This document shows positions 1-64,000 of a stretch of DNA of 64,000 bases, one piece after another. The stretch's first letter is position 1; the number at the start of each line of letters is the position of its first letter. The stretch covers positions 1,723,092-1,787,091 of the forward strand of contig NZ_CP014854.1 in assembly GCF_002214365.1 (NCBI RefSeq). Reading direction: 5' to 3'. The position numbers were made by a program, and so were the translations under genes. Under the pieces are notes generated by a model, which had not been told where the DNA came from, ran no database searches, and was given only the letters and a program-made list of their open reading frames with translations. This DNA comes from Thermococcus celer Vu 13 = JCM 8558 (GTDB lineage: Archaea; Methanobacteriota_B; Thermococci; Thermococcales; Thermococcaceae).

Positions 1-1336
<1,336 letters not shown>

Positions 1337-1404
1337 AGTCTCTCCCCCAGAAATTATATCCCCCAGAGTTTTTATACTTTGTCTCGAAAAAGGAAAAGAA
1401 GGGA

Positions 1405-1773
1405 TCACTCTCGATATTCGTCGAGGAGCCGTATTATCTCCTCGGCCTCCTCTCTGGTGGGCATGTAATCCTCCTTGCTGAAGATCACCCGTATGTCAAA
1501 GTAATCCTCGGGCATGAGGTCAACGAGCTTCGCGGCGAGCCGCTCGTCCATCCACTCGAAGAGTTCCACGAGCTTTCCCTTCAGCTCAACCGCCTGCTCT
1601 GGTTTAAGCCTGGCGAAGCGCTCGGCGTGCTCGAGGCTAACCCTGGCCTCGTAAAACATTGGCTCCTCGGGGTTCTCCTCCATGCCCTCGGCCCTGCGCC
1701 TTTCGAGGAGCTCCCGGGTCTCGGCTATGGTAATGTACCGCTCCTCGAGCTTCTTCCTCCCTATCATGCTCAT
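1405..1773 (-). CDS. rpo4: DNA-directed RNA polymerase subunit Rpo4 (RpoF)
   Basis: Archaeal homologue of eukaryotic Rpb4. With Rpo7 it forms the RNA polymerase stalk that assists open-complex formation and binds nascent RNA. The 122-aa acidic protein begins (M)[23 protein letters not shown], split here as the conserved N-terminal tip-association segment and the following helix. The C-terminal half (about residues 55-115) is the helical HRDC-like domain, with [16 protein letters not shown] in its second part. The first ATG (1773) overlaps the L21e stop as ATGA; a second ATG at 1767 is nearly as good and gives the start seen in close relatives. It is translated from the same transcript as rpl21e. 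Confidence 0.95.
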
Positions 1774-2066
1774 CCCTTCTGGGCCCTGAGGTGAACCGGG
1801 TGGATGAAGAAGGTCTTAACCTTCCCGCCGTCCTTAACCTGGACGACGTAGGCGTCGCCGCGCTTTCCGACGACCGTTCCGGTTCTCCCGTGGAACCTCG
1901 GGTCGGGCATCCCCCTGTGGTAGCTCGGCTCGATGACTATGTGGACCCTCTGCCCGACTTCAAACTCCTGAAGGAAGCGGGTGAGCGGTGGGAGTCCCCT
2001 CCTTCTGGGGCCCTTGCTGAGCTTCCCCCGGGTCTTTCTCTTAAAGCTGTGGGCTTTTTTGACCAT
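1770..2066 (-). CDS. rpl21e: 50S ribosomal protein L21e
   Basis: Archaeal/eukaryotic large-subunit protein, 98 aa, very basic at the N-terminus ([18 protein letters not shown]). The SH3-like core contains [17 protein letters not shown] and the conserved [16 protein letters not shown] motif. Length and motifs match the family end to end. GAGGTGGTG precedes the ATG at 2066. The stop overlaps the rpo4 start, a gene order common in Thermococcales. A TATA box at 2190-2199 would give a roughly 100-nt leader, so expression may be at least partly independent of pus10 upstream. Confidence 0.97.
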
Positions 2067-2188
2067 TCACACCACCTCACGAACTCTTATCCATCGCACG
2101 GGCACACGAAGGCGTATTCGGCCTTTTCAAACCTTTTCGGCGTATCAGCTAAGCCCTTTATGGCTCCGCTATCCAGTCGGGGAAAACC

Positions 2189-2200
2189 GTTTATAAAGTT
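2189..2200 (-). promoter_or_regulatory. TATA box upstream of rpl21e operon
   Basis: The minus-strand reading ACTTTATAAA lies immediately downstream of the pus10 stop codon. It would start transcription near 2168, leaving a leader of about 100 nt ahead of the L21e ATG at 2066, long for this genome. Seen by eye only. Confidence 0.45.
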
Positions 2201-2201
2201 T

Positions 2202-3362
2202 TCAGTCGTCGAGGATGTTCAGCACGTCGAGCCTCTCGCACCAGGCGGGCTTTCCAAGTAACTCGCTCACCGATGGACTCGTGCGCCCCCTATCGCCGGA
2301 CACCAACTCCTTGATGTAGAGGCCGCCGTCGGTGACGAGCCTGAGCTCGAAGTGCCTCCCATCGAGCCATCTCGCCTCGGCCTCGTGAACCTTTTTGATT
2401 CTGATCCTGTCTGCCCGCGCCTTCCTCACGCGCCAGGGGGTCCTCTGGTGGATCTCAATGCCCCTGAGCCTCTCCGCCACCTCCCGCGCTTCCTCCGGAG
2501 TAACGCCATCGTCGACGCGGACGAGGGCGAGGTACTCCTTGCGGTGGTTTCCAGTGAGAACCTCCTCGGCCTCCTTCGCCGAAACGAGGTGGAGGTTCAG
2601 AACCTCAACCCTTCCGCTCGCGTTTATCTCCTCCGCGATGGCGTTGAGATCAAGATTCCTGCGCCTCGGGCGTTTTATCTCAACGATGAAAGGCCGCCCG
2701 TTCCCGAGCATCCTGACATCAACATCCTCCCTCCCCGCCCCCTTGAAAACGCACTTTCCACCGGACGCCTTAGAAAACGGCCGGCAGACAATCGAGGCGA
2801 CGCTATCCTCAAAGTCCGGCAGAGGCGTTTGGGGAATGCCCCGAACAAGCTTTCTGTAACGACCGTAGATGTAGAGGGGGTTTATCTGGAGTTCAATTTT
2901 TCCGGAATAGGACTCCACGATGAAAACAACATCCGGATCCCGGGAGGTCTCCTTTCCAACCACTCTCCCAAAGGCCTTACCGAGCTCGCGGTTGAACTCC
3001 CGGTTTATCGGCTCGGCCGTTTCGATTCCGAACTCCCTCCAGAGGGTCTCTTCCTTTTCCCTCACCTCGGGCGGAAAACGGGAGCCGACGAGGAAGGTCT
3101 CGAACTCGATCCCGGAAGAAACGTTCTCCAGCTCCTCCACGAGCTCCGGGATTCTATCGAAGACGTTGCCGCAGAGCTCGCAGGTTTCGGGTTTCTCAAA
3201 GGGGGGCAACCCCTTAGCGGAGCGTTCCATGTTGAGGACGAAGCGTATCGCCTTCCCCCTCTCCCCGTTCGTGCCCCTTCCCAGTTTGGCGAAGAGCCTC
3301 CCCAGACAGTGGTCGCAGAGGTTGTTAGACTCCAGGATCTTCCCGGCGGTTTCGATTATCAT
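2202..3362 (-). CDS. pus10: tRNA pseudouridine synthase Pus10
   Basis: Archaeal Pus10 makes pseudouridine at position 54 and/or 55 of the tRNA T-loop, replacing bacterial TruB for that site. Seen here: a zinc-binding N-terminal THUMP-type region with CDHC (about residues 16-19 from this start) and CELC about 50 residues later, then the catalytic domain with REDVDVRMLGNGRPF, whose Asp is the expected nucleophile, and GRPFIVEIKRPRRR. Total about 386 aa, the family's usual length. An in-frame ATG at 3383 would add seven residues but lies upstream of the start site predicted from the TATA box at 3391-3400, so ATG 3362 is preferred. Divergent from the HTH/Zn-ribbon gene and apparently sharing its TATA box. 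Confidence 0.93.
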   Translation of the reverse strand: MIIETAGKILESNNLCDHCLGRLFAKLGRGTNGERGKAIRFVLNMERSAKGLPPFEKPETCELCGNVFDRIPELVEELENVSSGIEFETFLVGSRFPPEVREKEETLWREFGIETAEPINREFNRELGKAFGRVVGKETSRDPDVVFIVESYSGKIELQINPLYIYGRYRKLVRGIPQTPLPDFEDSVASIVCRPFSKASGGKCVFKGAGREDVDVRMLGNGRPFIVEIKRPRRRNLDLNAIAEEINASGRVEVLNLHLVSAKEAEEVLTGNHRKEYLALVRVDDGVTPEEAREVAERLRGIEIHQRTPWRVRKARADRIRIKKVHEAEARWLDGRHFELRLVTDGGLYIKELVSGDRGRTSPSVSELLGKPAWCERLDVLNILDD

Positions 3363-3389
3363 TCCCACACCCCGCGAGTTCATCCGCAG

Positions 3390-3400
3390 GATTTATATCC
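3390..3400. promoter_or_regulatory. TATA box shared by divergent pus10 and HTH/Zn-ribbon genes
   Basis: GATTTATATCC reads as a TATA element on both strands. Transcription about 26 bp to the right starts on the ATG at 3422 (leaderless). About 26 bp to the left it starts near 3369, a few bases before the pus10 ATG at 3362. No second TATA-like sequence is visible in the 59-bp gap. Confidence 0.5.
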
Positions 3401-3421
3401 CCCAATTCAGACCTTCCCGCG

Positions 3422-3715
3422 ATGATGACTCGAAGGGCGAGGATAATAAAGCTTTTGGAGGAGAGGGACTACTCCCCGGCCGAGCTCTCCATGGCCCTCG
3501 GGCTGAGGGGAAGGGGGGCGAAGAAGGTAATCCTCGAGGACCTCAGGGCGATTCAGAGAACGCTAAAGCGCGAGGGAAAGGTGCTCCTCATAAAGCCGGC
3601 CGAGTGCAGGAAGTGCGGCTTCGTCTTTAAGCCCGAAATTAAAATCCCAACGCGCTGTCCGAGGTGCAAGTCGGAGTGGATAGAGGAGCCGAGGTTTAAG
3701 ATAGAGGTCAGGTAA
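3422..3715 (+). CDS. Predicted transcriptional regulator, winged HTH fused to zinc ribbon
   Basis: A 97-aa two-domain protein typical of Archaea. Residues about 1-55 form a helix-turn-helix (RARIIKLLEERDYSPAEL, then KKVILEDLRAIQRTL), and residues about 60-90 a C4 zinc ribbon with CRKCGF and CPRCKS. This is the layout of the COG3357-type predicted regulators. The target is unknown. Start ATG 3422 lies about 26 bp from the TATA centre, so the transcript is probably leaderless. Its divergent partner is pus10. A small inverted repeat (TTGTC-ATTTA-GACAA) follows the stop codon at 3717-3731 and may help end transcription. Confidence 0.85.
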   Translation: MMTRRARIIKLLEERDYSPAELSMALGLRGRGAKKVILEDLRAIQRTLKREGKVLLIKPAECRKCGFVFKPEIKIPTRCPRCKSEWIEEPRFKIEVR

Positions 3716-3776
3716 TTGTCATTTAGACAAGAATCACGTGGAATTTCGGCCTGATTTCGTCGTTCATCCAGCCCGA

Positions 3777-3788
3777 AGGTTTATATTG
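3777..3788 (+). promoter_or_regulatory. TATA box of gatDE
   Basis: AGGTTTATATTG is placed so that transcription would start near 3810. This is followed by the strong ribosome binding site GGAGGGAGGG and the gatD ATG at 3820. Confidence 0.6.
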
Positions 3789-3819
3789 AGGCGTTCACAC
3801 TATTCCCGGAGGGAGGGCC

Positions 3820-5139
3820 ATGCGCAAAGTTGAGAGGTTTATGAGGGAAAGAAACCTCGAGGTCGGAGACTACGTCCGGATAATTGAAAAGGAGAACGGA
3901 AATGTGAGCGTTTACGAGGGTATCGTAATGAACCCCTACGAGCTCTCCAGCGGCGAGACGCTCACGCTGAAGCTTGACAACGGTTACAACATCGGGATAC
4001 TTGTCGACCAGATAGCGTCCGTCGAGATCCTGAAGAAGGCCGCCCCCAGGGGGGAGGTGGAGTTCGAGGAGGTCTTTCCGAAGAGGCCGAACCTCCCGAA
4101 CGTCGCGATAATTGGAACCGGGGGGACCATAGCGAGCAGGATTGACTACAAAACCGGTGCGGTTCACGCGGCCTTCACGGCCGAGGAGCTCGCCAAGGCC
4201 GTTCCGGAGATATTCGATATAGCGAACGTAACGCCGAAGCTCCTCTTCAACATCATGAGCGAGGACATGCGGCCGGAGTACTGGGCCAGGATAGCCCACG
4301 AAGTGGCTAAAATGCTCAACGGCGGCGAGGACGGGGTTGTGATAGCTCACGGGACGGACACGATGGCCTACACTGCCTCGGCACTTGCCTTCATGCTCCG
4401 CGACCTCGGAAAGCCGGTCATCCTCGTCGGCTCCCAGAGGAGTTCCGACAGGCCGAGCAGTGACGCGGCCATGAACCTCATCTGCTCGGTCAAGATGGCG
4501 ACCGCCGATTTCGGAGAGGTTGCCATAGTGATGCACGGCGAGACCGGCGACACCTACTGCCTTGCCCACCGCGGAACGAAGGCGAGGAAGATGCACACGA
4601 GCAGGAGGGACGCCTTCAGGAGCATAAACGACGTTCCCATAGCGAGGATATGGCCGAAAGGTGAGATCGAGTTCCTGAGGGACGATTACAGGAGGAGAAC
4701 CGGCGATGAGGTCTGGGTGGACGACAAAATGGAGGAGAGGGTCGCCCTCGTCAAGGCCTTCCCGGGGATTCAGCCCGAGGTCATCGACTTCTTCGTCGAT
4801 AATGGTTACAGGGGACTCGTCATAGAGGGCACTGGACTGGGTCACGTGCCGAATTACCTCATAGACTCAATAAAACGGGCCACGGAGGAGGGCGTCGCCG
4901 TCTGCATGACGAGCCAGTGCCTCTACGGTCGCGTTAACCTCAACGTTTACTCCACGGGGAGGAGGCTCCTGAAGGCGGGAGTGATACCCTGCGAGGACAT
5001 GCTACCCGAGACCGCCTACGTTAAGCTGATGTGGGTCCTCGGACACACGGATGACCCGGAGGAAGTGCGCGGGATGATGCTGACGAACTACGCGGGCGAG
5101 ATAACCCCCTACACAAGGTTTGACACCTTCCTGAGGTGA
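3820..5139 (+). CDS. gatD: Glutamyl-tRNA(Gln) amidotransferase subunit D
   Basis: GatD is the glutaminase/asparaginase-like subunit of the archaeal GatDE complex. It releases ammonia from an amide donor for conversion of Glu-tRNA(Gln) to Gln-tRNA(Gln). The 439-aa protein has an N-terminal beta barrel (about residues 1-75), then an L-asparaginase fold. [10 protein letters not shown] (about 98-107) carries the nucleophilic Thr, [11 protein letters not shown] carries the Thr-Asp pair, and [17 protein letters not shown] follows. All expected catalytic residues are present. ATG 3820 has a strong GGAGGG site. It overlaps gatE by the TGATG arrangement, so the two subunits are translationally coupled. 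Confidence 0.97.
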
Positions 5140-7028
5140 TGACGGTGGCGTACGATTACAAAAAACTCGGACTCAAAGTTGGGCTTGAGATACACAGGCA
5201 GCTGAACACGAAGAAGCTCTTCTCACCCGTTCCGAGCGAGCTGAGCGACGAGGTTCACTTCACCTTCAGGAGGAGGTTAAGGCCGACGATAAGCGAGCTC
5301 GGGGAGATAGACCCCGCGGCGCTCGAGGAGTTCAAGAAGGGGAAGAGCTACATCTACGAGGGGAACTACGAGCTCACGGACCTCGTTTACATGGACGAGG
5401 AGCCACCCCACGCCCCCGACGAGGAGGCCCTTCGCGTCTCCCTCCAGATAAGCTACCTCCTCAACGCAACTCCCGTCGACGAGGTTCACTTCATGCGCAA
5501 GATAGTCATAGACGGCTCCAACGTCTCGGGCTTCCAGAGGACGGCGATAGTGGCCATGAACGGAAGGGTCGATACGCCATGGGGGAGCGTTGGCATACCC
5601 ACGATATGCCTCGAGGAGGACGCGTGCAGGATCGTCGAGCGGAAGGAGAGGGAAGTAATCTACCGCCTCGACCGCCTCGGAATCCCGCTGGTGGAGATAT
5701 CGACGACCCCCGATATACACCACCCGGAGCAGGCGAGGGCCGTCGCGAAGTACATCGGCGACGCTCTGAGGGCTACGAGGAAGGTGAAGCGCGGCCTCGG
5801 AACCATCAGGCAGGACCTCAACGTCTCGATCAAGGGCGGGGCGAGGGTCGAGATAAAGGGAGTTCAGGAGCTTGACATGATTCCCCTTATCATCGAGCGT
5901 GAGGTTCAGAGGCAGCTGAGTCTCCTTGAGATCAGGGACGAGCTGAGGAGAAGGGGCGTTAAAGCCGGAGATCTGAAGGAGGAGTTCCACGACGTCACGG
6001 AGGTCTTCAAAGAGACCGGCTCGAAGATAGTGGCGAGGGCGATAAAGAAGGGTGGAAAGGTCCTCGCCGTCAGGCTTCCGGGGTTCAGGGGACTCATCGG
6101 GAAGGAGATACAGCCCGGCAGGAGACTCGGCACGGAGATGGCCGACAGGGCCAGGAAGTACGTGGGAGGTATCTTCCACATCGATGAATTACCGAATTAT
6201 GGAATCACCGAATTAGAGGTTAACGCCCTTATTGAAAAACTTAACCTCGGCGAAGAAGACGCCTTCGTCCTCGTGGCCGCGGAGGAGGAGACTGCCAGGA
6301 AGGCCCTCAAAGAGGTTCTCCGGAGGGCAAAGGAAGCGCTTGATGGCGTCCCGGAGGAGACGAGGAGGGCCCTGCCCGACGGAAACACCCAGTACATGCG
6401 TCCGCTCCCTGGGAAGGCCAGGATGTACCCGGAGACGGACATACCGCCGATACTCGTAACCCCTGAGATGAAGGAGGAGATACTGAAGAGCCTGCCGGAG
6501 CTCCCGCAGGAGCGCGTTGAGCGCTACGTGAAGGAGTACGGGATAGACAGGAGCCTGGCCGAGACCCTCGTCAACGACGAGCGCGATGAGTTGTTCGAGG
6601 AGCTCATTGCGAAGGGCGTCAAACCGTCCCTCGCCGCCTCGATCCTCGTCGTAGTCCTCAAGGGCCTCAAGAAGGAGGTTCCCATCGAGAAAATCAGCGA
6701 TGAGCACATCAGGGAGGCCTTCGACCTCTACCTCGGCGGGAAGATAGCCAAGGAGGCCTTCGAGGAGATATTCAGGGAGCTCGCACTGAACCCGGAGAAG
6801 AGCGCCGCCCGGGTGGCCGAGGAGAGGGGTCTAACGCTCCTGGACGAGGAGGAGGTAGAGAGGATAATAGACGAGGTGGTCCGGGCGAACATCGATGTCA
6901 TAAAGGCAAAGGGAATGGGAGCCATGGGCATGGTGATGGGCAGGGCCATGGCGAGGCTCCGCGGAAGGGCGGACGGAAAGCTCGTCAGCTCGCTCGTGAG
7001 GAGGAAGATTCAGGAGATAGCCTCCTGA
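5139..7028 (+). CDS. gatE: Glutamyl-tRNA(Gln) amidotransferase subunit E
   Basis: GatE is the kinase/amidotransferase subunit of the archaeal tRNA-dependent Gln pathway. It phosphorylates the glutamate of misacylated Glu-tRNA(Gln) and accepts ammonia from GatD. About 629 aa: a GatB-like cradle domain ([16 protein letters not shown] near residues 9-25, then [21 protein letters not shown]), the insert domain characteristic of GatE with [20 protein letters not shown], and the C-terminal helical and YqeY-like tail ([32 protein letters not shown]). ATG 5139 overlaps the gatD stop; a GTG at 5136 is an alternative in-frame start. Confidence 0.97.
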
Positions 7029-7042
7029 GCCCCTTCTTTTCT

Positions 7043-7335
7043 TTGAACCTGACCTTCAAGGGGTGGAAGAAAGACGGGTTGAGGGAGCTCCTCAGACTCA
7101 TCGGGGAGGGAAAGGTGAGCGGTGTGAGGCACAAACACCGCTCGGCCCTTAATTTCTTGATAAGCATTGCGGGTGGGTTCTTCCTCTCGGTGGCTACCTG
7201 ATGGGATCCCTACTTACCGTGGCCTTCGCCGTGCTCCTCTACCTGATCCTCGATTACCCGTTCTCCCTGCTCTACTTCAGGGGCGTGAAGGTCGTTTCAA
7301 GTCCTAAGAAGGAGAGGAAGGGGTTTAGGGGTTAA
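7043..7335 (+). pseudogene. Degraded small membrane-protein gene with frameshift
   Basis: No intact ORF fills the gap between gatE and hmgA, but two overlapping frames together read like one protein. The first encodes GWKKDGLRELLRLIGEGK...LNFLISIAGGFFLSV and stops at a TGA near 7200. The second, one base shifted, continues GYLMGSLLTVAFAVLLYL then DYPFSLLYFRG and ends at TAA 7333-7335. The result is a soluble N-terminal stretch followed by one or two membrane helices. No good ATG or ribosome binding site precedes it; only a TTG at 7043. I read it as a decayed gene or remnant of unknown family; coincidental codon-like composition remains possible. Confidence 0.4.
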
Positions 7336-7350
7336 AAACAAGAACCGGAA

Positions 7351-8577
7351 CTAACGCCCCAGCGCCGCGTGGGCCTTGGCCAGGTGCTTGGCCGCTATCG
7401 CCGCTAAAAGCGAGAGCTCCCCCGCCAGAACCGCACCCGCCACTATCTCCGCGAACTTCCTGGCGTTCGTTCCCGGTGGATCCCCGCCACCGGCGACGCC
7501 CATTATGCTGAGTGCTTCCCTCTGCGTTGGAACCCGCGTTCCACCTCCCACCGTCCCTATCTCGAGGCTCGGCATGGTGACGCTGATGTAGAGGTCCCCC
7601 TCGGGGGTAACCTCGGCGAGGGTTATCCCGTGCGAGCCCTCCGTGATCTGCGCCTCGTCCTGACCCGTGGCGAGGAAGATGGCGCCGACTACGTTCCCGA
7701 AGTGGGCGTTGAAGCCGTAGCTTCCGGCCTGGGCCGAACCAACGAGGTTCTTCCTGTAGTTGACCTCCGCTATCAGCTCAGGCGTCGTCTTCAGCTTCTC
7801 CTCAACTATCTCCCTCGGAATCACGGCCTCGGCGATGATGCTCTTTCCCCTTCCGTTGATGAAGTTCATGGCGTTGGGCTTCTTGTCGACGCAGAGGTTG
7901 CCGGAGAGCGCGAGGTACTTAACGTCCGGGAACTCCTCCTCGATGACCTTCATTATCTCCTCGCTCGAGATGGTTACCATGTTCATGCCCATCGCGTCCC
8001 CCGTCTCGAACTCGAAGCGCAGGTAGAGGTTGTTGCCGACGATGTAGGGCTTGACGCCCCTGAGCTTCCCATGTCTCGTCACTTTTCTAACGGCCTTCTC
8101 CTGGAGGTAGTCGAGGTTGGCTTTGACCCACTCCGCGACCTCCCTCGCCCTCCTCGCGTCGGGGCACTTGAGGAGAGGTGCGCGGGTCATCTTGTCGTCT
8201 ATGAGGGTTGTCTTAACGCCCCCTGCCGCCGTTAAAGCTGAGCAGCCACGGTTGACGCTCGCGACGAGCGCCCCCTCCGTGGTCGCGAGGGGAACGTAGA
8301 ACTCGCCCTTCGCGTACTCCCCGTTGATCCTGAGCGGGCCCGCGACGCCCATGGGTATCTGGACGACGCCTATCATGTTCTCGATGTTCTTGCCTATCAG
8401 CCTGTTCGGGTCGATGGAGTAGTGGCCGATGTTCTCGAGGCTCACGCCGAGCTTCTTCTCGAGCGCTTTCCTCCTTATTTCAGTGGCGAGTTTTTTGTCG
8501 CCGTTAGTGTACTTCTCGACCTGATGGAGCTTTATCTCCCCGTTCGCTACCTTATCCACGATCTCTTCCACGTTCAT
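7351..8577 (-). CDS. hmgA: 3-hydroxy-3-methylglutaryl-CoA reductase (class I)
   Basis: NADPH-dependent enzyme converting HMG-CoA to mevalonate, the committed step of archaeal isoprenoid lipid synthesis. The 408-aa protein has the class I motifs in order: ENMIGVVQIPMGVAGPL (about residues 67-83), TTEGALVASVNRGC, DAMGMNMVT, KKPNAMNFINGRGK and TGQDEAQITEGSH, plus GTVGGGTRVPTQ near the C-terminus. The catalytic Glu, Lys and Asp regions are all present. Start ATG 8577 follows GGGGGTG. The gene begins 16 bp after the MinD-like ATPase gene on the same strand and is probably co-transcribed with it; the functional link between the two is not obvious. Confidence 0.97.
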   Translation of the reverse strand: MNVEEIVDKVANGEIKLHQVEKYTNGDKKLATEIRRKALEKKLGVSLENIGHYSIDPNRLIGKNIENMIGVVQIPMGVAGPLRINGEYAKGEFYVPLATTEGALVASVNRGCSALTAAGGVKTTLIDDKMTRAPLLKCPDARRAREVAEWVKANLDYLQEKAVRKVTRHGKLRGVKPYIVGNNLYLRFEFETGDAMGMNMVTISSEEIMKVIEEEFPDVKYLALSGNLCVDKKPNAMNFINGRGKSIIAEAVIPREIVEEKLKTTPELIAEVNYRKNLVGSAQAGSYGFNAHFGNVVGAIFLATGQDEAQITEGSHGITLAEVTPEGDLYISVTMPSLEIGTVGGGTRVPTQREALSIMGVAGGGDPPGTNARKFAEIVAGAVLAGELSLLAAIAAKHLAKAHAALGR

Positions 8578-8593
8578 GGAAACACCCCCAAAA

Positions 8594-9337
8594 TCAGCCG
8601 AATATCCACCCCTCGAGTACCTCCCCCGCTTCCTGAAACGCCATGGCCGCGTCGCTCTTCGGGGCGTACTTGATTATGGGGATCCCCGCGTTGATGGACT
8701 CGGGGACCCTGTAATCGAAGGGAACCCATCCGATGACCGGAACGTCCAGGTCATCCTCCACGGCGTTCGCTATTTTTTCAACGACGTCCGCGGACTCCCT
8801 AACCTTGTTCAGCACGACGCCGATGTTGAGGTTGTACCTCTCACCCAGGACCTTCAGCTTTTCGATCTCGTTTTCCACCATCGTCTCGAAGGAGTATATC
8901 GGTGAGCGCTCGATTTCAACAACTATGAGCTGGTAATTTGCAATCTCAAACGTCGGGAGGGTGTCGAAGGGTATTCCCGTTGGGGAATCCACGAAGATGA
9001 TCCCGAATTTGTATTTAAGCCCCTCCAGCAGGTCGACGAGCTTTTTGGGGGATATACCGAGAACGTCCTGGAGTCTGGTACTGCCCGGCATGACGTGGAC
9101 TCCCGTCTCGGGGTGTTTATATATGGCCCACTCGGGATCGATGTCGGGGTTCTTCAGAACGGAGTGGAGGGTGTACTTCACGGTGTCAAGGCCGAAGTGG
9201 AAGCCAAGATTCGGCAGGTACAGGTCCCCATCGACCGTCAGAACCCTGTACTCCCTCATCGCAAGGTACGTGCTGAGGTTCGCCGTTGTGGTCGTCTTTC
9301 CGGCGCCGCCCCTCCCCGTCACCACTATCACTGCCAT
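8594..9337 (-). CDS. MinD/ParA-like P-loop ATPase
   Basis: A 247-aa deviant-Walker ATPase. VTGRGGAGKTTTTANL near the N-terminus is the signature Walker A with its extra Lys/Gly context, YRVLTVDGDLYLPNLG carries the switch I Asp, and FVDSPTGIP is the Walker B/switch II Asp. Such proteins act in positioning, partitioning or metal-cluster delivery; Thermococcales have several paralogues and this one cannot be assigned a cargo. There is no obvious C-terminal amphipathic membrane-targeting helix beyond AMAFQEAGEVLEGWIFG. It is the first gene of a likely two-gene transcript with hmgA. A TATA-like ACCTTATATCTCC at 9374-9386 fits its start. Confidence 0.9.
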   Translation of the reverse strand: MAVIVVTGRGGAGKTTTTANLSTYLAMREYRVLTVDGDLYLPNLGFHFGLDTVKYTLHSVLKNPDIDPEWAIYKHPETGVHVMPGSTRLQDVLGISPKKLVDLLEGLKYKFGIIFVDSPTGIPFDTLPTFEIANYQLIVVEIERSPIYSFETMVENEIEKLKVLGERYNLNIGVVLNKVRESADVVEKIANAVEDDLDVPVIGWVPFDYRVPESINAGIPIIKYAPKSDAAMAFQEAGEVLEGWIFG

Positions 9338-9427
9338 CGCTGAACCACCTTACCTGTTTAAGTGCTCAAAAGGAGATATAAGGTTTCCGATGGATACGGG
9401 AAGTTTCGGCACATTAAAATCACAAAA

Positions 9428-9438
9428 GGTTTATATCG
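9428..9438 (+). promoter_or_regulatory. TATA box of tdh
   Basis: GGTTTATATCG predicts a start near 9460, shortly before AAGGAG and the ATG at 9482. This position argues against starts further upstream in the open frame. Confidence 0.55.
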
Positions 9439-9481
9439 TCCTCGTTTAGATAAGCATTGTAAGGTTAAGGAGATGATCCCC

Positions 9482-10534
9482 ATGGCCGAGAAGATGCCGG
9501 CAATTATGAAGACCAAACCGGCCTACGGTGCCGAGCTCGTTGAGGTTGATGTTCCGAAGCCCGGGCCCGGTGAGGTTCTCATCAAGGTCCTCGCAACCAG
9601 CATATGCGGAACCGACCTTCATATCTACGAGTGGAACGACTGGGCCAAGAGCAGAATAAAGCCCCCTCAGATAATGGGTCACGAAGTTGCAGGGGAGGTC
9701 ATCGAAGTCGGTCCCGGTGTCGATACGGTTGAGGTCGGTGATCACATAAGCGCCGAGACCCACATCGTCTGCGGCAAGTGCTACGCCTGCAGGCACAACC
9801 GCTACCACGTCTGCCAGAACACGAAGATATTCGGCGTCGACATGGACGGTGTCTTCGCCGAGTACGCCATAGTTCCCGCCCAGAACGCCTGGAAGAACCC
9901 CAAAGATATGAAGCCCGAGTACGCCACCCTCCAGGAGCCCCTCGGCAACGCGGTCGATACCGTCCTGGCAGGTCCGATAGCCGGGAGAAGCACCCTCATA
10001 ACCGGCGCAGGCCCGCTCGGACTCCTCGGCATAGCGGTCGCCAAGGCCTCCGGCGCTTACCCCGTCATCGTTAGCGAACCGAGCGAGTTCAGAAGGGAGC
10101 TGGCGAAGAAGGTCGGTGCGGACTACGTCGTCAACCCCTTCGAGGAGGACCCGGTCAAGTTCGTGATGGACGTCACCGATGGTGCCGGTGTCGAGGTGTT
10201 CCTCGAGTTCAGCGGCGCGCCGAAGGCCCTGGAGCAGGGACTCAAGGCCACGACCCCCGGCGGAAGGGTTTCCCTGCTCGGACTCTACCCGCGCGACGTC
10301 ACCCTCGACATGAACAACCTCGTGATATTCAAGGCCCTTGAGGTCCACGGCATAACCGGACGGCACCTCTGGGAGACCTGGTACACCGTCTCGAGCCTCA
10401 TCCAGAGTGGCAAGCTCAACCTCGACCCGGTAATCACCCACAGGTACAAAGGCTTCGACAGATTTGAGGAAGCCTTCGAGCTCATGCGCGCCGGCAAGAC
10501 AGGGAAGGTCGTCTTCTTCCCGCACAAGCGTTGA
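9482..10534 (+). CDS. tdh: L-threonine 3-dehydrogenase
   Basis: Zinc-dependent, NAD-linked medium-chain dehydrogenase that oxidises threonine to 2-amino-3-ketobutyrate, feeding glycine and acetyl-CoA formation. The protein from ATG 9482 is 350 aa, the usual length, and begins [19 protein letters not shown]. Catalytic-zinc residues lie in [12 protein letters not shown] and MGHEVAGEV. The structural-zinc cluster is [15 protein letters not shown]. The Rossmann motif is [17 protein letters not shown]. The open frame extends 40 codons further upstream, but the TATA box at 9428-9438 and AAGGAG at 9465-9470 place the start at 9482. Confidence 0.96.
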
Positions 10535-10604
10535 TCAATTCCTTTCCCTTTTCCACCACAATTTTTAAGTAACTCTTCTCGAACTCACCCCGGGAGGTGA
10601 CCCC

Positions 10605-12107
10605 ATGGAGCTGAGCTATCAGGAGAAACTCACGCTCATAAAGCTCAACGAGGTTAAGAAGGCTAAATTCGAGGAGCTCGTCGAGAGAACCGGCCTCGAC
10701 CAGGTGGCGGTAATGCGCTCCGTCCTCGGCCTCCAGAGCAGGGGACTCGCGAAACTCCACGAGAGGAGCGAGAAGGTGGCGAAGATAACGGAGACGGGCG
10801 AGAGGTACGTTAGGATTGGCCTTCCGGAGAGGAGGGCCCTGGCCGTTCTAAGGGAGAAGGGAAGGGTAACGCTCGACGACCTCAGGGGGGTTCTCGATGA
10901 GAACGAGCTCAAGCCGATAGTCGGCCTCCTGAGGAGGGAAGGCTGGGCCTCAGTAAAGAAGGAGAACGGGAAGCTCGTCCTTGAGATCACGGAGAGGGGG
11001 AAGAAAGCCGGGGAGAGACCGATAGACAGGGCTTTGGAGCTCCTCGCAGAGAAAAAGGTCGTCCCCCTGGGCGAGGTCGAGAAGCTCGTCCCGATCAAGG
11101 AGCTCAAGAGGAGGAAGGTGGCGGAAGAAGATATCTCAACGGAGAGGGTCGTTGAGATAACCCCCGCCGGAGAGGAGCTCACGAGAAGGGGCATAGAGCT
11201 GAGGGAGGAGGTATCGAACCTAACTCCAGAGCTCATAAAGTCCGGTAGGTGGAGGGAGGTCGAGTTCAAGCGCTTCAACATCCACGCCCCGGTCAGGAGG
11301 GTGTACCCCGGCAAGAAACAGCCCTACAGGGCCTTCCTCGACAAGCTGAGGAGAAGGCTAATCGAGATGGGCTTCATAGAGATGACCTCCGAGAGCCTCA
11401 TCGAGACCCAGTTCTGGAACTTCGACGCCCTCTTCCAGCCCCAGAACCACCCGGCGAGGGACTGGACGGACACATACCAGCTTAGGTACCCGAAGAGCGG
11501 CAGTCTTCCGGCGGAGGAGCTCGTCGAGAGGGTGAGGAAGGCCCACGAGCACGGTCTGGCAGGTTCGCGCGGGTGGGGCTACGTCTGGTCTCCGGAGAGG
11601 GCGATGCTGCTGATGCCCCGCGCCCACGGAACCGCCCTCGATGCGAGACAGCTCGCGGCTGGCGTTGAGATCCCCGGGAAGTACTTCACGATTCAGCGCG
11701 TCTTCAGGCCCGACGTCCTGGACAGGACCCACCTCATAGAGTTCAACCAGATAGACGGCTTCGTAGTCGGCGAAAACTTAAACTTCAGGCATCTCCTTGG
11801 GATACTCAAGCGCTTCGCCGTCGAGATAGCGGGAGCGAAGAGGGTCAAGTTCCTGCCCGACTACTACCCCTTCACGGAGCCGAGCGTCCAGATGAGCGCC
11901 TACCATCCGGAACTCGGCTGGGTGGAGTTCGGTGGAGCGGGAATCTTCCGCGAGGAGATGACGAGGGCCCTCGGAATAGACGTCCCTGTGATAGCGTGGG
12001 GCATAGGGATAGACAGGCTGGCGATGTTCAAGCTCGGGATAGACGACATAAGGTACCTGTTCAGCTACGACCTGCGGTGGCTGAGGGAGGCAAGGCTCGT
12101 CTGGTGA
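10605..12107 (+). CDS. pheS: Phenylalanyl-tRNA synthetase alpha subunit
   Basis: Catalytic subunit of the (alpha-beta)2 PheRS. The 500-aa archaeal/eukaryotic-type protein starts with winged-helix DNA/tRNA-binding repeats (about residues 1-200). The class II catalytic core follows, with motif 1 around [15 protein letters not shown], motif 2 [18 protein letters not shown] and motif 3 near [19 protein letters not shown] at 10562-10570 is a plausible TATA element, and GGGAGGTGA precedes the ATG. pheT follows after nine bases. Confidence 0.97.
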
Positions 12108-12116
12108 GGTGGTAAG

Positions 12117-13823
12117 ATGCCGAAGTTCGACGTTTCGAAGGCCGACCTTGAAAGGCTCATCGGGAAGGAGTTCAGCGTGGAGGAGTGGGAGGACCTCTTC
12201 CTCTACGCCAAGTGCGAGATGGACGACGTCAGGGAGGAGAACGGTGAGGTCTACTTCAAGGCCGACTCCAAGGACACGAACAGGCCCGACCTCTGGAGCG
12301 CCGAGGGGATTGCGAGGCAGATAAGGTTCGCCCTCGGGCTGGAGAGGGGACTTCCCGAATACAGGGTCGAGAAGAGCGACGTCACGGTTTACGTTGACGG
12401 GAAGCTGAAGGACATCAGGCCCTACGGTGTCTACGCCGTGGTGGAGGGGCTGAACCTCGACGATGAAGCGCTGAGGCAGATGATAAACCTGCAGGAGAAG
12501 GTCGCCCTGACCTTCGGGAGAAGGAGGAAGGAGGTGGCGATAGGCATCTTCGACTTCGACCGCGTGAAACCGCCGATACACTACCGCGCCGCCGAGAAGA
12601 CCGAGAGGTTCGTTCCGCTGGGTTTCGATGAGGAGATGACGCTGGAGGAGATCTTAGAGAGGCACGAGAAGGGGAGGGAGTACGGCCACCTCATCAGGGA
12701 CAAACCCTACTACCCGCTCCTCGTCGACAGCGAGGGCAAGGTCCTCTCGATGCCGCCGATAATAAACTCCGAGGTAACGGGAAGGGTAACGACCGAAACA
12801 AAAAACGTGTTCGTCGACGTCACCGGCTGGGACCTTAACAGGGTGATGCTGGCCCTGAACGTCGTCGTAACCGCTCTGGCGGAGCGCGGCGGGAGGATAC
12901 GGAGCGTCAGGGTGGTTTACCCCGACTTCGAGGTGGAGACACCTGACTTAACGCCAAAGCCCTTCGAGGTCGACCTCGACTACGTCAGAAAGCTGAGCGG
13001 TCTTGATCTGAGCGACGGAGAGATCAAGGAGCTCCTCGAGCGCATGATGTACAGGGTCGAGCTCGTCGATGGAAAGGCGAAACTCCTCTACCCGGCCTTC
13101 CGCGACGACATAATGCACGCGAGGGACGTTCTCGAGGACGTCCTCATCGCCTACGGCTACAACGAGATAGAGCCTGAGGAACCTGAGTTAGCCGTTCAGG
13201 GGAGAGGGGACAAGTTCATAGAGTTCCAGGACGCGGTCAGGGAGCTGATGGTGGGGTTCGGCCTGCAGGAGGTCACCACCTTCAACCTCACCAACAGGGA
13301 TGCCCAGTACGGGAGGATGCGTCTCGAAAGCGGCGTGGATTATTCAAACCACCCGCCGGCGGAGCTCGTCGAGATAGAGAACCCGATAAGCCCCAAGTGG
13401 TCGGCCTTAAGGGCGTGGCTGATCCCAAGTCTGCTGGACTTCCTGAGCCAGAACACCCACGAGGAGTACCCCCAGAGGATCTTCGAGGTGGGAACCGTCA
13501 CGCTCATAGACGAGAGCAGGGAGACCAGGACGGTCAGCGAGGGCAAGCTTGCGGTGGCCCTCGCCCACCCGCGCGTGACCTTCACCGAGGTCAAGGAGGT
13601 GCTGGAGGGCACGATGCGCCATCTCGGGTTCGAGTACGGGCTCAAAGAGATGGATCACCCGAGCTTCATCCCGGGCAGAACCGGGTTAATCATCGTAAAC
13701 GGAGAAGAGGTGGGCATCATAGGGGAGATCCACCCCGGGGTGCTGGAGAACTGGGGGATCGAGATGCCCGTGGCGGTCTTTGAGCTGTTCTTAAGGCCGC
13801 TCTACCGGGAGCCGTACCTCTAA
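12117..13823 (+). CDS. pheT: Phenylalanyl-tRNA synthetase beta subunit
   Basis: Editing and tRNA-binding subunit of PheRS, 568 aa, of the short archaeal/eukaryotic form that lacks the bacterial N-terminal OB-fold EMAP module. Visible parts are the B1-like start (MPKFDVSKADLERLIGKEF), the B3/B4 editing region (about 90-270, with DTNRPDLWSAEGIARQ earlier), B5 (PKPFEVDLDYVRKLSG) and the degenerate class II core with ENPISPKWSALRAWLIPSLL. GAGGTGG precedes the ATG. Its last four bases overlap a tiny ORF on the opposite strand. Confidence 0.97.
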   Translation: MPKFDVSKADLERLIGKEFSVEEWEDLFLYAKCEMDDVREENGEVYFKADSKDTNRPDLWSAEGIARQIRFALGLERGLPEYRVEKSDVTVYVDGKLKDIRPYGVYAVVEGLNLDDEALRQMINLQEKVALTFGRRRKEVAIGIFDFDRVKPPIHYRAAEKTERFVPLGFDEEMTLEEILERHEKGREYGHLIRDKPYYPLLVDSEGKVLSMPPIINSEVTGRVTTETKNVFVDVTGWDLNRVMLALNVVVTALAERGGRIRSVRVVYPDFEVETPDLTPKPFEVDLDYVRKLSGLDLSDGEIKELLERMMYRVELVDGKAKLLYPAFRDDIMHARDVLEDVLIAYGYNEIEPEEPELAVQGRGDKFIEFQDAVRELMVGFGLQEVTTFNLTNRDAQYGRMRLESGVDYSNHPPAELVEIENPISPKWSALRAWLIPSLLDFLSQNTHEEYPQRIFEVGTVTLIDESRETRTVSEGKLAVALAHPRVTFTEVKEVLEGTMRHLGFEYGLKEMDHPSFIPGRTGLIIVNGEEVGIIGEIHPGVLENWGIEMPVAVFELFLRPLYREPYL

Positions 13824-13915
13824 TCCCTTTTTTTCACGCTCTTCTCGAGCATCCTGCACATGATCTCGAAGTTCGTGACGTTCGCGAGTATCTCCACGTC
13901 CAGGATTCCCTCCAT
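13820..13915 (-). CDS. Putative 31-aa small protein
   Basis: Minus-strand ATG at 13915 encodes MEGILDVEILANVTNFEIMC... ending SVKKRD, 31 residues. The start is preceded by GGGGGTGATAAG, one of the best ribosome binding sites in the window, in an otherwise gene-poor gap. The codon choice resembles the neighbours and the sequence is amphipathic-helical with an acidic start and basic end. It overlaps the 3' end of pheT by four bases, convergently. I do not recognise the family; a small regulatory or binding protein is possible. The ORF could still be fortuitous. Confidence 0.55.
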   Translation of the reverse strand: MEGILDVEILANVTNFEIMCRMLEKSVKKRD

Positions 13916-13996
13916 CTTATCACCCCCATATTCAGGTAATCAGGGGACTTTATCAATCTTTTCCAGCAGTGGTTGGATTGAGTCCAAAATTATGGT

Positions 13997-14013
13997 TTAC
14001 TTTTGCAAAGTAA
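13997..14013. promoter_or_regulatory. 17-bp palindrome between the small ORF and truA
   Basis: TTACTTT-TGC-AAAGTAA has perfect 7-bp arms and lies about 40 bp upstream of the TATA-like ATTTATACC of truA (14051-14059). It could be an operator for either divergent gene; the binding protein is unknown. Palindromes of this size in AT-rich spacers can arise by chance. Confidence 0.35.
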
Positions 14014-14082
14014 TTTGGCGATGTTACAAAGCCCGCACCGGGACGGGAAAGACATTTATACCCACAGCGTGATTCAGCGACC

Positions 14083-14886
14083 ATGAGGTTCGCGCTCAGG
14101 ATAGCCTACGATGGGACCGCGTTCTACGGCTTCCAGAGACAGCCCGACGTCAGGACGGTCGAGGGGGAACTGATAAGGGTCCTCTCAAAACTCGGGGTAA
14201 TAAGCGACGCGGGGAGCTCAAACTTCAAGGGCGCATCGCGGACGGACAGGGGCGTCTCGGCGTTCTTCAACGTCGTGGCCTTTGATACCGAAAATAGACC
14301 CGACCTCGTCAGGGCGGAGGTTCTCAACCACCACCTGAGGGACGCCTGGGTTCTGGGCGTTGCGGAGGTTCCGGGGGACTTTCATCCCCGCTTTCGGGCG
14401 AGATCGAAGACCTACCGCTATTACCTCGTCGATGAGGGCTTTGACGTTGAGAGAATGGAGGAGTGCGCCGCCCTCTTCGTCGGGAGGCACGACTTCTCGG
14501 CCTTCGCGAGGCTGGAACCCGGGAAGGACCCGGTGAGGGAGTTAACGGGGGTCGGGGTTACGAAGCGCCAGGGTTACTACGTGGTGGAGCTCGAGGGACG
14601 GAGTTTCCTCTGGGAGATGGCGAGGAGAATCGTGAACGCCCTCCGCTTCTGCGGCCTCGGCCTGATGGAGCCCGAAGAGGTTGAGAAGATGCTCGCCGGT
14701 GAATACAGAAAGAAAATACCACCAGCGCCCCCCGAGGGCTTGATCCTCTGGCACATGGAGTATCCAGGGATAAAATTTGAGGTGGACGAGAGGGGACTTA
14801 AGAAAGCCCGGCGCGACCTCTTCGAACGCTACTCACGGGCGCTTGCGAGGGCGGCCCTTCTCGGGGACGTCCTCCTCGAGCTCTGA
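14083..14886 (+). CDS. truA: tRNA pseudouridine synthase A
   Basis: Modifies uridines 38-40 of the tRNA anticodon arm. The 267-aa protein has the N-terminal IAYDGTAFYGFQRQPDVRTV motif, the catalytic Asp in ASRTDRGVSA (about residues 47-56) and RARSKTYRYYL. SFLWEMARRIVNALR is the other family-typical segment. A TATA element ATTTATACC at 14051 gives a near-leaderless transcript. The gene overlaps the convergent helicase gene by 54 bp at its 3' end, so the last 18 codons are read on both strands. Confidence 0.95.
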   Translation: MRFALRIAYDGTAFYGFQRQPDVRTVEGELIRVLSKLGVISDAGSSNFKGASRTDRGVSAFFNVVAFDTENRPDLVRAEVLNHHLRDAWVLGVAEVPGDFHPRFRARSKTYRYYLVDEGFDVERMEECAALFVGRHDFSAFARLEPGKDPVRELTGVGVTKRQGYYVVELEGRSFLWEMARRIVNALRFCGLGLMEPEEVEKMLAGEYRKKIPPAPPEGLILWHMEYPGIKFEVDERGLKKARRDLFERYSRALARAALLGDVLLEL

Positions 14887-16221
14887 GTCGTAGTACTTCC
14901 CGTAGTACTGCTTGAGGGCCTTCTGTCTCTCGATGAAGTGCGTGAAGAGCAGGGGGTCGTCGTCCTGGACGTCAACTATAACGGCCTTCATCCCCTTCTT
15001 CGGCCTCAGGGCGCGACCTATAGTCTGGATCGTCATTATGTCGCTCTTCCCGCCTCCGGCAAGGATTATCGCGGAGATCTCGGGTATATCGACGCCCTCC
15101 TTGAGGAGCGTGGAGATAAGAACCGGGATCTTACCCTCCTTGAAGTCCTCCAGAATGCCCCACCTGTTGGGGCTCTGAGAACTCAGGAACTCCGCCTTTA
15201 CACCCTCCTTTTCGAGCATCTCCTTGAGGATCTTGCCATGCTCTATGCGCCTGACGTCTATGAGGACGCGGTGTCCCTTCCTCGCGAGCTCGACGGCCTT
15301 CTCCACTATGGCCCGGTTCCTCTCGTCGTTGTTCATCACCATCTCCTCGTAGAGCTCCTTGTAGCGCTCGCTGAAGGACGGCATCTTCGATTCGTAGGTT
15401 ATCACCTCGAAGCGTGGCCTCGCGAGGAACCGCTCCCGTATCATGTCCTCCGCTTTGACCTCGAATATCGTCGGGCCGACGACGGCCTCTATCTTTATCT
15501 CCTCACCGCGAACGCGCCTCCACGGCGTCGCCGAGAGCCCGAAACGGTAGGCCTGGGGGAGCGAAAGGCCGAGCCTGTAGAACTTCTCCGCGGCCGAGGT
15601 CCTGTGGCACTCGTCGAACATCACCACCGCGTAGTCGTTCCGGAGCTTATCCGCCCCCCGGGAGAGGAGTGTCTGTATCATGGCGACCGTGACGCCGCGC
15701 TCCTCCCACCTGTTGTCCCCCACTATTCCCGGTTCGACGCCCAGGACTTCCCTCACCTTGTCGGCCCACTGGTAGAGGAGCTCCTTGGTGTGAACAACTA
15801 TCAAGGCCGAGAGGTCGAGTTCGTGGATTATGCGCAGGCCCACCACGGTTTTCCCGCTTCCCACGGGGAGCGATAGAACCCCCATCCTCTCGCGCAGGGC
15901 CTTCCTAACGGCACGTTCCTGATAGCGCCTGAGGGCGTAGGCCCCGTTCCACGTGGAGTTGAGCTTTACCCCCCTGACCTGCCGCTCGTCCTTAACCCTG
16001 ACGCGGTAACCCCTGGAGTTAAGGAACTTCTTGACCCTCGGGAGGAGGCCCACGGGGAATGTCCGCTCGTAGGGGTCGTAGAGGCTCTCGGGCTTCTCCC
16101 ACTTCCCGAAGTCCTTCCGGTAACTCAACAGGTCGTATATCTTGAAGTAGAGCTGGGGGTCGGCCTTCTCGACCTTAACCAGCGCCGAGCCGTCGGGGAT
16201 GCGAAGGACCACCATGGGCAT
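14833..16221 (-). CDS. XPB-like superfamily 2 DNA helicase
   Basis: About 462 aa from ATG 16221. The N-terminal portion (about 1-100) is a damage-recognition-like domain. The helicase core follows: Walker [19 protein letters not shown]-box variant FDECHRTSA, motif [14 protein letters not shown], and the C-terminal lobe with [10 protein letters not shown] and motif [14 protein letters not shown]. This is the layout of archaeal XPB/Ssl2-type helicases, which open DNA in repair or transcription and often partner with the Bax1 nuclease; no Bax1 gene is adjacent here. The long open frame continuing upstream is overlap with the divergent ubiD-like gene; a shared TATA at 16249-16257 puts the start at 16221. 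Its C-terminus is highly charged. Confidence 0.88.
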
Positions 16222-16247
16222 GCCAATCAACGGGAGTTTGGAAAAAG

Positions 16248-16258
16248 ACTTTATAGGC
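16248..16258. promoter_or_regulatory. TATA box shared by divergent helicase and UbiD-family genes
   Basis: ACTTTATAGGC lies in the middle of a 66-bp gap between two start codons (16221 minus, 16288 plus). Read rightward it gives a start near 16278, read leftward near 16226, each a few bases before the ATG. No other TATA-like stretch is visible in the gap. Confidence 0.5.
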
Positions 16259-16287
16259 GTTTTGGAACATGGACATGGGGTGGTGAA

Positions 16288-17553
16288 ATGCTGAGGGAAA
16301 TCGTCGAGGGTTTTGAGGAAACGGTCATCGTGGAAGAGCCCGTGAGCAAGGAGCTCGAGATAACCAGATACCTGCTGAAGTATAAGGACAGGCCGGTTCT
16401 GTTCAAAGATGTGGACGGCTGGACGGTCGCGGGGAACATCTGGAGCACGAGGGAGCGGATAGCGTCCTACCTTGGAACCAAAAAGGAGAACCTCCTCCAT
16501 CTCATAGCAGGGGCCATGGAGAACCCGAGACCCTGCAGGACCGTCGAGAGAGCGCCGTTCATGGCGAACTCCACGGCGGACTTCTCCCTCCGGGAGCTCC
16601 CGGTCCCGAGGTACTATCCCAAGGACGGGGGCCAGTACTTCACCTCCGCCATGGTCGTGGCGAAGGACGACGATGGATTCGTGAACATCTCCTTCCACAG
16701 GATGATGGTGATCGATGAGAGAAGGGCCGCCATAAGGCTCGTCCCGCGGCACCTCTACGCGATGTGGAAGGAGAAGGCGGAGCGCGGGGAAGAGCTGGAC
16801 GTTCGGATAATCGTGGGAAACCCCGTGCACATCCTCCTGGCGGGGGGGACGAGCGTGGCCTACGGGACGAGCGAGCTGGAGATAGCCTCGGCGATGAGCG
16901 AGATGGCCTTTGGAAGGCCCCTCGAGGTCTTCGAGCTCAAGGGGATTCCCGTGCCGGTCGAGACGGAGTTCGTCTTCGAGGCGAGGATACTCCCCGAGCT
17001 GACGGACGAGGGCCCCTTCGTCGACATAACCGGAACCTACGACCGCGTGAGAAAACAGCCCGTGGTCGTCTTCGAGAGGATGCACCACGTTGATGATCCC
17101 GTCTTCCACGCCCTCCTGTCGGGCGGTTACGAGCACTACATGCTGATGGGCCTCCCAAAGGAGCCGCAGATATACGAGAGCGTCAAGCGGGTCGTGCCGA
17201 GGGTTCACGGTGTCAGGCTCACAGAGGGCGGCGCCATGTGGCTCCACGCCATCGTCTCCATCACCAAGCAGCACGACGGCGACGGCAAGAACGCGATTCT
17301 GGCGGCTTTCGCGGGGCACCCGAGCCTCAAGCACGTCGTTGTGGTTGACGATGACATCGATATCTACGACGACCGCGAGGTGGAGTGGGCGATAGCGACG
17401 CGCTTCCAGGCCGACAGGGACTTAATCCTCATCCCGAACGCTCGGGGCAGCTCCCTCGACCCCTCCGCAGATAGGAGCATGACGACCAAGTGGGGGGTGG
17501 ACGCGACGAAGCCTCTGGAGGGAAAGGAGGAGTTCGAGAGGGCGAGGGTTTAG
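16288..17553 (+). CDS. UbiD-family decarboxylase, candidate anhydromevalonate phosphate decarboxylase
   Basis: A 421-aa UbiD-fold protein, a family of reversible decarboxylases using prenylated FMN. It has the expected N-terminal alpha/beta domain, the central split-barrel segment ([27 protein letters not shown]) and the C-terminal domain ending [16 protein letters not shown]. In archaea, one UbiD-family member decarboxylates trans-anhydromevalonate 5-phosphate in the modified mevalonate pathway. Thermococcales are expected to use that route, and an HMG-CoA reductase gene lies 8 kb away, so this is a reasonable candidate, by inference. No UbiX gene is visible here. GGGGTGGTG precedes ATG 16288. 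Confidence 0.85.
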
Positions 17554-17659
17554 TCCGTTTTCCCTTCCAACTATCGTACCCCCAGGTCATTGAAAAGGGG
17601 GACTCAAAGGCCTCTGGCACGATTCTAAGGACGTGCGAAACGAAAAAAAGGTGAGGGGT

Positions 17660-18577
17660 TCATCCCACCATCTCGAGGAATATCTCCTCGAGGCTGGGCT
17701 CCTTCACCTGCATTGCGAGGATCTTCGCGCCCCGCTTCACCACGAAGTCGTAGACCTCTTCCCTGATGTCATCCGCGGCCACAATGCGGTACTTCCTGTC
17801 CCCCAGCGGCGTAACCGTCCACTCCACCCCGCTGAAGTCAACCGGGACGTTCGTTTCGAGGATCACGGTGTAGCCCGCCTTCGTCAGGAACCTCCGTTTA
17901 ATGGCGTCGAGGTTGCCCTCCACGCGTAGCCTCCCCTTGACTATGACCCCGACGGTGTCGCACACCTCCTCCACGTGGGCGAGGATGTGGCTCGAGAAGA
18001 AAACCGTCTTGCCGGCCTTCCTCTGCTCCCTTATCACGTCCTTGAATTCGGCTATCCCCTTCGGGTCGAGGCCCGTCATCGGCTCGTCGAGGATTAGGAG
18101 CTCCGGGTCGTTGATGAGCGCCTGGGCGAGGAGGACGCGCTGTCTCATCCCCTTCGAGAACTTGCCGACCTTCCTGTTCCTGTACTCCCAGATGTTAAGT
18201 TCCTTGAGGAGTTCCTCGATGCGCTTCCCTCGTTCGGCCTTTGGTATCCCGAAGGCGTCGGCTATCGTATCAAGGGTCTGAACAGGCGTGAGGAAGTCCC
18301 AGAGCGTGGCGTGCTCGGGCATGTAACCGATTCTGGCCTTCGCCCTGACGAGCTCCCCCTCGTTGAACTTCCCGCCGTTGAACACCTCCGTATCGAAGAG
18401 CTGGATCTTCCCCTCCCGGGGAAATATGAGGCCGAGCGTGCTCAGGATGGTGGTGCTCTTCCCGGCCCCGTTGGGCCCGAGGAAGCCGTATACCTGGCCG
18501 GCTTTTACCTCGAGGCTGAGGCCATCCAGAGCGCGAACGCTTCCGTAAGTCTTGACGAGGTTCTCAATCCTGATCAT
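17660..18577 (-). CDS. ABC transporter ATP-binding protein
   Basis: 305-aa ATPase of the ABC-2 export type: Walker A GPNGAGKST (about residues 36-44), signature FSKGMRQRVLLAQAL, Walker B LLILDEPMTGLDP, and H-loop FFSSHILAHVEEVC. The extra C-terminal domain of about 90 residues is usual for drug, lipid or bacitracin-type export ATPases. It starts four bases after the stop of its partner permease, so the two form an operon. The substrate cannot be told from sequence. Confidence 0.93.
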   Translation of the reverse strand: MIRIENLVKTYGSVRALDGLSLEVKAGQVYGFLGPNGAGKSTTILSTLGLIFPREGKIQLFDTEVFNGGKFNEGELVRAKARIGYMPEHATLWDFLTPVQTLDTIADAFGIPKAERGKRIEELLKELNIWEYRNRKVGKFSKGMRQRVLLAQALINDPELLILDEPMTGLDPKGIAEFKDVIREQRKAGKTVFFSSHILAHVEEVCDTVGVIVKGRLRVEGNLDAIKRRFLTKAGYTVILETNVPVDFSGVEWTVTPLGDRKYRIVAADDIREEVYDFVVKRGAKILAMQVKEPSLEEIFLEMVG

Positions 18578-18581
18578 GCTA

Positions 18582-19451
18582 TCACCTCAGGTCCATGCGG
18601 AGGAAGCGGTAGAACGCGAGGCCGAGGTAGACGAGGGTGAGGCCGAGCAGTATGCCGACGTTGACGGGGTTCTCTCGGATGGCCCTGCCGATTCCACGGT
18701 ACTCCACCCTCAGGTCTCCGGCTTCCCCTGTAATCCTGTTGGCATCGCTTACTATGACGTCTATCTGGGTTGTCGGGATATAGAACAGGTATTTTGTCTG
18801 GTACTCCTTGTACTTCGCCTGATAGGCCTCGAGGTCGGGGTGGTCCCCTATCAGGGTATCCTTGGCAGCCATGTACTGAACTATTGCAGGTACTGTCATG
18901 AAGACTATGAAAAAGATGATCAGGGCCACGCCGAGGGCGTTACTGGAGGATTTCACCGTCGTCGAGATGATGTATCCGAGAGCCACCAACTGCACCATCG
19001 CCAGAAGCAATAAACCGTTGAACAGGAGGGAGTCGGTGATGAGCTGGCCGTTCATGGGGGCGCCGAGCCACGCCAGGCCGAGTACCCCAACGAGGGTTGT
19101 CAGGAGGATGGCCAGCGCCACGACCACCGTGTGGGCAAGGAACTTACCGCCGATGTACCCCAGCCTCGTTACGGGTTTGCTCATGGCAACGCGGAGCGTT
19201 CCCTTCTCTATCTCGCTGTTTATCGCGGTGGCGCCTATTAGCAGGGCAAGTATGGAGATAAAAAATCCACCAAGCCCGTTTATACTGCCTATGAGGGTTG
19301 AAATGGCCTCTTGAACGGTTTCTACCTCAACTCCTCCGGATTTCTGGATGTAAAACCCCGGTATGTACAGTAACATCATGATCCCAAGTATGACCCAGAG
19401 CTTCTTGGTTCGAAGGCTCCCTTTAAACTCAAGCCGAAATCCCCAGAGCAT
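18582..19451 (-). CDS. ABC-2 type permease subunit
   Basis: About 289 aa, six predicted membrane helices: helix 1 near residues 15-35 (VILGIMMLLYIPGFYI), an extracytoplasmic loop, FISILALLIGATAINSE, VVALAILLTTLVGVLGLAWL, LLLAMVQLVALGYIIS, ALIIFFIVFMTVPAIV, then a large exterior loop and a final helix ILLGLTLVYLGLAFY. GTLRVAMSKPVTR is typical of the ABC-2 coupling region. ATG 19451 is favoured over an in-frame upstream start by GGGAGGT nine bases before it and by the TATA at about 19508-19516. Operon with the ATPase. Confidence 0.9.
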   Translation of the reverse strand: MLWGFRLEFKGSLRTKKLWVILGIMMLLYIPGFYIQKSGGVEVETVQEAISTLIGSINGLGGFFISILALLIGATAINSEIEKGTLRVAMSKPVTRLGYIGGKFLAHTVVVALAILLTTLVGVLGLAWLGAPMNGQLITDSLLFNGLLLLAMVQLVALGYIISTTVKSSSNALGVALIIFFIVFMTVPAIVQYMAAKDTLIGDHPDLEAYQAKYKEYQTKYLFYIPTTQIDVIVSDANRITGEAGDLRVEYRGIGRAIRENPVNVGILLGLTLVYLGLAFYRFLRMDLR

Positions 19452-19542
19452 GGACTTACCTCCCGCTGCGATATTGGGGAGAACCCCCAAGTGGAACTAA
19501 CACGTGGAGTATAAAAATTTTGCTGATTTAGTTGGAGCGCAT

Positions 19543-19566
19543 CCCGAACTCCAATCCGAGTTCGGG
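19543..19566. terminator. Perfect 9-bp inverted repeat between the ABC operon and AGOG gene
   Basis: CCCGAACTC-caatcc-GAGTTCGGG lies downstream of the AGOG gene and upstream of the ABC permease promoter. It could fold in the AGOG transcript, ending or stabilising it, or act as an operator. No T-run follows on the minus strand, so a bacterial-style terminator is not supported; the role is open. Confidence 0.35.
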
Positions 19567-19655
19567 GATTCAGGCAAGGTCTCACCCTGCTTTGGATAGC
19601 GGAGAGGTCAAAACCAAAATCAAGGGGGAAGTGGTATCAACGGCTAAAGTGGAAT

Positions 19656-20456
19656 TCAAAGCTCGGCCAGCCTCAGAACCTCCTCCCATTCCCGGCAGTT
19701 CTCCCTCAGTCTCCGCAGAACCTCCTCCTTTCCGCCGAGGACGGGCCAGAGGATCGAGTCGATGTGGAGCGGCGGGATTCTCGTCTTCTCCGCGATTCTC
19801 CGCCAGAAGCTCACGGGCGGTTCGGCCGTGAAGCGCCTCGTGTAGGAGTTTATCCTGACGTCTTCGGGTATCTCGATGGCCATCGGGTAGGGCACGAACT
19901 TCCCGAAGGCTATCCTGCCCGCGTAACCGAACATCTTCACCGCGAAGACCACAGTCTTGGCGCTTCTCCTTGAGTTGAGGGCCTTCGCGAGGTCGTCGCG
20001 CAGGCGCTCCATCCCGCCGAAGTAGTAGTCCCTCAGGTCGTCAAGAGACAGCGAGTCAACGAACGGCTCGACCCTCTCGAGTCTCCTCACCTTCCCCGCG
20101 ACGAGCCTGCGGTTCGTCCTCGAGACGGGCAGGAAACGGGAATAGGCCCGGGAGATACCTTCTTCCGGCGGGTTCTCCGAGAAGTACCTCGAGAACTCCC
20201 ACCACCAGTCCTCGCCCTTACCGCTGAGCTGGTAGCTGACGAGGGCGTTGGCAAGGACGAGCCTGATGAAGAGCCCGTCGTTCTTCAGATTCTCGCGGAG
20301 GTTCCTCAGGGCGTCGAACTGGAGGTCGACCCTCTCCTCGATCGTCCTGGCGCAGTCGAGTCCGAGATCGCCGAGGATGTCCACGAGCTCCCGGATCTTC
20401 TCATCGTCGGATCTGTACCCCACCCGGATGAAGCGGTCGAGGGTCACCTCACTCAC
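19656..20456 (-). CDS. N-glycosylase/DNA lyase AGOG (8-oxoguanine repair)
   Basis: 266-aa archaeal GO glycosylase, which removes 8-oxoguanine and cuts the abasic strand. Recognisable family segments are WWWEFSRYF, LPVSRTNRRLVAGKVRRLE, the helix-hairpin-helix region with SAKTVVFAVKMFGYAGRIAFGK split around the catalytic Lys, and PYPMAIEIPEDVRINSYTRRF with the expected Asp. Length matches the family. It overlaps the 3' end of the beta-RFAP synthase gene by eight bases on the same strand, so the two are probably co-transcribed. Confidence 0.92.
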   Translation of the reverse strand: MSEVTLDRFIRVGYRSDDEKIRELVDILGDLGLDCARTIEERVDLQFDALRNLRENLKNDGLFIRLVLANALVSYQLSGKGEDWWWEFSRYFSENPPEEGISRAYSRFLPVSRTNRRLVAGKVRRLERVEPFVDSLSLDDLRDYYFGGMERLRDDLAKALNSRRSAKTVVFAVKMFGYAGRIAFGKFVPYPMAIEIPEDVRINSYTRRFTAEPPVSFWRRIAEKTRIPPLHIDSILWPVLGGKEEVLRRLRENCREWEEVLRLAEL

Positions 20457-21420
20457 CCGCCACGTTCCTTATCAGCCTCTCGAGGAAGGCGTTCTCGCCC
20501 ACCACCTCAGCTCCCCGGTTGTTCGGGAGGCCGAGCTCAACCCTGGCCTTTAAGCCCTGGTCCCTGAGGAAATCAACGGCCTCCACGCTCAGCCCCTGGA
20601 ACTCGCCCCGCCGTATGAGGCCGTAGACCGTCGGTCCCCAGGAGCTCTGGCCGTAACCGTAGGTTTTCTCCGCCAGAAAATCGAGTATAAGCTTTACGTC
20701 CTCCCTGAACTCGCCGCCCTGGTAGGGCTCGAAGTGCTTCCCAACGAGCCTCTGTATCGCGGACAGGTGCTCACCGAATGCCCTGATGTCCCGCTCCTTC
20801 AACGCCGGGAGGAGACCGAGCAGGATCCGATGGCTTATCTCCATTGCAACGTCCGCCCTGCCCGTGACCCCCTCCATCACGGGCTTTTCCTCCTCCTCGT
20901 TGAATCCTGGCTTGAGCTCCGGGATGATGAGGAGGAAAGCCCATCCGGCCGGAAAGTCCTCGCGGAATATCAGCGGCGGGATACCGCTCCTGCTCCCGCC
21001 GTCCACCACGAAGCCGCCGTGGGCGAAGGAGTAGATGCCGGCGCCGCCATTCTTCCCCCTTCCGAGAACCCGCGCGAGCTCCTCAACTGAGACGTCCAGG
21101 TTATTGAGCCGGGCTATTCCGGTCGCGACGGCCAGGCTGAGCTGGGTCGTGGAACCAAGGCCTACGTGCCTCGGGATGGCTTTCCTGACCTCGACTGTGT
21201 AGTTCACACCCGTTTCGTAGGCGGAGTTCATCCTCTTCACGGTGAACTCGATGGTCTCCCTGTCCTCGCCCCGGGCGATTATCTCAAGCCCCTCGCCCTC
21301 GACGATCCTGACCTCGTAGCCTCCCTCGAGCGCCACCCCAAGGCTTCCGAAGCGCCTTCCGAGGGTGGCCGACGGGTCTATGAGGCCGAGGTGAAGCCTT
21401 CGCGGAGTCCGGATTATCAT
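20449..21420 (-). CDS. Beta-ribofuranosylaminobenzene 5'-phosphate (beta-RFAP) synthase
   Basis: GHMP-kinase-fold enzyme that joins p-hydroxybenzoate or p-aminobenzoate to PRPP, the first committed step of methanopterin-type cofactor synthesis. The 323-aa protein begins MIIRTPRRLHLGLIDPSA. It has the glycine-rich loop PRHVGLGSTTQLSLAVA and the conserved LGRGKNGGAGIYSFAHGGFV and SSWGPTVYG segments. ATG 21420 follows GGTGGTG. It is divergent from the dihydropteroate-synthase-like gene, also pterin related, and the two appear to share the TATA at 21451-21460; that partner gene is interrupted by an insertion. Confidence 0.93.
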   Translation of the reverse strand: MIIRTPRRLHLGLIDPSATLGRRFGSLGVALEGGYEVRIVEGEGLEIIARGEDRETIEFTVKRMNSAYETGVNYTVEVRKAIPRHVGLGSTTQLSLAVATGIARLNNLDVSVEELARVLGRGKNGGAGIYSFAHGGFVVDGGSRSGIPPLIFREDFPAGWAFLLIIPELKPGFNEEEEKPVMEGVTGRADVAMEISHRILLGLLPALKERDIRAFGEHLSAIQRLVGKHFEPYQGGEFREDVKLILDFLAEKTYGYGQSSWGPTVYGLIRRGEFQGLSVEAVDFLRDQGLKARVELGLPNNRGAEVVGENAFLERLIRNVAGE

Positions 21421-21439
21421 GACACCACCGGAGATTGAA

Positions 21440-21460
21440 GGGCGAAAGCCCTTTTATACC
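21440..21460. promoter_or_regulatory. Shared TATA box with adjacent GGGC-GAAA-GCCC hairpin
   Basis: CTTTTATACC (21451-21460) reads as TATA on both strands. Leftward transcription would begin near 21430, just before the beta-RFAP synthase ATG; rightward near 21482, just before the GTG of the interrupted gene. The neighbouring GGGC-GAAA-GCCC (21440-21451) is a short perfect hairpin upstream of the rightward start. Confidence 0.45.
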
Positions 21461-21488
21461 CAGCGACCATTCCAGCTCAGTGGTTGCG

Positions 21489-21587
21489 GTGAAGTTCGCT
21501 GGAGTCGACCTTACCGAGCCGAGGATAATGGGCGTCATCAACGTCTCACCCGAGAGCTTCTACAAGGGGAGCGTCAGGGACGATGAA
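21489..21587 (+). pseudogene. Dihydropteroate synthase-like gene, 5' fragment
   Basis: GTG at 21489 opens VKFAGVDLTEPRIMGVINVS and continues PESFYKGSVRDDE, the canonical N-terminus of the DHPS family (the GVINVSPESF motif). After 33 codons the frame runs into inserted DNA and stops at TAA 21606-21608. The 3' part resumes at 22978. An alternative GTG at 21480 lies in frame. The gene would act on a pterin pyrophosphate in the same cofactor pathway as the divergent beta-RFAP synthase; archaeal members of this family may catalyse a somewhat different condensation from bacterial FolP. Confidence 0.85.
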
Positions 21588-21645
21588 AATCATCACCGCA
21601 AGGTTTAAATACTACAACTTAGTATTCCCTTGACGGGTGTTAGTA

Positions 21646-21810
21646 ATGCCTAAAGCGACTTTTGTCATCGACAGTGAAACGCTTGAAGAATTCAAAAGGC
21701 TGGCCAAAGAACGCTATGGGAACAAGAGGGGAGTCCTAAGCATTGCAGTTGAGGAAGCAATAAAAGATTGGATTAAGAAAACAAGAAAGGAACTCGAAAA
21801 TGCCGAATGA
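21646..21810 (+). CDS. Small ribbon-helix-helix (CopG/Arc-like) protein linked to tnpB
   Basis: 54 aa: a beta strand (KATFVIDSETLEEFKRLAK), then helices with GVLSIAVEEAIKDWIKK, the standard RHH pattern in which the N-terminal strand reads DNA as a dimer. A TATA-like GGTTTAAATAC at 21602-21612 would start transcription about 14 bases before the ATG. Its last four codons overlap tnpB by 11 bp, so the two are co-translated. It is likely an autoregulator of the element, by analogy with RHH proteins that repress their own operons. It is short enough to be missed by length-limited gene calling. Confidence 0.8.
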   Translation: MPKATFVIDSETLEEFKRLAKERYGNKRGVLSIAVEEAIKDWIKKTRKELENAE

Positions 21811-22969
21811 AACGATTAAACTCACCGCAAAATTCAAGCTCAAAGAGATTCCAGACGGGTTAGATGGTCTATTCCAAACTTACCGTGAAATAGTGAACAC
21901 CCTCATCACCCACGCTCACGAAAACAACATCACCAGCTTCTACCGGCTGAAAAAGGAGACTTACAAGAGCCTTCGCAAAGAGTACCCGGAACTACCAAGC
22001 CACTACCTTTACACGGCCTGCCAGATGGCAACGGCAATCTACAAGAGTTACCGCAAAAGAAACAAAAAGGGAAAGGCAAAGGGGAGGCCAGTCTTCAGGA
22101 AGGAAGTCATAATGCTCGATGATCATCTCTTCAAGCTCGACCTCGACGGAAAGATAATAAAACTCTCCACTCCTAACGGGAGGATTTCGCTGGAGTTTTA
22201 CCCCGCAAGGTACCACGAGAAGTTCCGGGGCTGGAAGGTTGGGCAGGCCTGGTTGGTTAAAACCCCAAAAGGCGTCTTCGTGAACGTCGTCTTCTCCACG
22301 GAAGTTGAAGTTGGAGAAGCAAAGACTTTCGTCGGCGTTGACCTGAACGAGAACAATGTAACCCTGAGCCTCCCGGATGGTGAGTTCGTGCAAATCATCA
22401 CTCATGAGCGTGAAATCAGGACGGGTTACTTCCTGAAGAGGCGGAGGATTCAGAAGAAGTTTAGGGCAGGCAAGAAGCGGGAGAAACTCCTCGAGAAGTA
22501 TGGGGGAAGAGAAAAGAACAGGCTGAACGACTTGTACCACAAAATAGCGAATAAGATTGTTGAACTGGCGGAGGAATACGGTGGAATAGCTTTGGAGGAC
22601 TTGACGAACATTCGGGATTCGATAAGGTATTCGGCTGAAATGAACGGGAGGCTTCACCGCTGGAGTTTCCGAAAGTTGCAGTCAATCATCGAGTACAAGG
22701 CGAAGTTGAGGGGCGTGAGTGTTGTTTTTGTTGATCCGGCTTACACTTCTTCCCGGTGCCCGGTATGTGGGGGAAAGTTAAGCCCGAATGGGTACCGGCG
22801 GGTGAAGTGTGAGTGTGGTTTTGAGGCTGATAGGGACGTTGTTGGGAGCTGGAACATCCGCTTGAGAGCCCTGAAGATGTGGGGAGTGCCCGTTCCCCCC
22901 GAAAGCCACCCGATGAAGATGGGAGGGTGGAAGGTTGGCCGTAATGATGTTTACAAAAGTTACGGCTAA
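21800..22969 (+). CDS. tnpB: TnpB RNA-guided nuclease (IS605-type OrfB)
   Basis: 389 aa, with the RuvC-like catalytic triad apparently intact: D181 in FVGVDLNENN, E266 in GGIALEDLTN and D344 in CGFEADRDVVGSWNI. The inserted zinc finger is complete (RCPVCGG and KCECGF, Cys 320, 323, 337, 339). TnpB proteins are RNA-guided DNA nucleases that use an omega-RNA from the right end of their element, and are the ancestors of Cas12. The start ATG overlaps the RHH gene. The last 20 codons coincide with two hairpins that also belong to the candidate omega-RNA, so coding and RNA structure share these bases. It looks functional. Confidence 0.95.
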   Translation: MPNETIKLTAKFKLKEIPDGLDGLFQTYREIVNTLITHAHENNITSFYRLKKETYKSLRKEYPELPSHYLYTACQMATAIYKSYRKRNKKGKAKGRPVFRKEVIMLDDHLFKLDLDGKIIKLSTPNGRISLEFYPARYHEKFRGWKVGQAWLVKTPKGVFVNVVFSTEVEVGEAKTFVGVDLNENNVTLSLPDGEFVQIITHEREIRTGYFLKRRRIQKKFRAGKKREKLLEKYGGREKNRLNDLYHKIANKIVELAEEYGGIALEDLTNIRDSIRYSAEMNGRLHRWSFRKLQSIIEYKAKLRGVSVVFVDPAYTSSRCPVCGGKLSPNGYRRVKCECGFEADRDVVGSWNIRLRALKMWGVPVPPESHPMKMGGWKVGRNDVYKSYG

Positions 22970-22977
22970 CCAGAACG
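22905..22977 (+). ncRNA. Candidate omega-RNA 3' scaffold overlapping the tnpB end
   Basis: Two hairpins sit at the right end. CCACCC (22906-22911) pairs with GGGTGG (22925-22930). GGTTGGCCGTAA (22933-22944) pairs with TTACGGCTAACC (22960-22971), with one G-U pair. In TnpB systems the RNA from this region holds the protein and the guide is the flanking DNA immediately after the element, here 22978 onward. The first hairpin is preserved by compensatory changes in the solo copy at 41.6 kb. Transcript boundaries cannot be seen from sequence. Confidence 0.6.
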
Positions 22978-23655
22978 GCATCTTTCATAGACGTCGGGGC
23001 CAAGTCGACGGCGCCCTACCTCGAGACCCAGATCCCGGTGGAGGAGGAGATAAGACGGGCGGTCTGGGCCGTTAAGGCCATCAGAGACCAGGTCGATGTC
23101 CCGGTAAGTATAGACACGACCAGCGCGAGGGTTGCCGAGGAGGCGTTAAACGCGGGAGCGAACGTGATAAACGACGTCACGGGTCTGAAGGGAGATCCAA
23201 GAATGGCAGAGGTGGCCAGGGAGTACGGGGCCCCGGTCGTGCTCTGCGCCCACGGGGAGGTGCGGGACTTCAGCGACCCGGTTGGAACGGTGATGGAGTT
23301 CCTGAAGGGGAGCATAACCGTAGCCGAAAAGCACGGTATCGAGGAGGTGGCGGTTGACCCTGCCATAGGCTTCCTCCGCCCGGAGTGGCCGCCCTGGTAC
23401 GAGTGGGATTCAAAGGTCATAGCCAACATGAACCTTCTGAAGACCTTCGGAAGGCCGATACTCGTCGGGGTATCGAGGAAGTCCTTCATCGGGGCGATAA
23501 CCGGAAGGAAGGACCCGGCGGAGAGACTCGCGGGGAGCCTGTCGGCAACAGCGATAGCCGTCCTCAAGGGTGCGAACATCGTCAGGACGCACGACGTTAA
23601 AGAGACAAGGGACGCGGTGGCGGTTGCTTCCTTTATCGGGCGCTTTTCGCCTTGA
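22978..23655 (+). pseudogene. Dihydropteroate synthase-like gene, 3' fragment
   Basis: Resumes in frame as ASFIDVGAKSTAPYLETQIP and carries the rest of the DHPS TIM barrel: PVSIDTTSARVAEEALNAGA, INDVTGLKGDPRMAE, VDPAIGFLRPEW, PILVGVSRKSFIGAIT and the C-terminal ATAIAVLKGANIVRTHDV. All pterin-site motifs except the region lost at the insertion are present. An in-frame GTG at 23038 could start a 205-aa truncated protein, but without the first strand and GVINVSPESF it should be inactive. Between RDDE of the 5' part and ASFID, family members have roughly a dozen more residues, so a short deletion seems to accompany the insertion. The 3' end overlaps the convergent AI-2E transporter gene. Confidence 0.85.
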
Positions 23656-24628
23656 TCTCCTTCCACTCCTCGACGAGGGTCGCCAGGAGCGAGAGGGCCA
23701 CGGGGCCGATTATTACCCCCACGAACCCAAACGCTAAATAGCCGCCGAAGATTCCGATTAGAGACACGAGGGCGTTGACCCCTTTTTCCCTCGTTCCGAG
23801 CCTGGGCCTTAGGAGTACATCGGGGAGAGGCGAGATGAAGGCTATTCCGTAGAGGGAGAAAAGGATGGCCTCGAGGACGTTGCCGCCGTTGAAGAGGTAG
23901 ATTACCCCTGCGAGCCAGACCACCCATCCACCCAGGACGGGCAGGAGCTCAAAGACGATCGTGAATATACCCGCCGCTATGGCACCTCCCGGACCCGCGA
24001 GGCCGAAGAGTATGAAGCCGAGGGAAGTGAGGATGCCCTTGAGGATACTGATGACCAGCCAGCTACGGAGGAGGTTGTGGAGGGTCTGCCCGGCCTTTTC
24101 CAGGAGCTTCATCGCGAGCTCTTTATTCTCGGGCGGAAGGAGTGAGTACACCTCACGTTTTATGGACCGGGCGTTGACGAGCATACCGTAGAAGGCGAAG
24201 ACCATGACTATAGCCTGGAGGGCGAGCTTCGGCAGGGAGTAGGTGTAGCCGAGCACGTACTCCTCAAAGCGCTTCGGGATGTCCTCGGCGAGCTTCTGGA
24301 AGAGCTCGTAGATCGAGGGGGGAAGGTTCAGGGTGAGGAGCCACCGGAAGAAGGCGCTGGTGTAGTAGGCTAAGGAGCTCTTGACGTCGTTTATCCAGAG
24401 GGCGAAGCCTATTATGAAGAGGAACGTCAGAATCGTGAGGACGGCCGTCATGATAAGTGCCGCTCCCCTGTTGCCCGTTCTCTCGGCCAGCCGCTCGTGG
24501 AGGGGGTAGAGGATGTAGGCGAGCGTCACGGCTAAGATGATGGGGGAGAGGATTGGGCTGACCGTCTCCCACACGAGGTAGAGGACTACCAGCGAAACCG
24601 CTATCCAGATCCCGGCTTCAAGCTCCAT
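23633..24628 (-). CDS. AI-2E (PerM) family transporter
   Basis: About 331 aa from ATG 24628. Pattern of the family: two N-terminal helices (WIAVSLVVLYLVWETVS; ILSPIILAVTLAYILYPL), a third (ALIMTAVLTILTFLFIIGFALW), an amphipathic middle with KRFEEYVLGYTY, then a C-terminal cluster including SWLVISILKGILTSLGFILF, AAGIFTIVFELLPVLGGW and LIGIFGGYLAFGFVGVIIGP. Members transport small molecules or ions; some archaeal ones are Na+/H+ antiporters. Start chosen because the longer frame (13 more codons) runs deep into the upstream gene. It overlaps that gene by 11 bp: operon with sppA. Confidence 0.88.
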   Translation of the reverse strand: MELEAGIWIAVSLVVLYLVWETVSPILSPIILAVTLAYILYPLHERLAERTGNRGAALIMTAVLTILTFLFIIGFALWINDVKSSLAYYTSAFFRWLLTLNLPPSIYELFQKLAEDIPKRFEEYVLGYTYSLPKLALQAIVMVFAFYGMLVNARSIKREVYSLLPPENKELAMKLLEKAGQTLHNLLRSWLVISILKGILTSLGFILFGLAGPGGAIAAGIFTIVFELLPVLGGWVVWLAGVIYLFNGGNVLEAILFSLYGIAFISPLPDVLLRPRLGTREKGVNALVSLIGIFGGYLAFGFVGVIIGPVALSLLATLVEEWKEIKAKSAR

Positions 24629-25100
24629 CCAGCATCCCCAGGTATTTGAGTACAAGCTCCCGGGCACTCGGCTTGTTGAAGGTCACGAGGACCTTCCTCC
24701 CCTCGTCGAGGACGAAGTCCCTTCCGATGGCCAGCAAACCCCCCTTAAGCCTGTGAACCTCGGCTTTTTCAATGTCTATACTCTCCTTGACTTCCCGGGG
24801 AGCGTTTATCTCCTCCAGAGCCTTCTTTAGCCTGTTGACGATGCTCCGGTTGAGGAACTTCACGGGGCTGGGCGTGAACTCCCCGGCCTTTATCTCCGCC
24901 GCGTCCATGTAGATCCCCCAGAACTCCCTGGCGCACTCGAAGGGGTAGACGTAGCCCTCCCCGTAGTCCGGAAGGTAAAGCTCCCTGATGATGGCAAGGA
25001 GAAGCCTTCTCGCGTCCTTTCCGTAGAACTCGATCCTAAGCTTGAACCTCCCGTCCTCGAACCCGTTTTCGAACACCTCGAGCTTCTCCTCGCAGAGCAT
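24618..25100 (-). CDS. Conserved hypothetical protein, Thermococcales type
   Basis: 160 aa, soluble, no signal or membrane segment. The first half is mixed beta/alpha with RLKIEFYGKD-like RFKLRIEFYGKDARRLL and YPFECAREFWGIYMDAAEIK. The second has LNRSIVNRLKKALEEI and ends in KPSARELVLKYLGML. I do not recognise a named family or catalytic motif. It lies four bases downstream of sppA and overlaps the AI-2E gene, so all three are probably one transcript. Confidence 0.8.
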   Translation of the reverse strand: MLCEEKLEVFENGFEDGRFKLRIEFYGKDARRLLLAIIRELYLPDYGEGYVYPFECAREFWGIYMDAAEIKAGEFTPSPVKFLNRSIVNRLKKALEEINAPREVKESIDIEKAEVHRLKGGLLAIGRDFVLDEGRKVLVTFNKPSARELVLKYLGMLDGA

Positions 25101-25104
25101 GAAC

Positions 25105-26127
25105 TCACCCCCTTAAATACGCGTTGACGTACCTCGGGTCAAGGAGCAGGGCGGTGCTCCCGAATATCCCGAAGTGGGATGGTGTGGGGCCGTTGTAGAT
25201 TACCACCCTCGCGTTCGTGACGTTGAGGATCCCCTCGAGGACATCAACGGCGTGGTCCAGATCGCCCGTCCCGTCGACCAGGCTTCCCGTGACGTTCATT
25301 GCAAACCACGTCCTTCCTGTGGCGTATCTCTTCGTCTCGTTGAGGCTCATGCCCCTGCCGCTGCTAACCGCCTGGAGGAAAGCCTGGAAGTACGTGTTGA
25401 CCGTCTCGCTTATCATGGCCTTCTCCTCGTCGGTCAGGCCGCGCCATTCCGCCCCCATGTCCTTGTAGGGCCCCGTCTTGAAGACCTCGACCTTTATCCC
25501 CTGCATCTCGTAGTTTCCCTGGAGGTCGTAGTGGACGTAGATGACGCCGATGCTCCCGACCTCGGCCAGGGGGTCGGCTATTATCCTCTCGGCGCCGACG
25601 GCTATGTAGTAACCGCCCGAGGCCGCCATCCCACCCGTGTATGCGACGACAGGCTTGACGAGGTCGAGCTTTCTAACCGTGGAGTATATCTCTCTCACCG
25701 GACCCACGTAGCCACCGGGGCTCTCCACCCAGAGGACGACTCCCGCGATGGAATCGTTTCTGGCAATATTCCTGAGCACGGGGACGACGTTGAGGGCGGT
25801 GTACTCGTCTATGAGGCCAAAGATTGGAACCACGGCTATCGTGGCGTTGCCTCCGGGTTGATTCTGGTTTCTGAGCTGGGCCTTCAGAAAATCGATCTGC
25901 TTTTGAAGTTCGTTTATCTGGAGTAGATAGGCCGTGGAGTTACAGCTCGCGTTGGATGGACCCCCAACCATCACCGTGCTCGTTACGTTGCCCGTTACGT
26001 TTGTGTACGGGGGAGTGTAATTCCTCAGCTCGGAGTTCTGCATGTAGAGAAGAACGACTGCCACGCTCGACGCCGCGAGGAGGAGCGTGAGAACCGCGGC
26101 GACGTACTTCCAGATGTTCTCTCTCAT
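25105..26127 (-). CDS. sppA: Signal peptide peptidase SppA (S49 family)
   Basis: Membrane-anchored serine protease that degrades signal peptides released by signal peptidase. About 340 aa: one N-terminal membrane helix (YVAAVLTLLLAASSVAVVLL), a Gln/Asn-rich stalk, then the protease domain with GVVLWVESPGGYVGPV, the nucleophile Ser in GGMAASGGYYIAVGA and the general-base Lys in KTGPYKDMGAEWR. The Ser-Lys dyad type fits archaeal SppA. ATG 26127 is preferred to 26139 because GGGTGAGTGG precedes it and the TATA-like GGTTTAAAAG at about 26157-26167 places the start between them. First gene of a three-gene operon. Confidence 0.93.
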   Translation of the reverse strand: MRENIWKYVAAVLTLLLAASSVAVVLLYMQNSELRNYTPPYTNVTGNVTSTVMVGGPSNASCNSTAYLLQINELQKQIDFLKAQLRNQNQPGGNATIAVVPIFGLIDEYTALNVVPVLRNIARNDSIAGVVLWVESPGGYVGPVREIYSTVRKLDLVKPVVAYTGGMAASGGYYIAVGAERIIADPLAEVGSIGVIYVHYDLQGNYEMQGIKVEVFKTGPYKDMGAEWRGLTDEEKAMISETVNTYFQAFLQAVSSGRGMSLNETKRYATGRTWFAMNVTGSLVDGTGDLDHAVDVLEGILNVTNARVVIYNGPTPSHFGIFGSTALLLDPRYVNAYLRG

Positions 26128-26219
26128 CCACTCACCCATCCATATCTATCCCCCTGACTTTTAAACCTGCCCCTCGGTAAGCTTTTATATCCGGCGTTCA
26201 ACTATCCTTGGGTGGTGTT

Positions 26220-27026
26220 ATGCAGATAGGAGTAACGATTTACCCGCACCTCGTCACAAAGGACAAGACCCTCGCCTCGGTGCTGGCGGACGTTAAAGTG
26301 AAGAACTACGACTTCGTGTCAATATTCCCCCACACGCTCGGTCTCATAATGAACGGCGTCGTAAGGGAGAACAAGCTCAGAAAGGTCGAGACCACGCTCC
26401 GGGGAGTTGGTATCGACTACATCGTCAGGATGCCCACCTCCGTGAACCTCCGCGACAACATCTACTACACGAGGCACTTCCGCGTCGCGAGGGCCGTGGC
26501 GGACGTGGCGATAAAGCTCGGGACCAAGGTCATAGTCATGCAGAGCGGGAGAACGGGGCGGCTCGACCTCGAGATAGAAGCAATTCAACAGCTCGCCGAC
26601 ATGGTCGCACCGTTCGGCATAAAGATAGCCCTCGAGAACACCTTCAGCGTCAAGGACACGCTCTACGTGGTCGACAACGTTGACAGGGAAAACGTCGGCT
26701 TCGCCCTCGACGTGGCCCACGCCTTCCTGAGCGCCCAGGGCGACGGGGACAAGCTCCTCGAGGACGTGAAACTGGGAACCGACAAGACGATAATACTCAT
26801 GATACACGACAACTTCGGAAAGCTCTTCCCACAGGTTGAGCCCGAGGACGCGCTCGCCTACGGCGTCGGTGACCTCCACCTCCTGCCCGGAGAGGGCGCC
26901 ATACCCTTCGGGAAGGTCCTCAGGCTCTTCGGCGACGTCCCGCTCCTCCTGAAGATAAAGGACCCCGAGAAGTTCGCGAAGGTTCCGACCAAGCATGGGC
27001 TGATAGAGTTACTGACGAGCCTGTGA
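26220..27026 (+). CDS. Sugar phosphate isomerase/epimerase-like TIM barrel protein
   Basis: 268 aa from ATG 26220, preceded by GGGTGGTG; a TTG 12 bases upstream is in frame but less likely. The fold signature of xylose-isomerase-like barrels is visible: VTIYPHLVTKDKTL, NYDFVSIFPHTLG, VIVMQSGRTG, KIALENTFS with a metal-binding Glu, FALDVAHAFLSAQGDG with Asp/His, and ILMIHDNFGK with His-Asp. These supply the divalent metal site. The substrate is unknown; related archaeal proteins are annotated only as isomerase/epimerase or endonuclease IV-like. It directly precedes the accessory island. Confidence 0.83.
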   Translation: MQIGVTIYPHLVTKDKTLASVLADVKVKNYDFVSIFPHTLGLIMNGVVRENKLRKVETTLRGVGIDYIVRMPTSVNLRDNIYYTRHFRVARAVADVAIKLGTKVIVMQSGRTGRLDLEIEAIQQLADMVAPFGIKIALENTFSVKDTLYVVDNVDRENVGFALDVAHAFLSAQGDGDKLLEDVKLGTDKTIILMIHDNFGKLFPQVEPEDALAYGVGDLHLLPGEGAIPFGKVLRLFGDVPLLLKIKDPEKFAKVPTKHGLIELLTSL

Positions 27027-27080
27027 TTTTCCGTTTTTTGCTTACTATTTTAAGCAGTGTGTAAAATCTGGATAGGAAAA

Positions 27081-27092
27081 GTATTTATACCC
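27081..27092 (+). promoter_or_regulatory. TATA box of the island's large secreted protein
   Basis: GTATTTATACCC predicts a start near 27113, about 11 bases ahead of the ATG at 27124. It is the only strong TATA element visible at the head of the island and supports ATG 27124 as the true start. Confidence 0.55.
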
Positions 27093-27123
27093 CTTGCGTG
27101 TTACCCCTATATGTGATTGGATC

Positions 27124-30100
27124 ATGAAGCAATTGGGTGGAATATGGTTGATAACATTGCTCGTTGGAATGAGCGTGAGCACGGCCCTCTTCGTCACCCC
27201 CGTGGCGGGAGCAAGTAACGACCCTTACAACGCCTTCTGGGGACATCCTGAACAGGGAGGCAGAGCTTGTGGTTGAAGTCGAAAAAGGTAATCTTACTCT
27301 TGTCCCAGAGTTAATCCAAAACTCTCGCTTAGGTGCCGACAACGCCGCGAACATCTCGGCCTTAATCTGGCAGGCTCTGGAAGAGTTGAAAGCTTCGGGA
27401 GTCAAAACATACTACACTGCCGAAGAACTGCGTGAAATGGCTCAAAACATCAGCGGGAATGGCCTGCCCCAGGAGACGGTTAATGCTCTTAAGGAGCAGG
27501 GCTGGACTGATGAGCAGATTCAAGCGTTAGAGGAGTACATCGCCCAAAACAGCGGGAACATTACGGAAGACTTTAACATGACTGCCTTCATCGGGGACTT
27601 CTCGACGGCGTTCGTTAAGGTTAGTTTCAAGTACAATCATTACGAAGCCTGGGCGCTGGAGAAATGGAAGTGGGCCCAACCAACCAAAACTCCAGCGACT
27701 AACAATAAGAACGAGTTAATTAATCCTGTTCTGGCTAATCAGTGGGTGTCCTTTTACAGGGAATACTCTCAGGGAAACTATCAGAAAATGGAGCCGGCCA
27801 TTAAAAGTCTGAGAGACCAGACGTACGATTTGCTGAAGGGGGATTGGATTAATATCCATAAGACTCCCATCGTCATTTACAACAATAGCCGTTTAATCCA
27901 ACTGACCGGCAGGATCACCAGTGTACAACATATTGAGAATGGTGGACTTATATTCACGGTAACTACTACATATGCAACTCGTGATAGATACGTAATTATG
28001 GAGAACAAGACAACCTACTACTGGCCTAAAGCCCTTAAGGCTTATGAGCTTATCGGGAACGTTTATGCTCTCGTGAAGGCCAAAAATTATGGGAATGATA
28101 ACACTGAGATTGATAGGATGCTCAATCAAAAGGTCGCAGAGTTAAAGGATGCCCTAACTATTGTCGTAATTTATTCCCACGTAAGCCCCATTAAAGGTCC
28201 AATCAAGCCTGAACCAATACCAATCAAGCCTGAACCAATCAAGCCCGGAGATCCGGTAATGCTCCCCCTTGATTCCGCTACATCGGGGGAATCATATGAT
28301 TCCTCCCCGGACTCGAGCTTAACAACGAAGGTTCCAGACGAAATTGAAGCACTGGCCCTCAACCCCGAGGATTCCTGGGGAAGGTTCGTAATTGACGGCG
28401 TTAGCGTTGAAGCCGTGGACAAGGGCACTGACTACGCGAGGTACAGGGTCGTGGTTCGCTACCACGTTGAGGACAACGCGGTCTCTAATGTTAAAGTGAC
28501 GTTCGACGGCACCGAATTGACTGATTCAACGTCCCTGGGCTTCCTCTCTCCAGGGGACAGCGATAGCGTGGAGAGTGAGGTGAGCGGGTACGTTCGTGGA
28601 AGCGGTGAGGTTCACGTTAGTGGAACGGTCAAAGTGACTTACACTTCGAGTTCAGGCCCCGTGCCGACCAGTGCAGGCAGTGAACCGACTGGGGGAACAA
28701 AGGAGATGGAGATCACCAAAGAGTACTCCACCACCATAAAACTGGATGATGTTATAGACCCGAACAAGATAACCGTTAATGTTATTCCGGGTGAAACCAC
28801 GATTCATGAGGGGGATAATGTGGTTTTCAAGGTGCATGTTTTCAACGGTAACGGTAAGGCCCTGAGCGGAACGTGCACCCTCAGGGCGACATACCCCGAG
28901 ACGAGCACCTCTGTTGGCACTGTGCAGTTGAACACGGAAATCAGCGTGCCGGCGGAAGATTGGGTTACGGAGACGATAGGAACTGTTAACTATCCAAATT
29001 CGGGAACCTTCGGATACAGTGGTGAGTGTGACTTTGGGAACGGTATCTCCAAGAGCTTCAGCGGAAGCGTTACGGTGGTGAGGGATGATAATCCGGATCC
29101 ACCGGCTCAGGGGGCACTGAAGATAGTTAGCCTTACTCCCGAGCCAGACCATGCGAGAGTGGGTGATACTGTGTGGTTCAGTGTTAGGGTTAAGAGCAGT
29201 TACCCTTCAACCCGGAGCCTCAAGATCAAGCTGCTTATTGATGGTGAGTTAATTAAGACAGTAAGCGGAAGTATCGACGGCAACTCGGAGAAGACATTCA
29301 CATTGGCGTGGAAGGCAAATAAATTAGGGCCCGTTAATGTGATTACCCAGCTCCTCTACCTTAACAGTGACGAGGAAGAGAAACCCGAAGATGAAAAGAA
29401 TACAACAGTACACGTTAGTGGGGATAACCTTTTCGGCAGGCTGGTGCCGAATGTCGCCCGTGAAGTGACCCAGGGAACCACCGTTCACTTCGACGTGATC
29501 GTGGAGAACAGAGGAAATTATCCAGCATACGATGTTCCCATCAGAGTTTATTACGCGTATCAAACTCCAGAGGGTGAGTTCAGTGATTCGATAGTATTTG
29601 AGCGCAGTCCGCGTGAGATAGAGGGTGGTGCCCAATACTATGCATTCAACAGCATATGGTCAGACGGGTTCAACATAACCCTATCCAACGTGGGGGCCTA
29701 TTACTTCACGCTCTACGTCAACGGGGAGATCGAAGATGATGTGAAAATAACGGTGGAGCCGAACGGCAGTGTGGCGGCATGGATGGAGTGTAACCCGGAA
29801 TTCGTTAGCGAGAATGATGATTCAGTAACGTGCAACTTTAAGGTGAAGAACTTGGGGAACGCTCCTTTAAACTTTGAGGTAACGGATGTATACTTCGCGG
29901 GCGGTCAGATATACGACAGCGGTAAAAGCGACAATTTCATAGTTCCAAAACCGCGTAGCCTTGACCTTGGGCCCAACTCCTTGGGGGTCTTCGCCTTCAC
30001 GATACCGATTAACGACGAGCTCCAGAAGAGGATACCATTGGACCTGCAGGACATAAACCTTGGAACGCCGGTAGCCATCAAAGCACGCCTGCATCCACCG

Positions 30101-30388
30101 GGAAAACCAGTAATGTGCGTGGTGCAGATGAATCCACGGCCCGTTACTGCAGGGGACGTTGCAAGGGACGCATACCATGCAGTCAAGATAATAAAAGATG
30201 AAGTCATAGGGACGTTCACAGATGGTGCAACTGCCGGAGGTTACTTGTTGAGATATGTGGGGGTTCCTCCTGAGGTTGGAGGTCCGATAGGAGGAGCAAT
30301 GGCATTATACCTGAAACTGTGGTGGGATGTCCTGCATTCGCCTGTGCCAGTTTACCATGGGGACAACAACCAGATAATTGGTGATTAG
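27124..30388 (+). CDS. Giant secreted multidomain beta-sandwich protein, putative polymorphic toxin-like effector (frameshifted near N-terminus)
   Basis: ATG 27124 gives a signal peptide (MKQLGGIWLITLLVGMSVST, cleavage expected after VAGA). It reads to YNAFW, then hits a stop at 27274 unless one G of the GGGG run at 27239-27242 is skipped. With that correction the product is about 1087 aa. After the signal come a helical domain (about 40-350), a Pro/Lys linker (about 357-375), and four to five beta-sandwich/CARDB-like domains up to about residue 880. A Cys-pair beta domain (MECNPEF...VTCNF) follows, then a short hydrophobic C-terminal tail with YLLRYVGVPPEVGG, ending GDNNQIIGD. The same Cys-pair domain with different tails recurs in two downstream orphan fragments, and a membrane-protein gene follows within a few bases. 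I infer a cell-surface or released effector with a variable C-terminal toxin; a surface adhesin or S-layer-like protein is the alternative. Confidence 0.7.
28199..28247 (+). repeat. Short tandem repeat encoding a Pro-Glu-Lys linker
   Basis: CCAATCAAGCCTGAA occurs twice, plus a partial third unit, encoding IKPEP-IPIKPEP-IKPG. It separates the N-terminal helical region from the beta-sandwich tandem in the large secreted protein and is the sort of sequence that changes length by slippage. Confidence 0.7.
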
Positions 30389-30399
30389 GGGTGATACCA

Positions 30400-30849
30400 G
30401 TGGCGCTGGGAGAAGTGTTCCTTTACTATTTTTATTTTGGCTTTAATTTTCTTTTTATCGCCCTACTTGCATATAAAATTGTAACGGGCAAAATCCCTAA
30501 GAAGTGGAGACCGTTGGTAGAGTCTGTGCTTTCCCTAACGACTTTCATGGCCCTTCTACTGGTTATGGGAGTGACAAACGAAACGGTTGTGTATCTCATA
30601 GCACTCGTTTTTCTTGTGGTGACATGGAAAGAAGAGTATGAGAGGAAGTTATTTGGCAGGCTCTCGAAAGGTCTAACGAGACCCATCCTTTATCTCCTCG
30701 TCCTGTTCGTGATTTCGTTCGCGGCGGTTTACTGGAAAACCAATTTGCCAGTACTTGCAATCCCATTGGGTATCATTCACCTGGCCTACGCGGGCTTGGT
30801 GTATTACGCGCACAAGACCTGGGAGGAGGGAGGAATGTGGCGAGCTTGA
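30400..30849 (+). CDS. Polytopic membrane protein, putative immunity protein 1
   Basis: About 149 aa, five predicted membrane helices (for example FLYYFYFGFNFLFIALLAY, TFMALLLVMGV, VVYLIALVFLVVTW, ILYLLVLFVISFAAVYW and a last one ending LVYYAHKTW). It starts 11 bases after the stop of the giant secreted protein, with AGGGGTGAT overlapping the gap and GTG 30400 at correct spacing; GTG 30391 is an alternative. Tight coupling to a putative effector and lack of any transporter motif suggest an immunity role, by inference. The last 66 bp lie within an 85-bp block repeated at 33210. Confidence 0.6.
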   Translation: MALGEVFLYYFYFGFNFLFIALLAYKIVTGKIPKKWRPLVESVLSLTTFMALLLVMGVTNETVVYLIALVFLVVTWKEEYERKLFGRLSKGLTRPILYLLVLFVISFAAVYWKTNLPVLAIPLGIIHLAYAGLVYYAHKTWEEGGMWRA

Positions 30850-30868
30850 CATCGGAGATCACAATTGG
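30784..30868. repeat. 85-bp repeat, copy 1 (immunity 3' end plus effector fragment)
   Basis: About 93 percent identical by eye (six differences) to 33210-33294. It covers the last codons of putative immunity gene 1 and, in another frame, GELDIGDHNW, a piece of a CARDB-type effector sequence that stops at once after VH. It marks a former cassette junction. Confidence 0.85.
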
Positions 30869-30898
30869 GTACATTGATTATGTTGCGGGGTGATGCAC

Positions 30899-31438
30899 AT
30901 GGATGCTATCTATCTCACCCTGCTTCCAATTTTGGGGCTCGTTGCATACCCCAACTGGAAGGGGGTGCTTCGGCTTTCCTTTGCCCTTTCCTTGCTATCC
31001 TGGGAGGTGATAGCACTTAGTAAAGCATTTCAGGACCCCATCGTGGGTTTAGGGTTTGGAATGCTCTCGTTGGGTGTTCCATACTCGATACTCAGAAGTA
31101 CAAATGGGAAAGAGCAGGGGTTATCGGGAGAGAATGTCCTCATATCGGCTATTATTGCATTTGGAATCGCATATTTAGTGTACAACGGTGGAATTAGGGA
31201 CTTTGTCACTACCCTCAAGGTGGTTGCCATAATGATACTGGACGGACTTGGAATAGCATTCCTAAATCAAAAACTTGGAAAATGCCTCGTAATATCCGCA
31301 CTGTCAGCATTGTGGATACTGACGCTAGCAATTGAAGACCCCATGCTGATGGTTCCAAGTGTGATAACTACTTTGTTAGGTGTTTTATATTTACATAGCA
31401 AAGCTTATTATTCCTGCCACCATGAAGTTAACAACTGA
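30899..31438 (+). CDS. Polytopic membrane protein, putative immunity protein 2
   Basis: 179 aa, six or seven predicted membrane helices, including LRLSFALSLLSWEVIALS, NVLISAIIAFGIAYLVY and KVVAIMILDGLGIAFLN, with a short Cys/His-bearing C-terminus (SCHHEVNN). ATG 30899 is preceded by GGGGTGAT; GTG 30890 lies in the same frame. No relationship to known transporters is apparent. Probably the immunity gene of a lost cassette, placed between a junction repeat and the first orphan effector fragment. Confidence 0.55.
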   Translation: MDAIYLTLLPILGLVAYPNWKGVLRLSFALSLLSWEVIALSKAFQDPIVGLGFGMLSLGVPYSILRSTNGKEQGLSGENVLISAIIAFGIAYLVYNGGIRDFVTTLKVVAIMILDGLGIAFLNQKLGKCLVISALSALWILTLAIEDPMLMVPSVITTLLGVLYLHSKAYYSCHHEVNN

Positions 31439-31459
31439 ACACCCATAAAGATTAAGAGA

Positions 31460-31490
31460 ACTGGAGCAACGTTGCGGTGGAGGTGAAGCC
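31460..31490. repeat. 31-bp exact repeat, copy 1, at the head of orphan C-terminus A
   Basis: Identical to 33659-33689. It encodes (H/N)WSNVAVEVKP, the last strand of a CARDB-like domain. Immediately left of it the sequence is non-coding, with a TAA eight bases before the identity begins. Immediately right the two loci diverge into different C-terminal domains. It is therefore a recombination or cassette boundary. Confidence 0.85.
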
Positions 31491-32133
31491 CGTTGGGAAC
31501 ATTATTGCAAGTATGGTTTGTGATCCGGCAATTGTTCCACTGGACTCCTCAACGGTCTGTACCGTGCACCTTGGGCTCAGAAGTGCCAATACGGTTACGT
31601 TAAACCTGAAGGAGGTTGACTTTGGGGGTAAGAAGGTGTGGCCGGACGGTCCGAGCAGTGTTAGGGTTAATAGGCAAACGGTGACTTTAACCCCGACGAA
31701 CATGCAGGAGGACCTGACAATAATCATAACGATAAACGACGAACTGGCGAATTATTACTTTGAGAAGAAACCACTTGGGTGGGGCTCCTATAGTGACAGA
31801 CTTGTGGGGTACTCCTACCTCATCAAAGCAGTCTTCAGTGGTGGTGTTGCAAGTAGTGATATTGTTGAGATAAGAGATAGATCACCCTCGCTTGGTGAAA
31901 AAGTTGAGACTTTAACAAAAGGAGGAAGCATTGCTCAATATGTGCTTGAGAAAGTGGCTAAACATGCTGGACAATTGGAAACTGTGGCCAGCGGCTCATT
32001 AGGAAAAGCGACAGTAGTTGTATCAAAATTCTTTGGAGTTTTAGGTTGGCTCTTAACTGCTAGAGATGTTATAAACTGGCTCAGAGCTCCAACACCCTCA
32101 GATGGGGACAATAATAACGTCATTGGAGGGTGA
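31477..32133 (+). CDS. Orphan effector C-terminus A (no signal peptide)
   Basis: 218 aa from GTG 31477; the frame is open slightly upstream through the repeat. It lacks signal peptide and ribosome binding site. It aligns with the end of the giant protein: Cys pair (MVCDPAIVP...VCTVH versus MECNPEFVS...VTCNF), TINDELANYY versus PINDELQKR, and tail motif GDNNNVIGG versus GDNNQIIGD. Between these the tail differs, ending in a hydrophobic segment (VVVSKFFGVLGWLLTARDV). The stop is followed four bases later by a membrane-protein ATG. It looks like a silent replacement cassette rather than an expressed gene. Confidence 0.65.
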   Translation: MEVKPVGNIIASMVCDPAIVPLDSSTVCTVHLGLRSANTVTLNLKEVDFGGKKVWPDGPSSVRVNRQTVTLTPTNMQEDLTIIITINDELANYYFEKKPLGWGSYSDRLVGYSYLIKAVFSGGVASSDIVEIRDRSPSLGEKVETLTKGGSIAQYVLEKVAKHAGQLETVASGSLGKATVVVSKFFGVLGWLLTARDVINWLRAPTPSDGDNNNVIGG

Positions 32134-32256
32134 TACGATGGATTTGAAACGAAGGCTCTTCCGCCTTTCAATTTTTATCAACGTTGTAATCATGGCGTTC
32201 TCCGTTTACTACGTCAAAGTCCAGGACTCAGAATGGTGGGGTTATACATTTATCGG
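32128..32256. repeat. 129-bp repeat, copy 1 (5' end of immunity gene 3)
   Basis: Two mismatches against 35537-35665 over 129 bp. It covers the ribosome binding site and the first 39 codons; downstream the two genes are unrelated at DNA level. Confidence 0.92.
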
Positions 32257-32617
32257 CGTCTTTATGTGGACCGTGGGGCTTGTTTCTGTCGTTCCGGGTA
32301 AAAGAGTCTCAAAATGGTATAGGGTGAATGACTCCTTAATTTATCCAGTGGTTACACTGGTGCCTTTTGCGATCTTTCTCCACTCATCAAGTTCTATGAA
32401 CTTTGTGGTAAAAACGGTGGTGATTTTAGCACCCATCGGGCTGATGGTATACTATATTCAGAAAAGGCTCAACAAAACTATCTTGCTCGTATACTACTCG
32501 GGATTATTGGTGCTTGCGGGAATACTGTGCTGGGGATATCCCCTTGTTCAATTAACTTACATTCCATTTGTGGTTTACTGTGCCATGAATCTCCTGCAGG
32601 AAGTGAAGGACGAATAA
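32138..32617 (+). CDS. Polytopic membrane protein, putative immunity protein 3
   Basis: 159 aa, about six membrane helices, start MDLKRRLFRLSIFINVVIMA with GGAGGGTGAT upstream. The first 39 residues are identical to immunity protein 7 (35547) apart from silent changes; the remainder is different, so specificity presumably lies in the C-terminal three quarters. It follows orphan effector C-terminus A by four bases, the same coupling as for the giant protein and its membrane partner. Confidence 0.6.
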   Translation: MDLKRRLFRLSIFINVVIMAFSVYYVKVQDSEWWGYTFIGVFMWTVGLVSVVPGKRVSKWYRVNDSLIYPVVTLVPFAIFLHSSSSMNFVVKTVVILAPIGLMVYYIQKRLNKTILLVYYSGLLVLAGILCWGYPLVQLTYIPFVVYCAMNLLQEVKDE

Positions 32618-32671
32618 TAGGAGAATGTTCAAGCATGCGGGGGATGAAATTAGCCTAAACGAGGGTTGAAG

Positions 32672-32722
32672 ATGATGGAAGTATTCAAGGTGCTTAAACT
32701 ACTGGTGGTACTTTACGTCTAA
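32672..32722 (+). pseudogene. 16-codon remnant of a membrane-protein gene start
   Basis: ATGATG after GAGGGTTGAA encodes MMEVFKVLKLLVVLYV and stops. It has a recognisable ribosome binding site and a hydrophobic start but nothing beyond, as expected for the truncated beginning of a lost cassette gene. The rest of 32618-32766 shows no other coding pattern. Confidence 0.3.
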
Positions 32723-32766
32723 GTGTAAATGGTCGGAAACCCCTATGGCACTTGGAGGTGGATTGG

Positions 32767-33159
32767 ATGAACGCTGAGTCCAAATCTTGTGAAGGTGAAG
32801 GCCTTAGCTTGACTAAAGTCGGGGTTATCGCCTCCCTCCTTACCATTTTCCCGTTTTTGGTGGTGGACGCGATAACGCTCGGTGCTGGTCTTTTGATCGT
32901 CTACTGGGGCATGGCCCTTTTCTATCTCTTCTTGGACTGCTTCATCTTCTCGAATTTGAATCTGAAGAGAAGGGATAAGCTGTTGTTATTCGCCTACTAC
33001 TTCGCCCTGGGCTCGGCCATCTATTTAATCCCATCGGATTTTCCAAGGTTTAGATTCCTTATGGGTATCATCATGAACGGTGTTATCGCGTATCTGTGGG
33101 TTTTAGTTAGCGTGCGGTTGCATGATACGGCTAAAGCCATGTATTACTGTCCCCATTGA
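32767..33159 (+). CDS. Polytopic membrane protein, putative immunity protein 4
   Basis: 130 aa from ATG 32767, with GGAGGTG six bases upstream. A charged cytoplasmic N-terminus (ESKSCEGEG) is followed by four or five helices: GVIASLLTIFPFLVVDAITL, LIVYWGMALFYLFLDCFIF, LLLFAYYFALGSAIYLI and IIMNGVIAYLWVLVSVRL. It is the smallest of the set. No effector fragment directly precedes it, so its cassette has probably lost the toxin part. Confidence 0.55.
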   Translation: MNAESKSCEGEGLSLTKVGVIASLLTIFPFLVVDAITLGAGLLIVYWGMALFYLFLDCFIFSNLNLKRRDKLLLFAYYFALGSAIYLIPSDFPRFRFLMGIIMNGVIAYLWVLVSVRLHDTAKAMYYCPH

Positions 33160-33192
33160 ACACGAAAGCGATTGAAGAACGGAGAGATTACA

Positions 33193-34251
33193 ATGCCCCC
33201 TGCAATCGGGCCCACGCGGGTTTGGTGTATTACGCGCACAAGACCTGGGAAGAGGGAGGAATGTGGCGAGCTTGACGTCGGAAATCACAACTGGAGGGTT
33301 GAAGTGTTGGATGGTACGCTAAAAGCGTCCAAGAGTGGAAGTTTAAGTGTTTCCAAGCAGGCGGCTAATCTATTTGATGTTGCTTTGACCGCCTGGCCTG
33401 TGGAGCTTGAGGGTGGTGGTTTAGTGTTCCTGCAGGTTCACGTGTGGAATCACGCTAACTCGGCGATTTCGGTGAAGGGGTTCATCGAAGATGAAGAAGG
33501 GGCCGTGATTAAAAGGATAGATGGTTATGAAGGCAGGATTCCAGCGAAGGGCTATAAAAACCTGACGTTCACCTACAACCTCGCCGGAGTCGGGAATCAC
33601 ACGTTCAAACTCTTCCTCGATAATTACGATGGTGAACCAAACGGGGCGGGAGAAGAGCACTGGAGCAACGTTGCGGTGGAGGTGAAGCCAATGAAGGGAA
33701 GTGAGTTGAAGCAGGTGGGGTTTGATTGCAATGACCCAGAATTCAACTGGAAGGGTACGGAATACAAGGCTTCATTAGTGTGCAGGGCCTTTATTTACAA
33801 TCCCACACAAAATGACATCTCTTTGAATGCTGTGGCGGTCAAAGAGTGGCATACGGACAACACAGACTTTACTAACTCTCTTGGCCCTTGGGTAGTAGTG
33901 GACTATCCCGATACAATACGGAGCTCTGAAACTTCTACGATAACCTTCAGGAATACAGCACACACATCACTTCACACACTTGAGATGGACCTGTTCGGGG
34001 TTTATGCCTCAATATCGCTAACGTACATAATATCACCACAGCATGGTGACGACGTACACTTCACAGGTTATGACACGATAAACATAAGGCAAGATGACAA
34101 GGACGTGGTAGTGGACGGTGGGACACAGGCAATTTTGGATTTTATTGGGGGTGAAGAACTTGTAGTTGCTGTTAGAACCAAAGATGCTTTAAAGACTTTG
34201 CCATTTGTAGTCCAATTCTTTAGGGAAGCGTGGGGGTGGATAAATGATTAG
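33193..34251 (+). CDS. Orphan effector C-terminus B with one CARDB-like domain
   Basis: Frame open from 33172; ATG 33193 gives about 352 aa, without a signal peptide. The first 26 or so codons read through an out-of-frame immunity-gene 3' end, then join effector sequence at GELDVGNHNWRVEV. A CARDB-like beta sandwich follows (about 55-165, with FLQVHVWNHANSAISVKGF and LTFTYNLAGVGNHTFKLFL). After the shared WSNVAVEVKP boundary comes the Cys-pair domain (FDCNDPEF...LVCRAF), then a unique tail ending VVQFFREAWGWIND. The last eight bases overlap the next membrane-protein gene. A fused, probably silent cassette. Confidence 0.65.
   Translation: MPPAIGPTRVWCITRTRPGKREECGELDVGNHNWRVEVLDGTLKASKSGSLSVSKQAANLFDVALTAWPVELEGGGLVFLQVHVWNHANSAISVKGFIEDEEGAVIKRIDGYEGRIPAKGYKNLTFTYNLAGVGNHTFKLFLDNYDGEPNGAGEEHWSNVAVEVKPMKGSELKQVGFDCNDPEFNWKGTEYKASLVCRAFIYNPTQNDISLNAVAVKEWHTDNTDFTNSLGPWVVVDYPDTIRSSETSTITFRNTAHTSLHTLEMDLFGVYASISLTYIISPQHGDDVHFTGYDTINIRQDDKDVVVDGGTQAILDFIGGEELVVAVRTKDALKTLPFVVQFFREAWGWIND
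33210..33294. repeat. 85-bp repeat, copy 2
   Basis: Partner of 30784-30868. Here it contains the last 21 codons of an immunity gene of type 1 (AHAGLVYYAHKTWEEGGMWRA) with nothing of its 5' part, directly fused to effector sequence beginning GELDVGNHNW. Confidence 0.85.
33659..33689. repeat. 31-bp exact repeat, copy 2, inside orphan C-terminus B
   Basis: Identical to 31460-31490. It lies in frame between the CARDB-like domain and the Cys-pair domain, showing where variable C-terminal modules join the scaffold. Confidence 0.85.
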
Positions 34252-34966
34252 TTACTCCTTACTGCTCTTCATTTTCCTTTCCATCCTTTACGGGCTGATA
34301 TTTTACCATGGATTCTGGAGGGGCGTCCACTTTGCATTGACGCTCCTTATAAGCCTGTTCATCGTGGTTGACCGGCTAACCAAGTCCACCATTAACGTGG
34401 GAGTAACCGCCACAATTTTAGCAATGACCCTTATAGCGTTACTCACCGAGATATGGATGGCTATAACAAACCCAAAACGGCAAAGTCGCGCCCTAAGAAA
34501 AATATCCATCGGAAAGAACACCTCACCTTTTTCACCACACATAGCCACGGCGGCGGCACTCCTGGTTGTTTTCTTATTGGTGTACGCGTTTGTTGAAAAC
34601 ATCAAAGGTCTTCTCCTGCTCGCGGCACTCGTGAGCTTCGTGGCACCCGACGTAGTGACAGTTGGTGTGGTGGGCTTTGTAACGGCGTACGTAATATACC
34701 TTGAAACAAACGTTTTTCTATCGGTCACGGCATTCCTGATCTTTATACCAATAGTGACCGGAATCCTGCCGGCTATCGTGGGAATAGCTTCGATATTCCT
34801 GTTGTTGGGATTTTTAGCCTCCCTGCACCCTGAAACTACACTGGAAGAGCTCGAAGTTACGGCTTTTGGGGTATTCTATTTAGTCGCCTTGGTTTTAGCT
34901 TACAGGTCAATAAACGCAAGCCCGCGGGGGGATGAGCATGCTGGAGAGGGCATATCACTCCAATGA
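34244..34966 (+). CDS. Polytopic membrane protein, putative immunity protein 5
   Basis: 240 aa, about seven helices (LLLFIFLSILYGLIFYHGFW, FALTLLISLFIVVDRL, ATILAMTLIALLTEIWMAI and further ones to VFYLVALVLAYR), with a basic cytoplasmic loop (NPKRQSRALRKISIGK). Its ATG lies inside the last codons of orphan effector C-terminus B (8-bp overlap), the tightest coupling in the island. Function inferred from position. Confidence 0.6.
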   Translation: MISYSLLLFIFLSILYGLIFYHGFWRGVHFALTLLISLFIVVDRLTKSTINVGVTATILAMTLIALLTEIWMAITNPKRQSRALRKISIGKNTSPFSPHIATAAALLVVFLLVYAFVENIKGLLLLAALVSFVAPDVVTVGVVGFVTAYVIYLETNVFLSVTAFLIFIPIVTGILPAIVGIASIFLLLGFLASLHPETTLEELEVTAFGVFYLVALVLAYRSINASPRGDEHAGEGISLQ

Positions 34967-34984
34967 CGTAAAAGGGGGATAAAT

Positions 34985-35542
34985 ATGCTGGAAGTTCTCG
35001 ATTTTATTTTCCTTTTAGTTTTGGTAATAGCCGTCATCGTTGGAGTAATCCTGGGCGGGATACTCGCGCTGGCGGCAACGGCGGTGGCTTGGGGCTCGCT
35101 TATACTCACCATAGGGCACGGCACCCGGCTCGATATAGGCCTTGGGTCTCTATACGTTGTGTTTTGGATGATGACCGCGACCCTTATCTTCTCTTTGAAA
35201 GTGTGGCCGGATAGAAGTAAATTGCATCCAGCACAGGCACTTGCCTTCGGGTATTTCCCGCAGGTGCTAATCCTTTTCATGATGGAGCATGTCTCGCTCA
35301 GTATCACGGGGCTCCTTGTGATTTGGCTATTGAACGATAAGTCTGTTTACACACGCCTGCCGCCTGAGTTTTTTGAGCGCAGGATTTTAACTTCGCTGTT
35401 GTACCTGCAGGCGGCCGTTGCCCTGCTGATAACCCGCTCGCCCTTCGCTATCCCGTACTTTTTCATGGTATGGTGGTGGATCAGGGTGAGCATGTCCAAG
35501 GAAGCGTTGATTAAAACCGAGCGGGATGAAGTGTTGGGGTGA
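34985..35542 (+). CDS. Polytopic membrane protein, putative immunity protein 6
   Basis: 185 aa, about five or six helices (FIFLLVLVIAVIVGVILGGILAL split by Gly, VVFWMMTATLIFSL, LLVIWLLNDK, YFFMVWWWIRV). ATG 34985 has AAAGGGGG upstream. It follows immunity protein 5 by 18 bases and abuts the next gene; its stop TGA lies within the 129-bp repeat that opens immunity gene 7. Confidence 0.55.
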   Translation: MLEVLDFIFLLVLVIAVIVGVILGGILALAATAVAWGSLILTIGHGTRLDIGLGSLYVVFWMMTATLIFSLKVWPDRSKLHPAQALAFGYFPQVLILFMMEHVSLSITGLLVIWLLNDKSVYTRLPPEFFERRILTSLLYLQAAVALLITRSPFAIPYFFMVWWWIRVSMSKEALIKTERDEVLG

Positions 35543-35665
35543 TACGATGGATTTGAAACGAAGGCTCTTTCGCCTTTCAATTTTTATCAACGTTGTAATC
35601 ATGGCGTTCTCCGTTTATTACGTCAAAGTCCAGGACTCAGAATGGTGGGGTTATACATTTATCGG
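35537..35665. repeat. 129-bp repeat, copy 2 (5' end of immunity gene 7)
   Basis: Partner of 32128-32256. The near-perfect identity at DNA level, including silent positions, points to recent duplication or gene conversion. Confidence 0.92.
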
Positions 35666-36050
35666 GATCTCTCTATTACTTGTGATGCTGGTATTTGGTT
35701 CTCCAGCAAAGGGATTGAGCAAGGAAAACAAGATCTTCCATCTGCTGGGCTATCCTCCCTTCTATCTCTCGGTCATGATACTGTTCTTCATCCTTTACTA
35801 TAACATGAAACTGTTGGTTTTAGCGTTATTTTTAGTCATTTGGCTCATAGTGCTGACCGTTGATTACATCCAGAAGGATCTTAACGTGAAAAACGTGACC
35901 CTCTACTACGCAACTTGGGTGCTGGTGTCCTGGGCGTTTCTTTATAAATACTGCCTCATACCCCTGGCTTATACCGTGTCGACGCTCTACTTCCTTGCGC
36001 ACGTTACTGAACTGATAACCCCAGAAAACTATGGGAAGGGATTGGGTTGA
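35547..36050 (+). CDS. Polytopic membrane protein, putative immunity protein 7
   Basis: 167 aa, five or six helices. Residues 1-39 match immunity protein 3 exactly (MDLKRRLFRLSIFINVVIMA...YTFIG), then the sequence diverges (ISLLLVMLVFGSPAKGLSKE...). Both proteins keep a similar later segment (VYYIQKRLN versus VDYIQKDLN), so they are distant homologues whose 5' ends were made identical by recombination. Start has GGGGTGAT spaced correctly. Confidence 0.6.
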   Translation: MDLKRRLFRLSIFINVVIMAFSVYYVKVQDSEWWGYTFIGISLLLVMLVFGSPAKGLSKENKIFHLLGYPPFYLSVMILFFILYYNMKLLVLALFLVIWLIVLTVDYIQKDLNVKNVTLYYATWVLVSWAFLYKYCLIPLAYTVSTLYFLAHVTELITPENYGKGLG

Positions 36051-36141
36051 ACCTTAAAGAAACAGGGCATGCTCATAACCGGGCGTTCGGCCCGATCCGA
36101 TACGAAGATTAAGAACAAGAACGTGGTAGGAGGGTGATTCC

Positions 36142-36783
36142 ATGAGGAAGGTAAGTGCCGGTGTGGCCTTTTCATACTTTTTCCCAATTTCACTGGTGAT
36201 CGCCAATCTTAAAGTACTCACCGAATGGAGCGGGAGCGACAAGGTCGTTGCCGGCGGCCTGTACTCCCTCGTGGCCCTGCCGTTCTTCGCATTGAGCTAT
36301 TACCTTTCAAGGAGTGATAGGACCTCCATTTTCTGGCTATCCTTTGTCCTTCCGGTTTTTGGATTTTATCCTCTTGTCTATTCGATAAAAGCCCCCTACT
36401 CTGTGATACTTTGGGCATTTATGCTCCTGGCCGCGTTCCTTCCCCTCAGCGATTCCGAGGTCGTGCGTTTGACATTTATTGAAGAGAATGGGCCCAACGC
36501 ACTCGTAATGCTGATTCCACCTTTTATCTCCTTAATAAGTTTGGAAAAGGCGGTTCTCGGCATCGTGGGGCTTTCGCTGGTTGTCGTGTTGATCTACCTC
36601 CTGCGGCGCAACGTGTCCGTCCAGTACGTTTTGTCGTACGTTGTCACGTGGTCGCTGGTAAACCTGGACTGCGGCTTTGAAGCCCCGGGTTTCCTCATGG
36701 GCCTGATCTTTGGTTTGGGCATCTTTCACCTGATTCGTCGCCTCGAGGTGATATCCGCGACACTCAGCAGGTGGAACTATTAA
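36142..36783 (+). CDS. Polytopic membrane protein, putative immunity protein 8
   Basis: 213 aa, about seven helices, including YFFPISLVIANLKVL, GLYSLVALPFFALSYYL, VILWAFMLLAAFLPLS and FLMGLIFGLGIFHLI. GGAGGGTGATTCC precedes ATG 36142. It is the last gene of the island; codon and base composition return to the genome average at the RNase III-like gene that follows convergently. Confidence 0.55.
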   Translation: MRKVSAGVAFSYFFPISLVIANLKVLTEWSGSDKVVAGGLYSLVALPFFALSYYLSRSDRTSIFWLSFVLPVFGFYPLVYSIKAPYSVILWAFMLLAAFLPLSDSEVVRLTFIEENGPNALVMLIPPFISLISLEKAVLGIVGLSLVVVLIYLLRRNVSVQYVLSYVVTWSLVNLDCGFEAPGFLMGLIFGLGIFHLIRRLEVISATLSRWNY

Positions 36784-36871
36784 AAACGCGAGAACATCAC
36801 GATACAAAAATATGGGAAAACTCAATGGTTCCTTCCCGTCCTCCGTGTTAGGCCACCTTCCGGCGGAACCC

Positions 36872-37258
36872 TCACAGCCCCAGCCTCTCGCCTATCACCC
36901 TGAAAACCTCGGCGAAGGCCTTTCCCACCGCCTCCTTCTTCCGCGAGAAGTGGGTGACGTCCTCCGTGAGGTTCTCCCTCAGGATTTTGGCGGCCTCCTC
37001 AACCGTTATCCTGCCCTCGAGCCAGGCGTAGGCGAAGATGGCCTCCGCTACGTCTCCCTTGCCGTGCTTGTCAGCCCTCGGCGGGATAACGTGCCTCAGT
37101 CCTGCCAGCTCGAGCGCCACGCTGAGGGACGCGTTCGGAACCCTCTCGCCCGTCGGCCTGCCGAGGTACTCGCTCAGGGCGAGGGAAAAGGTGCAGTTGA
37201 TCAGAGAATCGCCGAGCTTCGCGAGTCCTTTGTCCGTGAAGTCCCTCCCGTACCTCAA
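36872..37258 (-). CDS. Ribonuclease III family protein (archaeal mini form)
   Basis: 128 aa of the compact archaeal RNase III-like family. The helical endonuclease fold is suggested by GLAKLGDSLINCTFSLALSEYLGR (split by Asp), the conserved Lys/Gly-Asp-Val-Ala-Glu-Ala helix (KHGKGDVAEAIFAYAWLEG) and HFSRKKEAVGKAF. There is no dsRNA-binding domain. The only start that fits is TTG at 37258, five bases after GGGTGA; no ATG lies nearby. Substrate unknown. Confidence 0.8.
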   Translation of the reverse strand: MRYGRDFTDKGLAKLGDSLINCTFSLALSEYLGRPTGERVPNASLSVALELAGLRHVIPPRADKHGKGDVAEAIFAYAWLEGRITVEEAAKILRENLTEDVTHFSRKKEAVGKAFAEVFRVIGERLGL

Positions 37259-37362
37259 GCTCTCACCCGCTTTTTCTCGGAGGGATGGTCTTTAAGGTTT
37301 TTGAAGGGTAGAAAAAGGCAAAAGAGTTGTGGATAAAAACAGAACGGAGCCAGAGACGGTGG

Positions 37363-37650
37363 TTACTCGCCTATGGCCGACTTCCACGCCTCGAGAACCG
37401 CCCTCGACCTGTCGAATATCTTCTGGGCGGCCTCCTCGAGGGCCTTCTCGGGGGTCACCTCCCCGTCCGTCACGACCTTGAACTTCGGCTTCCTGGCCAT
37501 GAGGACGGGATGCTCGATGGTGTAACCCGCGAAGGTAACGTGCTCGTTCTCGTGGAGCACCTCGTTGAGCAGGTTTGAGAAGGTGTGATCCTCACCCTCA
37601 AGGTAGAACTCGAGGACGTTTTCCTCACGCTTGATGACCTCAATCTTCAT
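37363..37650 (-). CDS. rpo11: DNA-directed RNA polymerase subunit Rpo11 (RpoL)
   Basis: Archaeal homologue of Rpb11/AC19; it dimerises with Rpo3 to nucleate polymerase assembly. 95 aa from ATG 37650, starting [20 protein letters not shown], with the dimerisation motif [23 protein letters not shown] (shown in part). GAGGGTGAGG precedes the ATG and argues against the in-frame ATG at 37659. It overlaps the end of the DUF2067 gene: third gene of the csl4 operon. Confidence 0.96.
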
Positions 37651-38272
37651 TTTCCTCACCCTCCAGATGTCTAAGGAGCCCCTTCATCGCCTGCTCCTTG
37701 TTCTTCACCAGTTCGTATTTAAACTTATCCTCCTTCCACTCGGCCAGCCCCAGCTCAACCAGGAGGTCGATGACCTCGGATGGGTCGAGGCCCTTGAGGG
37801 CCGCCACGGGAAGGACGACCTCCCTTATCTGCCGGGTGGTCTGGAGCGAGACGTCGGAGAGGTACCCGCCGAGCCTCTTAGCCAGGGAAACGAGCTCCTC
37901 CCACGGCATGGAGGTTACCAGTTCCCCCTCCCGAAGCTCAACCCTTTCGCCGAGCAGTTCCAGGGTCTTTACGAGTATGGGCGTTGGAACGCCCGTCCCC
38001 GCCTCGCGGAGGAGGTCGTCTATCCTGTAACGGTAGAGGCCGCGCTTGTCGGGGTAAAGCTTGGCCCGGACGCGGTTGTGTATCTCCCGTATCCTGCCGA
38101 TGGCCTCCCTGATGTCGTCCTTCGTTCCCTGGACGTTTATCTTGAGGCCGTTGAGCTTGGCGTGGACGTAGATGAACGCGGGGAGGCGAAGCCTTCCTAT
38201 CTCCCTCAGGAGTTCCTCCTTCTCCCTCTCGTCGTGAACGTGAATCGTTATTACCCTCTTCGCCCTTGCCAT
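37640..38272 (-). CDS. DUF2067-type conserved archaeal protein
   Basis: About 210 aa from ATG 38272 ([20 protein letters not shown]). The open frame continues 36 codons upstream, but those overlap csl4. The N-terminal half resembles a KH/ACT-like alpha-beta fold ([30 protein letters not shown]). The C-terminal half looks like one or two winged-helix units ([39 protein letters not shown]). Sandwiched between csl4 and rpo11 in an apparent operon, so a role in RNA metabolism is likely. Family number given from memory. Confidence 0.75.
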
Positions 38273-38274
38273 GC

Positions 38275-38862
38275 TCACACCTTCAGCTTCCGGTATAGGG
38301 AGGAGAGCTTTCTCGTCTCGACGTGGCCACAGCGGGGACATATCAACCGCTCGCCGCGCCGAACCAGCGCCGTTCTGCACCTCGAGCAGAGGGCGTAGAC
38401 GACCCCCAGATCTGGCCCCTTGGTCGAGAGCTGTATGGGGCTCTTCTCGTTGGCTATGACCCTGGCCCGGACCACGTCTCCCACCCTGAACTCGTTTGAC
38501 ATGTTCTCGACGTAGCCCTCCCTGACCTGGGAGACGTGAATGCCGGCGAGCTTTGAGGTGGCTATCTCCCTGTCGTTCCTCCCCTCTATCTTAACGAGCT
38601 GGACTATGGCCGTCTGGGGCTTGACCTCTATGACCTTGGCGATTACTACATCCCCCACCTGCGGGAGGGGAGGCGTGTCCGTTACGGGCTCAACCCTGAT
38701 TTCCATCCGCCCGGGGTCGATCCTTACCCTGCCCGCCCTTATGGCGTAGAGCTCTCCGTTCTCCTCCTTAACTCCCTCGCCGGGGAAGTACTCCTCGATG
38801 ACACCGAGATGGTCTCCCGGAAGAACGAGATCGCCGTCTTTCACGCCTTTCTTATCATCCAT
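38275..38862 (-). CDS. csl4: Exosome RNA-binding subunit Csl4
   Basis: Cap subunit of the archaeal RNA exosome, recruiting DnaG and substrates to the Rrp41-Rrp42 ring. 195 aa in three parts: an N-terminal domain with GDLVLPGDHLGVIEEYFPGE, a central S1 domain (VGDVVIAKVIEVKPQTAIVQ; GIHVSQVREGYV) and a C-terminal zinc ribbon (CSRCRTAL, CPRCGHVE). All features of the family are present at the usual length. It starts the csl4-DUF2067-rpo11 gene string, with only two bases to the next gene. Confidence 0.95.
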   Translation of the reverse strand: MDDKKGVKDGDLVLPGDHLGVIEEYFPGEGVKEENGELYAIRAGRVRIDPGRMEIRVEPVTDTPPLPQVGDVVIAKVIEVKPQTAIVQLVKIEGRNDREIATSKLAGIHVSQVREGYVENMSNEFRVGDVVRARVIANEKSPIQLSTKGPDLGVVYALCSRCRTALVRRGERLICPRCGHVETRKLSSLYRKLKV

Positions 38863-38980
38863 CCTTCCACCTCCATGAGAGTTCCAGCTCTGATTTTTTA
38901 AGCCTTTGCCATCGGGGAGGATTTATAAAGGATGGGGAAAAGTTTTAGTGATTCCAATTGAGCCCACGGTGGTGGTTAGG

Positions 38981-40858
38981 ATGAGAATGCTTCTGATACA
39001 CAGCGACTATTTGGAGTACGAGGTCAGGGATAAGGCCATCAAGAACCCCGAACCGATAAACGAGGAGCAAAGGAAGGGCCGCCTCGATGAGGTTCTGGCG
39101 GTCTTTGCGAGCGTCGAGAAGGTCGACGAGGTCAACCCCGATGAGGTCGTCGAGAAGGCCCTCGCGGAAATAAAGGACGTCGCGGGTCAGGTTAAGGCCG
39201 AGAGGGTCTTCGTATACCCCTTCGCCCACCTCAGCAGCGACCTGGCGAAGCCCGACGTTGCCCTCGATGTCCTCAGGAAGCTCGAGGAGAGGCTTAAGGA
39301 GGAGGGTTTCGAGGTCAGGCGCGCCCCCTTCGGCTACTACAAGGCCTTCAGGCTGAGCTGCAAGGGGCACCCTCTGGCGGAGCTCAGCAGGACGGTGGTT
39401 CCCGAGGGCGAGGTGAACAAGGAGGAGCGCAACGTGGCCCTCGAGAAGGAAGAGGAGCTTAAGAGCTACTGGTACGTCCTCACGCCCGAGGGCGAGCTCA
39501 TCGACGTGGAGAAGTTCGACTTCACGGGGCATGAGAACCTCAGGAAGTTCGCCAACTACGAGATAAGCAAGAACAGGGTGGCCGATAGGGAGCCGCCCCA
39601 CGTTAAGCTGATGCTCGAGCACGAGCTGGTGGATTACGAACCCGGAAGCGACGCCGGAAACCTCAGGTACTATCCGAAGGGCAGGCTCATCAAGGGTCTC
39701 CTCGAGCAGTACGTCACCGAGAAGGTCGTCGAGTACGGGGCGATGGAGGTCGAGACGCCGATAATGTACGACTTCGAGCACCCGGCCCTCGAGAAGTACC
39801 TCAACAGGTTCCCGGCGAGGCAGTACGTCGTCAAGAGCGGCGACAAGAAGTTCTTCCTGCGCTTCGCCGCCTGCTTTGGCCAGTTCCTCATAAAGAAGGA
39901 CGCCACGATAAGCTACCGCAACCTGCCTCTCAGGATGTACGAGCTCACGCGCTACTCCTTCAGGAGGGAGAAGAGCGGCGAGCTGTCCGGGCTGAGGAGG
40001 CTCAGGGCCTTCACGATGCCCGATATGCACACCGTCGCCAGAGACCTCAAGCAGGCCATGGACGAGTTCAAGAAGCAGTACAAGCTCAGCATGGAGGTTC
40101 TAAAGGGAGTCGGGCTAACGCCCGAGGACTACGAGGTGGCGATACGCTTCACGAGGGACTTCTGGGAGGAGCACGGGGACTTCATCGTCGAGCTGGCCAA
40201 GATAATCGGCAAGCCCGTCCTCGTGGAGATGTGGGACCAGAGGTTCTTCTACTTCATACTGAAGTTCGAGTTCAACTTCGTGGACAACCTCGACAAGGCC
40301 GCCGCGCTGAGCACCGTCCAGATAGACGTCGAGAACGCCGAGAGGTTCGGCATAACCTACTACGACGAGGAAGGGAAGGAGAGGTACCCGCTCATCCTCC
40401 ACTGCTCGCCGAGCGGTGCCATAGAGCGGGTTATGTACGCGATACTCGAGAAGCAGGCGAAGCTCCAGGCCAGGGGGGTTAAACCAGCCTTCCCGCTCTG
40501 GCTCAGCCCGATACAGGTTAGGGTGATCCCGGTCAGCGACGAGGTCCTCGACTACGCGCTCTACGTTGCAGGAAAACTTGAGGGGGCGAAGATAAGGGTC
40601 GACGTGGACGACACCGGCGACAGGCTCAACAAGAAGATAAGGAAGGCCGAGAAGGAGTGGATTCCCTACATAATCGTCGTCGGCAGGAATGAAAAAGAGG
40701 GGGACACGATAACCGTCAGGAGGAGGAGCGACGGGAAGCAGGTAGAGATGAGGCTCGAGGACCTCGTAAGGGAGATAAGGTCCCAGACGGAGGGGTTCCC
40801 CTACAGGGCAAGGCCCCTGCCGCTTCTCCTGTCGAGGAGGCCGAAGTTCAGGGGTTGA
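38981..40858 (+). CDS. thrS: Threonyl-tRNA synthetase (archaeal type)
   Basis: 625 aa from ATG 38981 ([20 protein letters not shown]). The N-terminal domain of about 140 residues is the archaeal D-aminoacyl-tRNA deacylase-like editing module ([32 protein letters not shown]) that clears Ser-tRNA(Thr). The class II core follows, with motif 2 [19 protein letters not shown] and zinc-ligand Cys in FAACFG. Motif 3 lies near [17 protein letters not shown], and a C-terminal anticodon-binding domain includes [18 protein letters not shown]. Earlier in-frame starts lie upstream of GGTGGTTAGG and are unlikely. Confidence 0.96.
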
Positions 40859-41591
40859 GCTCTCTCATCTTCCGTATTTTAAGTTTTTCCACGCCCTTCT
40901 CCTTTGTAACGCGGAACGAGTACGTCTCGGGTTCAAAGTCCTCGTAGGGGGCGGATATCAGGTACAGGGTCTCCTTGAGACCGTTCTCCTCCAGCCAGGA
41001 CCTGGCGACGATTACGTAGTCGCTCACCCCCGAGGCCCACGCCACGAACCTCTCCGAGACGACGTCCCGGTTTATCGACTGCGCCAGTACCGAATCCGGG
41101 AGTTCCTGACTTTTGGAAGCGAGGGTCTGGTTGAGGAGCCTGAGGGTGCTCTCCTCACCGAGGAGGAGCGAAACTCCATCGAGCGTGTGGATCAGTCTGA
41201 AAACTGGTCTTCCCTCCATAAACTCCCGTAGATGAGTGAAGTAAATCCGGTCTATCTTCGGGTTGAGGGTCTCCGGCTCGACATTGTCCAGGTAGAATAC
41301 GTTCGGGAGGGGTTTCTTTGACCCGTACCTTGTACCGAAGAGGTCTATAATCGCAAGGTTTCCGTTCTCCAGTTCCCTCTCCACGTCGAGGCCAACCGTG
41401 CCGGCTTTCCTCATGAAAAGGCTCAACGGTCCCGAGTAGTTGGACACGATGGCAAAGTAACCCCTTTCAACCGCATGCCTGAGGAGAAGGAGGGGGATCC
41501 TCCACGCGGAAGAATAGGCATCGTAGATGATGCTTATGGTGGAACCCGGGAGGTACTCCCCTCGGAAGAGGTCGAGGATGTTCTTCTCCAT
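40848..41591 (-). CDS. DUF257-like Thermococcales protein
   Basis: 247 aa with the pattern of a RecA/KaiC-like alpha-beta fold that has lost the Walker A loop: [21 protein letters not shown] where a P-loop would sit, then [21 protein letters not shown] and [16 protein letters not shown] in the Walker B region. This matches my recollection of the DUF257 family, confined to Thermococcales and of unknown function. The 3' end overlaps thrS convergently by 11 bp. Its start (GGGAGGGATATGA before ATG 41591) lies 38 bp from the solo tnpB remnant. Confidence 0.7.
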
Positions 41592-41629
41592 TCATATCCC
41601 TCCCGGAGTTGGGGGAATGGGTGGCTCAC

Positions 41630-41790
41630 CCGTTCTGGTTAGCCGTAACTTTTGTAAACATTGTTACGGTTAACCTTCCCTCCTCAGGCTTCATTGGAGG
41701 GCTTTCGGGGGGAACGGAAACTCCCCACATCTTCCGTTTCCAGCCCCCATTCGGGCTTAAAACCCCACATATCGGGGACATCAACAGTTA
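41630..41790 (-). mobile_element. Solo right end of a tnpB element (candidate stand-alone omega-RNA)
   Basis: The minus strand matches the last ~100 bp of the intact tnpB element (22876-22978), ending at the identical ...CTAACCAGAACGG. It also contains shorter upstream matches (GTATGTGGGG-like and TTAAGCCCGAATGGG) separated by internal deletions. No ORF or left end remains. Both 3' hairpins persist. The first has two compensated base changes (CCCTCC/GGAGGG here against CCACCC/GGGTGG in the intact copy). The next ~20 bases on the minus strand, 41629 downward, would be the guide. Confidence 0.8.
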
Positions 41791-41807
41791 AACACGGAGC
41801 TATTTAA

Positions 41808-41840
41808 AGTTTTTTTGAAAAACAAAAATATTCAAATGTT
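41808..41840 (-). terminator. T-rich transcription terminator of the TIP26 gene
   Basis: On the minus strand, just past the stop at 41855, the sequence runs ATATTTTTGTTTTTC then more T. Clusters of T are what archaeal polymerase uses to terminate. The tract separates the TIP26 gene from the tnpB remnant. Confidence 0.5.
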
Positions 41841-41854
41841 GTGACAGTTACTAT

Positions 41855-42538
41855 TTAGAGAACAGCCCCCTTCACGCCCTCTTTTATCTCGTTGAGGAAG
41901 TCCTTCGCCTCCTCGCTGAACTCCTTCAGGGGTACCTCCCTGCCGGACGTATCGTAGACCTTCCCGTCCTGGAAGTTTATCTCGAAGACCTCGTAGCGTT
42001 CCTCGCTCTGCTCGTAATGCTTTATCCCGTGTCCCTTAAGGTGTGTCTCGAGGCTCTCGACGTCAACGTACTTCCCGCACTTGGGGCACCTGTAGAACTG
42101 CCAGAACACGTAGTCCTGTCCCGCGAGCATGTTGTTCTTTACGTGCTCGAGGAAGGCCCCACCGAGGTACTCGTAGAAGTCCTCCTGAATCAGCCTTCCA
42201 TCACCCTCGACCACCCTGAACCCGCTCCAGATGATGTGGTCGTTTATGTCCGCGAGCGTCGTCTTGAGGTAGCGGTAGGTGAGGATGAAAACCCCGTTGT
42301 GAACCAGGAAGACGCTCCTATCGGGAACGGCTATTATCCTGATGCCATCGCCGTTACCGTTCTCGGCCATCTCCCTGGCGTGCTCCCTGTTATCCGCGAC
42401 CTCTATGATAACCTTCACGTTGCTCTTCTTGTGAACACCGATTATGCTCTCTCCCGTGATCTCCCAGTGGTAATCGTCTATGTACCTCACCTGGGCGTAG
42501 ACCTTTTTGATCCTTGGACTCAGCTCACCGTAGGTCAT
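41855..42538 (-). CDS. TBP-interacting protein (TIP26 type)
   Basis: 227 aa, closely resembling the T. kodakarensis protein TIP26, which binds TATA-binding protein and can block its DNA contact. The N-terminal two thirds ([37 protein letters not shown]) is an alpha-beta nuclease-like fold without an obvious active site. A C2-type zinc finger follows (CPKCGKYVD...HLKGHGIKH, about residues 150-175), then a helical tail. Restricted to Thermococcales. ATG 42538 has GGTGGTGAT upstream. Confidence 0.9.
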
Positions 42539-42641
42539 TAATCACCACCGTTGGAAAAATCGCGCCCAACGTTAATAAGTTTAGCGAAAAATTTTAAAAC
42601 GGGTCCTCAACGGTGAGGCCGGAGAGTCAGGAGAATGGACG

Positions 42642-43436
42642 CTACCTTCCGAAACGTCTCCCCCTCTTCTGGTACTCGCGGATTATCCTCAGAAAGTCGA
42701 TCTTTCGGAACTCTGGGAAATAAACGTCAACGAAGAAGAGTTCGCTGTAGGCTATCTGATACAGGAGAAAGTTGCTTATCCTAACCTCGCCCCCGGTTCT
42801 TATGACGATGTCCGGGTCGGGCATTTTGGGGTAGTAGAGGTACCTCTTCACGAGGTCCTCGTCCACATCTTCCGGTCTGATCCTCCCGGCCAGGGCGTCC
42901 CTGACGATGTCCCTGACGGCATCGGTTATCTCGCTCCTTCCTCCGTAGGCCAGGGCTATGTTGAGGACGTAGTCCCCGTACTTCCTCGTGACCCTCTCCG
43001 CCTCTTCCGCGGCCTTCCTCACGTTCTCCGGGAGCATCTCCTTCCTCCCGAGAACGTTGACCCTGATTCTGTACCTGTGAACCCTCTCGTCCTTTACCAG
43101 CTCCCTGAACTTCTCCTCGAAGAGGTTCATGAGGGCCCTCACTTCCTCGGGGGTCCTCCTGAAGTTCTCCGTGGAGAAGGCGTAAACGGTGAGCGTCCTT
43201 ATCCCGAGCTCCCGGCACCACTCGAGTATCTCCTCGAGCTTCCGGGACCCAAAGAGATGGCCGTACCACGGCGGTTTCTCCATCTTCCGCGCCCATCTCC
43301 TGTTCCCGTCCATTATTATGGCGACGTGCCTCGGAATGCTCCCCGACTTAACCTTATCCAGGAGGTAGTCCTCGTAGAGGTCGTAAACGGGCTTGAATAA
43401 AATACGGGGGACGTGGGAGACGAGACGGAAAATCAT
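42642..43436 (-). CDS. uppS: cis-Prenyltransferase (UppS family, long-chain polyprenyl diphosphate synthase)
   Basis: Extends farnesyl or geranylgeranyl diphosphate with cis-isoprene units to make the polyprenyl carrier for N-glycosylation and envelope sugars. About 264 aa: HVAIIMDGNRRWARK carries the catalytic Asp (about residue 45) and VYAFSTENFRRTPEEV is the second motif. The C-terminal DIVIRTGGEVRISNFLLYQ and YSELFFVDVYFPEF complete the family set. ATG 43436 was chosen; ATG 43445 is in frame but overlaps the preceding gene. Co-transcribed with the gamma-carbonic anhydrase-like gene. Confidence 0.94.
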   Translation of the reverse strand: MIFRLVSHVPRILFKPVYDLYEDYLLDKVKSGSIPRHVAIIMDGNRRWARKMEKPPWYGHLFGSRKLEEILEWCRELGIRTLTVYAFSTENFRRTPEEVRALMNLFEEKFRELVKDERVHRYRIRVNVLGRKEMLPENVRKAAEEAERVTRKYGDYVLNIALAYGGRSEITDAVRDIVRDALAGRIRPEDVDEDLVKRYLYYPKMPDPDIVIRTGGEVRISNFLLYQIAYSELFFVDVYFPEFRKIDFLRIIREYQKRGRRFGR

Positions 43437-43441
43437 TCCCA

Positions 43442-43966
43442 TCACTCAATTTTCTTCCTGCTCGAGGCGTGCATCTGAGCGAGCCTGATGTATATCTCGG
43501 CGTTCTCTTTCGTCCAGGCTATCTCTTCCTCGCTTAACTGCCTGACGACCCTGCCCGGAACGCCAACGACGAGGCTGTAGTCGGGTATCTCCTTACCGGG
43601 CGGGACGAGAGCCCCGGCGCCGATTATGACGTGGTTGCCTATCTTAGCCCCGTCGAGTACGACCGCGCCCATGCCGATGATGGTGTAGTCCCCTATCCTC
43701 GCCCCGTGGACGACGGCGTTGTGGCCGATGGTGACGTACTTACCGATTATCGTTGGCATGTTGTCGGAGGTGTGTACGCTGACGTTGTCCTGGACGTTCG
43801 AGCCCTCTCCGACGTAGATCTGCTCTATATCGCCCCTAAGAACGGCGCTCGGCCAGACGCTCGTCTTCGCCTCGAGGACGACGTCGCCTATGACCGAGGC
43901 TGTCTCGTCTATGAAAGCGGTCTCGTGAACCTTGGGCCTCTTCCCGGCCAGTTCGTAAATCGCCAT
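43442..43966 (-). CDS. Gamma-carbonic anhydrase-like hexapeptide protein
   Basis: About 174 aa. Left-handed beta-helix hexapeptide repeats run through residues 10-140 (SVIGDVVLEAKTSVWPSAVL; IIGKYVTIGHNAVVHGARIG), ending in a helix (EEEIAWTKENAEIYIRLAQ). Metal-site histidines appear in VSVHTSD, TIGHNAVVHG, and the Arg/Asp of LRGDIEQIYVG is present, so it may bind zinc or iron as in Cam/YrdA proteins. Whether it hydrates CO2 cannot be told. ATG 43966 follows GTGATGGAG. Divergent from hjc, apparently sharing one TATA box. Confidence 0.9.
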   Translation of the reverse strand: MAIYELAGKRPKVHETAFIDETASVIGDVVLEAKTSVWPSAVLRGDIEQIYVGEGSNVQDNVSVHTSDNMPTIIGKYVTIGHNAVVHGARIGDYTIIGMGAVVLDGAKIGNHVIIGAGALVPPGKEIPDYSLVVGVPGRVVRQLSEEEIAWTKENAEIYIRLAQMHASSRKKIE

Positions 43967-43996
43967 CTCCATCACCGGGCTTAAATCTTTGGCATG

Positions 43997-44007
43997 GCTT
44001 ATAAACC
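43997..44007. promoter_or_regulatory. TATA box shared by divergent gamma-CA-like gene and hjc
   Basis: GCTTATAAACC is almost symmetric. Starts about 26 bp either side fall near 43976 and 44028, each about 10 bases before an ATG (43966 minus, 44038 plus). Confidence 0.5.
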
Positions 44008-44037
44008 TAACCGGGTAACTTGGGGTGAGGGAGTCCC

Positions 44038-44439
44038 ATGAAGTACCGGAGGGGAGCGAGCGCTGAGAGGGAGCTCATAAGGATGCTCGAGAAGGCGGGC
44101 TTCGCGGTGGTGCGCTCCGCCGGGAGCAAAAAAGTGGACATCGTGGCGGGCAACGGGAGGGTATACCTCTGCGTAGAGGTCAAGAGTACCCGCTCGGAGA
44201 GACTGTACTTCAGCGAGGAGGACTACGAGAAGCTCGTCTCCTTCTCGGAGAGGTTCGGCGCGAAACCCGTCATAGCTGTGAAGTTCGTGAACAACGGCTG
44301 GCGCTTCTTCCTCCCGGAGGACCTCGAGAAGGGCGGCAAAAACTATAAGCTTGGTCTGCAGACTAAGAACTACCTCACGTTTGACGAGGTCATCGGGAGG
44401 CAGAGGTCCCTGCAAGGGGTGATAAAGGGTGAAGCTTAG
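44038..44439 (+). CDS. hjc: Holliday junction resolvase Hjc
   Basis: Structure-specific endonuclease resolving four-way junctions during recombination. 133 aa with the catalytic set of the PD-(D/E)XK fold: YRRGASAERELIRMLEKAGF (Glu of motif I), GSKKVDIVAG (Asp), and YLCVEVKSTRSERLYF (E-x-K). The C-terminal part FLPEDLEKGGKNYKLGL is typical. Its last codons overlap the next gene's GTG start by 11 bases, an operon arrangement. Confidence 0.95.
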   Translation: MKYRRGASAERELIRMLEKAGFAVVRSAGSKKVDIVAGNGRVYLCVEVKSTRSERLYFSEEDYEKLVSFSERFGAKPVIAVKFVNNGWRFFLPEDLEKGGKNYKLGLQTKNYLTFDEVIGRQRSLQGVIKGEA

Positions 44440-45961
44440 AGGTTTATTGCTGATAATCCTACTGATTCCGATTCTCCTTCCGCGGGTTAGCGCCCAGTCG
44501 CCGCTCGTAATCGTTCCGCTCAACGATGAGTTCTCAGGGGTTCCCGGTGATACGATAGTGATCCCGTTCCAGCTCAGGAACCTGGGGAACGAGACGGTAT
44601 CCAACGTCACGGTCTACGTTACGGGCCCGACGAAGGGCTTTCTCTACGGGAGCAGGGTCATCCGGGAACCCATTGAACCCAACGGCACGATCTCGGAAAA
44701 GATATCCATCAAGATCCTCAACGTCAACCCCGGGGAGTACAACCTGACCCTGGTGGCCAGGGCGGGCTCGAGCTATTCCGAGGCCAAGATAAAAGTGCAC
44801 GTCAAGACCTTCGTTGATTACACGCTCAGGGTGGACGTTAACGACGAGTACATCTACGGTAACAACGTCACGATACCCCTGAGGGTAACGTCCAGGGCGA
44901 ACGCCGTCATCATCGGCAGACTGGGGTACACGCTCTCACGCGATGGAACCGTCCTGGAAAGGTTCGCCACGACGATCTACCTGAGGCCGGGGGAGAGCTG
45001 GGTTAAGGAGCTTAGACTAACGAAGCCCGAGGTCGGCAATTACTCCGTTTACTTCTGGGCCAACTTCGGGGGTGTTTTCAAGAGCAAAACCGCGGAGTTC
45101 AGGGTTTACCAGAGAAACCTGGGATACGACGCTTACTTCGAGAACGGGGCCATATACGTCCGCGTTTACGACGAGAAGGGCAGAGGGGTGTCTAATATTT
45201 CCGTGAAGATAAACGGGGTGTCCTTTAAGACGGACGACGATGGAACGGTCTCCTATCTCGTCGACGAACCCGGAACCTACGAGCTTGTCCTGAACCTCGA
45301 CGGGAAGGTGGCGAGAACCCTCATAGATGTCAAAAAGCTCTTTTTGAGCGCGACCCAGGAAAACGAGACCCTCCTCGTTAGAGTGGTGGACTCGGCGGGG
45401 AAGCCGGTTCCAAACGTAACCGTGACCGCCTCCGGCCCCCTCGGAAAGGATTACTCAACGACGAACCCCTCGGGTATCGCGGAGGTGAACCTCGAGAAAA
45501 CCGGCTACGGAACGTTAATGCTCCGTGCCGAAAGCAGCATGTACATAGGAGGAGAAACCACCGTCAGGGTGTCCCCACCGGTCAAACCAACGACCACCTC
45601 CTCAACTACCACGCCCACGAACATCCCCTCCGTAACCCCGACGACTCCAGAAAAACCCCCAAAGAACTACGGGCCGCTGGCGGCGATACTGCTGGTATCC
45701 GGTCTCCTGTTAGCCGGGACGTCCTACGCCGCCTTCTTCCGGCCGATAGTCCGGGAGGAGATGCTCGAGGGATACTACTTCGTCAAGGTCAAAGCTCCGA
45801 GGCTCGTGGGCATAGACGGGTTCAGGTTCGAGAGGGCCGTCAACGCGGTGGGGGTGAGGGCGACCAAAGGAAAGGCGGAGGTAAAGGATGGAGCAGTTGT
45901 CTGGGAGATAGAGCACCTCGATCCAGAGGAGGAGGCTTACCTCCAGGTCATCCTGGGCTGA
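44429..45961 (+). CDS. Secreted, membrane-anchored beta-sandwich protein with C-terminal helix
   Basis: 510 aa from GTG 44429. Signal peptide (LRGLLLIILLIPILLPRVSAQ, in two halves), then several immunoglobulin-like/CARDB-type domains (VIPFQLRNLGNETVSNVTVYV; ITIPLRVTSRANAV-like NVTIPLRVTSRANAVIIGRL), and two carboxypeptidase-regulatory-like repeats (GRGVSNISVKINGVSFKTDD; GKPVPNVTVTASGPLGKDY). A Thr/Pro-rich stalk (about 390-415) leads to one membrane helix (LAAILLVSGLLLAGTSYAAFF) and a cytoplasmic domain of about 65 residues. Function unknown, likely envelope or adhesion. It overlaps hjc, but the functional link is unclear. Confidence 0.8.
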   Translation: MKLRGLLLIILLIPILLPRVSAQSPLVIVPLNDEFSGVPGDTIVIPFQLRNLGNETVSNVTVYVTGPTKGFLYGSRVIREPIEPNGTISEKISIKILNVNPGEYNLTLVARAGSSYSEAKIKVHVKTFVDYTLRVDVNDEYIYGNNVTIPLRVTSRANAVIIGRLGYTLSRDGTVLERFATTIYLRPGESWVKELRLTKPEVGNYSVYFWANFGGVFKSKTAEFRVYQRNLGYDAYFENGAIYVRVYDEKGRGVSNISVKINGVSFKTDDDGTVSYLVDEPGTYELVLNLDGKVARTLIDVKKLFLSATQENETLLVRVVDSAGKPVPNVTVTASGPLGKDYSTTNPSGIAEVNLEKTGYGTLMLRAESSMYIGGETTVRVSPPVKPTTTSSTTTPTNIPSVTPTTPEKPPKNYGPLAAILLVSGLLLAGTSYAAFFRPIVREEMLEGYYFVKVKAPRLVGIDGFRFERAVNAVGVRATKGKAEVKDGAVVWEIEHLDPEEEAYLQVILG

Positions 45962-46039
45962 TACGGTTTTCTTTCCCTTCGTAAACCTTATTAAGTAATG
46001 CAAACACATTCAGATGGAAATCTAAAGGAGGCGAAAGCC

Positions 46040-47077
46040 ATGGTGGACGTTGAACTGCTCAGAAAGGTTGTTGAGGCCCCGGGCGTCTCCGGGTACGAGT
46101 TCCTTGGAATAAGGGACGTCGTTATCGAGGCCCTGAAGGACTACGTCGATGAGGTCAAGGTTGACAAACTCGGCAACGTCATCGCGCACAAGAAGGGCAA
46201 GGGGCCGAGGGTGATGATCGCGGCCCACATGGACAAGATAGGCCTCATGGTGAACCACATCGACAACGACGGTTACCTTCACATCGTTCCGATAGGCGGT
46301 GTTGACCCCAGAACGCTCGTCGCCCAGAGGATAAGGTTCTTCACCGAGAAGGGCGAGCGCTTCGGCGTTGTTGGCCACATACCACCCCACCTCCAGAAGC
46401 CGGAGGACAGGAAGAAGGCCGCCGACTGGGACACCGTCGTCGTGGACGTCGGTGCCGATAGCAGGGAGGAAGCGGAGGAGATGGGCTTCCGCGTTGGGAC
46501 CATCGGAGAGTACGCTCCAGCCTTCGTTCAGCTCAACGAGAACAGGATCGCCACGCCCTACCTCGACGACAGGGTCTGCCTCTACACCATGATAGAGGCG
46601 GCGAAGACTGTTGAGAACCACGAGGCGGACATCTACTTCGTCGCCTCGGTCCAGGAGGAGGTCGGGCTCCGCGGCGCGAGGGTCGCGAGCTACGCCATCG
46701 ACCCTGAGATAGGTATTGCCATGGACGTCACCTTCGCCAAGCAGGTCGGCGACAAGGGCAAGATAGTGCCAAAGCTCGGCGGCGGGCCGGTCATGGACGT
46801 CGGGCCGAACATAAACCCGAAGCTCAGGGCCTTCGCGGATGAGGTGGCAAAGAAGTACGGGATCCCGCTCCAGGTCGAGGCTTCACCGAGGCCGACCGGA
46901 ACGGACGCCAACATCATGCAGATAAACCGCGAGGGCGTTGCCACTGCCGTTCTCAGCGTTCCGATACGCTACATGCACAGCCAGGTCGAGACCGCCGATT
47001 TAAGGGACATCGACATGACCATCAAACTCGCCAGGCACCTCCTCGAAGAGCTTAAGGAGATGGACCTCACCCCGTGA
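46040..47077 (+). CDS. M42-family aminopeptidase (TET type)
   Basis: 346 aa from ATG 46040, preceded by AAAGGAGG. Members form 12-subunit tetrahedral cytosolic peptidases that trim peptides released by the proteasome. Metal and catalytic motifs of the family: [17 protein letters not shown] (His-x-Asp), [13 protein letters not shown] (bridging Asp), [19 protein letters not shown] (Glu-Glu), [10 protein letters not shown] (Asp) and RYMHSQVE (His). The two-zinc or two-cobalt site is thus complete. The type of TET (Lys, Glu/Asp or hydrophobic preference) cannot be set by eye. Confidence 0.94.
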
Positions 47078-47181
47078 GGAACCCTTCCCTTTCTTCGTTC
47101 TTTCTCTCCCGTGCTTTTCTTTCAGGGATAAAAGGAAAGATTTATCTTTTCCAAGGTCAATGTACTCCAGGAGGTTAGCCG

Positions 47182-47718
47182 ATGATAGAGGTTGAGGTTA
47201 AGGGATACGCGGACGATGGCGTTTTTGAACGCGTCAGAGAGAAGTTTGAGTTGATAAGAAAGGAATACCACGAGGACACATACTTCAGGCATCCGTGCCG
47301 CGATTTTGCGGAGACCGACGAGGCCCTCAGGATAAGGGTAAAGCGCTTTGACGGCCATTTTGAGGCGTTTCTAACCTACAAGGGGCCAAAGATGGATACG
47401 AACTCAAAAACCCGCAAGGAAATAGAGGTTCCCATAAGCGACCCCGACAGACACGCGGAGATACTGAGGAGCCTTGGGTTCGAGGAGGTTCTCACAATTG
47501 AGAAGACGCGGGAGAAGTACTACGTGGACAAGGGGATAGTGATAGACCTCGACGATGTGGAGGGGCTCGGGAAGTTCGTGGAGGTAGAATGCCTAACCGA
47601 GAGGAGCGACATCGTCGAGGAGACCGTGAAAAAGCTCAGGGAAATCCTCGAGTCCCTGGGCGTTAAGAAGTTCGAGAGGCGCTCGTATCTGGAGCTGGCG
47701 ATGGGGAAGGAGGTGTAG
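47182..47718 (+). CDS. CYTH-domain protein (class IV adenylate cyclase CyaB-like)
   Basis: 178 aa. EVEVKGYADDGVFERVREKF carries the E-x-E-x-K motif at the very N-terminus. The tunnel-fold charged residues follow in RIRVKRFDGHFEAFLTYKGPK, TRKEIEVPI, KTREKYYVDKGIVIDLDDVEGLGKFVEVE. Family members act on nucleoside or inorganic polyphosphates (thiamine triphosphatase, adenylate cyclase, tripolyphosphatase); the archaeal substrate is uncertain. GGAGG upstream of ATG 47182. The next gene starts one base after its stop codon. Confidence 0.9.
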   Translation: MIEVEVKGYADDGVFERVREKFELIRKEYHEDTYFRHPCRDFAETDEALRIRVKRFDGHFEAFLTYKGPKMDTNSKTRKEIEVPISDPDRHAEILRSLGFEEVLTIEKTREKYYVDKGIVIDLDDVEGLGKFVEVECLTERSDIVEETVKKLREILESLGVKKFERRSYLELAMGKEV

Positions 47719-47719
47719 C

Positions 47720-48541
47720 ATGGGGAGGCTGGACGAGTTCTTTAAATCACTGAAAGGCCAAGGGAAAAGGTCCGAACTTGAGGCACTCGAGGACATCGAA
47801 AGCGCCCTGGGGATGGGCGATATTGAACGGGCCCTCGAACTCACCGAAGAACTCGAGAGCGAGCCCAACCTGTTCCTCGCCCTGAGAATGATCATGCGCT
47901 CCATGAGGGAAAAGCTCCAGGGGGCAGGAGAAAAGGAGGACTCCGGCGAACCGGAGAGAATGAGGGCGAGTTTGAAGGAACTCATACCCCTGGTGAACTC
48001 GCTCTCCAATCCGCGTTACAGAGCGCTGCTGCTTGGAGATCTCGCCGTTCTGTTCTATCTTTTGAACGATGAGTTCAACGGAGACCTGGCCGTGAAAACG
48101 GCGATAAACCTCGCCGGAGACCGCGCGGATATAATCCGGGACGTGTTGATGATCCTCATAAATTCGAACCTCCTTAAGAAGGCCGGATACGCCATGAAGC
48201 TGGTTCGCGACCCCGAGAAGCTCGACGTCGTTCTTGCCCATCTGGCGGAGATCTTCTACCGTGAAGGGGACGTTGAGAAGGTCGCCCCCATCCTCGATCA
48301 CATATCCAGCCCCTTCCACAGAGCGATGGCGCTCTATTACATGGCCCAGATAGAGAGCGAAAGGGACAGGGATACGGCCCTGAAGATACTAACGGCGGCG
48401 TTCAAGGTGGCGGAGAAGATAGAGGATCCCGAGACGCGGTTTGAGGTTATGCTCAAGCTCTACGACCTCAAGAATTCCCTGCTCGGCCAGTCCCTCAGCC
48501 TGAAGGACCTCCTATCCGGGAAAGAAGCTCCTCCTCAGTGA
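47720..48541 (+). CDS. Helical-repeat (TPR-like) protein of unknown function
   Basis: 273 aa, almost entirely alpha-helical with paired-helix spacing (ALEDIESALGMGDIERALELT; LLGDLAVLFYLLNDEFNGDL; ALYYMAQIESERDRDTALKI), suggesting a TPR/SEL1-like scaffold. No signal or membrane helix. It begins right after the CYTH gene and overlaps the convergent ECF ATPase gene by 47 bp. Probably a protein-protein interaction module; I do not recognise a named family. Confidence 0.75.
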   Translation: MGRLDEFFKSLKGQGKRSELEALEDIESALGMGDIERALELTEELESEPNLFLALRMIMRSMREKLQGAGEKEDSGEPERMRASLKELIPLVNSLSNPRYRALLLGDLAVLFYLLNDEFNGDLAVKTAINLAGDRADIIRDVLMILINSNLLKKAGYAMKLVRDPEKLDVVLAHLAEIFYREGDVEKVAPILDHISSPFHRAMALYYMAQIESERDRDTALKILTAAFKVAEKIEDPETRFEVMLKLYDLKNSLLGQSLSLKDLLSGKEAPPQ

Positions 48542-49355
48542 AGGCGGGGCTTTCGATAATTCCCCTTTTCCTGAGCTCGTGGGAGATCTCGAGGCTCGCC
48601 GGCAGTTTTATCCCGAGCTTCCTCAGGGTCTCGGCTTCCTCAGCAACTTCCCGCGGGGTGCCCTCGAGGACGATTCCCCCATCGTCCATGACCAGGATCC
48701 TGTCCGCAAAGCGGAATACGTAGTCCGTGTGGTGCTCAACCAGGACAACGGTCATCCCGTGCTCCTTTCTGAGGAGGGACACCAGACCCAGAACCTCCCT
48801 CTTCCCAACGGGATCCAGCTGGCTGGTGGGCTCATCCAGGACCAGAATCGCGGGTCTCATCGCCAGAACCGCCGCTATGGCCAGCCTCTGCTGCTGACCG
48901 CCGCTGAGGTTGGGTGGAAACTCCTTCTCGAGCCCCCTCAACCCCGTCACCTCCAGCGCCCAGCGGAGACGCCGGAGTATCTCGTTCCTGTCCAGACCGA
49001 GGTTCTCGAGCCCGAAGGCCACCTCCTCCTCGACCGTCATGTTGAAGAGCTGGCTCTCCGGGTTCTGGAGGACGAGACCGACCACCGTTGGGAGCTTTGA
49101 GACTGGCGTTTCTTTGGTGTTGTACTCCTCCCCGGTTCTTGGATCCCTTATCACGACATCGCCCGAGAACTCCCCCTTTATCGAGTTCGGGATTATCCCG
49201 TTGAGGGCGAGACAGAGCGTTGACTTCCCGCTTCCGCTCGGGCCGATCACTCCCAGCAGCTCCCCCTTCTTCACCTCAAAGCTCACGTCCTTCAATGAAT
49301 AACTCCTGGCCCTCCGGTATTTGAAGCTGAGGTTCTCAACGCTGATGACCTTCAT
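48495..49355 (-). CDS. ECF-type/cobalt-type ABC transporter ATP-binding protein
   Basis: 286 aa from ATG 49355. Walker A GVIGPSGSGKSTLCLAL, Q-loop LVLQNPESQLFNMTVEEEVAFG (the LxNPxxQ form typical of EcfA/CbiO), signature NLSGGQQQRLAIAAVLA, Walker B LVLDEPTSQLDP and H-loop VEHHTDY. Such ATPases energise vitamin or metal uptake with EcfT and an S component; neither is encoded nearby, so it may serve modules elsewhere. The start overlaps the TrkH stop (ATGA), so both are translated from one transcript. Confidence 0.92.
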   Translation of the reverse strand: MKVISVENLSFKYRRARSYSLKDVSFEVKKGELLGVIGPSGSGKSTLCLALNGIIPNSIKGEFSGDVVIRDPRTGEEYNTKETPVSKLPTVVGLVLQNPESQLFNMTVEEEVAFGLENLGLDRNEILRRLRWALEVTGLRGLEKEFPPNLSGGQQQRLAIAAVLAMRPAILVLDEPTSQLDPVGKREVLGLVSLLRKEHGMTVVLVEHHTDYVFRFADRILVMDDGGIVLEGTPREVAEEAETLRKLGIKLPASLEISHELRKRGIIESPAFTEEELLSRIGGPSG

Positions 49356-50833
49356 CTCCTCCTCACCATCCTGGGTGCCAGGAAGAAGACGCTTATTATG
49401 AAGACGAGGGTCGAGAAGATCTCCAGCCTTCCTATCCACATGTGGAGTATCAGGAGCACCTTCATGTCGAGGGGTAATGCGGGGGAGGTTATGCCCACGC
49501 TGAGCCCCACGTTGCCCTGGGCGGAGGCTATCTCAAAGAAGGAATCCGTGAGGTTCGTTCCCAGCCTTATCATCGTGTAGACCGTGCCTATGAGGAGGAA
49601 GGCGAAGTACGTCATGGTGAAGCTCATGACCTCCTGGACGTCCTCCTCGCTGAACACGTAGTTGCCCACCTTCCGCTTTATGACCGCTCCCTTGGGCAGG
49701 ATGGCGCTCTGGAGGGTCCACTTCAGGCTCTCGTACATAAGGGTAACGCGTATCAGCTTTATACCGCCGGCGGTACTTCCGGCGCCGCCACCTATCACCA
49801 TGAGGATCCCCAGGAGGAACTTGGAAAGCTCAGGATATTTGCTTAGGTCAGCGATTTCGAAACCGGTACAGGTTATCGCCGAGACTGAATGGAAGATCGC
49901 CTGCCTAAGTGCAGTTCCAACGCCGTCCCCGACCTGGGTGAGATTGAAGGCCATCAGCGCTATGACCGGAAGCAGAAAGAAGAACATGTACCTGACCTGA
50001 ACGTCCTGGAAAAATGGCTTGAGGCGCTTTTCCTTGAAGAGGCGGTAGTGAACCGTGAAGTTCACAGCACCCATTATCATCAGGAATATCGTAACAGCCT
50101 CTATCGCGGTGCTATGGAAGTAGCCGATGCTGAGGTCGTGACTGCTCATGCCACCCGTGCCAAGGCCCGTCATGGTGTGCACAACGGCGTCGAACATCGA
50201 CATGCCGTTGATGTAGTACAGGTAGATGCCCACGAGCGTTAGGGCGAGGTATATCTGGAATATGACCTTCGCCGTGTTGACCATGTTGGGGAGTATCCTC
50301 TCACTCCTCGCCTCCGCCCGGTAGAGCCTCGCGGCGGCGACGCCCGGACGGATAAGGACGGTCAGCGCGACTAACACTATGCCTATCCCACCGAGCCACT
50401 GCATCCAGGCCCGCCAGAAGAGGATTATACGGGGATAGCTCTCGAGGTGGCTCATCATGGTGAGACCCGTTCCCGTCCAGGCGCTCATGCTCTCGAACCA
50501 TGAGTCTGTGAATGACATCCTGGCTATGCCCATGAAAGGAACAACGCTTATGAGCGAGGCGAGGAGCCAGGTGAAGGCCGCGGCTATCATGGCCTGTCTC
50601 AGGTTGACGTCTTCTATTTTTCCCATGTGCCTCGCCAGCCACGCCCCGAGGAGAATCGAGAAAACGCCCGGAGCCACAAAATAATACACGTAGCTTATTT
50701 CATCCGGGTAGAACCATATGAGCAGGATCGGGAAAAGGTAGGCGATTCCAACGCCCTGCAGGATCGCCCCTATGAGATTTTTAACCACGAACACATCGTC
50801 CGAGACGTTAACGTACTTCCTGAGCTCTAACAT
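49352..50833 (-). CDS. trkH: Potassium uptake protein, TrkH/KtrB family
   Basis: K+-translocating subunit with four pseudo-repeats. 493 aa from ATG 50833 (MLELRKYVNVSDD); the frame is open a further 47 codons but these are intergenic. Filter-like segments include SAWTGTGLTMM, TMTGLGTGGMSS, SAITCTGFE and SAQGNVGLSVG, each after a long helix, as expected for the P-loops. It would need a TrkA-type regulatory subunit encoded elsewhere. First gene of a pair with the ECF-type ATPase. Confidence 0.93.
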   Translation of the reverse strand: MLELRKYVNVSDDVFVVKNLIGAILQGVGIAYLFPILLIWFYPDEISYVYYFVAPGVFSILLGAWLARHMGKIEDVNLRQAMIAAAFTWLLASLISVVPFMGIARMSFTDSWFESMSAWTGTGLTMMSHLESYPRIILFWRAWMQWLGGIGIVLVALTVLIRPGVAAARLYRAEARSERILPNMVNTAKVIFQIYLALTLVGIYLYYINGMSMFDAVVHTMTGLGTGGMSSHDLSIGYFHSTAIEAVTIFLMIMGAVNFTVHYRLFKEKRLKPFFQDVQVRYMFFFLLPVIALMAFNLTQVGDGVGTALRQAIFHSVSAITCTGFEIADLSKYPELSKFLLGILMVIGGGAGSTAGGIKLIRVTLMYESLKWTLQSAILPKGAVIKRKVGNYVFSEEDVQEVMSFTMTYFAFLLIGTVYTMIRLGTNLTDSFFEIASAQGNVGLSVGITSPALPLDMKVLLILHMWIGRLEIFSTLVFIISVFFLAPRMVRRR

Positions 50834-50928
50834 GGGCCCACCGTAGTGGTGGTACCCGTACCCAATAAAAGGTTTTTCATGGAGCGGAAGGTTTAAGGGG
50901 GAGTGGGGCCTTCTTATCCCGGTGATAG

Positions 50929-51819
<891 letters not shown>

Positions 51820-51974
51820 GTTCTGTTTTCATGTCCCATCCATTTATTCCTCCATAGAAGATTCTGCAGATCGAGGACCCACGGGTTTTCTCGTGGTATT
51901 CAACAGGAAGAACGAATCCGATGGAATCGTAAATGTTGGGGAAGGAGGAGAGAACCCTTTCGGGCCCGGCAGTC

Positions 51975-52060
51975 TGGCGCCGGGGCAGGGATTTGAACCC
52001 TGGTGGGTAAAACCCACGGGATCTCGAGTCCCGCGCCTTCCCAGGCTAGGCTACCCCGGC
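51975..52060 (-). tRNA. tRNA-Ser (anticodon CGA)
   Basis: Minus strand GCCGGGG...CCCCGGC acceptor stem with G discriminator and encoded CCA (51975-51977). The anticodon loop CTCGAGA between GGGA/TCCC arms gives anticodon CGA, reading UCG. A long variable arm (class II tRNA) and T-loop TTCAAAT inside CAGGG/CCCTG are also present. No intron is seen. 86 nt including CCA. Confidence 0.96.
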
Positions 52061-52083
52061 GCGGTTGGAGGTTCTCGCCAGGG

Positions 52084-52094
52084 TTTTATAAATC
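52084..52094 (-). promoter_or_regulatory. TATA box of tRNA-Ser(CGA)
   Basis: The minus strand GATTTATAAAA, preceded by a purine-rich GGAAA BRE-like stretch, predicts a start near 52063, three bases from the mature 5' end. Confidence 0.6.
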
Positions 52095-52111
52095 TTTCCG
52101 CGAAAAATTTA

Positions 52112-52125
52112 TTAACCATGGTTAA
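52112..52125. promoter_or_regulatory. 14-bp perfect palindrome between tRNA-Ser and the CBS gene
   Basis: TTAACCATGGTTAA is self-complementary across all 14 bases. It lies upstream of both the leftward tRNA promoter and the TATA-like AGTTTAAATCC (52149-52159) of the CBS gene. Possible operator; no known archaeal motif was matched. Confidence 0.35.
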
Positions 52126-52196
52126 CTAAAATTGTCGTGGTTGCAAAAGTTTAAATCCCCGGCCGCCCTAATAGTAAGTGAAGGGAGGTGGCAGAG

Positions 52197-53372
52197 ATGG
52201 TCGGTATTCTCGTGCAGGAAGTTATGACCGACAGGTTCCAGAAAATAGACATCGACGCCCCGCTTTCTGAGGCGATCGGAATCTTTGAGAAGGAAGACCC
52301 CGACCTGATTCTGGTCTTCGATGGAAACCTGTACAAGGGGGTTCTGACGCAGGATCTGATAGTGCGCTCCCACCTTAAGTGGGACCCAACCCGGGCCAAG
52401 GTCAGGGACGTTTACAAGACCGCTCCGGTTATCAAGCCCGATGAGGACCTCAGCAAGGCCGCCAAGCTCATGATGGAGGTTGATCTGCGCTCCCTCCCCG
52501 TCGGGGAGAGCAAGGCTGAAATCATCGGGGTTATAAACGATATGGAGTTGCTGAGGAGGATAACCCAGGAGGAGTTCGGGAAGAGGAAGGTCGAGGAGTT
52601 CATGACGAAGGACGTCATAACCCTTAGGCCTGAAGACACCGTCGCGAAGGCGTTCGCAACCATGCGCGACAACGCAATATCGAGGATACCGGTGGTCAAC
52701 GAGGAGGGCAAGCTCGAGGGCCTCGTGACCCTGCACGACCTCATCATAAGGTTCATCAAGCCCCGTTTCAGGGCCCAGTACGGCGAGATCTCGGGTGAGA
52801 AGATACCCCCCTTCAGCATGCCGCTGCGTGACGTCATGATGCGGGGTGTTATCACCATATCCCCGGAAGCCACCCTCAGGGAGGCCGTTGACACCATGAT
52901 GGAGAACAACATCGACGGTCTTATAGTCGTCGACGAGAACAACCGCGTCAAGGGTGTTCTCACCGTCAAGGACATGCTGCTCCCGATATCGAGAATGGTC
53001 GAGAAGGAGGCCCGCTTCTACCTCCAGCTGGGCGGTGACGCCTCAGTGCTCAGCGACTTCACCAGGGAGAGAATAATAGAGGATGTGAAACGCTTCGTCG
53101 ACGGCTACGAGGAGCTCCTCGGACAGGAGGGGATAATCTACCTTTACATAAGGCGCTTCAACGAGCGCTTCAGGGGGGTTCACCTCTACCAGGCGAGGAT
53201 GCGCGTCGTAACCGACAGGGGGATTTTCGTGGCGACCGGGGAAACGTGGGGTGCAATACAGGCCGTTCACGATGCCCTGCGGGCCATTGAGAAGCAGATA
53301 CTCCAGAAGGCGGAGCTTGAGAAGGACACCCGCTACTACAAGCGCTTCCTCGAGAGGATGGGGTTGGATTGA
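52197..53372 (+). CDS. Four-CBS-domain protein with C-terminal extension
   Basis: 391 aa from ATG 52197, chosen because GGGAGGTG lies six bases upstream; GTG 52188 is in frame. Four CBS motifs in tandem: VQEVMTDRFQKIDIDAPLSE, VRDVYKTAPVIKPDEDLSKA, VEEFMTKDVITLRPEDTVAK and LRDVMMRGVITISPEATLRE, each followed by a beta strand with an Asp/His partner. The last ~110 residues (EARFYLQLGGDASVLSDFTR; YIRRFNERFRGVHLY) form an unknown alpha-beta domain. CBS pairs bind adenine nucleotides and sense energy state; the regulated partner is not known. Confidence 0.88.
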   Translation: MVGILVQEVMTDRFQKIDIDAPLSEAIGIFEKEDPDLILVFDGNLYKGVLTQDLIVRSHLKWDPTRAKVRDVYKTAPVIKPDEDLSKAAKLMMEVDLRSLPVGESKAEIIGVINDMELLRRITQEEFGKRKVEEFMTKDVITLRPEDTVAKAFATMRDNAISRIPVVNEEGKLEGLVTLHDLIIRFIKPRFRAQYGEISGEKIPPFSMPLRDVMMRGVITISPEATLREAVDTMMENNIDGLIVVDENNRVKGVLTVKDMLLPISRMVEKEARFYLQLGGDASVLSDFTRERIIEDVKRFVDGYEELLGQEGIIYLYIRRFNERFRGVHLYQARMRVVTDRGIFVATGETWGAIQAVHDALRAIEKQILQKAELEKDTRYYKRFLERMGLD

Positions 53373-53378
53373 GGGGGA

Positions 53379-54494
53379 TCACTCCCCCCGAAATTCTCTC
53401 TCCAGGATTTTTCTCTGTGCCGGATCTAACGTGCTTGGATCCGTGACGAGTATCACCGTCCCGTTGGCAACGAGCACGCGGTCCTTCACGTTCAGGAGGA
53501 ACTTCATGGTTCTCTCAAAGCCGTTCTCTATGATCAGGTACTCCACGGCGTCTATGTACAGAACGCGGTAACCGCTCTCCACGGCCTTGGTTATCAAATC
53601 GGTTAGTATTCCTATCTTGGTTGGGCTGATGGCGTATATCCTTGGGGAGTCGTGGATCTCCCCCTCCGCGACCCGTGTAATCCAGAACACCAGCGCATTT
53701 GGGTTCAGCCTGTTTCGAATATCGCCCAGGTCCCCCCTCGTTATCGCAAGGAGGTTCGGAAGTTCCTCGATATTCCCAAACTCCTTAACTACAGCACCCC
53801 TCGAAGGATAGAGAAAGGTTCCGGGAGGTATTGGCCCCGGTAACATGGCATTGGGGCCCGCCGGGGAGATGAGGATGAAGACGAACTTAAGCGCGCCCAC
53901 CGCCGCGATCAGTCTGAACAGAGCACCCAGTGAGAATCCTATCGGGACGAACCAGTCAACGTTCCTGGTCACCGGGTAGGTGAAGTTCAGGAGACCCAGG
54001 AGTATCAGTCCCCACGGGAAGAGCGAGTCTACACCGCTGGTCGATATCTCTCCCTCCATCAGAATCCAACCGAAGTACACGAGGGCGAAACTATACGAGA
54101 AGATCGGAAACGACGATTCCACGGCGAAGTCATCGTGAAAGAGATTAGCCGCCACCAGGAACAGCCACACGTAGGAAGCCGCCAGGAACACCGAGATGTA
54201 CACGACGTGCTTGAGCTTGCTCGTGGTGTATTTGAGGTGAAGGGCTCCCCATATGAGGAGGGCCGCTATGAAGAAGTTAGGTATCTGAGAGGCGACCCTG
54301 TACGCCGCGGGGGCCATGTTAATACCGAGTGGAGTAAAGATGTAGCTCTCAACGTCCAGGGCGTTTATGAAGAACGCCGTGCTCAGCAGGACCCCGCCCT
54401 TGTCCCGGGTTTTGTAGGCCTTGTAGGCAACGGCGATGAACAGGGCCCATCGGGACAGGAAGTTGGTGACCGAAACTACGGTTCCCAGATTCAT
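53379..54494 (-). CDS. DUF835 membrane protein
   Basis: 371 aa. Seven predicted membrane helices fill residues about 1-220 (LSRWALFIAVAYKAY; IPNFFIAALLIWGALHL; VVYISVFLAASYVWLFLVAA; and so on). A cytoplasmic DUF835-type domain follows (about 235-370) with RVLYIDAVEYLIIENGFERT and VILVTDPSTLDPAQRKILE. That domain resembles a RecA-like fold without Walker A and is common in Thermococcales membrane and signalling proteins. The start overlaps the upstream nucleotidyltransferase stop (ATGA): third gene of the operon. Confidence 0.85.
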   Translation of the reverse strand: MNLGTVVSVTNFLSRWALFIAVAYKAYKTRDKGGVLLSTAFFINALDVESYIFTPLGINMAPAAYRVASQIPNFFIAALLIWGALHLKYTTSKLKHVVYISVFLAASYVWLFLVAANLFHDDFAVESSFPIFSYSFALVYFGWILMEGEISTSGVDSLFPWGLILLGLLNFTYPVTRNVDWFVPIGFSLGALFRLIAAVGALKFVFILISPAGPNAMLPGPIPPGTFLYPSRGAVVKEFGNIEELPNLLAITRGDLGDIRNRLNPNALVFWITRVAEGEIHDSPRIYAISPTKIGILTDLITKAVESGYRVLYIDAVEYLIIENGFERTMKFLLNVKDRVLVANGTVILVTDPSTLDPAQRKILEREFRGE

Positions 54495-55750
54495 CTCTTC
54501 ATCACCTTCTTTTCCTGTTTAACGACCACGAGGCTCCCGCTCGGAACGTTTCTATCCACCACGACCCCAGGCCCGATGAACGAGTTGCTCCCTATCTTCC
54601 TTCCCGGGTAGATGCTGACGTTTATGCCAACCTTCACGTTGTGGCCGATTATGGCCCCGAGCTTTCTCCTCCCCGAGTCCTCGAGCTTGCCCTTGACCTC
54701 GACCCTCACAGAACCTTTGTCGTGCCTCAGGTTCGCCGTGATCGTCCCGGCGCCGAGGTTGGTATCCTCCCCGATTATCGAGTCACCAACGTAGTTCAGG
54801 TGGGGGGCGTTGCTGTGGTCCATTATTATCGAGTTCTTGACCTCGACGGCGTTGCCAACGTGGCAGTCGTCGCCGATGCTCGTGTACGGCCTTATGAAGC
54901 AGTTGGGGCCTATGCGGGAGTTCCTGCCTATCTTAACGGGCCCGATTATGTAGGCCCCGCTCCTCACGACGGTTCCCTCGCCGATCTCCACGGGGGGGAC
55001 TATCGTGGCGCCCTCCTCGACGATGCCCCTGATGTCGTGTTTCAGTTTGTTCTTCAGGAGGTACTCGTTCAGCTCGAGCAGGTTCCACGGCCTCCCGACA
55101 TCGTTCCAGTAACCCGAATAGATCGCGTAAGCCACCCTTTTTCCTTTTCTTATCATAAGGTTTATCGTGTCCGTTATCTCGTACTCCCCGCGTTCGCTGA
55201 TCGCGGTCTTTTGAAGGAACTCGAAGACGTCCGGTTTGAATATGTAGAGCCCGAGGTTCGCGTAACCCGGGACGTTTCCAGGCTTTTCTCTCACCGCGGA
55301 GACGAGGTTCCCCTGAACCTCAACCTTACCGAAGTGGCCCAGGTCATCGAACTCCTTGACGAGAAGGGCCGCGTCCGCCTTCTCCCGCCTGAAAGCTGCC
55401 AGGAGTTCCTTCACTCCCTCCATCTCGAAGTAGATATCGCCGTTAGCAACCATGAACTCCTCCCCGTCTATAAGTTCCCTGGCCGACTCTATGGCCTTGG
55501 CGGTGCCTTCGCCCGGTAACTGGTCAACGTAGGTTATCGGCTTGCCGTTGAACTCGTCCCCCAGGCCTCGGATGAGCTTCTCCTTCTCGTAGCGGACCAC
55601 CACAACGAACTCGTCCACGAAGGGGTCGAGGTTCTCCAGCACGTACTCGATTATCGGCCTGTTGGCCACTTTGAGCATGACCTTTGGTCTATCGTCCGTC
55701 AGGGGGCGAAGCCTTTCCCCTTTTCCAGCGGCGAGTACAACACCCTTCAC
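54491..55750 (-). CDS. Bifunctional sugar-1-phosphate nucleotidylyltransferase/acyltransferase (GlmU-like)
   Basis: 419 aa. The N-terminal Rossmann-like domain (1-230) has the nucleotide-binding loop VLAAGKGERLRPLTDDRPKV and the metal-site region VANGDIYFE. The C-terminal left-handed beta helix (about 240-410) has hexapeptide repeats ending NVKVGINVSIYPGRKIG. Archaeal relatives make UDP-GlcNAc or other sugar nucleotides and some act on several sugar 1-phosphates. ATG 55750 overlaps the uppP stop, and its own stop overlaps the DUF835 gene. Confidence 0.9.
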   Translation of the reverse strand: MKGVVLAAGKGERLRPLTDDRPKVMLKVANRPIIEYVLENLDPFVDEFVVVVRYEKEKLIRGLGDEFNGKPITYVDQLPGEGTAKAIESARELIDGEEFMVANGDIYFEMEGVKELLAAFRREKADAALLVKEFDDLGHFGKVEVQGNLVSAVREKPGNVPGYANLGLYIFKPDVFEFLQKTAISERGEYEITDTINLMIRKGKRVAYAIYSGYWNDVGRPWNLLELNEYLLKNKLKHDIRGIVEEGATIVPPVEIGEGTVVRSGAYIIGPVKIGRNSRIGPNCFIRPYTSIGDDCHVGNAVEVKNSIIMDHSNAPHLNYVGDSIIGEDTNLGAGTITANLRHDKGSVRVEVKGKLEDSGRRKLGAIIGHNVKVGINVSIYPGRKIGSNSFIGPGVVVDRNVPSGSLVVVKQEKKVMKR

Positions 55751-56559
55751 AGGATCACCTCCAGCAGGTAGACTATTACGGGTATCAAACCAAAGACCGC
55801 GATGAAAGTCCTATCCCCAAGGGCGTCCACGACCCGTAGCAGACCTTCCATCGTAAGTATGCTCGTCACGAACGCCGTCAGGAAAGCGGTAAAGAGCAGT
55901 GAAACAGGAAGCGCCGGGACCCATCCGCTCACAAAGGCGAGCTTCACGATGAAATAAACGGGGGCTATGAGGAAGCTCAGTTCGAGGGCTCTTTTTGATG
56001 GAAGACCGGTGGCGATCAGGCCGAGGAACACGAACCCGCTCCTCGAGAAACCGTTCACCACGGAGATCCCCTGGAGCAGCCCGGAGATTATCGAGTCCAG
56101 GATCGTCGCATCGTCCTTTTCCTCTCCCATCCTCTCCCGGGTTTTCCTTAGAACGGGCCGAAAACGGTCCAGGGAGAGGGCAAGCAGAAGGATCAGCAAT
56201 CCGGCGATTGCGTTGATGAGGTCAGTGAACGTTGAGCCGGTGAAGTCCTTCAGACTGGTGAGCAGGGGGTAACCGATCAGGATCGTAAAAACGGTGGCGT
56301 AGAGGAGGTACCTCATGTCCGAGTTCAGGGTCCCGGTCAGGGCCCTCTGGGAGCCGAGTGAGAGTCTCCTCCAGAAGTAGAAGAGGGGAGCGAAGGCCAC
56401 ACCGAGGTACGCCGGAACGAGATAATCGAGGTAAGCCGGGGTTATAACCCCAAGAAGTTTCATTATCGAATATCCTTCCGGACTGATGGGGAACCACGAG
56501 GAGAGCGCCACAACGAGGCCCGATACCAGAGGGGCCACGTATTCACCGATGCTAAACAT
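55747..56559 (-). CDS. UppP/BacA-family polyprenyl diphosphate phosphatase
   Basis: About 270 aa, seven or more membrane helices. Family motifs are recognisable though divergent: SSWFPISPEGYSIM in place of LPISSTGH, and VVNGFSRSGFVFLGLIATG in place of the PGxSRSG motif with its catalytic Arg-Ser. Such enzymes recycle the polyprenyl diphosphate carrier after glycan transfer. With the sugar nucleotidyltransferase in the same operon and uppS 12 kb away, an N-glycosylation or envelope-sugar role fits. Start ATG 56559; ATG 56568 is in frame. Confidence 0.82.
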   Translation of the reverse strand: MFSIGEYVAPLVSGLVVALSSWFPISPEGYSIMKLLGVITPAYLDYLVPAYLGVAFAPLFYFWRRLSLGSQRALTGTLNSDMRYLLYATVFTILIGYPLLTSLKDFTGSTFTDLINAIAGLLILLLALSLDRFRPVLRKTRERMGEEKDDATILDSIISGLLQGISVVNGFSRSGFVFLGLIATGLPSKRALELSFLIAPVYFIVKLAFVSGWVPALPVSLLFTAFLTAFVTSILTMEGLLRVVDALGDRTFIAVFGLIPVIVYLLEVIL

Positions 56560-56614
56560 GGGGACCACACAAGGGTTTTAATCCCTGGAAAAATAAACTT
56601 TTCGAGGGAACGCC

Positions 56615-56872
56615 ATGAGGCTCACCGTAATCTACGAAAACCATGCGGGCTTCAAAAAGGGTCTCCTCGGTGGAAAACCCATCAAAGCCCTCATCGGCGG
56701 GTTCCACCTGAGGGGAACTGGCAAAGAAGTTCTGGACGATGTCGTTGAGAGAATCGATGCGGAGAGGCTCTACGCCGGCCACTGCACCGGGCTCGACCCT
56801 TACGCGTACCTGAAATGGAGACTCGGCGATAGGCTGGAGGCGCTTCACGTCGGAAAGACCATCGAGCTTTAG
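56615..56872 (+). pseudogene. Metallo-beta-lactamase-fold hydrolase, internally deleted
   Basis: The 85-aa frame joins a typical N-terminus of COG1237-like hydrolases (MRLTVIYENHAGFKKGLLG) directly to the family's C-terminus (IKALIGGFHLRGTGKEVLDD; RLYAGHCTGLDPYAYLKW). Full-length relatives are about 250 aa, so roughly 160 residues are gone, including the HxHxDH zinc motif; only GGFH and AGHCTG remain. The deletion keeps the reading frame. It is preceded by GAGGGAACGCC and a TATA-like AATAAACTT. A stable mini-protein cannot be excluded, but the hydrolase must be inactive. Confidence 0.75.
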
Positions 56873-56932
56873 CGAACCTTTAAATACCGGGCGGAAAAGC
56901 TAAGCACCGCGAGAAAACGAGAGGTGAGAGAG

Positions 56933-58012
56933 ATGAAGAACCCCTTCGAGAAGATGCCGACCGTGCTTACCGCTGACGAGCTCATCGACAAGGCCTTCAG
57001 GAGGGCCGAGAAGGCCGCCTCGGCCGCAACGCCAAAAGGCGGTCCGAGGGCCAAGGCGAGGGAGAGGGAGGAACTCCGCGTAAGGACGGTCTCAAACGTT
57101 GTGAGGGACAACCTCAGGAAGCTCCTCGACAGGACGCCGGGGGTCTCAGAGCTGCCGGCCTTTTACCGCGAGCTGGTCGATACGCTCGTCGATAGGGACC
57201 AGTTCCACCGCTCCCTTGGGAGGGTAAACTGGGCGGTGAAGACGATAAGGAAGCTGGAGCAGAGGCACGTGGAGAAGATACGCTACTCCCGCGATCCGGA
57301 GGAGATGGCGAGGCTGAGGAGGGCCTTCTACGGCCGCGTCGCGGACGTTCTCCACGACATATCGGACGACCTCGAGTACCTCAACAGGGCGAGGAACGTC
57401 CTGAAGGACCTGCCCGTCGTCGACCTCGAGCTCCCGACGGTGGTTATAGCCGGTCACCCCAACGTGGGCAAGAGCACGCTCTTACGCGCCCTGACCAACG
57501 CAAAGCCGGAGGTGGCGAGCTATCCCTTCACCACGAGGGGAATAAACGTCGGCCAGTTCGAGGAGCACTACCTCAGGTATCAGGTCATAGACACCCCCGG
57601 TCTGCTCGACAGGCCGCTGAGCGAGAGGAACGAGGTCGAGAGGCAGGCGATTTTAGCTTTGAAGCACCTCGGGAAGGTCATCGTCTACGTCTTCGATCCG
57701 AGCGAGTACTGCGGCTACCCGATAGAAGAACAGAGGCACCTCTTCGAGGAGATCCACCGTGAGTTCGGCGGGTTCCCCTTCCTCGTCGTCCTCAACAAGG
57801 TGGACGTAGCGGACGAGGAGAAGATCAAGGCCCTGGAGGAGTTCATCAGGGAGAAGGGTCTCGAGCCCCTGAGGGTGTCTGCGCTGAACGGAGATGGACT
57901 CGACGAACTCAGGAGGAGGGTAATAGAGCTGGTAAGGCCGATGGTCGAGGAGCGGGCGAGGCAACTGATGGAGGACGAGCTCAGGAAGTACAGGGAGGAG
58001 CTCGAGCTCTGA
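56933..58012 (+). CDS. NOG1-like GTPase (Obg/HflX superfamily)
   Basis: 359 aa from ATG 56933, after GAGGTGAGAG; a GTG nine bases earlier is in frame. The N-terminal helical bundle (about 1-160) includes RELVDTLVDRDQFHRSLGRV. The G domain follows: G1 VIAGHPNVGKSTLLRAL, G2 around YPFTTRGINVGQF, G3 VIDTPGLLDRPL, G4 VVLNKVDVADEEK and G5 RVSALNGDGL. This is the archaeal version of NOG1, associated with large-subunit ribosome assembly. Single gene between the MBL remnant and the convergent S8e gene. Confidence 0.93.
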   Translation: MKNPFEKMPTVLTADELIDKAFRRAEKAASAATPKGGPRAKAREREELRVRTVSNVVRDNLRKLLDRTPGVSELPAFYRELVDTLVDRDQFHRSLGRVNWAVKTIRKLEQRHVEKIRYSRDPEEMARLRRAFYGRVADVLHDISDDLEYLNRARNVLKDLPVVDLELPTVVIAGHPNVGKSTLLRALTNAKPEVASYPFTTRGINVGQFEEHYLRYQVIDTPGLLDRPLSERNEVERQAILALKHLGKVIVYVFDPSEYCGYPIEEQRHLFEEIHREFGGFPFLVVLNKVDVADEEKIKALEEFIREKGLEPLRVSALNGDGLDELRRRVIELVRPMVEERARQLMEDELRKYREELEL

Positions 58013-58161
58013 GGCCCCACATCGTCCCCGCTCAGGCTCCATACCCTCTCTTTTCTGGAGTCTCTCTCGGAAGACGGGACCGTTCACAAGAAGCGGACCG
58101 GATGTTATGCCCAAAATTTTAAGAAACCGCGTTTAAAGATGAGTCCAAAAGGAGAAGAGGT

Positions 58162-58554
58162 TCAGGCGTTCTCCTCCTTTATGAGAACCGCGTTGACGAC
58201 GCCGTCCTGGCCGGGCCTCGAGGTGACTATCGCCCTACCCGCCTCGGTCTCGATTATGGCGCCCTTGGTGATGATGTCCCTCCTGACGTACTGCCTGTTG
58301 GCCGGGTTCTCAACGACACCGAGTACCTTGACCTTCCTGCCCTTGCCGTTCTCGAAGACGTTGGCGTAGATGGCCTCGATGAGCCTGACCTTTCTGTTCC
58401 CGCCGTAGGTTCTTATGATCTTCTTCTTTTCCTTCTCCTCACCGACCCTCGTGAAGGCCGGTTCCCTTCCGAGCTCCCTCTTCCTCTTCTTCCTTGCGAG
58501 GATGATCCTTCCACCTGAAGGCTTCTTGAGTGACCTTCCCTGCCAGATAGCCAT
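58162..58554 (-). CDS. rps8e: 30S ribosomal protein S8e
   Basis: Archaeal/eukaryotic small-subunit protein, 130 aa from ATG 58554 ([20 protein letters not shown]). Conserved segments include [40 protein letters not shown] and [23 protein letters not shown], and it ends with [11 protein letters not shown]. The three-residue extension from an earlier start overlaps the ribosome binding site and was not used. Confidence 0.97.
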
Positions 58555-58669
58555 TCGTCTCACCTCATAAGCTCAATGCTCAACCTATCGCCACTTTGGG
58601 GGGTTCGTTTATAAGCTTTTCTGGAAGGATTTTTAAATCCACGCCCTCATTACTCTATCAGGTGGTGGC

Positions 58670-61263
<2,594 letters not shown>

Positions 61264-61268
61264 CTACC

Positions 61269-62171
61269 ATGGGTGTGATTATGGATACTGTTGAGGTGAA
61301 CCTGGTAGATACACTAAGAAATCAGAAATTCATCTCCCTGCTTCTTCTGGCACTGCTGGTTACCTACGTCCTGCCGTTCCCGTTCATGACGAACTTTTTC
61401 CACGATTACTCCAGGGTTAAAGAGCTCAGGGACGATATGATAAAGGAGCATAACGCGATTGTCTGCCACAGGGTCCTCGAGACGGACCCGGACTTCTTCA
61501 GCTCACAGGGGATGAAGTGCAATGATAAGTACTACCGACCGGATGAGGAGACCGTTAGCACGGGCGAACTCCTCGTCTACGCGGACACCTATGGGAAGTA
61601 CCTGGAGGCAAAGAGAGAGCTCCGGAGGGATTTGCCGGGGTTGAAAGTCTTCGCGATTCTCGTTTTCCTCCTCTCCCTCTGGTTTGGCTATTCTCTGATA
61701 GACCTGACCGTTAAAGTGAGCAGTGGGTATGAGGGGGGACTTCTCGGGCCACTTCTCGCGGGTCTCCACTCGCTTCCCGCTCTGGTGGCATCGGAGGCGC
61801 TGGTCTTCGCCGCGATGTTTGTTCTTCTGACAGTATTCGCGGTGCCGATAGCACTTTTTGGCCCCGTCGGAGTACTTGTAGCGGGATTCATAGTTTCTCC
61901 CGCCTTTACTCTCGTGATTCCCGCATACTACTTCGCGAGGAGGGTATTCCCCATCGGGGAGATATGGCGGGTGGCCAGAGGCAATCCCGGGGGTTATCTC
62001 TCTCTGGGGCTTGGACTATCGGTCGTTGAGATCCTGACGGTCGTGGCCATGGGATACACCTTGTCCATCGGTCTCGGCGTCCTCTTCCTTGTTATCCTCG
62101 CTGCAGGGGCTTTACACTACCTACTTGGAAGTCTCGGCTCACTCTGGGTCTATCTCGGGCATTCCCCCTGA
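61269..62171 (+). CDS. Polytopic membrane protein of unknown function
   Basis: 300 aa. Helix 1 (FISLLLLALLVTYVLPFPF), then an exterior domain of about 95 residues with two Cys (VCHRVLET, GMKCND) that could form a disulfide. About five helices follow (VFAILVFLLSLWFGYSLIDL; LVFAAMFVLLTVFAVPIALF; GVLVAGFIVSPAFTLVIPAYY; and two more). A second ATG five codons in is an alternative start. No family recognised. A TATA-like CCCTTAAAAGC lies at about 61243. Confidence 0.75.
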   Translation: MGVIMDTVEVNLVDTLRNQKFISLLLLALLVTYVLPFPFMTNFFHDYSRVKELRDDMIKEHNAIVCHRVLETDPDFFSSQGMKCNDKYYRPDEETVSTGELLVYADTYGKYLEAKRELRRDLPGLKVFAILVFLLSLWFGYSLIDLTVKVSSGYEGGLLGPLLAGLHSLPALVASEALVFAAMFVLLTVFAVPIALFGPVGVLVAGFIVSPAFTLVIPAYYFARRVFPIGEIWRVARGNPGGYLSLGLGLSVVEILTVVAMGYTLSIGLGVLFLVILAAGALHYLLGSLGSLWVYLGHSP

Positions 62172-62187
62172 ATAAACGCGGAAAAGC

Positions 62188-62574
62188 TCAGTCCAGCTCA
62201 ACCCCGTTCCCATCTTCCTCCTCGGTGAGCTCCCTTATCTCATAGACCTTGAGGGGAACCTTCTTGAGGGCCTTTCCGATGACGGCCTTGGCTATCCTTT
62301 CGGCGTGCTCGACGGTCTGGGCGTTGTAGACCTTTATCGTCAGGTACATCCCGACCAGGCCTACGGAACCCACCACGAAGGCGCTCTCGAAGTGGGCCCC
62401 GCAGACGGGGCACTGGGAGTAGCCTATCTCGACCCTCACGAAGTCGAGCTTCTCCTTGTTGAGGGCCTTGGCGACCTTGCTCACGGCGACGTTTATCGCG
62501 TCCTCGCTCGTCTCGACGTCCCTCACGATAATCGGTGCCTCCAAAACGACCACGTAGTCTCCCATAGCTCCCAC
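62188..62574 (-). CDS. DUF555/UPF0212 family protein
   Basis: 128 aa (125 from the second ATG at 62565). Alpha-beta with a CPVCGAHFESAFVVGS motif in the middle; the paired Cys suggest a metal or redox site. Conserved across Euryarchaeota and of unknown function. It ends with an acidic tail (ELTEEEDGNG). The DUF357 gene ends one base before this frame opens, so the two are co-transcribed. Confidence 0.88.
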   Translation of the reverse strand: MGAMGDYVVVLEAPIIVRDVETSEDAINVAVSKVAKALNKEKLDFVRVEIGYSQCPVCGAHFESAFVVGSVGLVGMYLTIKVYNAQTVEHAERIAKAVIGKALKKVPLKVYEIRELTEEEDGNGVELD

Positions 62575-62575
62575 C

Positions 62576-62863
62576 TCAACCGAAGGCGAACAGCCTGTCG
62601 TCCTCTCCCCTGAAAACCCCCAGCCTTACGCCAGCATCTATAAAACCGTGGGCGTAGTTGAGCGCGGCGAAGGCGGTGACGTAATCACCCCTCTCGTAGT
62701 AGTACCTCGCGTCCTCAAAATAGCTCCTCGCCATGGTCAGGAAATCGTCCGCAACGCCCCTCAGAAGGCTCTTCTCGTGGACGGCTATCTCAAGGGTCTC
62801 CAGCGCTTCGGCGGTGATTTTAAAGTACTTCTGGAGCTTTTCCTCGGTTATCTCCCGTCCCAC
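62576..62863 (-). CDS. DUF357 family protein
   Basis: 95 aa, all alpha-helical: [19 protein letters not shown], then [32 protein letters not shown] (seen in part). The YYxRGDYVxAxxxLNYAHGxxDA pattern is the hallmark of archaeal DUF357 proteins, a HEPN-like four-helix fold. Function unknown. First gene of the pair with DUF555. Confidence 0.9.
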
Positions 62864-63131
62864 CGGTCTCGCCTCAGGGTTGGTTACGGGGGAGTCTTAT
62901 AAACCTTATCCCGCCCCCGGGCTCTCACCCTTTAGGGATTTTTAGAAAAAGCTTGACCAACGGCCTTTCCCAAAAGGCTGGTGAAAAATATCCCTTCTTT
63001 TAAAAAGTTGGAGCGTGATGGTGTGCGTTCTAAAGTTAGGGAATGAAAGGAGGATTAACGTTAAGACCTGCTATTAAACTGGTTTCACTTTTGTTCTGGC
63101 GCCCTTCGGGGGTTTGAGAGTACAGAGAGAT
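62864..63131. other. Intergenic stretch with inverted repeat, no supported gene
   Basis: About 270 bp between the DUF357 gene and tRNA-Arg. It holds a TATA-like TCTTATAAACC (62893) for the leftward DUF357 gene, a GCCTTT-cccaA-AAAGGC inverted repeat at about 62965, and a 24-codon ORF starting ATG 63042 (MKGGLTLRPAIKLVSLLFWR...) without a convincing ribosome binding site. Nothing here is strong enough to call. Confidence 0.3.
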
Positions 63132-63150
63132 AAGGGGGCGGAGCCCCCTT
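63132..63150. terminator. 8-bp GC-rich hairpin downstream of tRNA-Arg
   Basis: AAGGGGGC-GGA-GCCCCCTT has perfect 8-bp arms. It lies 11 bases beyond the CCA end of tRNA-Arg on the minus strand, a position suited to 3' processing or termination. Confidence 0.5.
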
Positions 63151-63161
63151 GTCTTTCGTTA

Positions 63162-63237
<76 letters not shown>

Positions 63238-63287
63238 TCGGAAGTGTTTTAAGCTGGGGTAAAATAAAGCTTGCGGTGATTTAGATG

Positions 63288-63755
63288 ATGCTGCCGGACT
63301 GGAAGATCAGGGAGGAGATTCTAATCGAGCCTTTTAACGAGGAGTCCCTTCAGCCCGCGGGATACGACCTGCGCGTTGGGAGGGAAGCCTACATAAACGG
63401 AGAACTGATCGACGTTGAAACCGCCGGAGGAATATCGCTCCCGCCGAAAACGTACGCCCTCGTTCTGACCCTCGAGCGGGTTAAACTCCCCGTGGATGTA
63501 ATGGGTGACATGAAGCTCAGGAGCAGTCTCGCCAGGGAGGGGTTAATAGGCTCGTTCGCTTGGGTTGACCCAGGCTGGGACGGTAACCTCACCCTCGCCA
63601 TCTACAACGCATCTGATAAACCCATCGAGCTCGCCTACAGGGAGCGCTTCGTGCAGATGGCCTTCGTTCGGCTGGAGGGGCCCCCCAGGAACCCCTACCA
63701 GGGGACATATCAGGGAAGCCAGCATCTTGCACTCTCGAAGAGGAAGAGAAAATAA
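63288..63755 (+). CDS. dcd: dCTP deaminase (possibly bifunctional dCTP deaminase/dUTPase)
   Basis: 155 aa from ATG 63288 (ATG 63285 directly precedes it in frame). Makes dUTP, or dUMP in bifunctional archaeal forms, for thymidylate synthesis. Family motifs: ESLQPAGYDLRVG near the N-terminus, GDMKLRSSLAREGL with the catalytic Arg/Ser region, FAWVDPGWDGNLTLAIYN with the conserved trimer-site residues, and RFVQMAFVRLE. The C-terminal YQGTYQGSQHLALSKRKRK is the phosphate-binding tail. The two activities cannot be separated by eye. Confidence 0.93.
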   Translation: MLPDWKIREEILIEPFNEESLQPAGYDLRVGREAYINGELIDVETAGGISLPPKTYALVLTLERVKLPVDVMGDMKLRSSLAREGLIGSFAWVDPGWDGNLTLAIYNASDKPIELAYRERFVQMAFVRLEGPPRNPYQGTYQGSQHLALSKRKRK

Positions 63756-64000
63756 CCATTCCCCAAACCCTTTTATCTTTTTCAAGGCGTATCACGGCAG
63801 GGTAATGTAGCTTGAGGCCCATCGCGGGTTCATGACCAAGTTGCAATTTATATTGCGGGCCTATTTTGAATAGGAGGCACCACCCGGGTACGGCCCCCCT
63901 TACCATGTCTGACCGTTAATCCTTTATCTATCCTCTCGAATGCCGACGAAAATAGGTTTCTCAATAAGTCGATGGAACTCAAGGGCGAACGGGCCGTCTA
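63756..64000. other. Non-coding stretch at window end with small inverted repeats
   Basis: No convincing ORF. It has a TATA-like CCCTTTTATC at 63768, then AGGCCC...GGGCCT enclosing GCAAT-TTAT-ATTGC, then CCTATT-TTG-AATAGG followed by AGGAGG. The nested repeats after a promoter-like element could indicate a structured RNA or a leader for a gene beyond the window. Evidence is weak. Confidence 0.3.

Follow-up and report, generated by a model that had tools for sequence, protein, structure and literature searches.

A protein-free IS607-type element of Thermococcus celer that probably carries a TnpB ωRNA gene and borrows both of its enzymes

Within the window, the whole 64,000-nucleotide stretch of Thermococcus celer DNA analysed here, the minus strand from 41630 to 41868 is a complete non-autonomous element of the IS607 family, 239 nt in length. 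This element is probably a single representative of an ancient protein-free IS607 element that is still mobile, whose cargo is the gene for a TnpB ωRNA and whose two enzymes are both borrowed. The reading as a selfish guide-RNA transposon is favored because of the ends, the copies, the empty sites in relatives, the fixed spacing of a TATA element, a covarying fold, and the presence of both TnpA and TnpB in the genome. A preliminary description had taken the same DNA for a solo right end of a tnpB element, possibly a domesticated guide RNA; its idea of a stand-alone ωRNA holds in kind but not in detail, and nothing points to domestication. The parts of the element, and a tnpB gene elsewhere in the window, are as follows.

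21800-22978, plus strand: tnpB gene for a 389-aa protein, with an ωRNA and a right end of its own; D, E, and D residues intact; could supply TnpB in trans
41630-41868, minus strand: non-autonomous IS607-type element with an ωRNA only and a GG core at both ends; boundaries common to 5-7 other copies in the genome
41847-41868, minus strand: left end GGGCTGTTCTCTAAATAGTAAC (short form GGGCTGTT), shared among copies and of the same type as in elements with TnpA and TnpB
within 41847-41868, minus strand: first GG of the left end, the presumed IS607 crossover core
41801-41808, minus strand: TATA box TTTAAATA, part of a predicted promoter inside the element, from sequence
about 41775-41781, minus strand: predicted transcription start
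41774-41779, minus strand: 5' arm of stem P1, GTCCCC; P1 covaries in short elements
41743-41748, minus strand: 3' arm of P1, GGGGGC; P1 is found in full-length elements too, with another sequence
about 41749-41772, minus strand: fragment of the tnpB sequence that encodes the zinc finger, now forming the loop of P1 (BLAST match to 22756-22792)
41696-41701, minus strand: 5' arm of stem P3, CCCTCC, the hairpin singled out in the preliminary description
41678-41683, minus strand: 3' arm of P3, GGAGGG
41663-41675, minus strand: 5' arm of the terminal stem P4, from sequence and fold
41637-41649, minus strand: 3' arm of P4, from sequence and fold
41630-41637, minus strand: right end CAGAACGG with GG core; nearly invariant, with variable flank beyond
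41610-41629, minus strand: host flank, the would-be guide (GTGAGCCACCCATTCCCCCA), positioned from the anatomy

As had been described, the minus strand retains the 3' scaffold of a tnpB element, there is no ORF, and the exact end CAGAACGG lies at 41637-41630 with flank from 41629. The terminal hairpin, given as 12 bp, is present as a 13-position stem (41663-41675 with 41637-41649) in which 12 positions are paired and one is mismatched. Missed at the time was the left end: GGGCTGTTCTCTAAATAGTAAC reaches 41868 and is common to five other copies in the genome, which rules out an orphan right end. The region matches the 21.8-kb element at 86% over 106 nt (BLAST, E 9e-30), and the predicted fold of its RNA has a z of -3.4 relative to shuffles; together these argue that the likeness of the scaffold is not due to chance.

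When the region is compared with the whole source genome (G000; 1.867 Mb, a single contig), it is found at 13 places, of which five are full-length tnpB elements and eight are short; the genome has about seven complete copies of the window type. Most of the short copies, once aligned, have the right end, the left end, and everything between in common; the left end alone, used as a query, finds six places. The genome has one serine recombinase (IS607 TnpA), which lies directly upstream of a tnpB and overlaps it, and no Y1 TnpA transposase, so IS605-type mobilisation is ruled out. All five tnpB copies have intact D-E-D residues. The complete IS607-type element of this genome (L068) has HTH_17 and Resolvase domains, the left end GGGCTGTCC, and the right end CAGAACGG; complete elements of this type, 1.83-1.86 kb in length, are present in many related genomes of the genus. 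The window element has the same left and right end sequences, GG core, and 3'-end ωRNA as the IS607 family, and its ends match those of two complete elements with TnpA and TnpB (L068, and L054 in G025). It differs in lacking both tnpA and tnpB, in its length of 239 nt, in the promoter-like element beside the RNA, and in having another P1.

The tnpB at 21.8 kb is itself of an unusual form. At 21600-22978 it is preceded, instead of by tnpA, by a 54-aa ORF (21646-21810) that has a ribbon-helix-helix-like look and no match in Pfam. The left end present in two other copies (L069 and L071) has been lost here, and the insertion disrupts a dihydropteroate-synthase-like gene. A class of elements of 1.43-1.46 kb (L069, L071, L088, L094, L106, L113, L117, L120, L123, L125, and L141), found in at least nine genomes, has the same small ORF together with tnpB, lacks tnpA, and shares the type of left end; this makes three forms of one IS607 system.

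Several observations indicate that the short elements move. In five relatives (G035, G058, G018, G024, and G059) the same two genes are adjacent and the element is absent, and the insertion point in all five is a G-run. The upstream gene (42538-41855) encodes a TBP-interacting protein (PF15517 and PF21664) and is present in 61 of the 61 genomes of the genus that were searched; in T. celer its last codons and stop (VKGAVL-stop) are supplied by the left end of the element. In another genome (G076), three 264-nt short elements are identical and occupy three unrelated sites, and a second subfamily has two identical copies and one nearly so; the identical copies at unrelated sites fix the boundaries exactly. 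The loci concerned (L233-L238) have the look of a recent burst. GG stands at both extremities of nearly every element, and no longer duplication of the target accompanies insertion; the flank is uninformative at the left junction, and at the right the nearly invariant end gives way to variable flank. This is the arrangement expected for both short and full elements if, as reported for IS607, crossover takes place at GG (PMC10711439). No copies were found on plasmids, in phages, or in IMG/VR.

The window element belongs to a widespread family. About 57 short elements were inspected, from four Thermococcaceae genera and 24 genomes in all: more than 30 are from 14 genomes of the genus and 19 from ten genomes of three other genera, with five more in G076. 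They are about 220-265 nt long, mostly near 260, and have the order left end, T-rich stretch, a CGTAATTTTTAAATA-like TATA element, P1, a tnpB-derived core, P2, P3, P4, and right end. The TATA-like box lies 33-36 nt upstream of P1, the first RNA stem, in most of them and 25 nt upstream of it in the window subfamily, in which P1 is cut to about 6 bp and P4 contains one mismatch; with this shorter P1, the start would still be expected at the paired part despite the 25-nt spacing. Of 94 genomes of the order, 59 have matches to a covariance model, and these fall in five of the six genera; the numbers count ωRNA rather than short elements, since the model matches full-length elements too. A search of 115 genomes of the phylum found the ωRNA in no genus other than those five.

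The structure of this RNA appears to be conserved by compensation. In 31 short elements, the proposed pairs are formed in 93.5% of cells as opposed to 88.1% in shuffled alignments and 33-52% when the partners are slid by one to three columns, and double-sided changes number 75 versus 26.7 in shuffles; because the alignment rows are related, the shuffle controls overstate these differences. Pairs with changes in both arms number 10 versus 8.6, which is not above shuffles (120 of 500 were as high). Three of the six P3 pairs are changed on both sides. As had been noted, the P3 arms are CCCTCC and GGAGGG in the window and CCACCC and GGGTGG in the 21.8-kb element, with two positions different on each arm and pairing preserved. 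The presence of the compensated hairpin in a different full-length tnpB element had been named, together with the absence of any transcript, as what would count against a stand-alone ωRNA. The first of these two is observed: the variant occurs in four other copies in the genome and in seven of 43 full-length tnpB elements from other genomes, which rules out a compensation unique to the window copy. The 43 full-length elements have CCCCAC/GTGGGG, CCAGCC/GGCTGG, CCCTCC/GGAGGG, CCACCC/GGGTGG, and others, and 34 short elements have the same main variants. As judged from these alignments, the P3 hairpin does covary across the family in the manner of a real RNA stem, and the compensated hairpin of the window copy is evidently an inherited trait of its subfamily. 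In full-length elements P1 is a 9-bp stem with CCTGTGCCC/GGGCACAGG-like arms, paired in 96% of cells; in short elements its arms are GCAGTCTCC/GGAGACTGC-like, and it covaries with a sequence quite unlike that of the full-length P1. It is the same stem in another sequence, one not obtainable by simple deletion from tnpB.

These features bear on whether the short elements could be plain MITE-like elements, mobile DNA whose structure serves only for recognition by TnpA and which makes no working ωRNA. The comparison has merit in that the element is clearly mobile, is short (239 nt here, about 220-265 elsewhere), non-coding, and multi-copy, and has the ends of its IS607 parent. The term itself applies only loosely, since terminal inverted repeats are absent (GGGCTGTT versus CAGAACGG), as they are in the parent IS. 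The distribution of TnpB is also in keeping with such an element. A cognate TnpB is found in 45 of the 59 genomes with the ωRNA and is lacking in 14, an association that is not independent evidence because the RNA model also matches full-length elements. Five of the 14 are nearly complete genomes (G064, G066, G068, G074, and G086) that have short elements, ranging from high-scoring to decayed under a model trained mostly on elements from genomes with TnpB, and no cognate TnpB; consequently, TnpB is not needed for mere persistence. Against a purely MITE-like element, the most telling conservation is internal rather than terminal, in the TATA box at fixed spacing and in a P1 of other sequence than that of tnpB. 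In addition, the TnpA of IS607 belongs to the serine recombinases and has double-stranded DNA as its substrate, so that RNA-like covariation would not be expected for it. An element of this kind without a working ωRNA is thus unlikely.

A dead remnant of a full-length element, with its compensation accidental or inherited, would account for the hairpin variant passed down in the subfamily and for the tnpB scrap within the element. It fails to account for the intact ends, promoter-like element, and fold, or for the same anatomy in dozens of copies in four genera, which is not that of an individual decay product, and for the family it is contradicted by the identical, fresh copies in G076; this explanation is very improbable. 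A related proposal, that the short elements derive from the full elements of their own genome, holds only partly. Over 80 nt, the right end of one short copy (L078) is a single base different from the full-length copies of the same genome, and for 13 of 31 short elements the nearest full-length right end comes from their own genome, where 2.6 are expected; eight of the 13 are from G000. Right ends probably recombine between the short and full classes, as their sequences suggest. One genome (G011) has a single full-length element of the family, at 1.654 Mb.

The preliminary description suggested a domesticated guide RNA working in trans with TnpB; such a guide would have a fixed host or phage target. 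Part of this stands: the element has the look of a stand-alone ωRNA with an intact fold, and five TnpB copies with D-E-D residues are available to it in trans. Domestication would imply a fixed single locus, lost mobility, and a conserved guide, and what is found is a mobile, multi-copy element with two ends, its insertion absent in five relatives, and a flank that differs from copy to copy. The 16 nt beyond the right end match their own locus only at up to two mismatches, leaving no second target in G000, and the 20-mer is absent from IMG/VR. A guide unique to its own flank argues against a fixed regulatory target and fits self-homing. Mobility, empty sites, and the absent second target rule out a domesticated single guide RNA for practical purposes, and we regard this reading as having very little chance of being correct. 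The data fit a guide that is simply the flank of the insertion site and hence is aimed at the empty site. It is hardly credible that the element is a leader regulator of the downstream gene (40848-41591): it does lie between two co-oriented genes with its promoter facing that gene, whose ribosome-binding region is within the flank, but relatives have the gene pair without this lineage-specific insertion, and any effect would be an incidental supply of a promoter.

The favored reading, a protein-free IS607 element with an ωRNA gene as cargo, suggests the following mechanism. The RNA would start just before P1 and continue through the right end into the flanking DNA; it would then bind TnpB encoded elsewhere, with the flank serving as guide. 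TnpA, which is present in the genome, would act in trans to excise and move the element. After excision, the rejoined flank, consisting of GG and then the guide-matching sequence, would be cut by TnpB, and repair from the sister chromosome would restore the element. For the window RNA with TnpB, the predicted target is GG adjoining GTGAGCCACCC (GTGAGCCACCCATTCC); the bacterial IS607 TnpB of ISXfa1 has a GGG target-adjacent motif (PMC10711439). We infer transcription, TnpB binding, cleavage of the empty site, and restoration by repair from this arrangement, as we do mobilisation by TnpA in trans from the presence of one TnpA in the genome; homing of the empty site through TnpB supplied in trans is probable.

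Similar arrangements have been described elsewhere. The window family has the covarying scaffold up to the right end and the guide position in the flank that are characteristic of a TnpB ωRNA. Meers and colleagues (2023) are said to have described PATE, MITE-type elements without TnpB that have an ωRNA, and Zedaveinyte and colleagues (2024) reportedly found compact IStrons without protein genes. These are likewise non-autonomous, retain the ωRNA, and may rely on TnpA and TnpB supplied in trans, but they are bacterial and either IS605-type or intron-bearing, whereas the window family is archaeal and IS607-type, spans four genera, and has a conserved promoter-like element and a distinct 5' stem. 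Comparable ωRNA-only elements of bacteria are thus, by these accounts, already known, and the IS607-type archaeal form is a variant. Altae-Tran and colleagues (2021) reportedly described stand-alone, trans-acting ωRNAs of IscB, which likewise lie away from the nuclease gene; the window ωRNA is contained in a transposable unit with both ends.

Within the Thermococcales, HgcC (RF00062) is likewise an RNA tied to transposase genes. In T. kodakarensis, HgcC1-3, which are transposase-locus RNAs, are expressed from internal promoters, expression of HgcC4 and HgcC5 comes from outside transposase genes, and the transposase gene TK1842 was 24th when genes of one library were ranked by reads (PMC4247193). 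The terminal hairpin and end sequence of HgcC differ from those of the window RNA, which the RF00062 model does not match at E up to 1; identity with HgcC was therefore rejected. Sub-threshold HgcC matches in some related loci fall outside the short elements. In two genomes of one genus such a match lies beside a short element (L210:1280-1417 and L199:1302-1438). From its appearance, HgcC may be the right-end RNA that goes with a different archaeal TnpB family.

For the family as a whole, the chances look about even that the ωRNA across the Thermococcaceae is a separate, ancient, selfish mobile gene, one that has a promoter of its own and a 5' stem built anew, and which would have split early from the tnpB-bearing elements, exchanged right ends with them, used TnpA and TnpB in trans, and sometimes outlasted its cognate TnpB. 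If this is true, the unit of spread is the guide RNA and not the protein. The window RNA matches no family in Rfam 15, and the short elements provide many natural pairs of guide and target along with a covariance model for an RNA family unmatched there. With a transposon of 240-265 nt in an order that includes genetically tractable species, one could test directly whether protein-free elements are retained through TnpB acting in trans.
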